From Nannochloropsis oceanica (Eukaryota > Sar > Eustigmatophyceae > Eustigmatales > Monodopsidaceae): DNA of 64,000 nucleotides. The notes under the pieces are model-generated. The model saw only the letters and a program-made list of their open reading frames with translations, ran no database searches and had not been told where the DNA came from. The translations under genes and the position numbers were made by a program. Positions 1 through 64,000 of this stretch are shown here, piece after piece. Positions within the stretch are counted from its first letter, which is position 1. The number at the start of each line of letters is the position of its first letter. The stretch lies in assembly GCA_004519485.1 (NCBI GenBank), contig CP038123.1, forward strand, positions 21,001 through 85,000. The letters are read 5' to 3'.

Positions 1-688
1 GGTATGCTGTATGGGGGAAAAGGGGGAGGGAGGAAAGAAGGATGAGACTCTCAGAAAGGTGCATTTCTTGCGGTACGTAAGGGGCGGGAGAGTTAACTTT
101 TGAGGGAAAACAAAGCGTGACTAGGATAAACGATGCAGGACGGGTTACTTTAGAGGGGGAACAAAATGGAGTATGGTATGTGTAGGCATGAGCCGCACAA
201 CCCGACTAGCAGTGCTATCAGGAAGCCGCAGCGATTCGGACTCGGCCAAGCGAAAAACATGCTGGAACACCACCACAATCACAAACCTCCTTTCCTATCA
301 CATCTCGCTCCATACGTCATATTTGCGCGTGCCTCACCTCTACTTTCCCTGCCCAAACACGTTCAGTTGAAGGTGTATGCCGTGTGTTGCCTTTTAGAGG
401 GGAGGGGAGGCTGGAGGGTCGGGATGTCTTGCGTCACGGGTTTGTACTATGGGATGAATACGAAGATTTGGGAGCCCTGTGCGTGATGCCCATGTGGTGT
501 GACGATCGAGTTAGTGTGTGTGGTGTAAGTGTAAGTCCGGAAAGGAAGGCAAGCAGAACAGCTTTCTCGATGTTCCAGTGGGCGTCTCCACCAGCTGACG
601 TTAGCTGACGACTATAAGTGACTTCGAGTCCATTGTTTTCCTTTCCATTCCTCTACACTCAACTTCTCAACCCCCCAACAAAAATAGA
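1..688. other. Upstream region of KRR1, no gene supported
   Basis: Only short ORFs without recognisable protein character occur on either strand. The last 100 bases are pyrimidine-rich and probably hold the KRR1 promoter and 5' UTR. A gene end from outside the window cannot be excluded. Confidence 0.4.
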
Positions 689-2686
<1,998 letters not shown>

Positions 2687-3021
2687 GGTTGGAAGGGTGG
2701 GAGGTTGGGGAGGGAGTCTCGGGCTAAAAATAGAGAAACAGCCAGAAAGAAACAAAGCCAGAAGTTGAATCATCACCATGAGACCGCATTATATGGAGGC
2801 GTTTTTGTGTCTTGGTTAGTGCGCATTGTGTCTCGGTTTTGTGGGTTTTGTGTCAGGTAGGAGGTCCGTCATCTGTTCGTTCCGCTCTGTGCACGTCATG
2901 TGCGCCTTATACAGAGCATATAGACAACGAAATAATCCCTCTTCGTACACACACGATACAGGCGCGTTCATGAAAAAGTAAAGAAAGTACATCCACCTAT
3001 ATCCATATCACAAGCCCGTCC
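2687..3021. other. Intergenic, KRR1 3' region and promoter of next gene
   Basis: It is 335 bp long, with no ORF of interest and no distinctive element seen. Confidence 0.4.
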
Positions 3022-4859
3022 ATGAACGAATGTCCCTTGTGTCGTGCCAGCGCGGGGGACAGGTTGTCCTGTGCGGGGTGCGTCAAGAACACACTCTACT
3101 ACAAGCAGCAGGCCGTCGCGTACAAGAAGTTGGCCCTGCGGGACGCATACGAACAAGCTAAGGTGGTTTTGACGGCACGGCAGCCCATCTTTGAGGAGGA
3201 GCAGGCTGTGGCAGATTTGACGCGGCGGCAAGGGGAGATGCGGAGACGCTTGCAAGAGGTGGGCGTGAGGATCGAGGGAGAGGGAAAGCAGATGCGTGAG
3301 ACGGGACCTTGCCAGCCACAAGGCGAAAGGCGCCACTGCTCACTCTTTCCAGAGCTCGAGTGTAATTTGTAACTCCCCCTCTCCATTTTATCCCCTTTTT
3401 TCTGAAACAGACGGCCGAGAGCGTTCGAGACTTGCGCATTGCCCTGGCCCGTAAGACCTTTTCGGTGAATGAACGCCGGCGGGCCTTGGCATCAGCCATG
3501 AGCAAATTAGACGAAGCTAAACGTCAACAAGAAAGCCAGTCCTTCCCTGTGCTGAAGGGGCTGGAATGGTACAGAGAGCAAGCGATGGAAGCGCTGCGGC
3601 AGCGGATGTGGACGAGGGTCTTGGAGCATTTTGTGATCTTTCCGATCGAGGCCGACGTGCCTGGCCTTGTCCGTCCTCCCTCCCTTCCTCCCTCTCTTTC
3701 GGCATCCAGTAGCAAGCAGAACCAGCCGCAACAGCTACAGTCAAGGGGTCGTCATTTTCATAATTCCAATCTGCTGCCGGGCGTCAGTACTATTGCCGGC
3801 TTGCCAGTGCCCAACTCGGGATTGTACTCTGGTAAGTGAGCGTGTGAAGAAGGGAGGTGGGGGGACCAGGAACGCGAGAAGAGAAGAGAATCAATGGGAT
3901 GTTGATGTAAACATGTGTGTCTCGCTGGCGTTAGAGTGAATAGGAGGCAGGTAGTGTGCTTATTATCCTTTCTCTTCTATTCCCAAGAACTTGGTCTTCC
4001 CGACGAGGTCTGCGAAGCAGCTCTTTACCTAGTGGCGCGCGTGACCTGGTCGTTAGCCAACACGTTAGGAGTGGAATTGCCTCATCCATTGCGATTTCCA
4101 GCAGGCAAGCCTTATGCCTTAGTGATGGAGGATGGAAAGGGACGGTGCGTGGAGGGAGGGAGGGAGGGAGTGACGGAGGGACAGAGAAAGGGAGCCTCCC
4201 TCGTATTTTACGGCTTTCCAAGTCGTCAGCTATTTTTAAATCCTCCTTCTCTGCCTCTCACACACTGTCGGCACAAAAACAGCACCGAGTTCGCCCTCAG
4301 TCCCTCTATCTACGCCAGCAGCAGCACCACCACCACCAATAGCACCAACAGTATCGGCAGAAGCAGACACACCCCTCTCATCATAAAAAGGGATTGTGGG
4401 AGGGAGGAAGAGGGCACCGACCCCTTTTCCCTCGCTCTGGAGGCATTGCAGTTTAACGTGCATCGTCTCGCTATCTCCCCTACTGCGGTCGGTGTGGACG
4501 CGTCGGAGTTATTCGGGAAAGAAGCCCTCTTATTGAACCTGTGGGCCATCCAACGGCAAGCTGCTCGGGTCGTCAAAGCATATGAGGGATTTCCTGATGT
4601 GCCTTTGCCCCAACTAAAAGAAGGGAGGAGGGGAGAGAGGAAAGAGGCCGAAGTAAGGGGGCAGCATCAGCAGCAGTGTCATCAGCAGCAGCACGAGCAG
4701 GAAGGTGGATGTCAGCAACATCGGCACCAGCTGCACGGGGGGGCGCCGAGGGTGGTTTTTGAGGACAGGGAGGGATCGGAATGGAGCTTGGTGGAGCTGC
4801 AGAATCAGGTGGATGCTTTTGGAGGAGGAGTTGGAGGAAGGGGAGGAGAAGGACGGTGA
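3022..4859 (+). CDS. ATG14/UVRAG (Vps38)-like subunit of PI3-kinase complex
   Basis: This is a likely subunit of the Vps34 class III PI3-kinase complex in autophagy or endosomal traffic. Exons: 3022 to 3258 or 3264, 3411-3831, 3988-4144, 4283-4859 (463 or 465 aa). Both exon 1 donors (GTGGGC or GTGAGG) keep phase, so that boundary is uncertain. The N-terminus has two CxxC pairs (CPLC at residues 4-7, CAGC at 17-20) like the cysteine repeats of Atg14. It is followed by a charged helical/coiled-coil segment and then the family signature FPIEAD...TIAGLPVPNSG, and ANTLGVELPHPLRF and FALSPS resemble the BARA-like part of Atg14/UVRAG. The last exon ends in a Gln/His-rich and Gly-rich low-complexity tail. 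Whether it is functionally Atg14 or Vps38/UVRAG cannot be decided; the N-terminal cysteines favour Atg14. It converges on the GTPase gene, 209 bp apart. Confidence 0.75.
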
Positions 4860-5068
4860 GAGGAAAGGAAAGAAGAGAATGGATGAACACAAACAATGCA
4901 CAGTGTGCAGGGAAGAGAAGTAAATAAAGTAATGGACAGCCTAAGGTCTCAACAAGTAAATACAAATGAAGTTTTCTTTGCCGCGTGAGGATAATTGAAT
5001 CGCCAACAAACAAATAAAGGCATGTCCATTTGTTTTCTATGCCTCTGCTGGGTACTTTGTTTCTATTT

Positions 5069-7501
5069 TTACATCTCGCCACCCTCCCCACTCCCATTCT
5101 CTCCCTCCAAGCCTTTGTCTTTCTTTGGTCTCGCCTTCTGTTGCTCCTTTTCTTTGCCTTGCGACGACCCCCCTTGCACTTGTCGTTCCTCGACAGGGCG
5201 AAAGAAGAACTTGATGATGTTATTCTTGCCTGTCAGCACATAATCCTCCCCGACGCGCCGCCGATTACCCCCCTCTTCCAGTAGTTCTGCATACTGCAAT
5301 AAGTCCATCATACCTGAGGCCACGTATCCCACTACCGAGCGAACCGTCGAACCCGGTTTCACCAACATGGCGTTACCAAACACCCCGCCTCCGTCCGCTG
5401 CTGTTGCGAAATTGCTCAAGGACTTGACGGGGTATACAACCACAGGCTCTTGCAAATCCACTGCAGCCTGGATAGCGGCCCAGACTCCTGTGCTTTGATA
5501 CCGAAAGAGGACCATGTCTCGAATTTTCTCGAGGCGTTTCTTAGTCTTGCCGTCGGGTGGTTCCAAACCTGCTGTGGCTTCCTCTAGCGAAGGGACGGTC
5601 TCGCCACGTGCCCTGAATGTGTTTGCGAGCGAGGTGTGGGGGCCGTGAGTAAGTCCATGCAAAAAGACTTCGATGTACAAGCGGCTAGAAAAAGAAAAAG
5701 ACTCACAGTTGGATAGTAAGAGTAAAGCATACACAAATATACACTCACGCACACGTATACACAAGTCGTAGCGCGTAACGCCTCTCCCACACAGAAGAGT
5801 CCTTTCCCTTTCCCCTAAACCCCAAAGACATACTTGCGAAAGTCCAAATCATCCTCAATGTCCTCGATCGTCTCAAAATTGCTAGCACCCGCCTGGTATT
5901 TGATCACATTTTTTTGTCGGCATATCTTGAGAAAGCACTCGGCGCCCGCGCTGGCAACAAAGCATTTCGAGGCCTCGTACCGCTCGACGATCCGAGAGAT
6001 GTTCTTGTCAGTATCTCCCGCCTGCAGTGTGACGGAGGATTGAGAACGTCAATAAGAAACAGTCACAGGCTTACCGACCATTAGAACATGGCAAGACATA
6101 CCTGATCGGCCTTGTTGAGTAAGAGGATCGTCGGAAAGCGCACAAGCAAAAATGCTTCTACAAGCGCCTTGACTTGGTCCTCGTCCCATTCGCCCAAGTC
6201 CACAGGGTCCCGCACACCCATCTTATCCAGAACTGCATTAATCACCGCGGGATTGGCTCCTGTGATGAAATATAGATAAATAAAACAGGCGGAATCGTGA
6301 TTCTTTTTCGACCGCATTCTTCTACAGGCTCACAAGACGAAGGGCGCGCGAATCTGGCCGACCAGGACCAAACTTGGCATCCTTCTCCTTCTTTCCTGTA
6401 TACCTTTCCACCTAAAGCCCTTCACTTACCATACCCGGACAATTGCCCCAACAACGTCGGGCCCACCGAGGCCTTGGTCGCCGCGTGCCGCCTTGCGACA
6501 CTCGACCATTTCTTCCACAGATTGTTGAAGACCCACGCGTGGACCTCCCCATGCAACCATTCCGCGTCATTAATCGGGTCGTAACCGACGGTGGTCTCGC
6601 CTTTTTCGTTGGTCGTTCCAGAGACGTCAAGGATGTGCATGAGTACGTCGGCATGGCGCAAGTCATCGAGAAACTTATTGCCCAATCCCGCCCCCTGGTG
6701 TCAGGCAATAGAAAAAAAGGAATGGGGGAAGGGGAAAACGTGAAAATAAACACGGTTGGTTATGCACTTCTCTTCATATAAGCAGGATCATAATAAATGC
6801 TTTAAGCATATGTAATCTCCCCTCCACGCAGAGCCCCCTCTCTTCCTATCTCTGTGTCCTCTTTCCATTCGTCCCTTCCTCCATTGCTTCCCCCCTCCTT
6901 CCCTCACCTCCGACGCTCCCGGCACCAAACCCGCCACGTCCAAAAGCTTGACTGGAATGAATCGTGTGCCATTCATGCACCGGCCGTACTTGGGCTTGCA
7001 TTCCTTCACCTTGCCATGGGAGACACAAGGGCAGGGGACTCGGTAGAAGGTCACTCCGGTATTAGGCTGTGTGTGTTTGTGTCAGTCGAGGCAAAGAGGG
7101 AGATAAACATAGATCTAGTTACTCCCATCACCTCCTGCTTTTTCTAGAGGGACATGGCTTACCTCGATAGTCGTGAAAGGGAAGTTGCCTTGGAGGCGGA
7201 GGGTGGGCAAAGGGAAGGAGAGGCAGATGACGTGATAGCATGAAATAAATGATAAAATAAAGCGCACACTGGTGAGAGACGTAGACGTCACGGCTTGGGA
7301 CGCCAGTACCAATCAGATTAGATTTTTATCCAATCCATTGATCTCATCCTCCCACGCAACCCTTCGTGTCACCCTCCCTCCTGCCCTCCTATTAGCTTAG
7401 ACCCTCTACGTACCCGTTTTGGCCTGGCCCCCACTGACGGCATTGAAAAATGTACTCTTGCCCACACTGGGCTTGCCCACGCAGCCAATAATCACCTCCA
7501 T
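5069..7501 (-). CDS. Obg-family GTPase of the YGR210/YchF-like subgroup
   Basis: This is a P-loop GTPase of the Obg/YchF superfamily, closest to yeast YGR210-type and archaeal YchF-like proteins. Seven exons in transcription order are 7501-7414, 7188-7163, 7066-6908, 6694-6430, 6259-6102, 6021-5834 and 5684-5069. They total exactly 500 codons (499 aa). G1 is GKPSVGKST, the switch region follows [13 protein letters not shown]3 is DVAGLVPG and G4 is NKAD. Between switch and G3 lies the cysteine cluster CPC...C...C characteristic of the YGR210 subgroup. The C-terminal third contains [15 protein letters not shown] and [14 protein letters not shown], consistent with a TGS domain. The tail is Lys/Glu-rich. 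Exon 2 is only 26 nt. The cellular role of this subgroup (ribosome- or stress-related) is not settled. Confidence 0.88.
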
Positions 7502-8280
7502 CCTCTTGCGCCTCTTCCTCCTCCCTGTGACTGTTTGCATCGTGTATGGTGGTGCCAGAGGTTGGTGTGCGGATGGAAAGTGGTGAAGCATTGCTTGATA
7601 GTCTTCAAGAGGAGAAGTTGTGACCGACAGCACCTAGACATCGTGGCATGATTTGGAGTCAGTTTACGACCGCGCTGTATTGTCATGTTGTGTGATGTGG
7701 TGGTGGTTGTGAGATGTCACATGAGGCCCCGCTACTTTGTCAACCTCCCACCCCTCCACCTAGACAAACTTTCCGTTCCAAAAGCACAAATAAGAAGCAA
7801 AAATACCAGCCGCCCTCCGCGTACTCATACACAGATAGCTTATCCATCTTTTTTCGGGTTTAGTTTTTGGGTGTGGGAGTCATAAATATGTGGTCTCTCT
7901 CCGAAAATATATACTCCTCACATTTTATTTTTTTGATTCTGCCCTCAGCGCTCTCCTCATCCTTCAATAATCTAATCTTCCTTCAACCTTTATCCCCTTT
8001 TGCTGGGATTTGTAGTTGGTGACACGAAATAAAAAGATATTAACAGACCACACACACACATACACTCGTACACCCCCCCCTTCATCCACGTCCACAAACA
8101 TCCACACACACGCGTACCCATCATCTTTACATACCCACCTGTGTGCGTTTCTCTCCTCACTTATCAATCCCGTCTCTTCCTGTGTGTGTTTTGGTTGATT
8201 CCCACCCTCCCTAATTCTTACCAAATTAGAGACGTCCGTGCTATCAATATTTCTGTGTCAATCATTCGTTATTGTCCACG

Positions 8281-8331
<51 letters not shown>

Positions 8332-8524
8332 TCAAACGCACATATACGTAGAAGGGAATTGCATCATCCCCCCCCCCTTCTCTTCCCACGCTGGGTGGTT
8401 GCTTCTCTTTTTACCCCCCTCCCTCCTTCCCTCCCTTCTTCCTTCCTTCCTTCCTTACCGCCATGCTACTCCTCCTCCACGCATGTCATGCTCACTCGCC
8501 ATCAGCCTATTAAATCCTAGTTCC
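7502..8524. other. Intergenic, microsatellite-rich
   Basis: No gene is supported. It holds the promoter side of the GTPase gene and the 3' flank of the PAM2/RG gene. Notable are a (CA)n-(CG)n tract at about 8283-8331 and CCTC/CTTC tracts at about 8414-8460. Confidence 0.5.
8283..8331. repeat. (CA)n followed by (CG)n microsatellite
   Basis: An uninterrupted CA dinucleotide run changes directly into an alternating CG run. Alternating purine-pyrimidine DNA of this kind is a classic Z-DNA-prone sequence. It lies in the 3' flank of the minus-strand PAM2/RG gene. Confidence 0.9.
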
Positions 8525-10037
8525 TTACCACCTTCCTCCTCCAACCCCTCGCCCTCGCCCCCGTCCTCGTCCTCCTCGACCCCTTCCTCCCTCCCTTCTT
8601 TCCCTCGCTTCTTGTATCTCCAAATTCCCAAGGTGCTTGATGTCCTCATCCGTGAAACCTTGCGTCCGCAACTCGTCCTCGATCATGGCCGCCTCCAGCT
8701 CCTGGAGGAAAGAGAGGGAGGGCGGGGGCGAGGCGCGGAAGGACAGGGTAAGTGCTCGTCCTCCATCGAGTCAAGGGGAGAAGGAGGGAACGAGAGAGGG
8801 AGGGAGGGAGGGAGGGAGGGAGGGAGGGAGGGAGGAAGGACGAGATAAACCATTGCAGACATGCAAACATGCCTGAAGCTCATTTGCCTCGAACTCTCGA
8901 GGCTCTTGCTGCTGCTGCTGCAGCTGCTGCTGCTGCTGCTGCTGGTAGTGGTGGTTCACCCAGCTACCACCACCGCCATTTCTTCCTCCTCCTCCATGGA
9001 AGTGATGTTGGGCACCATCTTGATGCTCATAGGCACTGTGGTGTGCCGAGAAGATGGTGAGAGGAAGGGAGAAGGGGAGCGTGTGGGAGAGAGAGAGTGA
9101 GGGAGTAAGCACAAGAAGAAAGCTGCAAACGACCCGGAGAATATTTTCTCCACGTAAGTAGGTGCACCCATACCTACACCCATCCTACCCTCACACCCTC
9201 CCTCCATGCATATATACCCTCCATGCTGCGGATAGCCATATGCACTATACTGTTCCCCCTCCAGATGCTGCTGCCCCGGTGCATACCCCCGTCCTCTTCC
9301 TCCTTCCCCATAATGGTGCTGTTGTCGCGTGTTACGGTTGAAGTGTTGCTGCTGCTGCTGATGGTGGTGATGGTGGTGGTGGGAGAGCTCGGGCGCTCGT
9401 GGTACGAACGCACGGGCAGCTGAGCGCAGAGTAGGGGTTGCCAGGGAGGAGGAGGAAGAGGAGGAGGAGGAGGAATCGTTGTTCTCCTTCTTCATCTCTT
9501 CCACATTCTCTCCCTCTCCGGTAGGCTTGGCGGCCTCGTGGATAAGAGCGGCAGTAACGCAGTTGTCCTTGCTGGCGGCCTGGGTGGGAGAGTGTGGGGG
9601 ATGGGAGGGGTGGATAGAAAACTGGAGGTGAGGGCTTGCGTGTATAGATTTTGGGGGCGCCGACACTCCTTTTTACTTTCCCCTACAAGAAGACCAGTTT
9701 GCATGCGGCATCAATCCAGTTGCCTCCCTGTGTATTCTACACATGCCCTGGGATCTGAGCGCGTTATGTTTTACGTTTACCTACCTGAGACACAGAAAGC
9801 GCTGCGAATTTCTTTCCCGCCTCATCCGCGTCCAGGTCGGCAATCTTGGCACCTTTGGCCGTCTTGGTCTTCACAGGGGCGGCAGCAATTGGAGGGTTGG
9901 GTGTATAAGGGGGATTGAAGAAGAGGGTGGAGGGAGGGTGGGCAGGTGGATAAATGAGACGAGTTGTATGTCCTCTGGTGTGGGCCATGGACTGAGGATG
10001 TTGCACTTACCTCATCTTTTCCGGCGGCTGAAGACAT
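8525..10037 (-). CDS. PAM2-like motif, polyQ and RG-rich tail protein (putative RNA-binding)
   Basis: No full-length family is recognised. Five exons (10037-10011, 9868-9785, 9579-9154, 9025-8873, 8701-8525), all joined in phase 0, give 288 aa. The N-terminus is Lys/Ala/Asp-rich (KGAKIADLDADEAG). A Ser run is followed by LRSAARAFVPRAPE at about residues 84-97, which resembles a PAM2 motif that binds the MLLE domain of poly(A)-binding protein. Then come His and Gln runs, a Gly/Tyr-rich segment, a second Gln run, an acidic helix (ELEAAMIEDELRTQGFTDED) and a terminal tail of repeated RG dipeptides ending GGGRW. PAM2 plus RG repeats suggests a cytoplasmic mRNP protein in the manner of Ataxin-2 or plant CID proteins; this is inference. 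The join at 8873 needs a GC-AG intron, and the exon 4 acceptor (9025 or 9035) is chosen by phase. Confidence 0.6.
8787..8835. repeat. (GGGA)n tetranucleotide tract in intron
   Basis: About twelve units of GGGA on the plus strand, hence TCCC on the sense strand of the PAM2/RG gene's last intron, where it extends the pyrimidine-rich region. Confidence 0.85.
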
Positions 10038-10282
10038 GATGCTGGGCGCTACGTGTCTGGAAGTGGCGAGGCTGGTAGTGGGGTCTTTATATGGGTGCGT
10101 TGGTGAAGAGCGCAGGGCAATAAGAAATGAAAAAAGACGGGAGGCGAGAAATAGGGACATGAGGCAATACCTCCCCGTCGCTTGAACCATGAGTTAGCTT
10201 TTCCATTTCACATCGGAGCGCCAATTAACGCAAGGTAGACACGAGATTGACATCCTTTCAAATTCCCTCTTCCTGACAGACC

Positions 10283-11125
10283 ATGCATCTACCCTTATGC
10301 CGAGTCCTGGCGCTCCTGGTCATCACCCCTAGCTTCTATGCTTTCCTCTTCTCCGCCGCTCCAGGCCCGTTGCAGCATGACCGACTGCAGCAGGGACTAA
10401 GGCAATGTACGCCCTCGACAGCAGCAAGCCCTGGAGCCCGTGTCCCGTCCACAATTTTGCTTGCGGCTGAGACCGGCGTATCAAAAGCGGCGGATGCCGA
10501 GAAGTAAGCCGGATACGAGGGGAGGGAGGAAGGGATTATTGCAATTCTCATCCCCGGGAGGGAGTTGAAGTATCCTTCATGCATGTGCTCGACATACACC
10601 CACCAACCCCGTATTCGTCATCCCCCCTCCCTTTCTCTCTACATCAGCGTTTGACCGCCTTGTCTCCTCGGGCCGTTACTCTTTAGCTGCGGAACAAGCC
10701 GATGACCATTACCTCATGAGTCTCCCTCCCCCCCTCCTCGCCCTACCTCCCTCCCTATCTCCCTCTCTCCTCCCTTTCTTCCCCAAAGATTTGACAAGCT
10801 CATTACCGAAATGCTGGCGTCATCAGATCTCCCTACACTGGCCCTTGAGAAAGCTGACTCGTTCGACTATCACTTTATGAGCCATCTCATGCAGCGTCTG
10901 CAGACCTCCTCAGACGAAACCGAGATTGCCGCCTTGAACCAAGTAGGGGAGGCGGTGAATTTTGCCATGCAGCAGAGACTGGCCAAGGCTGATTTTATTC
11001 TACGGGGGATCTTGAAGAGTGGGGACCTGAAGGTAGGGAGGTAGGGAGGGAGGAGGGGGCATGGAGTCGTGTGTGTGTGTGTGTGGGTGTGCGGGTGTGA
11101 GTTTGTGGGTGTGTGTGTGTGTGTT

Positions 11126-11156
<31 letters not shown>

Positions 11157-11752
11157 GTGAATTATCCCCCCAAAGTGATTCATTTTGATGTCTTCGACCC
11201 TCTTTTCCTTCTCCTCTCCCTCTTCCCCTCTCCTTCTTCCCTGACCCATTTTAGGTCATGGAAGCCAAAATGCGGAAACACCTCAAAGCTAACGAACTGG
11301 ACATGGCCTTCGATGTCATCCTCAACATGAACATCCAACAAGCCCGGGCCGACGACACCGATGGAGGGAACGACGCCGCTGCCAATATTTTGCAGCATCT
11401 TGCCACCATGCTGAGTGAAGAACGAGACAAACGCCTCTCCCCCCCAACCCGCCTCCTCCGCATGCTCCTCCGTGCGAAGGACGAGGCGGAACGGCAGGGG
11501 ATCCTGCTCGAGAAGCTCGTCCTCGCCAACCCTCCCAAGCGCCCACCGGTTCTCAACGAGGAAACGGGGGAGGAGGAGGAGCAGGAACCTTTGTGGGGCG
11601 TGGCAGACACCCAACCAGAGGAGCTCGCACAGTCATTGAAAGATTTTTTGGAGGAAATTAAGGCGTTCGAGGAGGAGCTGGAGGCGGACGTGGTCGAGAG
11701 AGCAAGGAACCTTCAGGCGGAGATCGACGTGGTGGTAAAGGCTTGTGCGTGA
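10283..11752 (+). CDS. Conserved-looking plastid-targeted protein, function unknown
   Basis: Three exons (10283-10503, 10789-11032, 11255-11752) give 321 codons (320 aa), in phase throughout. The first 20 residues form a hydrophobic signal (LALLVITPSFYAFLF) with an aromatic residue at the expected cleavage zone, then a Ser/Thr/Arg/Ala-rich stretch. That is a typical bipartite plastid presequence. The mature part is almost entirely helical and charged (KFDKLITEMLASSDLPTL, then VMEAKMRKHLKANELDMAFD) with acidic runs and a terminal coiled-coil-like helix. No catalytic motif or known family is recognised. Intron 1 contains a sequence resembling the start of exon 2 (see findings). The gene starts 245 bp from the divergent PAM2/RG gene, so the two may share a promoter region. 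Confidence 0.75.
11065..11158 (+). repeat. (TG)n-rich imperfect microsatellite in intron
   Basis: Alternating TG with GGTG interruptions inside intron 2 of the plastid protein gene. Confidence 0.8.
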
Positions 11753-12056
11753 GATTTACGATGGGGTGTAATCGGTAGAGGGGGTGAAACAGATTTCAGA
11801 AATTACAATTAAAGGATCAATCAATCAATCAATCAATCATAAAAAGAAAAAAACGTAAAAATGGCTATGGCAACAGCCACAGCTACAGCAGCAACAGCAA
11901 CAACGATAGTAACAGCACCAGTACCAGTACCCGCACTAACACTAGCTACAGCTACAGCTACAGCTACAGCTACAGCTTTAGCTACAGCAGCAAAGTGCTT
12001 TTGCGAGCTTAACATCACAGAAATTAGCGATGGCCTCTCGGCCTATAACTTAATTT
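11753..12056. other. Convergent 3' region with two short tandem repeats
   Basis: It separates the convergent plastid-protein and F-box genes. It contains a (TCAA)n run at about 11816-11837 and an ACAGCA/ACAGCT hexanucleotide array at about 11874-11990. No gene is supported. Confidence 0.6.
11874..11990. repeat. ACAGCT/ACAGCA hexanucleotide array
   Basis: A diverged hexamer array that ends in several perfect CTACAG units. The long Ala/Thr ORF across it is a by-product of the repeat. Confidence 0.8.
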
Positions 12057-14110
12057 TTACACCAAACGCATCCGCTTCCTTCCCCTCCCACCCCTATCAT
12101 CACATAAACCCTGCCCTCGACGAAGTCGACGAAACCCATCCCGCGCTCTGCTTAACTGGTCTCCATTTTCGTTCAACGTCATCATCACTTCCGGCCCCTC
12201 CATGTCCTCCTCTTCCCTCAACCCAAGCTCCTCTCCACCCGTACCTCCTCCCTCTCCTCCAAGCCCATCCACGCGTAGTTCCGCCAGCGTGGCCCGCAAC
12301 GGTTTCAGCAGCCTCTGTCGAAACGCCTCAGACTGCTTCCCACCCCCCTGTTCCAGCACGTCTAATTCTTCGACCATATTACCCAACATGATCAGCTCCT
12401 CCGCTAGGTTCGCGGTGATCCTCCTTCGGTGTGACCCCCGTCGACAATCATCATCATCATCATCACCAGCAGCAGCAGCAGTGGCAGTGGTGGTGGTACC
12501 AGTGGCGTAATGTGATCGTACGCGTGTCGCAAGAACTTGGTCGTCCACCTCCCCCTCCTCCGACTCCACTAGCTCTTGCTGCTGGGCACTCGCCCGAGGC
12601 GCGCCCGACATCCCCCTTCCCTCCCTCTTCCTCTTCCACCCTCCTTTTCCCCCCTTTCCCCCTTCCTTTCCTATGTCCTCTTCCTCCTCTGCACCACTAC
12701 GACCACCACCACCCCCACCATCGTCGCCGCCCTCCTTAAAAAACTCGGCCAATCTCATCCCCTCTCCTTCCCTTTCTCCCTCCACTGCCCGCATCACCGG
12801 CGTCCGGATCATAAAATGCATCAAAACATTTTCACGAAAAGCCACCAATGCCACCTCCGACAAGTACAATGTGTTCTCCCCCCCTCCTTCCCTCTCTCCC
12901 TCCCCACATATCGTCGTCGTCCGGAACCTCTCTCCCGAGATTTGATCGTTCATCTTCATGAAAAACGACGACACTTCAAAGACCCAGGCGCTGTACACCG
13001 AGAAACACCACAATAGATCCTGTAGGAGATATCGATACCCACCCACCACCCCTTTCTCCTCTAAACGCGCCTCCCTTCCTCGCATGTGCCGCACCACATC
13101 CCTCCTCAATCCCTCGGCTTGAAGAAAAAGTTCCGCCCGCATGCACGTCCACAGCAACGGCCAGTCCCTCTGTGTCAGTTTATTCACACACCGCTGGAAG
13201 CTGCTCGTGATTGGGATCAAACTATCATCCCTCTGACAAATCTCTTCCCTTGTCGCGTATAGCCGCGTCCGCAAGGCCACCCGACAGGAGTTACTCATCC
13301 ACTCCCACCCCCTATGCAGACTGTCCCATTTCGCTCCCAGCATCCTGTCCAATGCCTGCACTTTATACACGTAATAGAAGTCTCCCGTTTGCTTATTCGC
13401 CACCTCCCAGGCATTGCTCTTGCTGGTGCCGGCCATGAACCACCGGGAGTGGGATTCCCCTTCCCCTGTGGCGATTTTGGTGCTTGCCTCCAGGGCGATT
13501 GCATCGGCTCGTCGTTTTCTTTCCACGGACAGAAGTAGCTTTTCTCGCTCGGGTTGCAGTGGGGGAGGCATAACGGCAGTCGCGGCAGTAGCAGCAGCAG
13601 CAGCAGCTTCTCTTGATCCTTCGCTTGGCTTTAGGGTCTGCTCGTCTTCTTCCTCCTCCTCGTCTTGGTGTTGTTGGTCTTGTTGTTGCTGGTGCTGCTG
13701 CTGCCGAATCGCCGCTGCAGCTGCTTTTATATTGCTGTTCCGCCATACCTCGGCCAATTCACTATAGTCTTTGATCACTCTAAAACACGATGATGCTCCT
13801 TCCTCCCCTCCTCCTTCCTCCCCCCCTTCTCCTCCTCTTCCCCGTTCAGATGGAGAGGGGAGAAGTATCTCGCGTTCAGCCGAGCAGAATTCACAATGCA
13901 GCCCAAAGCGATCCGCTTGCAACAAGCCACAGGCTTTGCATGACCATATTCCCGGCCTCTTGGTTGAGGAGGAGGACAAGGTGGAGGAAGGGGAGGAGGA
14001 CGAGGTGGAGGAAGCGGAGGAGGAAGGGGTCTGACTACTCCGACATTTGACAGCCGCGGGTGTGCGTGGCTCTGCTGCTGTTGCTGCTGCTGCTGATGCT
14101 GCTGCTGCTG

Positions 14111-14149
<39 letters not shown>

Positions 14150-15059
14150 TCATCAATTCTCCACAATCCCTCTCGACTAGGGGTCGCCAGAGACTCTCAT
14201 GCTCGGCCATGCCCGCCCATGCCTTACTCACTGTTCTCAATCGAACGTATTCGAAATGGTCGTGTAAAAAGCCTAGGCAATGCAAATGCAAGTCGGAGGG
14301 CAGTAAACGGAAGGGTCCACCGCCGTGAATTAGCACGGGGTTTGCTCGAAGTAAAACTGCTAGCGGCGCTCCTGCTGTTGCAGCTGCTGTTGCTGCTGCT
14401 GCTGCTGCTGAGATCAAGGAAGGGGATGTAGAGGAAGATGACACTTTATTCCATTTTCCCTCATCCCCTATCACCACTACATCGTCGTCGTCGTCGTCGT
14501 TCTCTTCCTCTTCCTCTTCCAATTCCATCAAATCCTTGAATCTCTCTTGATGCTGCTCCTGTGCCTGTCGCTCTTGCTGTCGATGCGCCCTCGTCGCCGC
14601 CGCGTTCTTCTCATGCAAGCGGACCCGCCATTGATTCAACCCACCACAAGCCTCGCAGCTTCGGTTCTGCGGCGCGTTCAGGCATGTGCACTTGACACAA
14701 TTCCAGGGCGACTCCAATTCTTGCCGCAGCGACGATAGTGACAGCACTCCACCTCTAACCCCAGCATCCTCCTCCTCCTCCTCCTCGTCCCTGCTCGTCA
14801 TCTTCGTGCTTGTCGAAAAGGCAAATCTTCGATCCTTTTCCAAGCGGCGTTGCTTTTGCCGCCGGTCCTGGGAGACGGCCTGCTCCACGCTGCTAATCGT
14901 TGGTAATGACATGGAAGTGGATGTGGAGAACGACGAGGGGAGCATAGGAGGCTCATTACTGGCACTGGCAGAAAAGTGAGAGGAGGAGGAAGAAGTTGAA
15001 GCGACAGGCCGCAGGAGCTCAAAGCCTGGGAGATCGAAGTAGATGCCGGAGGAGGCCAT
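12057..15059 (-). CDS. RanBP2-finger / F-box protein with cullin-like C-terminal half
   Basis: A single-exon 1000-residue protein. A RanBP2-type zinc finger lies at about 118-142 (W119, C121, C124, C135, C138, with the NAPQNRSC core). An F-box lies at about 250-299 (RLLPSDLHLHCLGFL ... LRTVSKAWAGMAEHESLW). A second finger of the same W-x-C-x2-C...C-x2-C type lies at about 371-394. Polyalanine, polyglutamine and acidic runs fill the linkers. Residues about 575-800 resemble the N-terminal cullin repeats: KWDSLHRGWEWM, VNKLTQRDWPLLW, a helix ending FFMKMNDQ, then VALVAFRENVL and AVEGEREGEG, which matches the cullin pattern of aliphatic-FR-x-V followed by ER-x-GE. No C-terminal cullin-homology or neddylation domain is seen. 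The F-box should bind Skp1 and the RanBP2 fingers may bind ubiquitin or RNA. The cullin-like call is my reading of spaced residues and needs a profile search. Confidence 0.75.
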
Positions 15060-15721
15060 TGCGTTAATGTTGTTGCTGATGATGGTGCTGGCACGGAAGG
15101 ACGCGGCTCAAGGCTGGTGGTGCATGGCCGAGAAGACCTGTGGCACTGTGGATAGAATGAAGAGAGGAGTTCAGTGGTATGCCAAAGCCATGCAACTAAG
15201 AGACGTGTTTGTTGGAGTGTGTCGTGAGCATCAAAAGAGGTGGGCAAAGAGGAGCCGAGACGTGCGTGGAACAAGAAGGGGCGGCGTGTTGCCGTTGGAC
15301 CCCCCACCTCTTGTGCTGCAACCTACTTTCCATCACAACGATTTGAAATATATATTCCAGCGGACAAAAAAAAATAACGACAAGCAATCCCCTACAAAGG
15401 TCAATCTAGTCCTTTCGTTGCCTTTCTTCTTGGTTCTTTCTTGAGTCTGGTGCCCGCACCTTAAGCCTAGAGGAGCGAGGAAAACCTAACCTACTTCCCC
15501 CCTCAGGCACACACATTACCACCTCACCTCCATCCTTTGGATGACGTGTCTCTTGGCCGTATTCCCAATGCCAAAGAAAAAGTTCCGAAAAGAAAGGGTG
15601 GCTCCCCACAATCTGCCGTACCCTCCATTTGTTCCTATCCAGCTCGTCTTTTTCGCCCCTTGTCGGTTCTTTTCCTATGTAATCTACACAAAGCTCTCAT
15701 CGTCGTCTTCGTCTCTTAAAG
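15060..15721. other. Intergenic between F-box gene and RPS25
   Basis: Contains the F-box gene promoter side and the RPS25 3' UTR. No gene is supported. Confidence 0.45.
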
Positions 15722-16400
15722 TTACTCGGCGGCGGCGATGGCGCGTGTGTAGATGATCTGGGAGTGGTGCACCGAGATGGGTTTAATCAGACCCTTCTCC
15801 TTGAGCTCACGCAGAGCGGCACGGGCCAGAGAACCATTAATCTTGAGGCGCTCGACCAGAGAGGAAGGAGTGATGAGCTTGGACTTGGGGATCTCCGTCA
15901 ACAGACGGTTGTTGTACATCTCCTCGTCGAAAAGCACCTTGTTGGCGACCTTCTCACGCATCTTGCCCTTGGACCACTTCTGCTCGAGAGGGGGAAGGGG
16001 AGGAAAGGGAGGAAAAAAGAATTGAGTACGTGTCCCCTTTGAATAGAAGGACACTTCCCCACTCCCAATACTCCAGTCCCGCTTCAAGGTGTACACGAAC
16101 CTTCTTCTTGCTCTTTCCGCCCGCCATGGCGGCGGCGAGCTTTTGCTCCTTTGTCTTTTGTTGGACCTTGGGGGGCTGTGGTGAGACGGAGGGAAGGGAG
16201 GGGGGAAAGAGATGATGGGATGAGCATTACGTCTTGTTGTGTGGCTAGACAGGCGAGCATGCTCCACTATCTGATACACATGTATACAGGGCACTACAAA
16301 GCACTCATGGCAGCTAATAGTCCTCCGTTGCTGGCATGCTCTTTGCTCTTTTCCCTCCCCTCCCTCCCTCGCTCTCTTCATCCCACCCGTGACTTACCAT
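15722..16400 (-). CDS. RPS25: 40S ribosomal protein S25 (eS25)
   Basis: Small-subunit ribosomal protein eS25, which lies near the E site and contributes to IRES-dependent initiation in other eukaryotes. Exons are 16400-16398 (the ATG alone), 16175-16101 and 15979-15722, giving 112 codons (111 aa), the normal length. The Lys-rich start ([17 protein letters not shown]) and the winged-helix core with [26 protein letters not shown] and [14 protein letters not shown] are diagnostic. The first coding exon consists only of the start codon followed immediately by GTAAGT, a layout often seen in ribosomal protein genes. Confidence 0.95.
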
Positions 16401-17069
16401 CTTTGCACTGGTGCGGCAAGATAGAGGCCCTACTTAGCTGCTTCCTCTCCTACGGACAACAAGGATGGTGACTCCCTGTGTATACAAGTGTGATAATGGT
16501 GGGTGTGAGTGGACGTGCTTGTGTGCGTTGTGCTTGCCTTGCGTATACCTTCGCTCCTTTCCTTCTCTTCCCCTTGCCCCGGTCTCCCACCACCCAACCA
16601 ACCGCGCAACCCCCAAATCAAACTGTAGACCTTCAGGCATACATACACAGGCATGATGGCACGGACGTGGGAATGGCAACGGTGTTGTTAGATGGTCTAA
16701 AGACTAGGGAAAGCAGGGCATCATCAAATGCGGCAGGCGATGCGAGGCCTCCCGTTCATCCATCCAGCGCGGCTGAACGCAGCCTGTGTAAGCGGCTTCC
16801 GGCAGCCCCTCGTTCCGTCCCCTCAATAATTTCGGAAAATTCAAGCAAACAACAGGCATAAAGTAAATATGCCAAGTCTTTTGGATCCTGATACCATTGT
16901 ATTTTTTGGGGCTGCTTAGAATGAATGGCAGAGCCAACGAAAGGCTGTTCATGTAAAAATGCAGCTCCCGTCAACCTCCCCACCCACAGGCAAATGTCAA
17001 CATTTTGATGTCCAACTCTTTTCTTTTAGACTTTACCAAATATAATCTGTGATACTCTCTACTGTTTTA
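16401..17069. other. Intergenic, RPS25 promoter side
   Basis: No gene is supported. It holds the RPS25 upstream region and the 3' flank of the methyltransferase gene. Confidence 0.45.
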
Positions 17070-17816
17070 TCATGATTGAAAGAGAAAGAAGCCACGCTTG
17101 CTCTGCTCTGCCCGATCGTACGGCGGGGCCAGGAACCGCGTCTCGAGTTCGGCCGAGGCTGGTGCCCATGTATTGAAAATGTATGTCAGGTGACCTGGTC
17201 TGGCTCTTTCCAAGCGAGAAAATAGCCAGGGCGTAAGTTTGTCTAGTACTGCGGGAAGTAGATAGAAATAAAAGACGGTGCTTGCTTTTACGGCGGCCGC
17301 CACCAGGGCGTGACTATCTCTCCCACTGCCCTCTTCCTTCCTCTCCGCAAACCCCCCCTCTTCTTCCGCATTCAAATCACTCAAAACATCAAACAAATCC
17401 CCCTCAAATATCTGAACTAAATTGCTCTTTTTTTGCTCCTTGGCCTTCTCCCGCGCAAGCTCTGCGAGCACTGCATCAATCTCGAGTCCGTAGCACTGAC
17501 AGCCAAATCGAGCGGCCTCAAGCAAAAAAGCTCCATCCCCACAACCCACGTCCATCACCACCGCGGACCCGGTCAACAAACTTCCGATGACTGCAAAAAT
17601 GTTGTCCATCTTGTCTCGTTTGCTGCTGACAAAGGGACTGACCACGCCTCGCGCCCAGGCAAACCCGAATGTGCCGATCTGAGGCTTCACCAGTAAGAAG
17701 TCTTGTGGGTACAGTCGCATTTTCTTGGCCAGCTCTGGGTCGTCATCCTCCCCACCAGTACTTTGAAGGGGTGTTGATATACCAGAATCATGCATTTGAT
17801 GGTGCCGGTGGGTCAT
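17070..17816 (-). CDS. Class I SAM-dependent methyltransferase, FAM173-like
   Basis: A 248-aa Rossmann-fold methyltransferase. Motif I is VVMDVGCGDGAFLLEAA, followed by the acidic residue of motif II in CYGLEIDAV. The downstream pattern of STVFYFYLLPAVLDKL and HLTYIFNTWAP resembles the FAM173/ATPSCKMT protein lysine methyltransferases more than small-molecule enzymes. The target is unknown. The ATG at 17816 is chosen because the open frame upstream has only a TTG; an in-frame second ATG lies seven codons later (MHDSG). A spliced upstream exon is possible. The gene is divergent from the ferredoxin gene, 415 bp apart. Confidence 0.7.
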   Translation of the reverse strand: MTHRHHQMHDSGISTPLQSTGGEDDDPELAKKMRLYPQDFLLVKPQIGTFGFAWARGVVSPFVSSKRDKMDNIFAVIGSLLTGSAVVMDVGCGDGAFLLEAARFGCQCYGLEIDAVLAELAREKAKEQKKSNLVQIFEGDLFDVLSDLNAEEEGGFAERKEEGSGRDSHALVAAAVKASTVFYFYLLPAVLDKLTPWLFSRLERARPGHLTYIFNTWAPASAELETRFLAPPYDRAEQSKRGFFLFQS

Positions 17817-18231
17817 TCTCTCGTCTCGTTTGCCTTGGTCTTGCAATTACTTCTCCACCCCCGGTTCGTGAAGTGGTGCTGCGGGCGCAAAAGACCAGAT
17901 GAAATAGTGTCTGCGGGGTCGAAAAAGAGTGAGAAAATACATCAGGAAGCTTAATCAAGATGATAAGAAGAAGAAGACTGGCGCTCTGTGTGACTGCGGG
18001 TGTGCACCCTAGGTGCCAGCGAACAACAAGGTTGAAGTGTCTCTCGTCTTCCTGCTGGTCCACCTAAATCGAGTTTGGTGGTGCGTCCCACTCTTTGTTT
18101 ACGGATCCCATCCACCACTGCTCTCTAACAAGCCACGACTAACTTATAACCATCCTGTGCATACACAGGTCTTCATCACTTTACTCCGTCCGCCCACTAA
18201 CGTCGTGAAAGCAGCCCCGCCTGACGCACGT
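17817..18231. promoter_or_regulatory. Divergent intergenic region (methyltransferase / ferredoxin)
   Basis: This 415-bp region lies between the start codons of divergent genes and must contain both 5' UTRs and promoters. No specific motif could be assigned. An AG shortly before the ferredoxin ATG leaves room for a 5' UTR intron. Confidence 0.4.
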
Positions 18232-19036
18232 ATGGCCTCCAGACAGATCTCCGTGCTGCAACTAGCAGTGCTGCAAGCCGGTGTCCTTCTAGCCATGCTA
18301 CTCATCCAGACTCCCAATCCCAGCCAGGCCTTCCTCCTGCCCAAGATAATACGACAAGGTCGTGTTGGTGATCAGCAACCGCAACTGCGACTGCGGCATG
18401 CCCAGATCTACTCCCCCACATCCCTCTACGCCTCGGAACCCAAACGCCTCACTATCACCGAACAGCTCAAGTTCTCCCCAAACCGATGGAAGCGGAATGG
18501 CGAGCCACTTGAACCTGGTTACGGAGGGATCTGGCCGGGCAACCCTGATGCCAAGACGTATAAGGTAAACTCGGGTGCTTTCGTTGAGAGCGGATCGTGT
18601 TGATTCATGCCGCTCTCTTTTCCCTTACCTCACCCTTCCCTCCCCCTCTCCCGTCTTTCCCTCCCAGGTGACCGTCATGGACCCCCGATCCAAGACTAAT
18701 TATACGATGGACGTTCCTGAGGATCGGTACATTTTCTTTGCCTTTGAAGATGCTGGGGTGGACTTGCCGTTAATGAACGGGAAAAGGATGTGCCGCAATG
18801 GGTGCTGTACGACATGTGCGGTTAAAATGACGGAGGGAAAAGTAAAGATGGAAGCTGCTTTAGGGCTGTTGCGAGAGATGAAACAGGCGGGATATGCATT
18901 GACGTGCTGTTCATTGCCCAAGTCGGACATAGTGTGTGAGTTGCAGGATGAGGATGAGGTATACAAAAAACAGTGGGGAGAGACGTTCGAGGGTGGGGGG
19001 GTGGAATGGGGCGGATTTCTGCCGGAGGATGATTAA
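18232..19036 (+). CDS. Plastid-targeted plant-type 2Fe-2S ferredoxin with extensions
   Basis: Two exons (18232-18564, 18668-19036) give 233 aa. The N-terminus carries a hydrophobic signal ending in NPSQAFLLP, the stramenopile plastid-import signature with F at the cleavage site, then an Arg/Ser-rich transit region. The 2Fe-2S cluster loop is CRNGCCTTC (ligands C1, C6, C9 of the loop) and the fourth ligand follows 29 residues later in ALTCCSLP, the spacing of plant ferredoxins. Extra cysteines sit beside ligands 2 and 4. About 70 residues precede the beta-grasp domain after the presequence, and an acidic tail follows it. These extensions make it more like the ferredoxin-C group than photosynthetic PetF. 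It probably passes electrons to plastid enzymes; the partner is unknown. Confidence 0.85.
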
Positions 19037-19324
19037 GAAAAAGGGGAGGAGGAAAATAATCTCTAGAAAATGGAGAAAGGGGAGAAAGAAAAATGAGGAG
19101 AACTAGGTTGGAGAGAGAGAAGAGAGATTAAATGAGAGGAGAGCTCCGATCCGCTTTTGATTTTGAGTTGGGGCTACTTGCCACATGATGATACGGTAGA
19201 AAGGAAAGCAACAAAACTTTGTATTTTGCCCTGATTCAATCAACAACACGGTCTCAACTACTTCGTTTCCCTCTTCTCACCAGTTTAAATTTGATCGATT
19301 ATTTTGCCTCTCATTTCCTTAACT

Positions 19325-20881
19325 TCAGAACCCCTTGCTGTCAAGCCTCAGTATAGGCCCTCCCAAAGGACAAGGCATCCACTCCTTACACCTCACCCAA
19401 CCCTCTTCCTCCCCCTCTTCACCCTTCTCTTCCTCCACTTCCTCCTCTCCAACCCCAACCCACGGCCCGAGGCCCAGCCCCTGTGTCTGCACAGGAAGAC
19501 AAGCCGGAGAGCACATATATTCCCTCTCTGCACTCGTCCAGCTGCCCTGCGCCTTGTCCCTTAAATTAAACCGTATCCCAGGGGCCCGTCGCAAGGCAAA
19601 TAAAGCCTCGGATCGTCCATAGGCAAAGTGGGAGTGCCAGTCTTTGCTTCGAAGGTATGAGAGCCACATGCTGTAGGTATACGGGAAGGGGGAGGTGGTG
19701 GGGGAGGGGGGGCTTGTTACTCCTCCTTCTTCTGCTGCTGCTTCTGATTCTGCTGTTCTTGCTGCTTTCTCTTCTTCTCCTACAGTTACTCTTTTCCCTT
19801 CTCTACACTGAACCATGCCGGTGGCAGCAAGTCGGGAAAATAAGGAGTGGGCGAAGCCCGGAAATTTTCGTTGGAGGCGAATTAGCAAGGGAGCATATAG
19901 CTGTCGATGCTTGGCTTCGTGCATTGCTTTGATCTCAGGAGGGGTGTGTAGGATTGTTGTAGGGAATGTGGTTGGTTTTGTTGAGACTGCTGAGGCGGCC
20001 ACTGCTGCCGCTTCGGCTTCGAGGTGGTGGTCGGGGAGGAGGAAGAAGGAGGTCTCGGGGGAGGAAGAGGAGGAGGAGCTTTCTTCTGGTGAGATGCGTA
20101 CCAGGGCAGGAAGGAGGAAGGTGGTGACAAAGGAGGGTGTGACCGAAGCGAGGAGTCCATCCAAGGCTTCAGCCAAACGAGCGTCACTAGCCGTCTTGAT
20201 TCCACCACCACCGCTAATACTACTGCTGCTGCTGCTGCTACTGCTACTGTTGCCACTGCTGCCATTGCTGCCATTCCCATTCCCCACACCTTTTTCTTTC
20301 GGTGCCCGACATGCTCGGCACAGGGCATTAGGGGATTCTTCCTGTGCCGCCAGCGCCACATTTTTATAGGAAACCAAAATGTAAGTGGCGGCGGCGGCGG
20401 CTGACTCCAGGTCATGCGCCTGCTTCTCCCAGTACCCTCGGTAAAGCCAATCCAATAAATGCTGGGCCCCCATTCTAAGTGTGGCCAGCGAAGGAAGACT
20501 CGCATGTGTAGCTTCGTGACGGAGATCTACCAGCCACTGCGAGATCCCCAAGCGGGCAGCCACGGCATTTACTGGCTCAGCATAAAATTTGGTTTGTAGC
20601 CCTTCGACGAGACCATTGATAGCCCGTGTGATCACCATGCCGTACAAATTCCGAAGCTCCAACGCCGATCGACTCCCATTAAGACCACTTTCAAGTAAAG
20701 CTACTTCTAACAGGGATGCGGTGGCGTCTATGGCCACGGGAAGTCGACCCCGGGCACGCCAGGCCTTGACTCGCCCTACACCCCGCAGCCGGCTGTCTGT
20801 GTCGGGTGAAAAGAGCCACTTGCTAGTCTCGGTCCATTCGGCCCAATCCTGCCAGGGTAGGACCCTCGGAGTGTATTCCAT
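19325..20881 (-). CDS. LAS1: LAS1-like pre-rRNA endonuclease (ITS2 processing)
   Basis: Homologue of Las1/LAS1L, the HEPN-type endoribonuclease that cuts ITS2 in pre-60S particles together with Grc3. A single exon from ATG 20881 encodes 518 aa. The Las1 domain occupies about the first 170 residues: VLPWQDWAEW, a hydrophobic helix around LLEVALLESG, LRNLYGMVITRAINGLVE, and the HEPN active-site segment WLVDLRHEATHASLPSL, where R-x4-H is the catalytic motif. The rest is poorly conserved, with Ser/Gly and Glu runs, and ends with a Las1-like tail region (LSYLRSKDWHSHFAYG). It converges with the ferredoxin gene, 288 bp apart. With KRR1 it is the second ribosome-assembly gene in the window. Confidence 0.88.
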   Translation of the reverse strand: MEYTPRVLPWQDWAEWTETSKWLFSPDTDSRLRGVGRVKAWRARGRLPVAIDATASLLEVALLESGLNGSRSALELRNLYGMVITRAINGLVEGLQTKFYAEPVNAVAARLGISQWLVDLRHEATHASLPSLATLRMGAQHLLDWLYRGYWEKQAHDLESAAAAATYILVSYKNVALAAQEESPNALCRACRAPKEKGVGNGNGSNGSSGNSSSSSSSSSSISGGGGIKTASDARLAEALDGLLASVTPSFVTTFLLPALVRISPEESSSSSSSPETSFFLLPDHHLEAEAAAVAASAVSTKPTTFPTTILHTPPEIKAMHEAKHRQLYAPLLIRLQRKFPGFAHSLFSRLAATGMVQCREGKRVTVGEEEKAARTAESEAAAEEGGVTSPPSPTTSPFPYTYSMWLSYLRSKDWHSHFAYGRSEALFALRRAPGIRFNLRDKAQGSWTSAEREYMCSPACLPVQTQGLGLGPWVGVGEEEVEEEKGEEGEEEGWVRCKEWMPCPLGGPILRLDSKGF

Positions 20882-21618
20882 ATTGCTGAGAATGTGGCAG
20901 TGCTGATGGATCAAAGTCGCGGTGCTGCAGTCATCTCTGTGGTGTGTGGGATGGGGGAAGGATGGGGCAAAATCGGTCAAGGGGTGGGGAGGTCAGTTAT
21001 TGGTATTTTGATTTGGCGCCGCTTGATGTGAAGGTATGAGGGAATCCAGAGGCCCATGGAGCCTATCAAGGGTTTATCTAAGATGGAAGTGGGGTGTTGG
21101 CGCAGTTTTGGACGCTTGACGATTTGATTGTGGTTTGCTTTGGCGTGACCATCCGCTCGGCCGCGGCAAACGGTCTTCTCCAACCTCCCTACTTTAAAGC
21201 CTTCCCAGAAAAAAATAAAAGCAGAGGTAAAGCCTTTTTAACGTTCAACCGTCAGTCAGTGAGAGTCAATGAGTCAGAAAAATAATTTGTAGTTTTACTT
21301 TTGTTGTTGGTTTCGTTGCTCCGTTGCTTTCCGTGGCTCCTGCTGTTGCTGCTGGTCCTGGTAGCACAGGCGAGGGGAGTCTTGAGCTCTTCCTCACTGC
21401 TGCTCACTTCCATAAGTACATATGCGAAAGAGCAAAGCTTTTCCTTCAAACTTTCTGTTTTTCGTTCCCTCAATCCATCTTCTTTACTCTCTTTTCCTCT
21501 CTCTACCCTTCTTTTCCTTCATTTTCTCCTCCTCCCTGCGTTTACATACACGCTTACTCTCACTCCCTCGCTTTATCCTACGTCTCTCCCACGTACCTAT
21601 TATCAATCGTTCACCCAC
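20882..21618. other. Intergenic between LAS1 and SLC35B1-like genes
   Basis: No gene is supported. The right half is pyrimidine-rich on the plus strand and lies in the 3' region of the transporter gene. Confidence 0.4.
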
Positions 21619-23094
21619 TTACACTGTCACTGTATTCGGTCTTGAGCATCTTCTATCTCCTACGAGCCCTCCCTCCCCCTCGTCATCCTCCTCCCCGTCC
21701 TCATCCGCCGCCGCCAACAAAGGTTTCGCCTCCAGCTTCAGTATCTCTCTCCTCTCCCTTTCCACCAAAGCTGCCATGCTGTTCTTCCCATTCCCTCCTC
21801 CACTCCCATCATCACCGCTCATACTTCCTCCCTCCCTATCCAAGACCTCCCCCGTCTTCCCTCCCTCTCCCCCTCCTCCATGACCACCACCATGCCCTCC
21901 CTTGCCCTTCCGTTCGAAGAAACCGGATATCATCGCTGCGAAGGCCACCACCAACCCGAGCGTCTGGATGCCGTTTAAGGAATGACCGTAGATATATATA
22001 GATGCCACAAGGGTCACGACCTTCCTAGCCAATCCCATTATCGAGCAGGTCAAGGCTCCAAACTTCGAAATCGTCACAAAGATGAACACCTGGCCAAAGG
22101 CACCACTCACCCCAAGAAGGAGAAGGAGGAAGCCCGTCTCATGGCACATCAAGATAAAATAATTGATTTGGCCCATGACAATCAACCCGATCCCGGCCAG
22201 GATCGCCTTGCCGAGGTGCATGTTGTACATGAGGTCGAAGGGGCCTACGTGGTGGGTTGCCATCAGCTTGTCCTCGTAAGCCCCGGTCCCTCCGTCAAAA
22301 GACAGGGAAATAAAGAGCAAGATCGCGCCAGCTGTCGAGGCATTCTCCTTGGTTTTGCTGCTGTTGCTGTTGTTGGACTGCTTTCCCATCATGAACATGG
22401 CGACACCGGCCGTTATAATCAAAACATTAACGTATTTTTTTAACGGATATTTCTTGCCCATTATAGCGCCCATGAGCATTACGGGGATGGGCTTGCAGCT
22501 CTTGGCCAGGACTTGAACTGGGTAGATCACGTATCTGGAGATGAAGAGGGCGGAAAGAAATGAAGAAAATTCAATCAGTAAATGAATATACAAGAGATGA
22601 ATGAATCATAATATAACGTGAATGATATAATTTGAGCGTTACCTGAGACTCCGCACACTGCAATAAGTGGATCCCATACTCGTCATGGCCAACACCATGA
22701 GTCGACTCGGCGCCACCGTCGTCGGCTTCTCGGCACGCACGTACCGGCCTACATACGCCGTCCCTGAGTACAGCAATGAGGTCACGAAGATCAAGCTCAA
22801 CTCATGCAGCTTCCTCCCTCCCGACGTCGCAAATTCCATCACGATTCCATAGGCAATAAACGAGCCCATGATACCGATAAAACAAACCACCAGCCAGATC
22901 ATCCCCCCCGTTGTATTGATGTCCATCTGACTGCTACTCCTCCGTACCACCGCCAAAGACTTCCTACTTTTGCTGCTGCTGCCACTGCTGCTGGTGGCGC
23001 TGGTGGCGCTGCTGTGAACGGGGAGGCTGGGTATGGTGCTGGAGTCTGAATAATCGATTTCCATGGGCTGCATGCCTTTGGCGCCGCTGGCCAT
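21619..23094 (-). CDS. SLC35B1-like nucleotide (sugar) transporter, UAA family
   Basis: Two exons (23094-22643 and 22534-21619) give 455 aa. A Ser-rich hydrophilic N-terminus of about 60 residues precedes ten or so membrane helices. The UAA-family signature YVIYPVQVLAKSCKPIPVML with GKKYPLKKY follows the first four helices and matches SLC35B1/HUT1 closely. That family moves UDP-sugars or exchanges ATP/ADP across the ER membrane. Later landmarks are SFDGGTGAYEDK and FGALTCSIMGLARK. The C-terminus has a long Gly/His/Ser-rich cytosolic tail with no KKxx retrieval signal, unlike most SLC35B1 proteins. The substrate cannot be told from sequence. Confidence 0.85.
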
Positions 23095-23959
23095 GGAGCT
23101 GTGATTGGGAGGGGAGTAAGGGAAGGAGGGAGGGTAAGTTACTGCTTCTGTGTGTCGAACATGCGGATATCGTCCGTCTCTCCTTTACCTTCCACATATT
23201 TCTCCTTACCTGCGCAAGGCTCCTTCCTCGAGAGCACTGCTGCTTGTGGTGCTGGTGCTGGTGCTGGTGCTGCCGTTGCCGTCCATCTCTTGACTTTATC
23301 CCTTTTTTCCACGCTCTTACAACACCCTCCGTAAAAATGCCTCCTAATTTATTGACTTGTCTTCTCACTGCTTTTGTTACTGCCGCTGCTGCTCCTGCCA
23401 ATCGACCGTCATTCCCCCTTGTGCCTTTTGCTTTCCCTGTAAAATGGACCTTCTACGTCGATGCCCGTGATGATGATGATGATGATGGTGGTGGTGCCGG
23501 TTGCGGGGAGGGAAAAGGGTAAGACCCCGGGCCCCGGTGCGCGAGTCACCTGCAAATGTGTTCGTGTATATATATGTGTGTATGTGCGTAAGGGTAAGGG
23601 ACGTGTGGACGTAAGCTGTGTGATTGTGGGCAGTGGGACGAAGGGAAGAAAAAGCAATTAAGGCGCATCGCTTTTTCTTCTTCCAGCGATCATGGAGGTC
23701 ATGTCTGACAGGAGGGCGCAGCCTGTCCTCGAGTGCATGTCCGCTTTACTTTCTTATCCCCTTGGACACAGAGAGTGGAGTGCCTTTTCGTGCACATTTC
23801 GCTCACGCATTCACTACCTTTATCATGACGCCAACACAGGCACGCCACGACAACAAGAGGGATGGTGGTAGGCATATAACCAGAGCCCCAATCGTCGAAT
23901 TAGCCTCCCCTCCTCTCTCCTGCCCTTCCCCTCCCTTCCTTCCACAAATCGCTGCAACT
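23095..23959. promoter_or_regulatory. Divergent intergenic region (SLC35B1-like / aldo-keto reductase)
   Basis: 865 bp between two divergent start codons. It contains a short ATG/GATGAT repeat at about 23467-23490. No gene is supported. Confidence 0.35.
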
Positions 23960-26084
23960 ATGCAAGGACAAAATCACTATCGACGTGCGCTCCTCCTTCT
24001 CTTAATCGTTGCCAGCGATGCATTCTTCTCCGGCATGAACCACCCCCGCCGATGTTGCCGCACCAGCTGCAGGAGCACCAGCCGAGTCCTTGTATCTCCT
24101 GCCACCTCAAGACGACCTCTCCTACCAAGCGCGGCCATTCGTAACATTGATGGTGGCCTTGGTCTTGATCCATCAATGGAAGATAGTGAAGACGAGGAGG
24201 ATATTGTTGTGCGGTTTTTCACGGATATTGGGGACGATAACGATGATGAGGAAGAGGAGGAGCAGGAAAAACCAAGGTGAGGGCGAAGAGAATTGACAAG
24301 ATAAGGAAGGGTGTGCGTAAACTGATTGAGATTGAGTAGGGCAATTATTTAATCAAGGCAAGTCCCTTCTTGCGTCGCCTGTCACTTATCCCTCCCTCGG
24401 TTTCTCTTCCTTCACAAACAGCGGCCCTCGGGCTTATTTCCAAGACCTCGGCTTAATGGCCGAGGCTGCGGCTGACATGCCCGTGGACTTCCTCACAGAT
24501 CCCGAAAAGGCGTATTACTACTTGGGACGGGAAGAAGGGGGAGGGAGGGAGGGAGGCATGAAGACCTGCAGACTCATCACGGGGACGTGGCAATTGGACG
24601 GGCGGCACGGTTACCACCCGTTTTTCGTGGATGTCAAGGAAACGGTCAGGGATATGGTGAGGAGGGATGGGTATACGACGTTCGACGTGGCTCCTTTCTA
24701 TGGGCAGGTGGAACGGTGGTTGGGGGAGGTGAGGACGAAGATCGAGGACCCCATGGAGCTGGAAGCGTACAAGGTAATTTATATTATTATTTATTTATTT
24801 TTGTTTATTTCATTTTATTATATTTAACTATTTCGTTTTGTTTCTTCATCTTTCGATTTTTTTTTACTTGTTTTTATTTGGGAAGTAAGTGGATGGCGCT
24901 TTCGTTTTTGGGGGCAAGTAAAGCGGTGGTTGGATGAGGTGAGGATAAGGGACCGCCCGGAGCCGAGGGTTCCTCCAGGTACGAGGGATGGAGGGAGGGA
25001 GGAAGGAAGGATTAATTCTCATCTAGCAGCCCCTTCCCTGGCCTCAACGCCATACAACTTCTCTCTCTTTACCTTTCGCGATCGCCTGCGATCGCGTGTC
25101 CTTACGCCCCCCCCTTCGTCTCCCTCCCTCCCTCCCTCTTCCCTCCAGATTTTCACCAAACTATCCTTCCCACCCGACCAAGCCGACTATCGCCTTTGCG
25201 ACGTGGAGGCCGCTGTGGACGCCGCCTTGTTCCGTCTTCGCGCGCCGCAACTGGATCTGATCCAGCTCCACTGGTGGGATTTCGACGACCCTCGCTACCT
25301 CGACGTTTTGTTTCACCTGGAGGAACTCAAGTTGAAAGGGAAAGTAAGACACATCGGCGTCACTAATTTTGGAGCCTCACCGCTACAGAGGGCGATCGAG
25401 AGCGGGGTCAGGATTGTGTCGAACCAAGTGCAATACTCATTGATCGACCAGAGGGTGAGGACGGTGAAGCTCCGGGCGAGGTTGGAAGGAGGGCAGGAGG
25501 AGGAGGAGGCGATGGAGGACGAGGACGGGAAGAAGGACGAGGATGACCCGAGTCGAGGGGCTAGAGCCAGGCCCATGATCTCACTGGCGGATGTGTGCGT
25601 GCGGCAAAACGTCTCCTTGCTCTGTTACGGGACGTTGCTGGGGGGCTTCCTGAGTGAGAGGTGGATAGGGGTCCCTGAACCCGATCCGAGGGCCTTCACC
25701 TCCACGTCCGAGGAGAAATATTGGGAGATTCTGAGGACATGGGGCAGCTGGGAAAATTTCCAAATGTTACTTCTGGAGCTGAGGGCCATAGCGAGGAAGC
25801 ACCGCGCGAGCGTGGCATTGGTGGCTTTGCGGTGGGTGCTGGACCAGCCGGGGGTAGGCTCAGTGATTGTAGGGACGAGGCTCGGGTACATCGATCATTT
25901 AGAAGAGAATAAGAACGTGCTGAAGCTGGCATTGACAGCGCAAGATCGCGAAAACTTGGAGAGGGCGGTGAGGGAGGGAGGGAGGGAGATGGGGGACGTG
26001 GTGGGGGATGTGGGGGTGGAGTATAAACGGGCAGTAATGGAGGTAGAAGAGAAGTATGTGCAAAGGTCTGATAGGGAGTATTGA
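23960..26084 (+). CDS. Plastid-targeted aldo-keto reductase
   Basis: Three exons (23960-24276, 24422-24773, 25149-26084) give 534 aa. The presequence has a hydrophobic core ending in IVASDAFFSG, a plastid-type cleavage site, then an Arg/Ser-rich transit region and a strongly acidic linker. The AKR barrel shows the catalytic tetrad in order: Asp and Tyr in TTFDVAPFYG, Lys in IFTKLSF, His in DLIQLHWWDF. It also has the C-terminal NADPH-site pattern GSVIVGTRLGYIDHLEEN. An acidic insertion of about 30 residues interrupts the barrel after YSLIDQRV. The substrate is unknown. Intron 2 contains a decayed copy of the end of exon 2. Confidence 0.88.
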
Positions 26085-28396
26085 TAGATGATTTCCTTCA
26101 CCTCTTTTCTCTCTCCCTCCTCTATCTTCTTGGATAAAAGGGTTAGGAATATAGGGCAGGATGTTGGAGGTGGAGAGGGAGATTGGTCAGGTGGGAATTC
26201 GTTTCAAGTGAGCGAAAGAGGAGTGACGATGAGCAAAGAGTGGGTGAGGGGGACAAAGTAATGCGGTGGGAGGAGAATCAAAACATCTGTAAGATACACA
26301 AGACGGAAGAAGTGCTTGAAACTCAATGTGAAGGAAAGAAGACACAGGCTCCAAGTTGCTCGTGATGGGCTTCAGGCTGCTCTTGGAAGACATTCGATTG
26401 CACTGCTACTAATTATAAGGTGAGTACAGTAAAAACTTCACGATAGCTGCCTTCATTTCAGTGGCTGTAGCTTCAAGGAATAACTCTCCCACTTTTTATT
26501 TTGCCCGACGAACGCCACGGGCCCATTCTCTAGTCCTAACATATGTGGCCTGTGGCTCGACCTTGTGATGACTCATGATGACACCAATCAAGGCACAAAC
26601 AGGTAAACCTCACCTATGTGGGTCAGGGAAGAGTTCGGAAACGCTCGTAAAGCCTCCCAGCAATTCCTCCTCCCTCTCTCCCCTTCCTCCCCCCCCTCCT
26701 TCCCTAGTGTGTCACGTTGGAAATTGAAATTGAGAACACGCCGCGCATAAGCAGGTCAAATAGACACGTGCAGACTCCATGTACACACGTCTTTACGCTG
26801 TGCTTCTCACAATCACACGAAAAGACACATTCGCCAGACGCGTTGCCTTGCTGCATTGCTTATCATTCTAGAATTTCCGATCTTCTTTCTTTTCATCTTT
26901 TCTTCATCAAATACCCATTACTTGTCCTGCGTTGCTTTAAATACAGACATCAGCGACACTTTCTAGCCATTCTCATTCAGCTGTTCCCCCTTCCCCTTTT
27001 CAACCTACAGAGGATAGTAATAATAAAATAATCTGTGGCTGGCTTTTTGCTGTGCGAAGTCATCCTCGTGCTCTACCTCCTTCACCCCCGTCTCCTCCTC
27101 CTCCGTACTATCCTCTTCCGCCTTGTCTTCCTCTCCATGGTCATGCACATTCCCTTTTCCTCGTCCACACCTTGCCCTCTTTCCCTCTCTCTGAACTAGG
27201 GTCCACATTCCTTTCCCCGTCCATATTCCTTCTCTTTCTTCCACTCCCTCCCACTGCCTTTTTTTTATCATTATCCCCTCTTTTTTTACACACTCACTCT
27301 ATTTCACAACACATTCGTCCCCTTCTCTTCTCGTTCTCTCCCTTACAACATGACTTTGTTTTCCTTTCTCTACGCCCACACTGCCTCCCTCCCTTTTATC
27401 CCTCCCCCTCTCGCCCCTATCAAAGAGTCGAAATAGGCGATGAAGGAGGTAACTCTACCACACCCACATGTGGATAATTTAACAAACTTCCTACCGGACA
27501 GCGGATATCCCGAGATTTGGCAGTGTGTACATCGAGATTTGGATCGAAGAAAATTGGGACGAAAAGTCAGTCTCGAACCGCGGCCCAAGGGAGTGTGAAT
27601 CGAAATTTTGGACCCAAGAAAGTGATGTTGGGACACAAGTCTCGAATCCCCGCCCAAATGAAAAGGGGAGTGTGTGGCAATTCGGGCCGAAGGATATGGC
27701 TTCGGGACACAAGTCTTAATTCGCGGCCTAACATTAATTAGAAATTACTTGGGAACGCCAAATGCACAACACGGAGGTAAAAGACACACCAAGTCACGTA
27801 TTGAAATATGTAAACCTAAATCTTTTTTATCTTTTGTGCGACAGGTCAAGTGGCGGGGTAGTGCTTAGGAAAAACACAAAGGTGAAAATCGTAAATATTT
27901 TGGTATGTGCCCGTTGCAGGGGTTGTCGCGATTCGCCAGATTTCAACGCTACTGTTGCGTGCATCTTGAGATATTATATTTCTTTTTTATACAATAAGAC
28001 GCGTGATCGCGAGCTTGGGGGTGAATTAATCGCGGGCGCGGCGTGCTCATTTTCAGTTAAGCGACACGAACGCGCGGTCGGCGGGGGAGATGAACGGCGA
28101 TCATGATGCTTCTTATTCACTGCTTTTAGTAAGTGTATACTAGTCTCTTGCTATTTAAGCCAGAGTATGTTTCGATTCACTATCAGGATGATGTGCTGCT
28201 CGTGTGTCTATGCGCTGCATGTCGTGGTTTGAGGCTGCCTGTGCGTTTTATGCATTGCCCCTCGACCACCACTCGCTGTATTCGTCGCTCATGATCATCC
28301 CCCCCACACCGCCTCCTCCAAAACCATGCGATACACAGGCCGCACGCACACAACCGCAACACCGACGTCCCACACACGCACACCACGACGGTATCG
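26085..28396. other. Gene-poor 2.3 kb region with degenerate tandem repeats
   Basis: No gene is supported on either strand. It contains a three-unit degenerate tandem repeat at about 27508-27735 and a 20-bp sequence at 27890-27909 that recurs at 37230-37249. The 27940-28100 stretch is rich in CGCG and GATCGC words. Confidence 0.5.
27508..27735. repeat. Three degenerate tandem repeats of about 70-75 bp
   Basis: Three consecutive units share the order GTGTG...TCG-AATTTGG...GG-ACACAAGTC...AATYCSCGGCC. The second and third units share GGGACACAAGTCT exactly. Between units the ends read CCGCGGCCCAA, CCCGCCCAAA and GCGGCCTAAC. Stop codons interrupt the frames, so it does not look coding. Confidence 0.6.
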
Positions 28397-30895
28397 ATGT
28401 CGGCCTCTACCTTCCGCCTCCGCGCGCCCGGGGAGAGCTACCAGACGCGCAAGGTCGCTTTGGCCGCCGCTTTGGCAGGCGTCGAACTCACAACAAGCCT
28501 TCAAGAAGACCCCGCAGCCCTTGCCCAACTGGTCCCGCATGGCAAGTCTTTGATTCTTGAAGTGCGATCTACATCATCATCACCATTGTTTCTTGCCCGG
28601 AGCAATGCAGCCTTGCGTTTCCTGGCGGAGAATGCACCGGCCGCGGGCTTGTACGGCGAGACCCTGTATGAAGCTGGCCTAGTGGATCAATGGCTGGACT
28701 TCTCGTTCAATAGTCTTGAGGTCCCTGCGACGGTGCTGCGCTTACCTACGGCGGCCCAGGGATCTGTGTCGGATGCCGTGAAGGAGACGGCCCGACGGGA
28801 AATTTTGGGGGCAGTGGGTGTGCTTGACAAGGCGTTGGGAACAGCGACGTTTTTGGCCGGGGATAAGTTGAGCTTGGCGGACGTGGCCATATTTTGTTCC
28901 TTACACGATTTGCTGGTCAGAGGAAACGAGGGCGGGGTACCTACAGTTGTTGTTGATCGTTTTCCCGGGGTGTGGCGCTGGTTTTTGACCTTGTTACACC
29001 AGCCATTGTTTCAGAAGGTGGCCGCGCCTAATGCGGCTGCTACAATCAAGGCCTTCGAGGCGAGGCTACCTAAGGTGGGCTCGTCAAAAACTGGGGGTGG
29101 GAATGGAGCCAAACACAGCAGCATTGAAGCAGGGGATGACAAGAAGAGGGGTAGAGCAGCTGCTGGCGCTGGTGCAGTCGCGGCCAAGGCGGCGTGTTCG
29201 AACACCACAGGCAGCAGCAGCAGCAGTACAGGCGCCAGCAGACCTCCTCTCGTCCTAAAGGATGGTCCCGCTTCCTCTTTATTCCGGCGTGGTCGAACTG
29301 TCATCAAAGAGATTCTGGTGGAGGTTGGGGGGGGGGTAGCAGTAGGAAAGATCGTGACAATCAAGGGGTGGGCGCGCACGATCCGCGAAGCCAACAAGGG
29401 AGCCTTGCTCTTTATCGAGTTGAATGATGGCTCGACGGCCATGTCGATGCAGGCGGTATTGGAGGTGGAGAAGACGGAGGGGTTCGAGTTTGCTACTCCT
29501 GCGAACTGTGGGGGTGTGGGCGCATCGTTCGAGATAACAGGGATGCTGGTCAAGAGCCCGGCGAAAGGACAAGAGATGGAATTGCATGCCACGCAGGTGG
29601 TGGTGTTGGGCAAGGTATATGGAGGGGACAATGGGGAGATAGGGGGAAAGCTTTACCCTTTGAGTAAGAAGGCCCACTCGATGGAGTTCTTGAGAGCGAA
29701 CGCCCATTTGCGCGCCCGGACCCGAGTGACAAGTAGTGTGATGCGCGTGCGTCATGCCATGGCCTATGCGACTCACAAATTTTTCAATGACCGCGGGTTT
29801 AAGTATGTGCATACACCATTGATCACGGGGGCAGATTGCGAGGGGGCGGGGGAGATGTTCACCGTCACGACGCTTTTGCCGGACAAAGGGTCTCCGAAGC
29901 TCCCGACCTTGCCAGACGGCTCTATTGATTTTTCGAAAGATTTCTTTGGGAAACGGACGAGCTTAACGGTCTCGGGGCAGTTGAATGTGGAAACATATGC
30001 ATGCGGTTTATCGGATGTGTATACGTTTGGGCCGACGTTCCGAGCGGAGAATTCGCATACGACGAGGCACTTAGCAGAGTTCTGGATGATCGAGCCTGAG
30101 ATAGCCTTTGCCGATTTGGACATGGACATGGCCTTGGCGGAGGATTACTTAAAGTATTGTGTGTGGTACGCACTCACGCACAACGAGGACGACTTGGTCT
30201 TGCTGGAGAAAGTCCCGGGGGGGGAGATGGGCTTGAGGGACCGACTGAGGAATGTGCTCGAGAATCCGTTTGTCCGCATCACATATACAGAGGCAGTGGC
30301 GATTCTGGAGAAAGACTTGGCGTCGAAGAAGGTGAGCGGACGGAATGGGAGTGGGCATTAAAAGATGTTGCTGGTGCCCTACCCCCAAACCCAAAAAATA
30401 TATACCGACACTCCTAACTCACCTTAATCCAATTGCTATCAATATCACACACCCACTCTTGCCCAGGTCAAGTTCGAAGTGAAGCCCGAGTGGGGCTGCG
30501 ACTTGGGGAGTGAGCACGAGCGGTACCTGACGGAACAAGTATACCGGCGACCGGTGATCGTCACCAACTACCCCAAGGATATCAAGGCCTTTTACATGCG
30601 CTTGGACGAGGGGGGAAAGACGGTGTCAGCCATGGACATCCTGGTGCCCAAGATTGGCGAGATCATAGGTGGGTCCCAGCGTGAAGAGCGCTTGGACGTG
30701 CTGAAGGCACGGTGCCTCGAGATGGGGCTGGAGGAGGAGGCGTTGTGGTGGTACTTGGAGTTGAGGAAGTATGGCTCGCATAAACACGCGGGTTTTGGGT
30801 TGGGCTTTGAGCGTTTGATTTTATTTGTAACGGGTCTAGAGAATATCCGAGATGTGATTCCGTTCCCGCGTTTCCCGGCGCACGCCGAGTTTTGA
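28397..30895 (+). CDS. NARS: Asparaginyl-tRNA synthetase with N-terminal GST-like domain
   Basis: Charges tRNA-Asn with asparagine (EC 6.1.1.22). Two exons (28397-30331, 30467-30895) give 787 aa. Residues about 1-215 resemble a GST fold; the C-terminal GST hallmark [15 protein letters not shown] is clear. A basic/Ala/Ser linker follows. An anticodon-binding OB fold ([20 protein letters not shown]) lies at about 310-420. The class II core starts near residue 430: motif 2 region [21 protein letters not shown] and motif 3 [15 protein letters not shown], ending [13 protein letters not shown], typical of AsnRS rather than AspRS. No targeting peptide is evident, so it is probably the cytosolic enzyme. 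The GST-like part may dock it to other translation factors. Confidence 0.93.
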
Positions 30896-31823
30896 AAAGG
30901 AGGGAGCGTTAGAGCCAAAGGTAGAAGAGGGGGTAAAGTGACGGGAGGAAAAAATGATGGGAGTGATCCAAGTGTTGCCTGTCAAGCTTTTCCTTTCTTG
31001 GATGTTTGCCTTCCCTTTACTTTCACCCGTGGTGTAGGCGCGCGCCACACGCGTACCACCAAGCAAGGCGGGAGGGGAAATATTTTTTTAATATATATTT
31101 TAAGCAACAGCAGGAGTAAAAAAGCAGTGGCCTGATGCACCAGAGTATGTTGTGATGACTCTTTTTTCTCTTTCCATCTTCAGCCACCATTTTCTGTCGC
31201 TTGACCATCTCCTTTATCGGCTTGGTCGTCCTCGCCCCTCGCGTCAAAAACGAGCGAGAATGAATGACACGCGCTAGGGAGGAGCGGTAATGGAGGTTGC
31301 CTGTTTCCTCCTGCTCCTTAAGCTGTCGCTGCTGCTGCTGTCCCTGCTGCTGCAATTGCTGCTGCCACTGATGTTATTTACATACAAGACTCACATAATC
31401 ATCCCCAAGTTAATACCGAGCCTGTGTTGCTCTCGTGTCCTCTCTACTTCTTCATTGTTTAGCTTGTCCGTAACCATCTTCTTCCTCTTCATCTCTCTCT
31501 GTGTCTCTCATCTATCTCTCTCTTTGTCGTTCTCTCTTTGCCTTTGCTCTAAAATATTTACGTGCTCCTCCCTCTCCCTGCTAGCCCTCACTGAATTAGC
31601 TCCCTCACTCATCCAACCACGCTGACAAGCTTCTCCACTACGAGAGGAAAGAGTAAAAGCGTGCGTTGCCTTCACATGGACCACGCGATGCTGTTCCATC
31701 CTATTCCCTTTCCCTCCCTCTTTCCCTCCCGCCCTCCCTCCCTCCCAACACCCACACAACGGAGGAATGAGCAGCGACCCATCCCGCGGCAGCACGTCTT
31801 CTCCTCCTTTTCGCGTCCTTTTC
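30896..31823. other. Convergent 3' region (AsnRS / UBE2S-like)
   Basis: No gene is supported. Contains AT-rich segments around 31080-31110 and pyrimidine-rich DNA. Confidence 0.4.
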
Positions 31824-33278
31824 CTAGAGTCGCTTTAATCCCTTCTTCTTCAATCGCTTGTCAACTGACAGGGCCGTCTCCTTTTGGTTAGGATGCACTT
31901 TTCTCTTCGTCAGGCCCACGACGTTGGGAGACCCCAGCACTCCCGCCCCCCCCTCCCTCGCCCCCTCCCTCGCCCCCTCCTTCGCCCCGTTCCTCCCTTC
32001 CTTCCCCTCCCCCTCTTCCTTCTTCGCTGTGCCTGCAGGTAGCTTCCCCTCTTTCTCCACACTGCTCTTGCTGCTACTCCTGCTGGTGCTGCTGTTTCTG
32101 TTGCTACTCTTCCGGAGGGCGTGGACCGTGGTGAGGAGCCGAGCGCGCTTGGCGTAGTCGTCGTAAGATGTCATGAACTGCTTGCCAGCTTCGTCGTTGA
32201 GAGAGCTCTCGGGAAAGGGTACGATTAGGAGACAGCGTATCACCTTTGGGAGGGAGAGAGGGAGGGAGGAAGGGAGGGGTTCATTAAACATTTCGAATTC
32301 ATGTCATCACGCTTGAGGCAAGGGCCAGACTAGTGCTTGTGTGCCACTTTCTAAGATCGTGGGAGAAACATTCCTTCTCAGTGCATGCATAAACAGAGGG
32401 AGAAAGGAGGGGAGGGAGGGAGCAAGGGAGGGAGAGAGTGTAAGGCGTGCCGGCTTACCTGCAGGACATGGGCCAAGGTGGTGGTGGGGGTCCAGTCTCT
32501 CTTCAACGTATTCACGCAAATGTCGCCCGTGCTGCTAACGTTCGGGTGGTAAATCTTAGTGAGAAAAAAGCCGCGAGGAGGAGAATTGGGGAAGTCTTGG
32601 CTGAGGACGAGCTTCACGTGGAAGCTGCCCTCTACGTAAGGGGTGTCCTCTGGGAGGGGCCGGGGGAGGGAGGGAGGGAGGGAGGGAGGAAGGATAAGAG
32701 GAGCAGCGGGTGGATTGGTTCAAGCAACGCACACAATGTGACGTATAAAGAATAATGTGAGGGCTCAACCTTGGTAAAGGAAAGGACAACGAAAGAGCAG
32801 AGGAGGACGGGAGAAAAGAGGGAGGGAGGGACAGCGACAACAGCACGTACCAGGCCCATCAATCTCGGCGTGAATCTCCGCAATATTGTCGCAGTTGTTT
32901 TGCATGAGTCGAATGCCTGTTTAAAATTTATTGTGTGCGTCAGAGAGGGAAGCATAAGATGTTTGTGGAGAGAGTGGGGGAGGGGGAGAGGGACGTAGTC
33001 CTTCTGGATTCACGTGGAATGTCACGAGCCGCCGAACCACACTGCTCGACAGGAAATATGCAGATCTCCCCATTTGCGCCTTGTCTTTGCTTCACCTGTC
33101 CCCCGACCCTGCTTTCATGTCTCTTCTCTTCCCTCCTTATCGCCTTGGTTGAGGGCTAATGATATCCCCACCTGGAAATATACCGGGACTTACCAGGCGT
33201 GGGCTTGCGGACTAGGTCTTGGATCTCTCGGGCTACCCGCGTAATGACTTGGGGGGACAGATTCTCGTACGACGACAT
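31824..33278 (-). CDS. UBE2S: UBE2S-like ubiquitin-conjugating enzyme E2
   Basis: E2 of the UBE2S (E2-EPF) type, which in animals extends K11-linked ubiquitin chains with the APC/C. Exons 33278-33194, 32916-32851, 32649-32459 and 32243-31824 give 253 aa. The UBC fold is close to UBE2S: a GTPY-like turn ([14 protein letters not shown]), [19 protein letters not shown], the active-site cysteine in [14 protein letters not shown], and [18 protein letters not shown] charged Lys/Glu/Ser extension of about 100 residues ends in KKKGLKRL, the equivalent of the C-terminal LRRL motif by which UBE2S docks on the APC/C. This supports orthology rather than a generic E2. Confidence 0.9.
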
Positions 33279-34407
33279 GCTAACGGGGGTGTGGTGGTCG
33301 CGCCGGCAGTGTGAGTGGTGGTGTGGAACCTCTGAACTGATTTGTCACGCTTGCTCCCGAGTCAACAACAACCAGGGGGTTGGAACGTGTCACGGGGGCT
33401 GAAGGAGACCGTGCTGGGATGACGTGGCCGTGCAGCGGACAAAAATAAAGTCCTGTGGAAGGATAAGGTGAAGGATAGAGTGGATTGAATATATATATTT
33501 TGTGGACAGGTAGGAAAGCCAGTGCAAGTTGCCGGCCCCGAGGCAAAAAATTACACGCGGCGACATTGACAATGATGTGTTTTGAAAAAATGGCAGGCCG
33601 CTGCGCCTCATGACACACCGAGTACGTTGACGAGACAAGCTCCTCGAGTTCCAAATCTATGGCTTTGGATGGGGATGGCCCGAATAGCTAGCTAGACATG
33701 GGGCATGTATTATAGCTCCCTCCTGGTGTTTCTCGCCTTGTCTCTCGCCAATAAACGGCGAGGCCTTGCAGCTGATCGAAGCAAGTTGCTTCCCTGTATG
33801 CCATACCTTGCGTTTGCATCTAAGGTGCTAGCGTGCAGGTGGCTCACGCCGTGGAAAACAACGAGACTTTTCCATCTTCTCGTGCATAATGTTGTGCTTT
33901 GGAGCGTTGGCTTTTTTCGACACCACACACAGCAAATCAAGAATTGCCGCATGCATCCCTTGTGCCTTCCGCCCCATCGCACCAGACCCTTCGATCCTCA
34001 TGGACTATAACCCACTGCATTTTCTTCTTCGAAGGGGAAATCATTAAGCCCCCAATGCTGGCGCTGAGGCACCAAGACTAAAGGCACATGACCGAGGGAC
34101 GGGCCAGCACTTTCCTTTTTCTTCCGCTCCACAAACGACGCCTGTCCCCCTTGCCCATGCCTCCAGAGATGGAGGATGCCCGGTTTCTGTTGCGCCATAT
34201 TTGGAGCATGTCGTCCCTCTTGGGACTTGGACACGATTTCTTGGGGAACAAACCACACACAACTCAGCTGCATGCAGTCCGCAAAACACACTCCTATGCC
34301 GCGCCTCAAGAACGCACAAGGGCAGACACTTGTCTCATCTCTCCCATCAATTCAGTCTGAACGCACTTCCCTTCATCCATCCCTCCCTTCATATAACACA
34401 GGCAACC
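33279..34407. promoter_or_regulatory. Divergent intergenic region (UBE2S-like / NPF-PH gene)
   Basis: 1.1 kb between two divergent start codons. An AACACAG directly before the plus-strand ATG suggests that the NPF/PH gene has a 5' UTR intron. No other gene is supported. Confidence 0.35.
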
Positions 34408-34704
34408 ATGAACAACCCCTACAGTGATAATCCATTTGATGCCATCTATGCCGCCCCCGTGGCCATCCAGGGCAGCAGCAGCCGGCCCACGAGCCCCTCC
34501 CAGCAGCAGCAGCAAGCCGCTGCCTTAGACGACCTGATCAACCCTTTTGCCGTTCTTGGTATGGAGAACAAGAGCCAGAAATCCCCCACAGCTGTATCGG
34601 GCCCCTACTCCCAGGCTTCGGGTGCAGGGTACACGTCGTCCTGCGCCGCGGGCAGCTCCGCCGCACTCTACTCACCCTCCCATGGGCCTCAGCAACAGCA
34701 ACAT

Positions 34705-34739
<35 letters not shown>

Positions 34740-35101
34740 TTGGGGAATGCCCTCGGCCCAATCGGCCTTCCAGCCCCCCGCACCCATCATCACCTTTCAG
34801 CCGTACTCCCCCTCTGTTAGCCCCGCATTTGGCAGCAGCCCTTCTTCAGCCTACGGTCAAGCAAGCCCTGCTCAAGGCACGTACTCTCCCGCCAGTCCGG
34901 CCTTCAACAGTGGGTTACACACCGGCCGAAGCTCCCCCTTCGCCGCGGTTTCCCCCTTCTCTTCCGACGGCGGGTCGCCCTATGGCAACAACAGCAGCAG
35001 CAACAACAGCAGCAATAACATGCCTAATGTGACCGATGCTGACCTCTCTCTCTTTGCGGGCCCTGTGGTGGCCACTAAGTCTGCCGTAGTCGCTCTGCCC
35101 A

Positions 35102-35147
<46 letters not shown>

Positions 35148-35973
35148 AGTGGGGGCCAGCCCCGCGGCTGACGATGGATGGGATATTGATGACTTTGGTA
35201 TTTCCTGGGAAGCTCCCGAGGAGGCCGTTGCTCCTACTGCTGATGCTGATGCTGTTGCGGCTGTGCCCGTCCAGCGTGGGCAGCATGAACGCCAGGAGGA
35301 GGCGGTGCCTGCACCTGAAATCTCATCGGGAAATGTGAGCGCGCCTCGAGGGAAGAAGGTCAGTGCGATCGAGGCGGCTATCATGGCCGAGCATAAGATG
35401 GAGGGGAATGTTTTGGCGCGAATCTCGGTGCGGACGCTGATCGTGAAGGAGTGGAAAGAAACCTACTGGGTCATTCACCATGGCAAAATCCTACTCTACC
35501 GCTCCAAGGAAGATTATCTCTACAACCCCATCGGGGTGATGGTGAAGAAAGACATCCCACTGCGTTGTAATTTGCGGTGCTCTGAAGTGACCTGTAAGCC
35601 CTACAAGGGCTATGGCGACCTCTACCACTTCACTTTGGAGGAAATATTTGAATATGGACCCTCTCTCGTGGCTAAATTTGCATCTGTTGACGTGAAAAGC
35701 ATCCGAGAGCTTCGCGCCGTCATTGTTGCCTACATCATCGCGGAGCGGAAGAAGAGGGGTGGTGGCGGTCGCCGTAGCCCCGTTGGGGCCCAGGGACACA
35801 GTAGTGTCTTTGCTAATCAAGAGCGCGGGCGGCCTCAGCTGCCTTCGCCCGTACAACAAAGGCAGGCCAGCCCAAAGCGAGGGGGAGGAAGCCCTAAGGT
35901 GGCTAATGGGGCCTCGGCGGTGTCGGGCGCGGGCGGAGTGGATAAATATGCGAAGTGGGGGCAGATTAGTTGA
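34408..35973 (+). CDS. NPF-motif, polyQ, PH-like domain protein (putative endocytic adaptor)
   Basis: No named family is recognised. A single coding exon of 521 aa begins MNNPYSDN. It has two NPF tripeptides (SDNPFDAIY, LINPFAVLG), ligands for EH domains, near the N-terminus. Ser/Pro/Tyr-rich low-complexity sequence and two glutamine runs (CAG tracts at about 34700-34737 and 35104-35144) follow, then an acidic WDIDDFG motif of the kind that binds clathrin adaptors. Residues about 330-450 look like a PH-type domain: VRTLIVKEWKETYWVIHHGKILLYRSKEDY, an inner strand pair, and a C-terminal helix IRELRAVIVAYIIAERKK. A basic Arg/Gly/Ser tail ends the protein. An endocytosis or membrane-traffic role is inferred from the motifs only. 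The upstream part of this open frame is 5' UTR. Confidence 0.7.
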
Positions 35974-35974
35974 G

Positions 35975-36068
35975 GAGGGAGGGAGGGAGGGAGGGAGGGA
36001 GGGAGGGAGGGAGGGAGGGAGGAAGGGAGGGAGGGAGGGAGGGAGGGAGGAAGGGAGGAAGGGAGGGA
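35975..36068 (+). repeat. (GGGA)n tract immediately after a stop codon
   Basis: About 20 units of GGGA with a few GGAA interruptions begin one base after the stop of the NPF/PH gene, so they lie in its 3' UTR on the sense strand. The sequence has enough GGG runs for several intramolecular G-quadruplexes in RNA. Confidence 0.9.
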
Positions 36069-38001
36069 AAATCAAGGAGTGGGATTTCCATGAAAAGGGA
36101 AGGGGAGGAGTAGGAAGAGAATAGCCTTTGTATATACCAACACTATTGTCATCCATCTTTTGTTCCCACGTGTGTGAATTTTGCACCTGCCCTTGTCGTG
36201 TGTGAGTAAATTAAAAGATGTGTATTTCCATAACAAATAGAAAGAGAAAATTGCTATAGAGAGATTTGTCAATTGGAGTAGAATATTAATAAAAATATTG
36301 CTGTTGCTATTGCACTTGGACTGACAGAGAGAGAGGGAGAGCATAGAACGAAAGGAGATCCAGCATCATCGAGACAAACACAAAGGAAAAATAAGGGTAA
36401 GAGCGTCGCTGTCATACCGAGTAACCCTCTCACAATATGATGACAATCAATTTCTCCCACCCCAGCAGTGGTAAATCGATTTTTGTCGAGGAAGAGAAGT
36501 AGGAGAAGAAATAGGAGTAACGGAGAGGCTGAAGAAAGATTCAAGGAAGAAGAAGACATTTATACGGGAAGAGATTAAAGAGTAGTGTTAATCAACGAGG
36601 AAAAGAGATAGAAGGACAGACAGAATGGGAGAGAGACTGAAAGAGAGAGAGAGAGAGGCAGAGAGAGAGAGAGAGAGACAAAGAGACAGACATTCACACA
36701 TACATATACCGACAGACCGGCCAGACAGACCGATGGACAGCCACGCTGACTTTGTTTCATATCTTATCTTAACATCGCTATTATAATCGATACCCAAAGA
36801 AGAATGTGAATACAACAATAAATAGAGACAGAACGCACTTCCTTTAGGTTTCCACTTGTTTCACCCACTTAGGGGTTTTCTCGCTCCTGGTACTCTTCAC
36901 CTTTGACATCTCTGTCTCCCGCGAATGAGGTTGCTTCTCTCAAGCGGCTATGAGGGCCTGCCGCTGATCTCTGCTTGCATGGCTGGCTAAATTTTTCTAA
37001 GCTGTATTCCATCTTCCCTCATGTGAAGCCAGGTACTTTCTTCTTCTTCTTCTTCTTCTTCTTCTTCTCCTCCTCCTCCTCCTTCTTCTTCTTCTTCTTT
37101 CTTTTTCCCTTTCATCTGTGTGTCGTGCCGACATGCCTATTAATATTGCTGGAGACCGAATCACTGCCTTTTTGTTACTTGCCAGACACTGAATCGCCGG
37201 CTTTGCATCAACCTAATCACACATATTACCGTAAATATTTTGGTATGTGGAGGCGGTGGAATTAGAGGAGAAGGAGGCGGAGGAGAACGAGGCGGAGGCG
37301 GAGGAGAACGAGGACGAGGCAGAGGAGGAGGTCATGGGCGGGCCATCCGAGGACTGTATTGGTGTAGTGTGACACCTGTAAACAGTTCGTGTCTCGGGAC
37401 GGCAATGGGGCACGTAACATCTTGCGGATATACAGGAGTATGGTCCGTGGAGAAGCTCGTCCCCATGATCTGCGGTTTGGTCAACCGCGGCAGGATATGC
37501 GGACACTCTATGTGTAGCGTTCTCGCTGACCTCCTCTTTTATCTTCCTCCCCCTTCTCCTCCTGGCCCTGTGTGGGCCGTCCGGGGACTTTGCCAGGTCA
37601 AAAAACCTGTCAAAGTCGCTAGAAAAACTCGGACAAGGAAATAAGGGCTGACAACAATTTATTGTTGGAAGGCTCCTCCTCGTATGCAAGTCCTCGAAGA
37701 CGTCAGGTTGCATGCGATAGTTCTAGAGAGGTGTAGGAACTCAATCAAAAGAACTAGTCCAGGAAAAAGGGGAAAAAAAAAACACTTTTAGCAAAAAGAC
37801 CTGAGTGAGGCGTATGAAACGAGGTCATGCTGGTATTTATTTACACTTACGCATAAGTCACGCAATTTGCAGAAAATTAATCACCGTATGAAGCTGCATG
37901 GAATACCACAATTGATGTCTGATATTCACGGTTTTCAGGGACCTGATGGATCATGATTGCCAGGGATACGGGTGATGTGAAAAAGGGAAGAAGAGAGAGG
38001 C
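36069..38001. other. Gene-poor 1.9 kb region with low-complexity tracts
   Basis: No gene is supported. It contains GA-rich DNA (about 36500-36690), a TTC/TCC run (about 37038-37102), and a copy of the 20-bp sequence also found at 27890. A 166-codon minus-strand ORF (37213-37713) has no recognisable feature. Confidence 0.45.
37038..37102. repeat. (TTC)n / (TCC)n microsatellite
   Basis: Nearly uninterrupted TTC trinucleotides with a short TCC block in the middle. Confidence 0.85.
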
Positions 38002-38805
38002 TCAAGGGTTGCTCTTGAATTTCTCAATCCCATGCTCATTAATCACACAGATATGCAACATGTCCCGGAAGGCCTCATTATAATCCAATGAGTAACCCAC
38101 CACGAACAAATCGGGAATGTCAAACGCCACATAGTCCGCCTTAAATCCACAGGAGCGATGCGTCCTCTTCTCCATCAACGCTGCCACGCGTATGCTCTCC
38201 GGTTCAGCATTCTTGGTGATGTGAGGCACCAATTGTGACATGGTCAACCCCGAGTCAATCAAATCCTCCACCAGAAGCAAATGCCTCCCCTTCAAATTCT
38301 TCATATCCGTCCCAGTAATTTGCACTGTCCCCGTGCTCTCCGTCCCTTCGTAACTCTTCACTCGGACAAAGTCGAAAGAAAATTGGAACTTGGCGGTGTT
38401 CGTCCGTCGGTGCGACGACAGGTTGATAAGAGCACTCTGCAACTCCCAGAAAAAAGACGAACCGCCCTTAAGCACACATAAGAGATGAAGAGTCTTATCG
38501 GCGTACTCTTGGTTGATGTCAAAAGCGAGCTTGTGAATTCGATCCTGGATGAGGCCATGAGGGATCAGGACGTGGGAGACTGCGTCTTGATATTGGGGAG
38601 GAATGAGAAAGGAGGAAATGGGGAGGAAGGGCGCCCCGGAGCTCTCGCCTTCGTCGGGGATGCGGATGATACCCGTACGACGGGTGGTGGCGAGGCTGCT
38701 GCTAGTGCTGTTGCTGCTGCAATTATTTTCAGTGGTTGAGGCGGGGTGGCTCTCGTCGTTGATAGTGGTGGACATGGACATAGGGCTCACGCCGTTGATG
38801 CTCAT
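38002..38805 (-). CDS. HPRT1: Hypoxanthine-guanine phosphoribosyltransferase
   Basis: Purine salvage enzyme (EC 2.4.2.8) converting hypoxanthine or guanine plus PRPP to IMP or GMP. A single exon from ATG 38805 encodes 267 aa. About 60 N-terminal Ser/Thr-rich residues precede the catalytic domain, so the protein is longer than the usual 210-230 aa. Core motifs are LLCVLKGGSSFFWEL, the flexible loop VKSYEGTESTG, the PRPP-binding loop HLLLVEDLIDSGLTM and the purine-binding YVAFDIPDLFVVGYSLDYNE. A CAG shortly upstream of the ATG may be the acceptor of a 5' UTR intron. Longer frames upstream use only a TTG and are not preferred. Confidence 0.95.
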   Translation of the reverse strand: MSINGVSPMSMSTTINDESHPASTTENNCSSNSTSSSLATTRRTGIIRIPDEGESSGAPFLPISSFLIPPQYQDAVSHVLIPHGLIQDRIHKLAFDINQEYADKTLHLLCVLKGGSSFFWELQSALINLSSHRRTNTAKFQFSFDFVRVKSYEGTESTGTVQITGTDMKNLKGRHLLLVEDLIDSGLTMSQLVPHITKNAEPESIRVAALMEKRTHRSCGFKADYVAFDIPDLFVVGYSLDYNEAFRDMLHICVINEHGIEKFKSNP

Positions 38806-39597
38806 TTCTGTGTTGTCGTGGGGAGGGCGGGATAAAAGGAAGGATTGTATAGTTTGGAATGCGATCTGCAATCATAGAGTGTGCTCTCAAATGCTTTCCT
38901 GGACATGCAGTACGCAGTGTGGCATAGGACGGCCGGGAGCTCCGACTGTCGGTTGCTAGAGGGAAAAGAGGCGCCGGTTGTATGAACGAGCCAAGGTGCC
39001 GACACACTCGTGGCCCAGCCGTCTCCAGTCATCTCTGCATGTAAATGTATTTTTGAAAGGAAAAAAAACTGTTGGTAAGTGCGCAGATGGCGTCGTGCAG
39101 GCGGGTTTCTTTAATTTTTGGGTGGTGCGCCGTAGAACAAAGCAAATTGTGCGGGTTCTCGAGTGGGAGCGCCGCATGTCCGACCTACCAAAGAAATGTT
39201 TTTGTGTTTTTGTGCATAGAACCACTTCGGAAACGCGTGGTATGTGGATGATGCGCTGTGCGGGTTTGGTCGGCCCGGGTGTGATTTGTTTGATGAAAGC
39301 GTGACTGAGGCGTCTTATGCCGAATGATCAAGGCCGTTGCCGCTTGCTTCACATACATCTAGTCCTCTCTGTGCCTCCAGCAAACAAACTTGACACTCGA
39401 GCTAAACGCACCTCACATCACCTCCGTCGTCTTTCTTTCCGCACAGAATCCATCATAGGAAGCGCCTTACACCATACGAGCACGGGAACCAACATACCAG
39501 AATACCCACTCTTGCCTCCCAAGTTTTCTTGTCTTCCCATTCTACCGGCACCACATTACACCCTATTAGCAGCAGTCAACCGAGCCACCGGGCTACC
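38806..39597. promoter_or_regulatory. Divergent intergenic region (HPRT / CSTF2)
   Basis: 792 bp between two divergent start codons; no further gene or clear motif seen. Confidence 0.35.
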
Positions 39598-40419
39598 ATG
39601 TCGGGCGACTCGAAGTGGCAGATTTTCATCGGGAATGTAAGCAGCTCCACCACGGATGAGAGATTGCGCCAGGTCTTCTCCACGGTGGGGCACGTGGTGA
39701 ATGTCCGCGTCATGACTGACCGCGGGGACCCTAAGAAAGGTGAGGACTCACTCACCACAAGCACACAAGCACACAAGCACACAAGCACACAAGCACACAA
39801 GCACATATAATACGCGGCGCATGCATGTTAGCCTCCATGCTTATACATCTTACTGTCCGCCACTACAACCTTCTCTGGGCCCGCCTCGTGATTCCTCGCC
39901 ACCGACTCACGCTTCCCGCTCCTCCCTCTCTTCCTCCTTCTCAAACAGGTTACGCCTTTGTGGAATATGACAACCCCGACACGGCACTTACAGCCATCCA
40001 AAACCTGGGCAATGTCGAAGTGGATGGGCGGCGACTGCGTGTCGGCTTCAGCAACAACAGCGGATTGGAAGCGATAGCAAAGCAACGCGGACTTACCATA
40101 ACGCCTAACGGTGGGGTGACAGGCAAAAATCTCGAAGGGGTACTCGCTAATTTCCCGTTGTCGGATATGTACGACATGATTGCGCATCTTAAAGAAGTGG
40201 CCGAGACCAAACCTGAAGAACTTCGCCTCCTCCTCATCTCGCACCCCCAAATCGCGGAAGCCATCGTCCACATGCAAGTCAAGATCGGCATGATTAAGCC
40301 CCTGACTCGTGCCTCGGATCAGCAACCTTACCAGCAACAACAGCATCAACAACAGCAGCAACAACAACCACTTCAACTGCAACCACCGGTACATCTAGGT
40401 GCCTTTGGCCATCAGCAGC

Positions 40420-40486
<67 letters not shown>

Positions 40487-40838
40487 GCACATTGGTGGGC
40501 TTGCGGCAGCTGGTGGATACTACCAAGCGCAGCCCCCCTCTCATTTTACTCCTCAGCAAGCGGGAGGGTGGAGCGGACAGATGCCCCCCTTGCCACCGCC
40601 TGTGCCATTCGACCCTTCTGCAGCTGCGGGTGCTGCTGGGGGTGGTGGAGGGGGTTTAGGCGCATTGGGAGCTCTGCTTGCGGGCGGGAATCAGGCCATG
40701 GCGCAAGAAACGTTGCGGCAGGTGATGAGCATGACGCCGGAGCAATTGGCTGGAATGGAGCCAGGGCAGAGGCAGCTGATGATGGAATTGCAGCAGGCGG
40801 TATTGATGCAGACGCAGCAGGCTGGAGGGATGAGGTAG
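39598..40838 (+). CDS. CSTF2: CstF-64 (cleavage stimulation factor subunit 2)
   Basis: Nuclear pre-mRNA 3'-end processing factor that binds the GU-rich downstream element. Two exons (39598-39739, 39949-40838) give 343 aa. The RRM is at residues 7-83: RNP2 IFIGNV and RNP1 GYAFVEY, with the intron exactly at the RNP1 glycine. The CstF-64/77-binding hinge follows at about 120-165 (LSDMYDMIAHLKEV, LLLISHPQIAEAIVHMQVKIG). A Gln-rich linker with long CAA/CAG runs (about 40400-40485) comes next. The conserved C-terminal three-helix domain includes VMSMTPEQLAGMEPGQRQLM. The protein is shorter than animal CstF-64 because the pentapeptide repeat region is replaced by the Gln linker. Confidence 0.93.
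39757..39806 (+). repeat. (ACACAAGC)n octamer repeat in CSTF2 intron
   Basis: About six perfect tandem copies of an 8-bp unit, close to the 5' splice site of the single CSTF2 intron. Confidence 0.9.
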
Positions 40839-41888
40839 AGGGGAAGGAAAGAGGGAGGGAGAGCGGGCGGGCGGGCAGGTGGAAGGAATGCTGGGAGAAG
40901 AGTACCATGGTAAGAATGAAAAATCTCAATTCGAAAGAACTTACAAAGCATTGCTGGCACTGATGTGCGTGCTGTCACCTGAAAGTCTGGTTGTACGGCT
41001 TCTATTCTCCTTTTTTCTTATACTGACTTAATCGTTGTTGTTACTCTTTGCTCTTTGTCTTCTTGTTCTTCCTCTTCCTCTTTTTCATCTGTTTTCTCTG
41101 TGTTTCTTCATTTCCTTCTGCTTGGCTGGCATTATTAAGATTTCAACTTCTCCTTCGTCCCTCCCCCCTTCTCCTCCTTCACTCCTGCCCAGGCTTCTCG
41201 CTCATTATTTCCTCCTTCTCCCTTCTCTTTTTCTTGGATATGTTGTTTGCTTAATTTTCACCGTTTGGGTTATCTACTGTTCGCACGCGCTCTCTCTTTC
41301 TCCAGCTCTTTGCTCTCTCTGTCCTACTCCACTTCCTCATTCTTCTTCTATTCCTCTCCAATCTCCTCCAACTTCTCTTTCTCCTCCTCCTCCTCCTCCT
41401 TCTTCTTCTTCTTTTCTCCTGCTCCTTAAATGCTAGAAACACATGAGCCCACCAGAGACTCTCGATCACTATCATCACTTCCCCTCCCTCAAAGGGACAC
41501 ACGAATAAAAACAAGATTTCTTTACTGACGCGAAAAACCACTTTACACATACATGCTTCATGCACCTCCTCTTCTCAATCTCTTTTCATGAGGTTTTTTC
41601 CTCTCTCTGAAGACGACGAAGGGAAATTATTGGTGGTCCGCTCTCTCTCTATTTAATTTTTCCCCTGTGCTTGTTTACATCAATATCCCCCTCCCACACC
41701 ATCCCTCTCTCCTATCTCTCATCATCGTCATCATCGATCCCTTTCCGTCCCCTACACCTCCTCGAAACCTCGTGAGAATGTTGGCAGCATCCATATCAGC
41801 GTATTTGCCTCTCTCCTCATCTTGTCCCCACCATCTGCCTGTCCTGCTAGATGCCTTTATTTTTCTACGTGCATACTTTTTCATCCTA
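40839..41888. other. Convergent 3' region (CSTF2 / eIF4E2), pyrimidine-rich
   Basis: No gene is supported. It contains extended CT-rich DNA on the plus strand. Its right end is the 3' UTR of the eIF4E gene if the terminal exon proposed here is right. Confidence 0.45.
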
Positions 41889-44027
41889 TCATCGGTCCTT
41901 CGCCGCGAAGGAAGGCCGACGTTCCCGCGCGGACACCACCTCCCATCCCTCCCCGTCGGTCGCTTCTTTCTCTTTGCGAGCAGGGGAAGCACCGCCCGCT
42001 GCTGCTCCTGCTCCGGATCCTGCTCCTGCTCCTGCTCCTGCTCCCGTGGGTGGGATGAGAAGTGGAAAGGTAGTGTGAATGAGTGTGAGTTTCTATGCAC
42101 GGTGACTACTTCCTACCGAGAATCTATACACATAGGAGTGAAAGTAGATAAAATAAAAGAAGACTATTCCTAATTTTATGTCCTCTCACAGGCTCCGGCT
42201 GGTCCTTGTGGCACACTCCTTCATTTTAAAGAAGTCGCAAGGACTCCCAGCCTTCCAGAACCCCCGAGAAGAGAGAGTAAGGAGAAACCAAAGGGGAGAA
42301 AGGAAAGACTTGTGTCCCTCCCTTCCCTCCCTCACTTCCTTCCCTCCTCCCCATTGATTTTGCTGCGTTGAAACGGGCTCGAGGGCCATGCATTTTTTCG
42401 TGTTATTAAAAAAAAGGCGGCCTACGGCTAGCTGGAGCAGCGTTCATGAAGTAGATTCGAATAAAATATATGTAGATATACCGGAATACATATCAAATAA
42501 CTGCAGACACATATGCTCTCGCCCTCCATCCCTCCCTCCCTCTCTTCATCTATCCATCCATCCCCTCTTCGACTTACCTCGGTTCCTCCACTCCCCCTTA
42601 TCGGCCGAGGCCGCCCTATCTCTTGCCGTCCATGCCTCTCGCCGCTCCCTTCCTCCCTCCACATGCCTCTCCCCCCTCTCTCCCCTGTCAAAGTACCCTC
42701 CCTCTTTCCCTCCCTCCCTCCTGTCAAATCCACCCCTCTCCCCTCTCTCCCCCCTCTCAACAAAAGCGCCTCCGCCCCCCCCCCCCCCTCTCCCTCCCTC
42801 CAAACTTCTCCCTCGCTCCCTCTCTACCCCCGCCATTCGCTCCTCCTCCACCGCCCGTTTGCCCAAAAATCCTCGCCGCCCTCCATGCCGCTCTCTTCCC
42901 TCCATCCTCCCCCCCCCCCTACCCCAAGTCCCACATGAGCATTCCCCCCTCCCTCCCTCCCTCCCTCCGGCACAGGCCCGGGAAAGTGACGTTTGTAGTC
43001 CATGGCGACGAAGGGCGGGAGCTCCCACAGACTTTTCAGTCTTCTAACCAACCTATTTTTGAATTCTTTGTTGTCCGCGTGTCTGTTCCATATTTGAATC
43101 ACGTCCCCGTTGTAGCGCACACTCACGATGACGCCGCAAACTTCGTCCTCCCCGCCATCGATCTGCTCGCCGACAAAGGCCAAGAGCAACTCTTCCCAGT
43201 ATCTAAGGCAAGAAAGGAGGGAGAGAGGGAGAGAGAGAGGATACGTCGATGTCTAAATGAGTCTCATCTCATCTGTTGCCAAGATGCCTGATCGAATACG
43301 TACTCTCCACCACCCTCCCTCCCTCCCTCCTACCTCGAGGTCAAACCAGGCGGGCATTTAATAACTAATTTTCCGCCTTTTGCATTCTGAGGGTCTTCCC
43401 ACGTCGGCTTCACTCCTTCCACGAACAGCTGATACTCCTCCCCCCCGCCTTCCCTCAGCTGGTGTGGCCTCAAAATATGGTTGTAAACACGCCAAAAGCC
43501 CTCGGCGGTCCGAAAGGAAGCAATTCGCTTGATCGAATCCTCATAGTTCTGTGGAAGGAGAAAGGCATGGAGAGAGGGAGAGGGAGGAAGAGAGGGAAAG
43601 AGCGCAGTGGGGAAGGAGGGAAAAGGGGTGATTAAAGTGAATGTCATCAAATCTTCCAGTCATGCCAAAAACAGAACACCACACCCATTCACTTCCCCTC
43701 TCTCTTTACATAAATCACATCAATACTGATACCCGCTCAGACTCTCCTTTCTTCCCTCCCTCCCCGCCTCAGTCTCCTCTCCGCTTTTCTTACCTCAGCC
43801 GGGGCTTTCTGCTTGTTAATGTAGTAAAACGTGTACCCCCTCTAGGTGTGAGCAAGGCAAGGATGAGGGGGGAAGAGAATGTAAGCGAAATATGCGGAAA
43901 TGTCCGGAAGGTCATGAGCCGTGCTTAACAAGAATGGGGTGGGTGGGTGAGAAGAAAGAGTGGGCAGGCTAGAGCTTACCTGCAAGGGCGTGACACCGGG
44001 ACCCTCCACACTTCCGTCCACCGCCAT
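41889..44027 (-). CDS. EIF4E2: Class II eIF4E (4EHP/eIF4E2-type) with RG-rich C-terminal tail
   Basis: mRNA cap-binding protein. Secure exons are 44027-43980, 43841-43794, 43548-43334 and one from 43202. They encode YTFYYINKQ (Tyr where class I eIF4E has the first cap-stacking Trp), NYEDSIKRIASF, FWRVYNHILRP, KPTWEDPQNAKGG (second cap Trp kept) and GAVVSV-like GVIVSVRYNGDVIQIWN, ending DYKRH near 42970. The Tyr substitutions and FWRVYNHI place it with 4EHP. Downstream the core frame stops at 42824, but another frame is open from 43028 to 42578. It encodes a Gly/Arg/Glu tail and ends at a strong GTAAGT donor, which joins in phase to a terminal exon (about 42040-41889) reading DGEGWEVVSARERRPSF and then stop. 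How the frames connect (a further intron or an indel in a G run) is unresolved, so the tail is less sure than the core. Confidence 0.8.
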
Positions 44028-44797
44028 GTCTGCTCCAGTATCCGCCTTCTCAAGCGTTGCGTGTTTTTAATGTTCGTGCTCCTCCTTTTTTATGCGGGTA
44101 ACTTGGGCAAAATCTGATGGTGCGTTTTTTCTGATGAAGCAAAGAGAGGAATGGTGGGTGGTCGAGAGACTTGTGATTGGATGGGCTGTACACCATGTGG
44201 GTAACAACATTACGGTCCCACTCCAGCCCCAACACCAAGGCCAAGCTATATTTTTAGTGACGGGGCGTACCCATGGGTGGTCTTGATGAGCTATCTGTGC
44301 TTAACCATGGCTGTAGAAAAAAACTACGGCGGCGATCATCTTCGTTTTTTTGGCCCCGTACGCCGTGCTTCAGCACGATTTTCCTGCTTGGACAGACTAA
44401 GCACAAAATTGTAGATTTCCTTCGATTACGCGGAGCGATGCGCATGCTTTCTCTACTGTAAAGTGACTCTCAATAGACCCATAGGTGGCACCATCAACCT
44501 GATACGTTTGTCATCATCGGCGGCCCGCACGAGCCCTTGGCACACGACTTGTCTGATCTTTGCGATGCATACACTCTTTCTCCTTCCAATTGTACGAACC
44601 CCTCCCACAAACAGAACCATACAGCAGGCGGCCGCCTTGGTTCCGCTGTTGCGAACGCCGGAGGAATGACCTTATTACTCTTGCAAAGGATAAGGCGGGG
44701 ACATGCGGCACTGGAGACGACAGAGCCCGTCGCCAGCTCAGCCTCCTCCCTCTCCTCCTTCTCCTTTACCCCTCGTCCAAGCCGGGCCTCCTACCAC
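44028..44797. promoter_or_regulatory. Divergent intergenic region (eIF4E2 / plastid protein)
   Basis: 770 bp between two divergent start codons. A frame open upstream of 44798 is probably 5' UTR. No separate gene is supported. Confidence 0.35.
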
Positions 44798-46741
44798 ATG
44801 ACCACCTTCGTTGCTACCACGCTGATGGGGCTGCTCCTTGCCCTACAGCTGATGCCGGAGGCCTGCGCCTGGCGCGTCCCATTCTCCCCTGCATCCTGCA
44901 TGCAGTGCACCCCCCCCCGCACCATTCTCAGCCGGACCACGCCCCTCTACTCCACCCTCCCCGACCAGCAGCAGCCACCACAAGATGAAAAGGGCATCTG
45001 CAGCAGTACTAGCAGCAGCAGTGAGGCAGCCGTCCAGACATCTCCCTCACTAGTCCAAGTGCAAAGCTTCAGTCCCTTCCTCGGGCGACAAAAGAGAAGA
45101 CCCGGCTTACTCTTCGAGGAGGAAATTGACTTCTGCCTCGCTATCCCTACTTTGGAAGGGGTAAGCGTGGGTAATAGTAATGTGGAGATTTCCAAGGTCG
45201 TTAACACTTTCGCTAACCAAGCAGCTAAGAAGATTCTGATCGGTTTTGACTGTTGCTTTGGGGATCTTGCCGATGCAGTCAAGGAGAGATTAAGAGCGGA
45301 GTATTTGGAAGGTGGGGGAGAGAGAGAAGATCCGAATGGAGGAGAGTCAAGAATGGTGGTGGAGGGGGCGTGTGGGTTTATTGATGCGGTACGTTTTGTA
45401 AAATGGGTTGGAAGGAGGGATACGGGGGGGAAAGGAGGGAGGATTGGTAGTGGAGCTACTTGGTAATGGTGTCCTGTCGATTTCATTCATGGCTTTATCG
45501 TTTCTGGTCTCGTATGGTCTGTGCTTCTATCCATATTTCACGCCTTGCATTGAATTGCATCTGTCTCAAGCGACCCTCCCCCTGTTATCCTCACTTCCCT
45601 TCGTCCCCACCATCCGTCCCTCCATCTTTAGGTCGCCGCCCTCTCCCCCTGCTCCGACCTGAAGGTCAGCACTACGAAAGCAGCCCTCCTTCCCGCCTAT
45701 AGCGAAGCTTACATGCGTGTTATTGACACCCTCATCAGCAACAACTGCGAATTCCGGTCTATTTCTGCTTCCACCCCATCCTCGGAAGTAGGCACAACGC
45801 CCTCAAACGACGGGGACCTGAAGATTTTGCCGCGAGATCGTGATATTTGCTTGTCTTTATATGATACCATCACAGGCGCCCAAACCAAGACCAAAATTTT
45901 AAACAAAATTTCGAATCGCGTTTCCCGGACCATGCTCTATGGTGATGAGGACGATGTCGCAAAGCTCACAACTGAGCTAACGACGGGCAAAGCCTCTTTT
46001 GTCGATGAGTGGTTGGACGGAGAGGCCGAGAGAGGATGTGACGAGTCCGTGTATTATGATTCGTTGATCTCGCATCTGACAGGAGGGTTGGAGGCTCCGG
46101 CGCCGGCGGCGATGGGAGGGGGCTATAGTAACGCGTATCAACGCTTTATAACTTTGTTGGTGCAGGAACTGGGGACGCGCTCGGCATCAGTTGATCCAGA
46201 GATGTTTGACGCCTTTGTCCGGTGGGAGAGTACTCTAAGGAAAAATCTGACGCAGGATATGTGGGACCCGCACCCGAAAGAACTGACTGGGCAGTGGACG
46301 CTGATGGACAGTGGTCCTAATCCTGGAAGTGCGGCGATGGCGACATCTGGGGGGGGTTCGGCGGGCAGTAAGAACAAAGGAAAGTTGCGCACGGCGAACT
46401 TAGTGTTTCGACGTGACGGGACTTTGAGGGTACCGCCGGAGTTGGGCTTGGATGGCTCCTGGAGTTTTGAACCGGGGCCAACGCATTTGGATACGATTCG
46501 GTTTGAGCTCCGGTTGGGGACGCCGGACAATCGCGTGCTGGCGTATACGGGGTATGTGGATCGGGGACAGCGGATCGAGACAAGGTTTTCAAAGAGGCCG
46601 ATCAAAATGAAGGGACGAGTAGTCTTGCGGGTTAGGGGAGAGCCGAGGTCGAGTAGTAAGTTCACGATGGAATTGTGTAAGAAGAATATGCTACTTGAAA
46701 ACTTGGTCGTAGGCTCCACGCGGGGCACGCTGCAAGAGTAA
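44798..46741 (+). CDS. Plastid-targeted protein of unknown function with C-terminal beta domain
   Basis: Two exons (44798-45388, 45632-46741) give 566 aa, in phase. The start at 44798 places a hydrophobic helix (TTLMGLLLALQLMPEACAWRVPF) directly at the N-terminus with an aromatic residue after ACA, consistent with a bipartite plastid presequence followed by a Ser/Thr/Gln-rich transit stretch. The first mature half is helical (EISKVVNTFANQAAKKILIG). The C-terminal 150 residues start with LTGQWTLMDSG and continue with strand-like FRRDGTLRVP, LDGSWSFEPG and GYVDRGQRIETRF. That looks like a lipocalin/fibrillin-type barrel, but no catalytic or cofactor residues can be named. Function unknown. An earlier in-frame start cannot be excluded. 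Confidence 0.7.
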
Positions 46742-49427
46742 GTGTGACGTAAAAAGTAGAAGTGATAGAGGGGGTCATGTAAAAAGGTATATTTTAGGTG
46801 GCGCGCGAATCGCGAAAGCATTAGTCGTGGACTTTTCCATGGCCACTAGTAAACAGCCGATGCAAGCGAACAAAAGAAGGACAAAAGAACGGCGAATAAT
46901 ACTGTTCCAAAGATTGAAGAATAAATCATCCTCGACCCTCTGTCAAAGAGTTTCTATTTTTGCCGTTATTGCTCTTTGGACTCAAGACACCCATCAGCAT
47001 GACGAATGTAGGAACCAATCTTATTTGTACTTTAGATCAGAAACGGCCGCGTAATAAGATCTGCTTACGCTATATAGGTACAAGCATCAGTGTTATCTGC
47101 GATATGTTAACAAAGCAAATTGGATTCATAAATAGTAGGTAGTTTGTTTTCTTTTCTTCAGGGTTCAAGCATAAACCTTTTTTAATTAACGTATAATTTT
47201 TATATATATTCGTATATTATTTTTTTATGCGGCATCCCTACCTCTGTTTAGGCACTATTTTATTTAATTTCTCTGTAACTAAAATTTACGACTTCTATTT
47301 TGTAACTTTATTGTTAGGGAGACGCGGAGATTTATGTTTTCCCTTGTCTTCTCCAAAAGATCTTTCCATGAAAATATGGCCCCGATTTCAGCCAGGACTG
47401 CGAGTCTTTCATTGCTATGAGGACGGCATTTGATCGTCTTAGAGCAATAATGCACGCGCAATACGGGAGCCGCTGGAAAGGTCTCTCGAGGATCTTGACA
47501 GTACCACGCGGCTAGATACAAAGGGACCGCTCGCGACCAAAGAGTATGTCCGTGTATCTATCACCGTTACAGACTTTTCCGTGACAGTCATCTAGATCAT
47601 ATGGCCAGATTTTGTTCCGTTGGTATTGAAGACCGGACGTGAATGCACGCGTCTACTAAGCTGGGATAGTTACGAAATCGTCTAAATTGGTAAATGCTAA
47701 AAAAGAAGCTCGCTGCGTGTAAAATGACTATCACTTAGGCAACAAATAGGCCTGCAAAGGCAACAAAGACAGCGATTGCGACGACTATGAACCTTAAGGG
47801 TAGAGCAATGACAAATGTGGCAGGGAGGAAGGTTCGAAAATTCAGAAGCTGCAATGTGGTGCCTACTTCCATATCACCATCACTCTACATCACTCTTATG
47901 TCGTGGAGGCCTTGAAGATGGAATGAAAGGGGTAGGTAGGTAGGTATCTCTATTTATATCTCTGCCCTAAACAAAAATACTTCATTTCCCTATCTTTTCT
48001 GATTCCCTGATCTGTCATATACCCCACTATCCTACAGCTATTGCCCTTGGTTGGAAGAGTAATTCTCAGTAAAGCCTTTTTCAAGTTGCAATTGTTATTC
48101 TATGGGAATGGGTAGCGATCGGCGCGGCTATATGCCTGTCTCGAACAAGTAAGACAAAAAGTTAGGGGCAGCACTGGGGAAAGATAGGGAGAAATATCGA
48201 ATTCAGTGGCCGCAGCCACGGAAATGAATCATGCGGGGCGGGCTTATTTTGGTGCTCACACTTTGATAGAAGTAGATGCCATTATGTCGGTGGCAAGGCT
48301 CACAATGGTGATTAAAACCCCAAAAAGGTAAAAAGAGAAAAAAATTCTGTATAGTCTGTCTGGTGGTGGCTACGACAGGCCCTATAGTAATTGTAGTAGT
48401 ACAAGAATTAGAAAACTGAGTGGGAAGAAATTTATGATGACGTCATTATGGAGAAGCATGGCGTATAGTTGCACATTGCAAAAAGCAAAAGCAGTGTATC
48501 ACAGAAACTTTCTAATTTGCGTCCTTAGGGGTTGAGAAGGGCTTGGCGAACTCCAAGCAAAGGATAGGCAAAGGCCTAGCAAAGCTCCGGTAAAAAGGGC
48601 AAAAAGGGCAGTCTCCTTTTTGTCTACGCGTTTCTGCTGCACTCTTCAAGGCTTCCCAGGTTTTCCAAACCTTTCCATTTCATCTGAAATATTATAAATG
48701 GCTGGAAAGAAGGGCTAGTTCGCAAGAGAGCAAGTCAAAAACACAGAGATTATTTTCCACAAAAAAATGCCAGCAGTTCTTAATCGTTTCCCCTCTTTCG
48801 CTGGGAACTAAGGGCCTTTCAGGCCTTAATCACCTCCTAGGTCATGAATACTTGAATATATTCTTGTATGTACTTAAAAGACAAGTTACCACGTCTATTT
48901 GCCCAAAATGTAGATTTACTTCTCCCACCCTGCTTTTTGCGACCGTCTTTGGGTCCTGTGGGTCTCCAGTCTCCGATATGTAGGCATGTTTTTGGGATTC
49001 AGGCACGCAGCGCGTTAAGGATACGCAACGTGAATATTTGAAAGAGCACAATCTTGTAGATTTGGGCATTATTCATTTCCACGCGTAATATTGTGCGGGC
49101 ATGGGGTTTCAGACGATCGAAGTAAAGCCTCCTCGCGTTTTTATGCTCCGCATCCGGATGATACGCGTTTCCACATTTCTGTACAGGCCTTGATCTTGCG
49201 AGAATATGAGAAGATCACGAAAAGGAGGCCTAGTTTTCCTCGTCATTCACACACATAGGACATCCTCGTCAAGAATCTGATCTCATGCTCTACTGGTAGC
49301 ACCTGTAAATGTCAGTGGGGCCACTTCCTCTCTAGGTCTCCAGGCCATCTTCCATTCTTCACCAACCTCAACCTCTTCTCAACATCCCCCAGAAACACAA
49401 CACAAAACTACCCCATCCACGCACACC
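46742..49427. other. 2.7 kb gene-free, AT-richer region
   Basis: The largest empty stretch of the window. ORFs are all under about 80 codons and lack the codon character of neighbours, and the base composition is visibly more AT-rich. I see short internal similarities (AAAGG/GGCAAAGG words near 48540-48620, TAGG repeats near 47933-47947) but no tRNA, no clear terminal repeats and no transposase. Confidence 0.55.
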
Positions 49428-51481
49428 ATGATGGCCAGCAGCGCCGCCATGTTGGCCCGCAGTCTGGGTCGGGCGGCGAGAAGATTAAGAGGCAGCGGTG
49501 GTGGCGATGCGCGCTCATTGTCGACGATGCCCGGGAGCAACAATCGTCACTCTTTTCAGCCTAATACGCAGCAGCGCCGCCGCCCTTCCTCGAGCTTGGG
49601 CTCCCTGAACTACCCGCACGTGGCTCCTGATCCTCTGGCAGACCCGACTGTCTTTGACGATATAAATACGTATTCCTGCAAGCGCCAGACGGGTGTGTCT
49701 CTCAAGACGTTGTTGGACACAGGTACGTGAAGAGGGAATGGAGGGGGAGAGTTGAGTAGTGGAAAGACGGGTGGTAGATTTGAATCACATGCTCCTTCCC
49801 CGTGATCGAGAGAGAAAGTAGAATGTAAGGTAGACAATGGCTGGAACCCTGCCAGTTGATCGGAGGGTATGAATGTCAAAGACAGCTTCCTCTTTACCGA
49901 CCCCTCTTAAACCCTCCCCCTTTTTTGCATGCACAGGACGAGGGCATCTATTGCAGAAAAAATATTTTGGGAAGGAAGAGAATACGACGGCCAGTCAGCA
50001 GATGCTTCAGCAGGTAGCTTGTTTTTTGCACCGGGAGCTGCCCATCCGCCTTGCCCACCGCGTACGGGACTTGGACGCCATGTACGTTCTTATGTGTGAT
50101 ACACATGTGCAGCATTAGTATGTTTGAATCATGGATCCTGCATACATGCATGTGTGGTAGATGTATGCTATTTTTTTAAGTCTCCGAATCTGATTTGGAC
50201 CAGCGAAGTATTTGGATGCATTGCTTCACTCTATCTTGCGACGTCTTAACAGCTTGGCCAAACAAAATCATGAGGGCATAACCCTCCCTCCCTCCCTCCC
50301 TCCTGCCCTCTTTCCCTTCCCTTAAGCCCGGTGATGCGCGAAATGCCCTCCATCCAACTCGTCAAGACCTGGTACGTCAAATCCTTCCACGAGCTCCGGA
50401 ACACCCCCACGCCCAATACTGTGGCCAAAGAGGCTGACTTCGCCGTTTTACTCAAAAATATCTACGAGCGACACGCCCCCGTCCTTCTAACCATGGCTCG
50501 AGGCGCCTATGAACTGAGGCAAAAGTACGTGGCAGGCTCCAGCGAATTTTATGACTTGGAGGTGCATAACTTCCTGGACGCATTCTATTTGAGCCGCATC
50601 GGGATCCGGATGCTGATCGGGCAGTACTTGGGTGAGTAGTTGGAAGGGAGGGAGGGAGGGAGGGAGAGAGAGAGGGAGGGAGGGACAAGTGGGTTGATGA
50701 GAAGTCGCAGCTCTCGGCTTCGCGCACATGATGACTCAAGCGCTGCAGTCGATGCTACGTCCACAACTCCTCGTGTGACAATGCCTTGGCCGCAATCGAA
50801 GATGCTTACACACACTCACTTCTATACGCAATCCTTCCTCGCTTTCTCCCTCGCTCCCTCCCTCCCACTCAATTAGAACTCCGCGAACCTCCCAAGCCGG
50901 ACTACATTGGTCTCTGTTGCCTCCGCACTTCCCCCCGCGATGTCGCTCTCACTGCGATCGAAGACGCCAAGTACATGTGCACGCGTCAGCACGGAGACGC
51001 ACCCGAGGTGACCTTGCACGGTCGTCTCGATTTGACCTTCGCGTATGTCTCCGAGCACGTCCATTACATTTTGTTAGAACTTTTGAAGAACAGTATGAGA
51101 GCCACGGCGGAATTTCATGGGACGGATGACATGCCGCCGATTCGAATAGTGATTGCGGACGGGGAGGATAATGAGGATGTGGTGATAAAGGTGTCTGATG
51201 AGGGAGGGGGGATCCCACGCTCGCATATAAGTAGGATCTGGAGTTATTTGTTCACGACTGCCGACCCCGAGATCCAGAGGGGGTTTGTGGATCTGTCGCA
51301 TCCGGCGTCGGATTTTGATACGGCGAGTCCTTTGGCGGGGTTGGGGTATGGATTGCCGATTAGTCGTGCATACGCGCGGTATTTTGGGGGGGATTTGTCA
51401 ATTATGTCTATGGAGGGGTACGGGACTGATGCGTTTGTGCATTTGAGTCGGTTGGGGAACCATGACGAGCCTCTGCCTTAA
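49428..51481 (+). CDS. PDK: Mitochondrial pyruvate dehydrogenase kinase family
   Basis: GHKL-fold protein kinase that phosphorylates E1-alpha of a mitochondrial 2-oxoacid dehydrogenase. Exons 49428-49722, 49937-50081, 50327-50631 and 50877-51481 give exactly 450 codons (449 aa). An Arg/Ala/Ser-rich mitochondrial presequence covers about 60 residues. The four-helix domain contains LHRELPIRLAHRVRDL and FLDAFYLSRIGIRMLIGQYL. The nucleotide site has the N box LLELLKNSMRAT, G1 SDEGGGIPR, G2 GLGYGLPISRAYARYFGG and the terminal SMEGYGTDAFVHLSRLG. Plant and animal PDKs share this order; the branched-chain kinase is the alternative, but the ending favours PDK. Intron 3 (50632-50876) starts with a GGGA tract, ends with a TCCC tract and holds a possible exon-4 relic. 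Confidence 0.93.
50642..50687 (+). repeat. (GGGA)n/(GAGA)n tract in PDK intron 3
   Basis: GGGA units just downstream of the 5' splice site. The same intron ends with TCCC-rich sequence before the acceptor, so the two ends are complementary. Confidence 0.8.
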
Positions 51482-51791
51482 GTGCGAGAGAGAGCGGGGA
51501 AAAAAAAAGGGGGGGCTCCCCGAGTTTTGGCGTCTGGGCGTGTGTGTGTATGAGATGGGAAAAAGGGGGTTGGGTGCCTATCCTATCCAACAACAGACAG
51601 AAGCAAAAGAGAAAGAATCATATACTGAAGGACCAAACAGGAAAGTTCCCCGTCCGTGATCATACGGAGTGCGTATAAATACACAGAACAGAAAAGAACA
51701 TCGTTATGTGGTGGCAAGGCGTCAAGCGCGCACATTAGACCCAATAGCTTTTCTTTCTTCCCCTTGTCTCGCTACTTACTTGCACGACGAC
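51482..51791. other. Convergent 3' region (PDK / SDR)
   Basis: 310 bp with no gene; both 3' UTRs must fit or overlap here. Confidence 0.45.
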
Positions 51792-53132
51792 TCAAAGCAC
51801 ATCTGGCTTCAACGCACTCAACCGCTGCCCCCACATCTCCTCGTCCTTCGCGTCCTCTGTCAAAAAGTACTCGACGATCTGCCTCTGGTCCGGCGTTGAC
51901 AAAATGTTATTTAACCTCTCCTGGTCCTCCTGCCGACTGTCATCGTTCTTTACCTCAAACGTCACATTATTCACATCCTGCACCAATGCCTGCACAAGCA
52001 TCTGGGCCACATCTAACCGCGATACCCCACACTTCCCAAACATGTCCCCTTGCCCTATCTCGATCGCGCGCTTGGTTCCATCCCCGTCCCTCAAACCCCC
52101 GGCGCGCACTATGCAATACGACTCCAAATTCCCCTTTCGAACCGCGTCCTCCCCCCGCGCCTTGGCCTTCAAAGGGTCCCCTAGAAGCTTACCTACAAAA
52201 CCATACCCGTCCGGTTTGGAGACGCCGATGCTCGACAGCAAAATGAATTTGCGGACTGAAGGTACCCCGCCCTCTCCGGAGAGCTCAGCAGCCTTGACCG
52301 CGTTCTCGACACCCAGGCCATCAACCTGCGAAAAGGTATTCGTGCCAATCACTTCCCGGGACCCCGCGCAATATATAACAGCTAACGCGCCCTTCATCAC
52401 TTCAGTCAGCGCGCTCAAATCTTTGACATTCCCCTCAAACAAATCCAGATTCGAACCATCCCAACCAAATAGATCCTCTGCCTTGTCCAAATTCCGGACG
52501 AACGCCCTCACACTAAACCCCTTGCTCAACAGATCAGTAACCACCCACTGTCCCGTCTTACCCGTCGCTCCTACGACCACCACTGGGTTCTCGCGCAGCG
52601 CCTTGATCTCTAATCGGGCGTCATTGTCGTTACTTGCCTCAACTTTTTTGGCATAGGCCTCATCATCCAGATCCGATAAGCTCTCCCCATAAAAGACCGT
52701 GCCTGCCCCCATGCGCTTCCCAAAAAAGTCGTCCATCAACCGCGCATTCTTACTTAGCTTGCGGGCCTTGTCCGTCTTGGCGGCCCGGTCTATTCTCCGT
52801 TGCTCCACCGAGTTTAAAGGCCGGTCGTCGGGGAAGGGGGAGGAGAGAGATGAAGTGGAGCTGCCGCCGTTGGCATCTTCTTTGTCATTCTCTGCGCCAT
52901 CAGCGGCGGCATGAAGCGAGGTTAAGGGGTACAAGAAGGAGGAGGACTGACGGCGGGTTTGGGAGGGGGCAGAGGCAACAGAGAGGGAGGCAGTCTGTTG
53001 TAGGGGAGGTCGTCGTGTAGCGGGCCTTTGGAGGACAAAGGACTGTACGACGTGCCGCAGAAACGTCGCCAGGAGAAGGAAGACTAGATAGCTCAGCCGG
53101 TAGGTTTGTCTTCTGCTGCTCGAAGTATCCAT
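51792..53132 (-). CDS. Plastid-targeted atypical SDR (NAD(P)-binding, SDR_a5-like)
   Basis: A single exon of 446 aa. The ATG at 53132 is preferred over one ten codons upstream because it places the hydrophobic signal (SYLVFLLLATFLRHVVQSF) at the N-terminus with a plastid-type F at cleavage; CCTACACAG just upstream may be a 5' UTR acceptor. A Ser/Lys-rich linker precedes the Rossmann domain at about residue 180: VVVVGATGKTGQWVV is the atypical-SDR glycine motif, followed by FSVRAFVRNLDKAEDLFG and a substrate region with KFILLSSIGVSKPDGYG and VRAGGLRDG. These are typical of NmrA/SDR_a5 plastid proteins related to complex-assembly or NADPH-sensing factors. The classical SDR Tyr-x3-Lys is not evident. 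The substrate is unknown. Confidence 0.82.
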   Translation of the reverse strand: MDTSSSRRQTYRLSYLVFLLLATFLRHVVQSFVLQRPATRRPPLQQTASLSVASAPSQTRRQSSSFLYPLTSLHAAADGAENDKEDANGGSSTSSLSSPFPDDRPLNSVEQRRIDRAAKTDKARKLSKNARLMDDFFGKRMGAGTVFYGESLSDLDDEAYAKKVEASNDNDARLEIKALRENPVVVVGATGKTGQWVVTDLLSKGFSVRAFVRNLDKAEDLFGWDGSNLDLFEGNVKDLSALTEVMKGALAVIYCAGSREVIGTNTFSQVDGLGVENAVKAAELSGEGGVPSVRKFILLSSIGVSKPDGYGFVGKLLGDPLKAKARGEDAVRKGNLESYCIVRAGGLRDGDGTKRAIEIGQGDMFGKCGVSRLDVAQMLVQALVQDVNNVTFEVKNDDSRQEDQERLNNILSTPDQRQIVEYFLTEDAKDEEMWGQRLSALKPDVL

Positions 53133-53620
53133 GGTGATCTGTGTAGGGTGTGGGTTATGCATGGGCGGGCGTGAGTCATTTGTCGACCTCCTATGTGAGA
53201 GCGCGGGCAGATGAGCGGAGCGCGATTAAGCGCTGGGCTTTGGGGCGCTCTTGCTGGGAGCTACAAAGGTCTGGACCACGGCCATACATGTTTCTGCTGC
53301 TATCTTTGCGTATGTTAAATATGCCTGAGGGTGTGGGGTCAGCCCCTGTCCTCTTTGGATCGTGCCCAGGTCGCCCGGGTCATCCGACAAGTGTTACAAT
53401 CAGCGATGAGCTTTTTGCTTCTGCACGTCAAATCGGAGCACGCACAACACTCACACCACACCCATTACGATACGACCACAGGCTCAAGCAGCCAAGGCGC
53501 CGCAGGGGGACCAAGCTCATTGCGTCTTTTTGTTCTCCCGTGCGTGCCAACCCCCTCGCTGACCCACCCCTCGTAGAGTCCCGCCGTGTTCTCCCCTCCA
53601 AGACACACCCCCAACCGGCC
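53133..53620. promoter_or_regulatory. Divergent intergenic region (SDR / coiled-coil gene)
   Basis: 488 bp between the divergent start codons. The plus-strand frame is open through it, so a longer coiled-coil protein is possible, but the upstream part has no coiled-coil character. Confidence 0.35.
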
Positions 53621-55576
53621 ATGGACCCCCTAACGCAACCCGCTCCCTCCTCCGCCTCCCAACCCTCCTCGGCAATTCTCGACGAAGAAGAAGCTCTAAA
53701 TGCTGCTTTAGCCATCAAACTCAGCAAGCTCCGTGGATTCCGGGAGGTGCTCGACCAAAAATCCCGACAATTGCAACTACTTGAGAAGGAAAAGGAGGAA
53801 CGAGAGGCCTTGTTAAGCCCCCTATTAGACCAGGTAGACGAGCTTAAGGTTCAAGTGGCGCGACAGCGGGCAGAAATCGAGGCGACACATGAAGAAAGCG
53901 CACAACGTTCTAGATGTGTGGAGGGTGAGGTGGCCCAATTAAGAGAGGAAGTGAAGCGACAAAAAGCAGCGGGCAAGATGTTGGAAGGGATGCGAAGGGA
54001 TTATCGTCTGTGCCAAGAGCATTGCGAGGCTTTCTTGACGACACTGATCCGCTTGAGTCGTCGTCGTCGCAACAGATTGCAACCGCCAGGCAGCGGCGGC
54101 AGTATCTACAGGAGCAGTAGTCTTGAGAAAATAGCAGGGGAGGAGGACGCGGTCGGGGTGGAGCAACAAGCCCTCCTTGACACCTTCTTCCCTCCCTCCC
54201 TTACCCCATCTTCGACCTCCATATTCACACAATCTCCATTGTGCTCCTCCCCCTCCCGAAGAATAAAGAACAAAGACAAAGAGAAGGGAAATTCCAAGGG
54301 CGGGCGTCAGCGCCCGCTTTGGACTTCTCTCCGTGTCCTCGTCGAAGAAGTCGTCTCCCTTCTGGGCGAGCTCCACCGCAGCCAGTCTGAAGCAACACAA
54401 GCACGGCACGAGAAACAAAACTTGGCCCAGCGTGTGCAGGAAATGGAACAAGATTTGAGAGAAGTGAGGGGGGAGGTTGACGAGATGAAGATGGTGGTAG
54501 AGGCACACTCCCTCCGAGCGGAGGCGGCAGAGGACGACCTCCTCCACGCCAGGACAGAGGTAGACTCGATGCGTGCAGTGATGGGACACGAAAGTCAACG
54601 TGCCTGCGAAGCGGAGGAAAAGATGGAGGAGATGAGGGGGCTCATAAAGGCACATGCCTCGCGGACAGAGGCAGCAGAAAATGAATTGAGAGAGACGAGG
54701 CTTCTGGTGGGGGAGTTGGAATCACTAGCGGGACACTTAAGGGAGAGCGTGGAGGGGCTTGAGGGGGCGAGGGAACAACTGAACTCAGAATTAAAAGAGA
54801 GGGGTGACTTCTTGGTGGGGCTGGTCGGGAGGATGAAGCTTCTGGAGGAGGGTGAGGATGAGGAGGAAGGGAGGGCGGAAGGTGGGGTGGAGGAGGCGGA
54901 GGGCCAAAGCGATGTTGATGAGCAAGCACGGGGCGCAACGAAGACAGGTCGTAAGCGACTCTTCTTTTCCCCTGACGGTTCCTCCTCTTTCTCGTTCCTA
55001 AGCCTCCAACGCCGCATCGACAAACACCTCACTCACCTCATGGCCCGGCTTCAGCTGCTGCACGCGCTGCACGCGGACGCCACCCGCGACAGCCATCGCC
55101 GTGAAGAGGAACTCCACGCCCTCCACCAGGCCCTCAAGCAACTAGAAGAACAAAAGGGTGACAATGTGGGAGCAAGGGAGATCTGCGAGCAACAGCAGGA
55201 GCAGCTGCAGGCTTTGGCGGGGCGGGTAAAGGAGTACAAGGTGGTGGTGCAGGAGAAAGACCGAAACATAATGTTGCTCGAGGGGGAGTTGATGAAAAAT
55301 AAGGAGAGAAATGAGAGGCTAGGGGGGGATTTGGCGAGGTGCCAAGCTGGGAGGGATGGAGAGAGGAGATTGCTGCAGCAGAGGGTGGAGGAAGCGGGCG
55401 CTTGGAAGAGACAAGCGCTCAAACTGCAGAGGGAAGTAGGGGAGTGGCATGAGAAAATGAAGATGGGTGGTATCTGGAGTGCAGGTGCTGCTAGAGCTGG
55501 TGCTGGTGCTGGTGTCGGACATGGATTCGGAAGTAGTAGTAGCAGCAGCAGCAACAACGGCAGACGATTTTGGTGA
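53621..55576 (+). CDS. Long coiled-coil protein, function unknown
   Basis: A single exon from ATG 53621 gives 651 aa. No enzyme motif is visible. After a Pro/Ser start it is dominated by heptad-rich Glu/Lys/Gln/Leu helices at about 35-130, 245-440 and 490-620, broken by Ser/Gly/Arg linkers (RLSRRRRNRLQPP; the KDKEKGNSKGG region). Within about 290-380 the sequence repeats with a 25-29 residue period (VVEAHSLRAEAAEDDLLHAR, then LIKAHASRTEAAENELRETR). The protein ends in a Gly/Ala/Ser tail. It could be a cytoskeletal, centrosomal or Golgi tether; nothing in the sequence decides this. Only the ATG fixes the start, because the frame is open further upstream. Confidence 0.7.
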   Translation: MDPLTQPAPSSASQPSSAILDEEEALNAALAIKLSKLRGFREVLDQKSRQLQLLEKEKEEREALLSPLLDQVDELKVQVARQRAEIEATHEESAQRSRCVEGEVAQLREEVKRQKAAGKMLEGMRRDYRLCQEHCEAFLTTLIRLSRRRRNRLQPPGSGGSIYRSSSLEKIAGEEDAVGVEQQALLDTFFPPSLTPSSTSIFTQSPLCSSPSRRIKNKDKEKGNSKGGRQRPLWTSLRVLVEEVVSLLGELHRSQSEATQARHEKQNLAQRVQEMEQDLREVRGEVDEMKMVVEAHSLRAEAAEDDLLHARTEVDSMRAVMGHESQRACEAEEKMEEMRGLIKAHASRTEAAENELRETRLLVGELESLAGHLRESVEGLEGAREQLNSELKERGDFLVGLVGRMKLLEEGEDEEEGRAEGGVEEAEGQSDVDEQARGATKTGRKRLFFSPDGSSSFSFLSLQRRIDKHLTHLMARLQLLHALHADATRDSHRREEELHALHQALKQLEEQKGDNVGAREICEQQQEQLQALAGRVKEYKVVVQEKDRNIMLLEGELMKNKERNERLGGDLARCQAGRDGERRLLQQRVEEAGAWKRQALKLQREVGEWHEKMKMGGIWSAGAARAGAGAGVGHGFGSSSSSSSNNGRRFW

Positions 55577-55876
55577 GTGATGAAAGGTCAAGAAGAGGTG
55601 GGGCAGGTGTGAAATATTGTAGATGAGTGGAGGTCGGGGTGGAGGAGGAGGAGAAGAGGGAAATATTGCCGAAAATTAATGAGATGAATATAATAAAAGA
55701 AACAAAAGAAAATGCAATTCAAAACTGTTGTATACTTATACATAACCAAATCCACCTACTCCTCCAACTCTTCATTCTTCTCTTACTTGCTCACTCCTTC
55801 GTTCATTGCCTCCTCCTTCCCCCTTTCCCAGCCCCCTATCGTTCTCTCCTCCCCATCCTCCTATCGCCCCTTGACA
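55577..55876. other. Convergent 3' region (coiled-coil / Bot1-like)
   Basis: 300 bp with no gene and pyrimidine-rich on the plus strand. Confidence 0.45.
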
Positions 55877-58800
55877 CTAATTATCTCCCCGCAAATCAAT
55901 CCTCTGCGCCCTCCTAATCCAGCTCCGCGCCTTCTCCTCCTTCCCACTCGCCGCCCTCAACCTCCCCGTCCGATCTCTGACCACCGTCCCTCCCTCCGCC
56001 CCTCCCGCTCCCCCCCCCGGCAACGCCGCATCCTTGAATGCAAAACTCCACCTCCGCTGCTGCACCCCCTCCCCACTCGCCCCCTTCCTCCCCTTTCTAC
56101 TCGCCTCTGACGCGGATAAGTCCCTCAACACCTCCCGAGGCTTCCACAGCTCTCCCTCCCCCACCACCCCCTCCTCCTCCTCCCCCTCCTCGAGGAAACC
56201 CCTCCTCACCCCGTCACTTACTGACGGTTCGTTGTCGTTCAAAACCCGGAACTTCAACGAGGGCACGTCATAGTGCTCCCTCGGCTTCAGGTCCACTAAT
56301 ACCGGGTCCAGCTCCATCCGCAAGTCCTCGCTCATATCGTAGACAGTGTCAAGCAGCTCCTCCTCGATCTCCTCCACGATCCGATCCTTTACCGCGGCCA
56401 CATACTCTGCATACGCCCCTCCGTCCGACCGCAAGTGCTCCAAAAGCGCCTTGGCTGCCCGTGCTCGCTCCTCAATCCCCTGCCCCTCCTTCCCCCCCTT
56501 CCTCGCCCTCAAGGCATCAAAGACCGACGCATTTCCTTCTATATGCGAACCAATCGTCTTCTCCAAAGCATCGGCCGCCAGTAGTCGCACCTCCTCCACC
56601 TCTACCGGCAGCCCCCACCTCTCCTCCACCTCTCTCACGTCATCTCCCCCCACCTTCCCCCCTGCCTCAATCATCTCCTCTCTCACTACCTTCAGCCCCT
56701 CCTTCGACCGGATTCCCGCCTGGAAGCAATCTTGCGTTACCAGCCGTTGCGCCAACCTACCCGGATGCGCCCCCATGAGCACATCCCCCCTCCCTACCTC
56801 CTCCTGACTAGTCTTCATCAGCTTGAGCAGTATTCCCTCCACCCACCCCTCCGTCCGCCCAGCCAGGGCTGCCAACTCGGCAATCGCAGGTGCTTCGATC
56901 CGTTTCCCTCCGTACAGCTGCTCCACTAACAGGGAGTACGCCGATGCCGTCACCTCCGTCTTCCCTCTGAATGCCTGTGTCAGCTGCGGCAGTAGCCCGG
57001 AGAGTACCTCTTTATTCAGTCGGTCCAATGCCTCCAACCTACCGCTCACCGCCAACGTCACCAAGTACCGGCGCAAGACACCTACATCGCCTTTCTTCCC
57101 TCCCCCAATCCGCGAGGCTTTCAAGGCCTTGATGCGAGCTTCTTTGAGAAGGGAGAGCGTATGGGCCACGTCTTGCTGGTAAAGACGTTCGACGGCACGG
57201 ACCTCAGAGGAGGAGACCTCAGAGGAGGAGGAGGAGGGAGGGAGGGAAGGGGACCTGCCCGTCCCTTCCTCGAGGGCCAGCCTCATTACTTCTAAAGAAG
57301 AGGAGGAAGAGGAAGGGGAGGAGGAGGAGGAGGTGCAGAGGGCGTGCAGTTCTGCTGCAACCTCCATCGGGTCCACCCGATCACGCAAGGGTTGACACTC
57401 GTGCATGTCCATCAGAAACATCGCGAACGCCCGCTTACTAATCCTCGTCATCATCGCGGAGGAAGACGAGGGCGAGGAAGGGAGGAAGAGCGAGGACGAG
57501 GACGACAACGAAAACTCCGCATACAACGTCTTGACATACTCCCGCAACGCTTCCTCCCTCCCACCCTCCCTCCCGCCCTCCCTCCCCCCCCCAGCCGCCA
57601 ACAGAGTTCTCAATGCCTGCTGCTGCCTATCCAAATTAATCTCCACCGATCCATGCACTCCCTCCTCAAATAAGCCCTCCACCTCCTCCTCCGGCATCCC
57701 AAGAATCTCGTCTATCACCTCCTGCTCCAATCCTACCTCCCCTCCTTCCCTCCCTGCCTCCCCCCAGAGTGCCTCGTCCGACCTCAACACCCGCCTGTGC
57801 TGCTGCAGCACCTCCCACTGGACATCTTCAAACGCCGTCCTCCCTTCCTCCTTCCCTCCCTCCCCCTCCTCCTGGACTTCCGCCACGGCCTCGTCCCGCA
57901 ACAACTCCATGTACTTGACCAGCTTCTCCTTCCTCCCCTCCTCCTCCCCACTCTTCACGCCCTGCACCAGCACCCCGCGTCGTAGCCGGGCTGCCAACCG
58001 CTTGATCTCCCCTACCACTCTCTCCCGCGTCTCACTTAACTCTTCCATGGTCACTATTCGAGGTCCTAGTTCCTGCCTGATTGACTTCATCAGCCCCCTC
58101 TCCTCCTCCTCCATCGCCTTCATCGCCCCCTCCTCAGCCTCCCCTTCCTTCCTTCCCTCCTCTTTCGCGAGGGCGACCCTCTTCTCATGCACCGGCCGCA
58201 GGAGAGCGAACAACTCAGCGCACCTTCTCTTCTTTCGCCCGTATTGCTCCGTCGCCTCGTCCAATTCCTTCACCTCGTAAAGCGACACCGCCGGGTGCCT
58301 TTCCTGCCTCCCTCCACCCCCCTTCTTCTCGTGTTGCACCCGTAGATGAGCGAGGAGGAGGCCCAGTCGCTCTTGCTCGAGACCCATCCACACGTGGTAC
58401 TGAAGGAAGGCCGGGTCTTCCAGCACGCCCTCCTCCCTCCTCTCCAGGATCTTGAACCCGTTCAGAGGGTCGGGGACTTCGTCTTGGTTTTTCTCTTCGT
58501 ACGCCCAGGTGGTGTTGTAGATGATATTTTCATTCTCCGTGGCAATGGTGGCCGTCTGTTTGTCTAGCTTGGAAATTAACTCATCAAGCGTCACGTCATC
58601 CACCTTGTCCTTAAACGGCTTCATCATCTTCTCCGCCTCCTCACCTACCAACCCCATCCTCTCAACCAACAACGCGTGTTGCAACGCCGCTTGAATAGGC
58701 AGCATCTCCTTCTCCACGGGCTCATACCCCAGCGGCCGACACAAGTCTTCCATCGTCTCTAACCCGGACTCGTCATCCAACAACAACAACTCGCTCGGAT

Positions 58801-59449
58801 CCGCCAACTTCCCTCCCCCTCCCTTTCCCTTCCCATATTTCCCATTGCTTTTTACAGCAGTACCCGCGGCATCGGGCTCCCCGAAAATGTCGTCTTCTTC
58901 AGTGTACAACGTGCCTTGAAGTCGTCTCTCCACCTCGGCAGCTTTCAATTGAATAATCGCCGCTACCCTCACCCTACTCAGGTTGAACAAATATGACAAC
59001 ACCGCCGCGTCAAAAATTTCCGGTTCCAGCTTATTCAGCCTATAAATTTCCTCTTTGCGAGCATCTGAGACGTAGGCAAGCAGGGAACGGTAGACCTCGG
59101 GATTGCTCTCAACGGGCTCTGCCTCTGTCACGCCTCCCCTGTCCTGATCTTCCCACCACCCCGATTCGTGATACTTGAACCCTCGGGTTATAATTCCCTG
59201 GGAAACAGGCACTTGAGAGAGGCGGAAAGATGATGATGATGATGAGGATGATGAGTAGCAGGATAAGGAGGAAAAGGCGGGGAGGAAGGGTAAGGTTGTC
59301 TTGGTCAGCGTCCGCAGCTCCCGACTTGATTGATGGCGTGTCACCACCAGCGTTCTCCTCCGACCCGCTGCACAAGCGCAGGCCCCACCGCCTTGTGCCG
59401 AGGCGGCCGTAGCAACTGCCGCTATGCGTCTCAAGCCGTAGCGGAGCAT
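55877..59449 (-). CDS. Very large mitochondrial protein with Bot1/mS45-like N-terminal part
   Basis: A single exon of 1190 aa. The ATG at 59449 starts a basic Arg/Ala/Ser mitochondrial presequence (MLRYGLRRIAAVATAASAQG). After HESGWWEDQDR comes a segment, ARKEEIYRLNKLEPEIFDAA ... VLSYLFNLSRVRVAAIIQLKAAE, that resembles the DNA-binding-like helix repeat of Bot1/eukaryotic mitochondrial regulator proteins (mitoribosome mS45). The long centre is charged, helical and Glu/Lys/Arg-rich with Ser runs. The C-terminus has RRWSFAFKDAA and GGTVVRDRTGRLRAAS, which also looks like a ribosome-associated ending. A mitoribosomal or mitochondrial expression role is inferred. The size is several times that of fungal Bot1, so the family call is moderate. 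Confidence 0.65.
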   Translation of the reverse strand: MLRYGLRRIAAVATAASAQGGGACACAAGRRRTLVVTRHQSSRELRTLTKTTLPFLPAFSSLSCYSSSSSSSSSFRLSQVPVSQGIITRGFKYHESGWWEDQDRGGVTEAEPVESNPEVYRSLLAYVSDARKEEIYRLNKLEPEIFDAAVLSYLFNLSRVRVAAIIQLKAAEVERRLQGTLYTEEDDIFGEPDAAGTAVKSNGKYGKGKGGGGKLADPSELLLLDDESGLETMEDLCRPLGYEPVEKEMLPIQAALQHALLVERMGLVGEEAEKMMKPFKDKVDDVTLDELISKLDKQTATIATENENIIYNTTWAYEEKNQDEVPDPLNGFKILERREEGVLEDPAFLQYHVWMGLEQERLGLLLAHLRVQHEKKGGGGRQERHPAVSLYEVKELDEATEQYGRKKRRCAELFALLRPVHEKRVALAKEEGRKEGEAEEGAMKAMEEEERGLMKSIRQELGPRIVTMEELSETRERVVGEIKRLAARLRRGVLVQGVKSGEEEGRKEKLVKYMELLRDEAVAEVQEEGEGGKEEGRTAFEDVQWEVLQQHRRVLRSDEALWGEAGREGGEVGLEQEVIDEILGMPEEEVEGLFEEGVHGSVEINLDRQQQALRTLLAAGGGREGGREGGREEALREYVKTLYAEFSLSSSSSLFLPSSPSSSSAMMTRISKRAFAMFLMDMHECQPLRDRVDPMEVAAELHALCTSSSSSPSSSSSSLEVMRLALEEGTGRSPSLPPSSSSSEVSSSEVRAVERLYQQDVAHTLSLLKEARIKALKASRIGGGKKGDVGVLRRYLVTLAVSGRLEALDRLNKEVLSGLLPQLTQAFRGKTEVTASAYSLLVEQLYGGKRIEAPAIAELAALAGRTEGWVEGILLKLMKTSQEEVGRGDVLMGAHPGRLAQRLVTQDCFQAGIRSKEGLKVVREEMIEAGGKVGGDDVREVEERWGLPVEVEEVRLLAADALEKTIGSHIEGNASVFDALRARKGGKEGQGIEERARAAKALLEHLRSDGGAYAEYVAAVKDRIVEEIEEELLDTVYDMSEDLRMELDPVLVDLKPREHYDVPSLKFRVLNDNEPSVSDGVRRGFLEEGEEEEGVVGEGELWKPREVLRDLSASEASRKGRKGASGEGVQQRRWSFAFKDAALPGGGAGGAEGGTVVRDRTGRLRAASGKEEKARSWIRRAQRIDLRGDN

Positions 59450-59974
59450 GCTGCCTGTGTTGTTTGTGCGGGGAGTAAGGGGAGAAGGGGGACAGGGGGG
59501 TGAGTATCTAGGCCTACCATGCGGAGCGATGCTGCCGCTGATGATGACGATGACGATGGTAGTCAAGCAAGGGACAAGGGGAGCATTGAACTGCCATCCA
59601 GCTGCACGTATATTCAACGAACGGTACCAATACGGTGCTGTGTGCAGAGGTGATAATGGTGCCCTGTCATGGTGGAATGGCGGGCTTGGAGGAGCGCACT
59701 TGTTTGGTGCACGCCGCGAGACTGAGGCTTCGCTAAAGACAGACGGGCGCGGAAAGCAAAGAAGCCTCCAGTTGCCTATCCCTGGGGACTCATTTAGCTT
59801 GGAGACTTATGTATTCTCCGACCATCCTCCTCTTCCCTAACAGAAACAGGTTCATCGTCTTGGCTCGGCGTTGAAAGCGGAAGCAGCCGGTGGACGTTCG
59901 AACGCAGCATCTCTGATTTCCGAATCAGCCTCCACTCCTCTTCTTCCTCCCTACTTCCGCCGCCTCCTCTTATC
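59450..59974. promoter_or_regulatory. Divergent intergenic region (Bot1-like / SLC35B2-like)
   Basis: 525 bp between divergent start codons; no additional gene or motif seen. Confidence 0.35.
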
Positions 59975-62748
59975 ATGACGGCCACACAAGGCACCACTGC
60001 CACAATGACCAGCAACAGCAGCAGTAGAAGAAGAATAGGAGGTCCTAAAAACAGTGGGATTAATGCAGGAAGTGCCATGCTTCTTGCGGCTTTGATCGTG
60101 GCGGTGGAGGCGTCGTTAAGCACGGACGGGAGCAGTAGCAGCAGCAGCAGTGGCAGCAGTGGCAGCAGTGGCGGGATGAAAATGGTAAGTGGTAATGGAA
60201 TCTGAAGAGAGGAAAGTGGAAGGGATAGATAGACGGAAGGTAGGGAAGTTTCTATTTGGATTGTCTTGTGACCATAAAAGCTTCTCCTCCCCCCTCGCTC
60301 TCTTTCTCCCCAGGGTCTGCCCGGTGGCCAAGGCCGTGAGCAAACCGCCGGCATGGAGCTCTATCTCCTCGCATCCAACTTCCTCCTCTACACCGCCCTT
60401 GTCATCGTCGCCATCATGATCTCCAAACTCTACCTGGAAGCCGAGCCTGGTGCCTCCCCCCGCTCTAGAGCCCGGCAGTACTCTTCTCATGACGTCCTTG
60501 AGTTGTTTGCTGGCTCTCGCCCTCCCTCCTTCGCGTCCTCTACCCCTGTGATTCATCTCCCCTTAGGTGCCAAAAGAAGTTCCATCTTGGATTTCGCGGC
60601 CATGAGTCCTGGCTTGGAGGGATGGAGGGAGGGGGGGAGTCCTGGGGAATCACCCGGTTTTCGCACGAAGGGGGAGGTGTTGCGGACGCTGGTCTTCTGC
60701 TCGGCCGGCCTGATATGCTCCTTTCTGGTGTGGGGTATCTTGCAGGAGCGAATGCTGACAATGCCTTACCGGGATGGGGAGTTTTTCACGTACTCGTATG
60801 GGCTGGTGTTTACGAACCGGCTCTTTTCCCTCATCTTGAGCAGCATTCTCGTGTGGATGTACGAGAGAGAGAGCTTGACGCTCAGCACCGCCCCGCTATA
60901 CGAGTACAGCTTCCCGAGTGTGAGCAACATGCTGTCCTCGTGGTGTCAGTACGAGGCCCTGGCGTATGTGACTTTCCCGACGCAGACACTGAGCAAGAGC
61001 TTCAAGCTCGTGCCCATCATGCTCATGGGGCGGATGCTCACCAACAAGCAGTACCCGCTTTACGAATACGCCACGGCCATCTCCATTGGCTTGGGCAACA
61101 CTTTATTCATGGTAAGGAGTTACGATTTCCTCCCTCCCTCCCTCCCTCCCTCCCTCCTTGGCTTCGCGTCCCACTGTCATGTTGCCCGAATCTCTTTGTT
61201 GACTCACATCCCTCCTTCCCTCTTTCTCTCCTACCCTCTTTCCCTCCTTTCCTTCACCGTAGATGGCGACCGAAAACCTCGATTTGGGAGTAGATTCTTT
61301 CGGGCAAGTAGAAGACAAGAGCGGAACATGGTGTGGTGTGATGCTGCTGTTGCTCTTCCTCTTCTTCGACTCCTTCACCTCGCAGTGGCAGTCGCGGATG
61401 TTCTCCAAGCATGAGTACGTTAACAATTCGTCAACGCTCTATTAACGCTTTGGCAGTTTGATATTGTCCTCGCTGGGGATTTTTTTTTCCTCCCTGCATG
61501 CTCTTTGGATTCGCTCTCTTCCTGTCCCTCCCCCTCTCTCTCCGGCGCCCTCTGTCCTGACCTTCGGCGGCTTCTTGGAAGTTGAGTCATGCTCACTCTC
61601 CCTCCCTCCCTCCCACCTTCCCTCTTTCCCTCAACCTCCGCTTCCATTAGGATCTCGCCCGTGATCATGATGTTTTACCTCAACGCCTTCTCTACCGTCT
61701 TCTCCTTCATCACATTGGTGCACACGCGGGAGCTAACCCCATTCTTCCACTTCATCAGCAAGCACCCCAGCATTCACTTGCACTTCTGGTTGTTCTCCAT
61801 CTGTAGCACCATTGGGCAGCTCTTCATTTTCTTGACCATTAAGACTTTCGGGCCGGTCGTGTTCGCCATCATTATGAGCACGCGGATCCTCCTGTCTATC
61901 GCGGCGTCGTGTTTCCTCTACGGGCACCCTATTCCTCCCTTAGGTGAGAGAGTGAGCGAGGGAAGAAGGGAGGGCTGGAGGGAGCGGGGGGCAGATGTAA
62001 AAATAAAAATAAAAACTCTCGGACATCCTGTGGTGGGGCGAATTGCGCACGATGATCCTCTTTCTGATGACCGCACCCTGTTTTGCTGTAGACATTCGAT
62101 CTCGCCAGCAACTTAGTGAAATCAAAAGGGAGGGAGGGAGGAGGGAGGGAGGGAGGGAGGGAGGGAGAAAAATAGCGGCACAGCACACCTGAAAGTATCA
62201 CTAGCTCATTCTCACCCGACCATCCCTTCTTCTCTTGGAAAAATGCATTATCATCTTATAGGATATTTGGGTTTGGCAGTCGTCTTCTTTTCCATTGCCT
62301 ATCGGATCAAGCGCAAGACAGCAGGTATGTAGACAAGGCGACGAATGCATGCATGCCTCGGTCGCGCGCCTGTCGAATAGGAGCGAGGCTAACACCCGCT
62401 GGGCTACGCATATCTATCCGTATTCTCCTTTTAACGCTCTCGTATGTATGAAATAGCCTTATTCTCCACGGTGCCATGCCTGATTCTTGCTCTCCTGCTC
62501 ACCACCGACCAAAATACAGGACAACGCCTAGTCCAATGGGAGGGCATGGACGACGAGGAAGCACCGTACCTCATGAAAGAATTCCACGAGCACCTAGGTA
62601 AGTGCGACTCAGAGAAAGACTTATTGTCCCCATACATTTTGTGTCTACTTTGTGTCTGTCTTTTCCCTCTTCCGTGTCCTCACACTGGAACACAGATTCC
62701 GAAGCACCATTGCCATCACCACTATATATGCATGCATTCGAAGAATGA
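59975..62748 (+). CDS. SLC35B2/3-like PAPS transporter (UAA family)
   Basis: Seven exons (59975-60184, 60314-61111, 61263-61414, 61651-61943, 62262-62324, 62520-62597, 62696-62748) sum to exactly 549 codons (548 aa). A Ser-rich N-terminus and one hydrophobic helix precede a linker and then the transporter. Landmarks are CSAGLICSFLVWGILQERML, YEALAYVTFPTQTLSKSFKL with VPIMLMGRMLTNKQYPLYEY, DSFTSQWQSRMF, FSICSTIGQLFIFLTIKTFG, and IMSTRILLSIAASCFLYGHP. LQERML and the DSFTSQWQ motif place it with the Golgi 3'-phosphoadenosine 5'-phosphosulfate transporters, which supply sulfotransferases. The last three short exons encode one more helix and an acidic cytosolic tail ending HAFEE. The other UAA-family gene of the window is at 21619-23094. 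Confidence 0.88.
62115..62167 (+). repeat. (GGGA)n tract in intron of SLC35B2-like gene
   Basis: GGGA/GGAG units on the sense strand inside the intron at 61944-62261, about 100 bases before its acceptor. Confidence 0.8.
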
Positions 62749-63715
62749 GTGAGGACTAAGTCACAGTTACACAACCTTCCTCCTTTCGGAACCCCACATG
62801 CCCTTCAACAGACATGTAAATCACAGGAAAAAGTAAAGGAGGATAATTTCTTTTCAAGCTCCGCCCTGCAACATCAGCAAGCACTGAACGAATGAAAGGG
62901 ATGCGCCAACACATTCACTAACAGAGAGAAGAAAAAAGAAGGGAAAGCATTTTTTTTTCTGAAATTGGACTCGAAGTTAGGCATGCATTGCTTTTTACAG
63001 TGAGATGACGAGCAAAGTATCTTTCTTTTTTGCCTTACTTCAGCCTGCCAGAGGCCTCTGCCAACGTCCAACGGACACATGCACTGACAATGGTTCCATT
63101 GGACACCTCCACACAATCACGTGCTTCCTACGCCCATGGAGTACAAAAGCACATATATGTATTCCAATGCCCAGCCCAGACTGTAGCTAGTGGGTGTGCT
63201 CTCGTTCGAGTATGGGCGCTTCAGAACAAGATGAAACGTCTAGCGTTTTTTTTGGGGCGTGCCGTTGAGGACTCAATCGAGGAGGGCGGCCTCCTATTCT
63301 CCCATCTTTTTGGTTGATTCCCACACTGGGCAATGTCAATCTGGGTTGACTCTTGCTCTGACACCCTTCTCTATTTAGAAGATTGTCCCTCCGTCGCTCA
63401 TTCTCTTCCTCCATTTCTTCCTTTGAAGGGACCTTGGCCTTGACACGAAGAGATAGAGTGGAAGCTGGTATGGGCCCCGTCGTGTTGGTGGGCGTCTCGT
63501 ATCCGTTGCACGTCTGCCCCGTGGAGACCCAAATTCCACAACCTTTCCACATACTAAATCACAAACTTCTGCTTCCATGAATATGTCGACACAATCGCAG
63601 GTTGCCCAGCTGCTGGACAGTCGCCGAGGGTGCCCATCGCCGCTGGCGCAGACGCGACAAGGACAGGGCATCCGCACGGGAAAACACGACGCCTGATAAG
63701 TGACGCCCAAATATC
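62749..63715. other. Intergenic between SLC35B2-like gene and the last partial gene
   Basis: No gene is supported. It holds the 3' UTR of the transporter and the promoter of the next gene. Confidence 0.4.
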
Positions 63716-63969
63716 ATGGACGCACTTAGGATGGTTGAGACCTTGCCACCTACCATGGACAGCCAGAGCTACGGCAGCAGCAACGACAGCAACGGAAGCG
63801 CCCCTTTGCCTGCGGCTGGCCTCTTGGCACCCGCAGCATCGCCCACATTCTCCTTTCTGTTTACGCCTTCCGCCCCGGCCGCACTGGCAGTCATGCCTCG
63901 TGCGACAGGAGCCATGACATCAACCAAAAGACGCAGCAGCAATATCCGTGGCAACCCCAACTCGGACCG
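63716..63969 (+). CDS. First exon of an unidentified gene, runs off the window
   Basis: An ATG at 63716 opens a frame of 84 codons plus two bases that ends at a consensus GTAAGC donor (63970). The encoded segment is Ser/Ala/Pro-rich (DSQSYGSSNDSNGSAPLP, TFSFLFTPSAPAALA) with a basic end (TKRRSSNIRGN). It looks like a disordered N-terminus, possibly of a regulatory protein. The rest lies outside, so no function can be given. Confidence 0.45.
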
Positions 63970-64000
63970 GTAAGCAAAAAGGATATTCCGGCGGGCAGCA

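Follow-up and report, generated by a model that had tools for sequence, protein, structure and literature searches.

A probable lineage-restricted F-box protein of Nannochloropsis oceanica with two finger motifs and a conserved helical core of weak cullin resemblance

Can a single polypeptide carry both the receptor and a piece of the scaffold of an SCF ubiquitin ligase? The question is raised by an open reading frame (ORF) for 1000 amino acids on the minus strand of Nannochloropsis oceanica contig CP038123.1, at 12057–15059 of the window, the 64,000-nucleotide stretch of DNA that we analysed. The initial annotation had read its product (P0001) as a RanBP2-type finger, an F-box, a second finger and, further downstream, cullin N-terminal repeats. 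Should the helical core of this protein prove to be a cullin repeat, parts of a receptor and of a scaffold would be fused in it, and this would offer a direct handle on the capping of SCF assembly or on competition for it. To our knowledge, such a receptor–scaffold fusion has been described in no other lineage, and none appeared among the paper titles searched.

The ORF was confirmed at the proposed position and length by its conservation in relatives and by an NCBI protein record. This record, the hypothetical protein VYU27_002518 of N. oceanica (P0002, 999 amino acids), differs from P0001 at four positions (126 C/Y, 208 S/P, 218 A/gap and 314 A/S). Three near-full-length relatives, P0003 (933 amino acids), P0004 (949) and P0005 (922), are 68%, 54% and 50% identical to P0001 over residues 536–785, and their alignment displays a module order common to all four proteins: finger 1, F-box, finger 2, core, C-terminal block and basic tail. 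P0006 (340 amino acids) and P0007 (391) are fragments from the same family. The long low-complexity tracts of this region and the open frames that overlap on its two strands would suit a long ORF that arose by chance in biased sequence, but that explanation is already refuted by the protein-level conservation (50–68% in residues 536–785, in three other records with an identical domain order), and a near-identical annotated protein exists; we give it practically no weight. The conservation indicates that the ORF is a real coding gene.

The family appears to be lineage-restricted. The core is single-copy in its own genome, with one match at E ≤ 10 in 29.3 Mb on 32 contigs. The first search of the protein database returned four proteins at E ≤ 0.01 among 1321 scored candidates, and a masked alignment search for wider relatives returned six at E ≤ 1 among 7990, all of them members of the P0001 family; the database includes many other eukaryotes, of which sequences sharing short exact words were within reach. 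The literature search found no paper on VYU27_002518, and the titles retrieved on F-box/cullin chimeras or on Nannochloropsis F-box proteins, with subscription journals mostly outside the scope, included none on P0001 or its architecture.

The F-box claimed for this protein was confirmed. It occupies residues 250–294 (14178–14312, minus strand), and PF12937 matches residues 252–294 with E 7.7e-7 and 29.2 bits against a curated cut-off of 24.3. P0003 is also above this cut-off (31.8 bits), and P0004 (19.9), P0005 (18.9) and P0007 (20.9) are under it. The region aligns in all four of these relatives; P0006 is a fragment that lacks the F-box part.

Both fingers named in the initial annotation were likewise recovered. 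Finger 1, of the RanBP2/NZF type, spans residues 115–143 (14631–14717, minus strand), and its residues 119–138 read W-x-C-x2-C-T-x2-N-x6-C-x2-C, which is the C-x2-C-x10-C-x2-C spacing of NZF/RanBP2 fingers with a tryptophan ahead and an asparagine between the cysteine pairs. PF00641 (cut-off 27.0) gives 6.7 bits in P0001, 17.0 in P0003, 20.3 in P0004 and 27.2 in P0005, so that P0005 alone of the four finger 1 sequences scanned is above the cut-off. The weak matches of finger 1 to PDB sequences include the fingers of TAB2/TAB3 (E 0.018–0.71) and NPL4 (E 0.23), which belong to PF00641 and have the same pattern. Finger 2 spans residues 369–400 (13860–13955, minus strand) and reads W-x-C-x2-C-x11-C-x2-C at residues 372–392; no Pfam family matches it above cut-off in the window protein or in the relatives scanned. 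All five aligned sequences (P0001–P0005) retain the four cysteines in both fingers, and P0007 also retains those of finger 2. A short conserved motif around FRVIKDYSELAEVWR, evident from the alignments, lies at residues 424–442 (13734–13790, minus strand).

The available text of PMC5135002 describes ubiquitin binding by NZF fingers through a T-F/Y pair followed by a hydrophobic residue. TAB2, TAB3 and NPL4 carry the T-F/Y pair, whereas finger 1 of the window allele has T-C and thus departs from the motif. The pair is T-Y in P0002, T-F in P0003 and T-L in P0004 and P0005, and this variation makes ubiquitin binding by finger 1 uncertain. Within N. oceanica, the ubiquitin-contact position, residue 126 (14682–14684), is cysteine in the window allele and tyrosine in P0002 (phenylalanine in P0003), possibly a natural variant in ubiquitin binding.

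SCF receptors typically pair an F-box with an adjoining interaction module, and the genome appears to hold the partners that a receptor would need. Skp1 (PF01466) has one match (E 2.3e-28), a PF00888 match elsewhere in the genome (L003) contains a CUL1-like frame whose best PDB matches are Cullin-1, a further PF00888 match (L005) lies near it, and F-box-like matches number 37 at E ≤ 1, with 17 marked as above cut-off. The SCF system is therefore likely to be present. Like the SCF substrate receptors of the PF12937/PF00646 type, P0001 has an F-box over cut-off followed by downstream modules; it differs from them in that Pfam recognises neither WD40 nor LRR nor kelch in its downstream core and in that fingers stand on both sides of the F-box. 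We propose, with a probability of about 0.6, that P0001, an F-box protein restricted to the lineage of Nannochloropsis-type algae, most likely serves as an SCF substrate receptor or adaptor. Its F-box would hold it on Skp1–CUL1, the NZF-like finger 1 would recognise ubiquitin or a partner that carries it (the motif being incomplete in the window allele), and the client would be bound by the core (residues 536–771) and the C-terminal helical block together. The sub-threshold F-boxes of P0004, P0005 and P0007 and the T-C or T-L pair of finger 1 argue against this assignment.

Some F-box proteins act outside SCF, and P0001 might do so, with a role that involves no Skp1- or CUL1-dependent ubiquitination. 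RNA and proteins are both possible ligands of RanBP2-type fingers, the T-F/Y pair is missing from some relatives, and the alignments show a conserved basic C-terminus (12060–12092, minus strand), ending K-R-M/R-R-L-V/L in P0001 and P0003–P0006, which is a possible nuclear localisation signal. However, the F-box is kept in the alignment, and the PDB sequences nearest to finger 1, weak as these matches are, are ubiquitin-binding NZF fingers. We consider the role outside SCF improbable and continue with the SCF receptor as the preferred reading.

Downstream of finger 2, where cullin repeats had been read, the protein has a conserved helical core of 236 residues (536–771; 12747–13454, minus strand), 211 of which follow from the start of the first long predicted helix, and, nearer its end, a C-terminal helical block (residues 880–933; 12261–12422, minus strand) conserved in P0003–P0006. 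The core helices appear in AlphaFold2 models of low confidence: the whole protein (alignment of five sequences) gave a pLDDT of 35, and residues 536–935 with five relatives gave 38, so that the models are too poor to count for or against a cullin fold. A Foldseek search with the second model, equally too poor to weigh, listed 33 matches at E ≤ 10, none of them at E ≤ 0.001 and none a cullin. The core profile found nothing at E ≤ 10 among PDB sequences. The core is an unusual, lineage-restricted domain on which no Pfam family exceeds its cut-off; it is undescribed in Pfam, NCBIfam and the PDB sequences, and the protein database showed it in the P0001 family only. Among the blocks that had been offered as cullin signatures, KWDSLHRGWEWM, FFMKMNDQ and VALVAFRENVL are present and lie in stretches conserved in the relatives; AVEGEREGEG contains a species-specific insertion seen in P0001 and P0002, at a place where P0003–P0006 have EGD and a three-residue gap, and loses its standing as a signature.

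The resemblance to cullins is weak but repeatable, and it links residues ~650–760 to cullin repeat 1 and the first part of repeat 2. The core is also helical and weakly collinear with repeat 1 (PF00888) over this stretch, and in the helix that follows the FFMKMND block it shares the FR. Among the six members of the core alignment (A6), one, the excised core of P0003, matched PF00888 and no other Pfam family at E ≤ 10; the match (E 0.03, 13.5 bits) covers 108 residues (115–222 of the piece on 46–137 of the model). Profile–profile comparison of the six core sequences with five cullin N-terminal domains gave a score of 28.8 (P 0.0035, probability 9.3%); with 14 cullins it gave 28.8 (P 0.0034, 9.4%), with cullin set A5 29.4 (P 0.0026, 11.6%) and with 122 cullins, of which 118 came from a CUL4-dominated list, 25.4 (P 0.011, 3.7%). 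In an earlier comparison based on four core sequences, P was 0.0014 and the probability 7.1%. The decoy runs, which covered the five- and 14-cullin profiles only, produced no equal of the real score in 200 column-shuffled and 200 block-reversed decoys for the former (0/400; maxima 26.8 and 19.3) and in 400 of each kind for the latter (0/800; maxima 27.7 and 26.1); the reversed core scored 12.9 against the five cullins and the reversed profile of 14 cullins scored 18.8. Furthermore, the CUL1-group (P 0.02), CUL3-group (P 0.02) and CUL4-group (P 0.3) profiles and the CUL1-like sequence of the same genome (P 0.11) aligned to the same stretch in the same register.

A background set of 476 pieces of six-frame ORFs, drawn from the window and 20 other loci in this genome (264 kb in total), placed these scores in context. 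P0001 was equalled by none of the pieces under the 14-cullin, 122-cullin and A5 models, and P0003 by 0, 3 and 0, respectively, so that both outscored all 476 pieces in two models and P0001 did so in all three. The corresponding counts were 16, 32 and 5 for P0004, 1, 9 and 0 for P0005, 9, 32 and 5 for P0006, and 20, 20 and 61 for P0007, which ends ahead of the cullin-resembling stretch; P0004 and P0006 were thus matched or beaten by 5–32 pieces, which counts against a cullin origin. As the family members are related, their comparisons with cullins are not independent tests, and together they amount to a single comparison with a P of about 0.003. The naming of a cullin in the initial annotation adds no independent prior, since it came from the same resemblance in the same letters.

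Other results speak against a cullin. Pfam scans of the window protein, whole and in cut pieces, reported no PF00888 match at E ≤ 10, with HMMER filters that drop most matches above E of about 0.1, and the same was found for the other four members of A6, full-length P0003 and two family consensus sequences. The initial annotation had named the lack of a cullin in profile or structure searches as its refutation. The window protein's own sequence indeed gave no cullin, but the refutation is blurred by the match in the excised core of P0003 and by the profile comparison whose score 0/1200 decoys reached. The best score of the family, these 13.5 bits, is far from the curated PF00888 cut-off of 33.2. 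A genome-wide PF00888 search, which scored 14 first-look candidates, yielded 16 matches at E ≤ 10; they are spread over six contigs and all lie outside the window. Elsewhere in the genome there is a diverged cullin-like frame around G000:C28:159333-159530 (L008; 27.6 bits, below cut-off), with a tail that, by eye, we take to be APC2-like.

One of the two family consensus sequences, neither of which matched a cullin, gave BAP (E 0.17), and one of eight decoys matched NAD_kinase (E 0.26). Over so many trials it is therefore not rare for some family to reach E 0.03, and what is notable is which family came up. Further matches in the cores of the relatives, Rota_NSP3 (E 0.0012, in cut P0007), Zn-C2H2_12, CRCB and DUF7567, were judged to be chance.

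Real cullins behave differently in these comparisons. Single real cullins (three from N. oceanica and two PDB chains), each left out in turn, were recognised with probabilities of 94.3–100% in five of five cases, against 3.7–11.6% for the core with the mixed profiles and 0.1–2.4% with the subgroup profiles. Against CUL4 only, four of the same five reached 42–99.9% and the P0001-family core 0.3%. An HMM of the core, run without filters on 122 cullins and their reversals, gave no real cullin more than 4.0 bits, and reversed cullins already appeared at rank four and beyond. The resemblance is concentrated mostly in one helix: the CUL4-only and CUL1-chain-only comparisons gave P values of 0.2–0.41, and the PDB CUL1 chain alone (P 0.41) aligned only KWDSLHRGWE with IWDDLRAGIQ. 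The motif (L/M)(D/N)R.(Y/W)(V/I), with which the long helix closes and which we drew from the five cullins compared (L001, L002, L003 and the PDB CUL1 and CUL3 chains) and which is found in all five, is absent from P0001 and P0003–P0006, where MNDQIS or LNDQIS stands in its place.

The extent of the core agrees poorly with a cullin N-terminal domain. In the available text of PMC4403949 this domain is three repeats of five helices, and in that of PMC9507964 CUL1 residues 1–410 contain all three. Three repeats at the size of those of CUL1 would probably not fit into 236 residues. P0001 has no match to the remainder of the N-terminal domain; the Pfam scan of the whole window protein reported neither a C-terminal cullin-homology nor a neddylation domain, in keeping with the absence that had been claimed. 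The C-terminal block could be fitted by eye as the rest of repeat 2, but on its own it gave P values of 0.25 and 0.34 against cullins, and we gave the fit no weight as evidence. We also looked for a closer source in this genome's diverged cullins and rejected it: among 96 frames from nine loci (L003–L008 and L010–L012), the best score against the core profile, 24.3, came from an F-box locus (L011), above all frames of the cullin loci tested, including the CUL1-like one (19.2).

In sum, the claim of cullin repeats retains a sub-threshold resemblance, mostly in one helix, which 0/1200 decoys equalled even though its probability is at most 12%, and the claim of receptor and scaffold in one chain retains its receptor half, the F-box and the fingers. 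That the core is a remote cullin relative is, in our judgement, unlikely, and we are equally doubtful of the specific form in which a diverged N-terminal piece (repeat 1 with the beginning of repeat 2) would unite receptor and scaffold in one chain. The core would then mimic repeat 1 (CR1), through which cullins 1–5 dock receptor modules according to the accessible part of PMC9507964. A copy lacking the C-terminal domain could cover its own Skp1–F-box head or tie up another, acting as a regulator or decoy. That P0001 caps itself or captures receptors in this way, in competition with CUL1, we hold to be distinctly more improbable than the kinship itself. The multi-cullin assembly of CUL7–FBXW8 with CUL1 is a precedent for an unusual coupling of an F-box protein to cullins, but its F-box protein and cullins are separate chains and its CUL7 lacks CR1, as the same excerpt of PMC9507964 describes. 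The sequence comparisons point instead to an ordinary F-box protein, probably an SCF receptor or adaptor, with an undescribed helical core that is possibly a remote cullin relative.

Several other open frames of the window were noted. A putative open frame of 1246 amino acids at 55877–59617 (minus strand) has no Pfam match at E ≤ 0.01. A single ORF at 28397–30361 (plus strand) combines a GST C-terminal domain, an OB-fold anticodon-binding domain and a class II (D/K/N) tRNA synthetase domain. Two ORFs belong to families of RNA-processing factors, one with a Las1-like domain at 19325–20980 (minus strand) and one with a CSTF2 hinge/RRM at 39825–40838 (plus strand). The next minus-strand ORF of at least 200 amino acids upstream of the F-box gene, at 15722–16381, carries a ribosomal protein S25 domain (PF03297).
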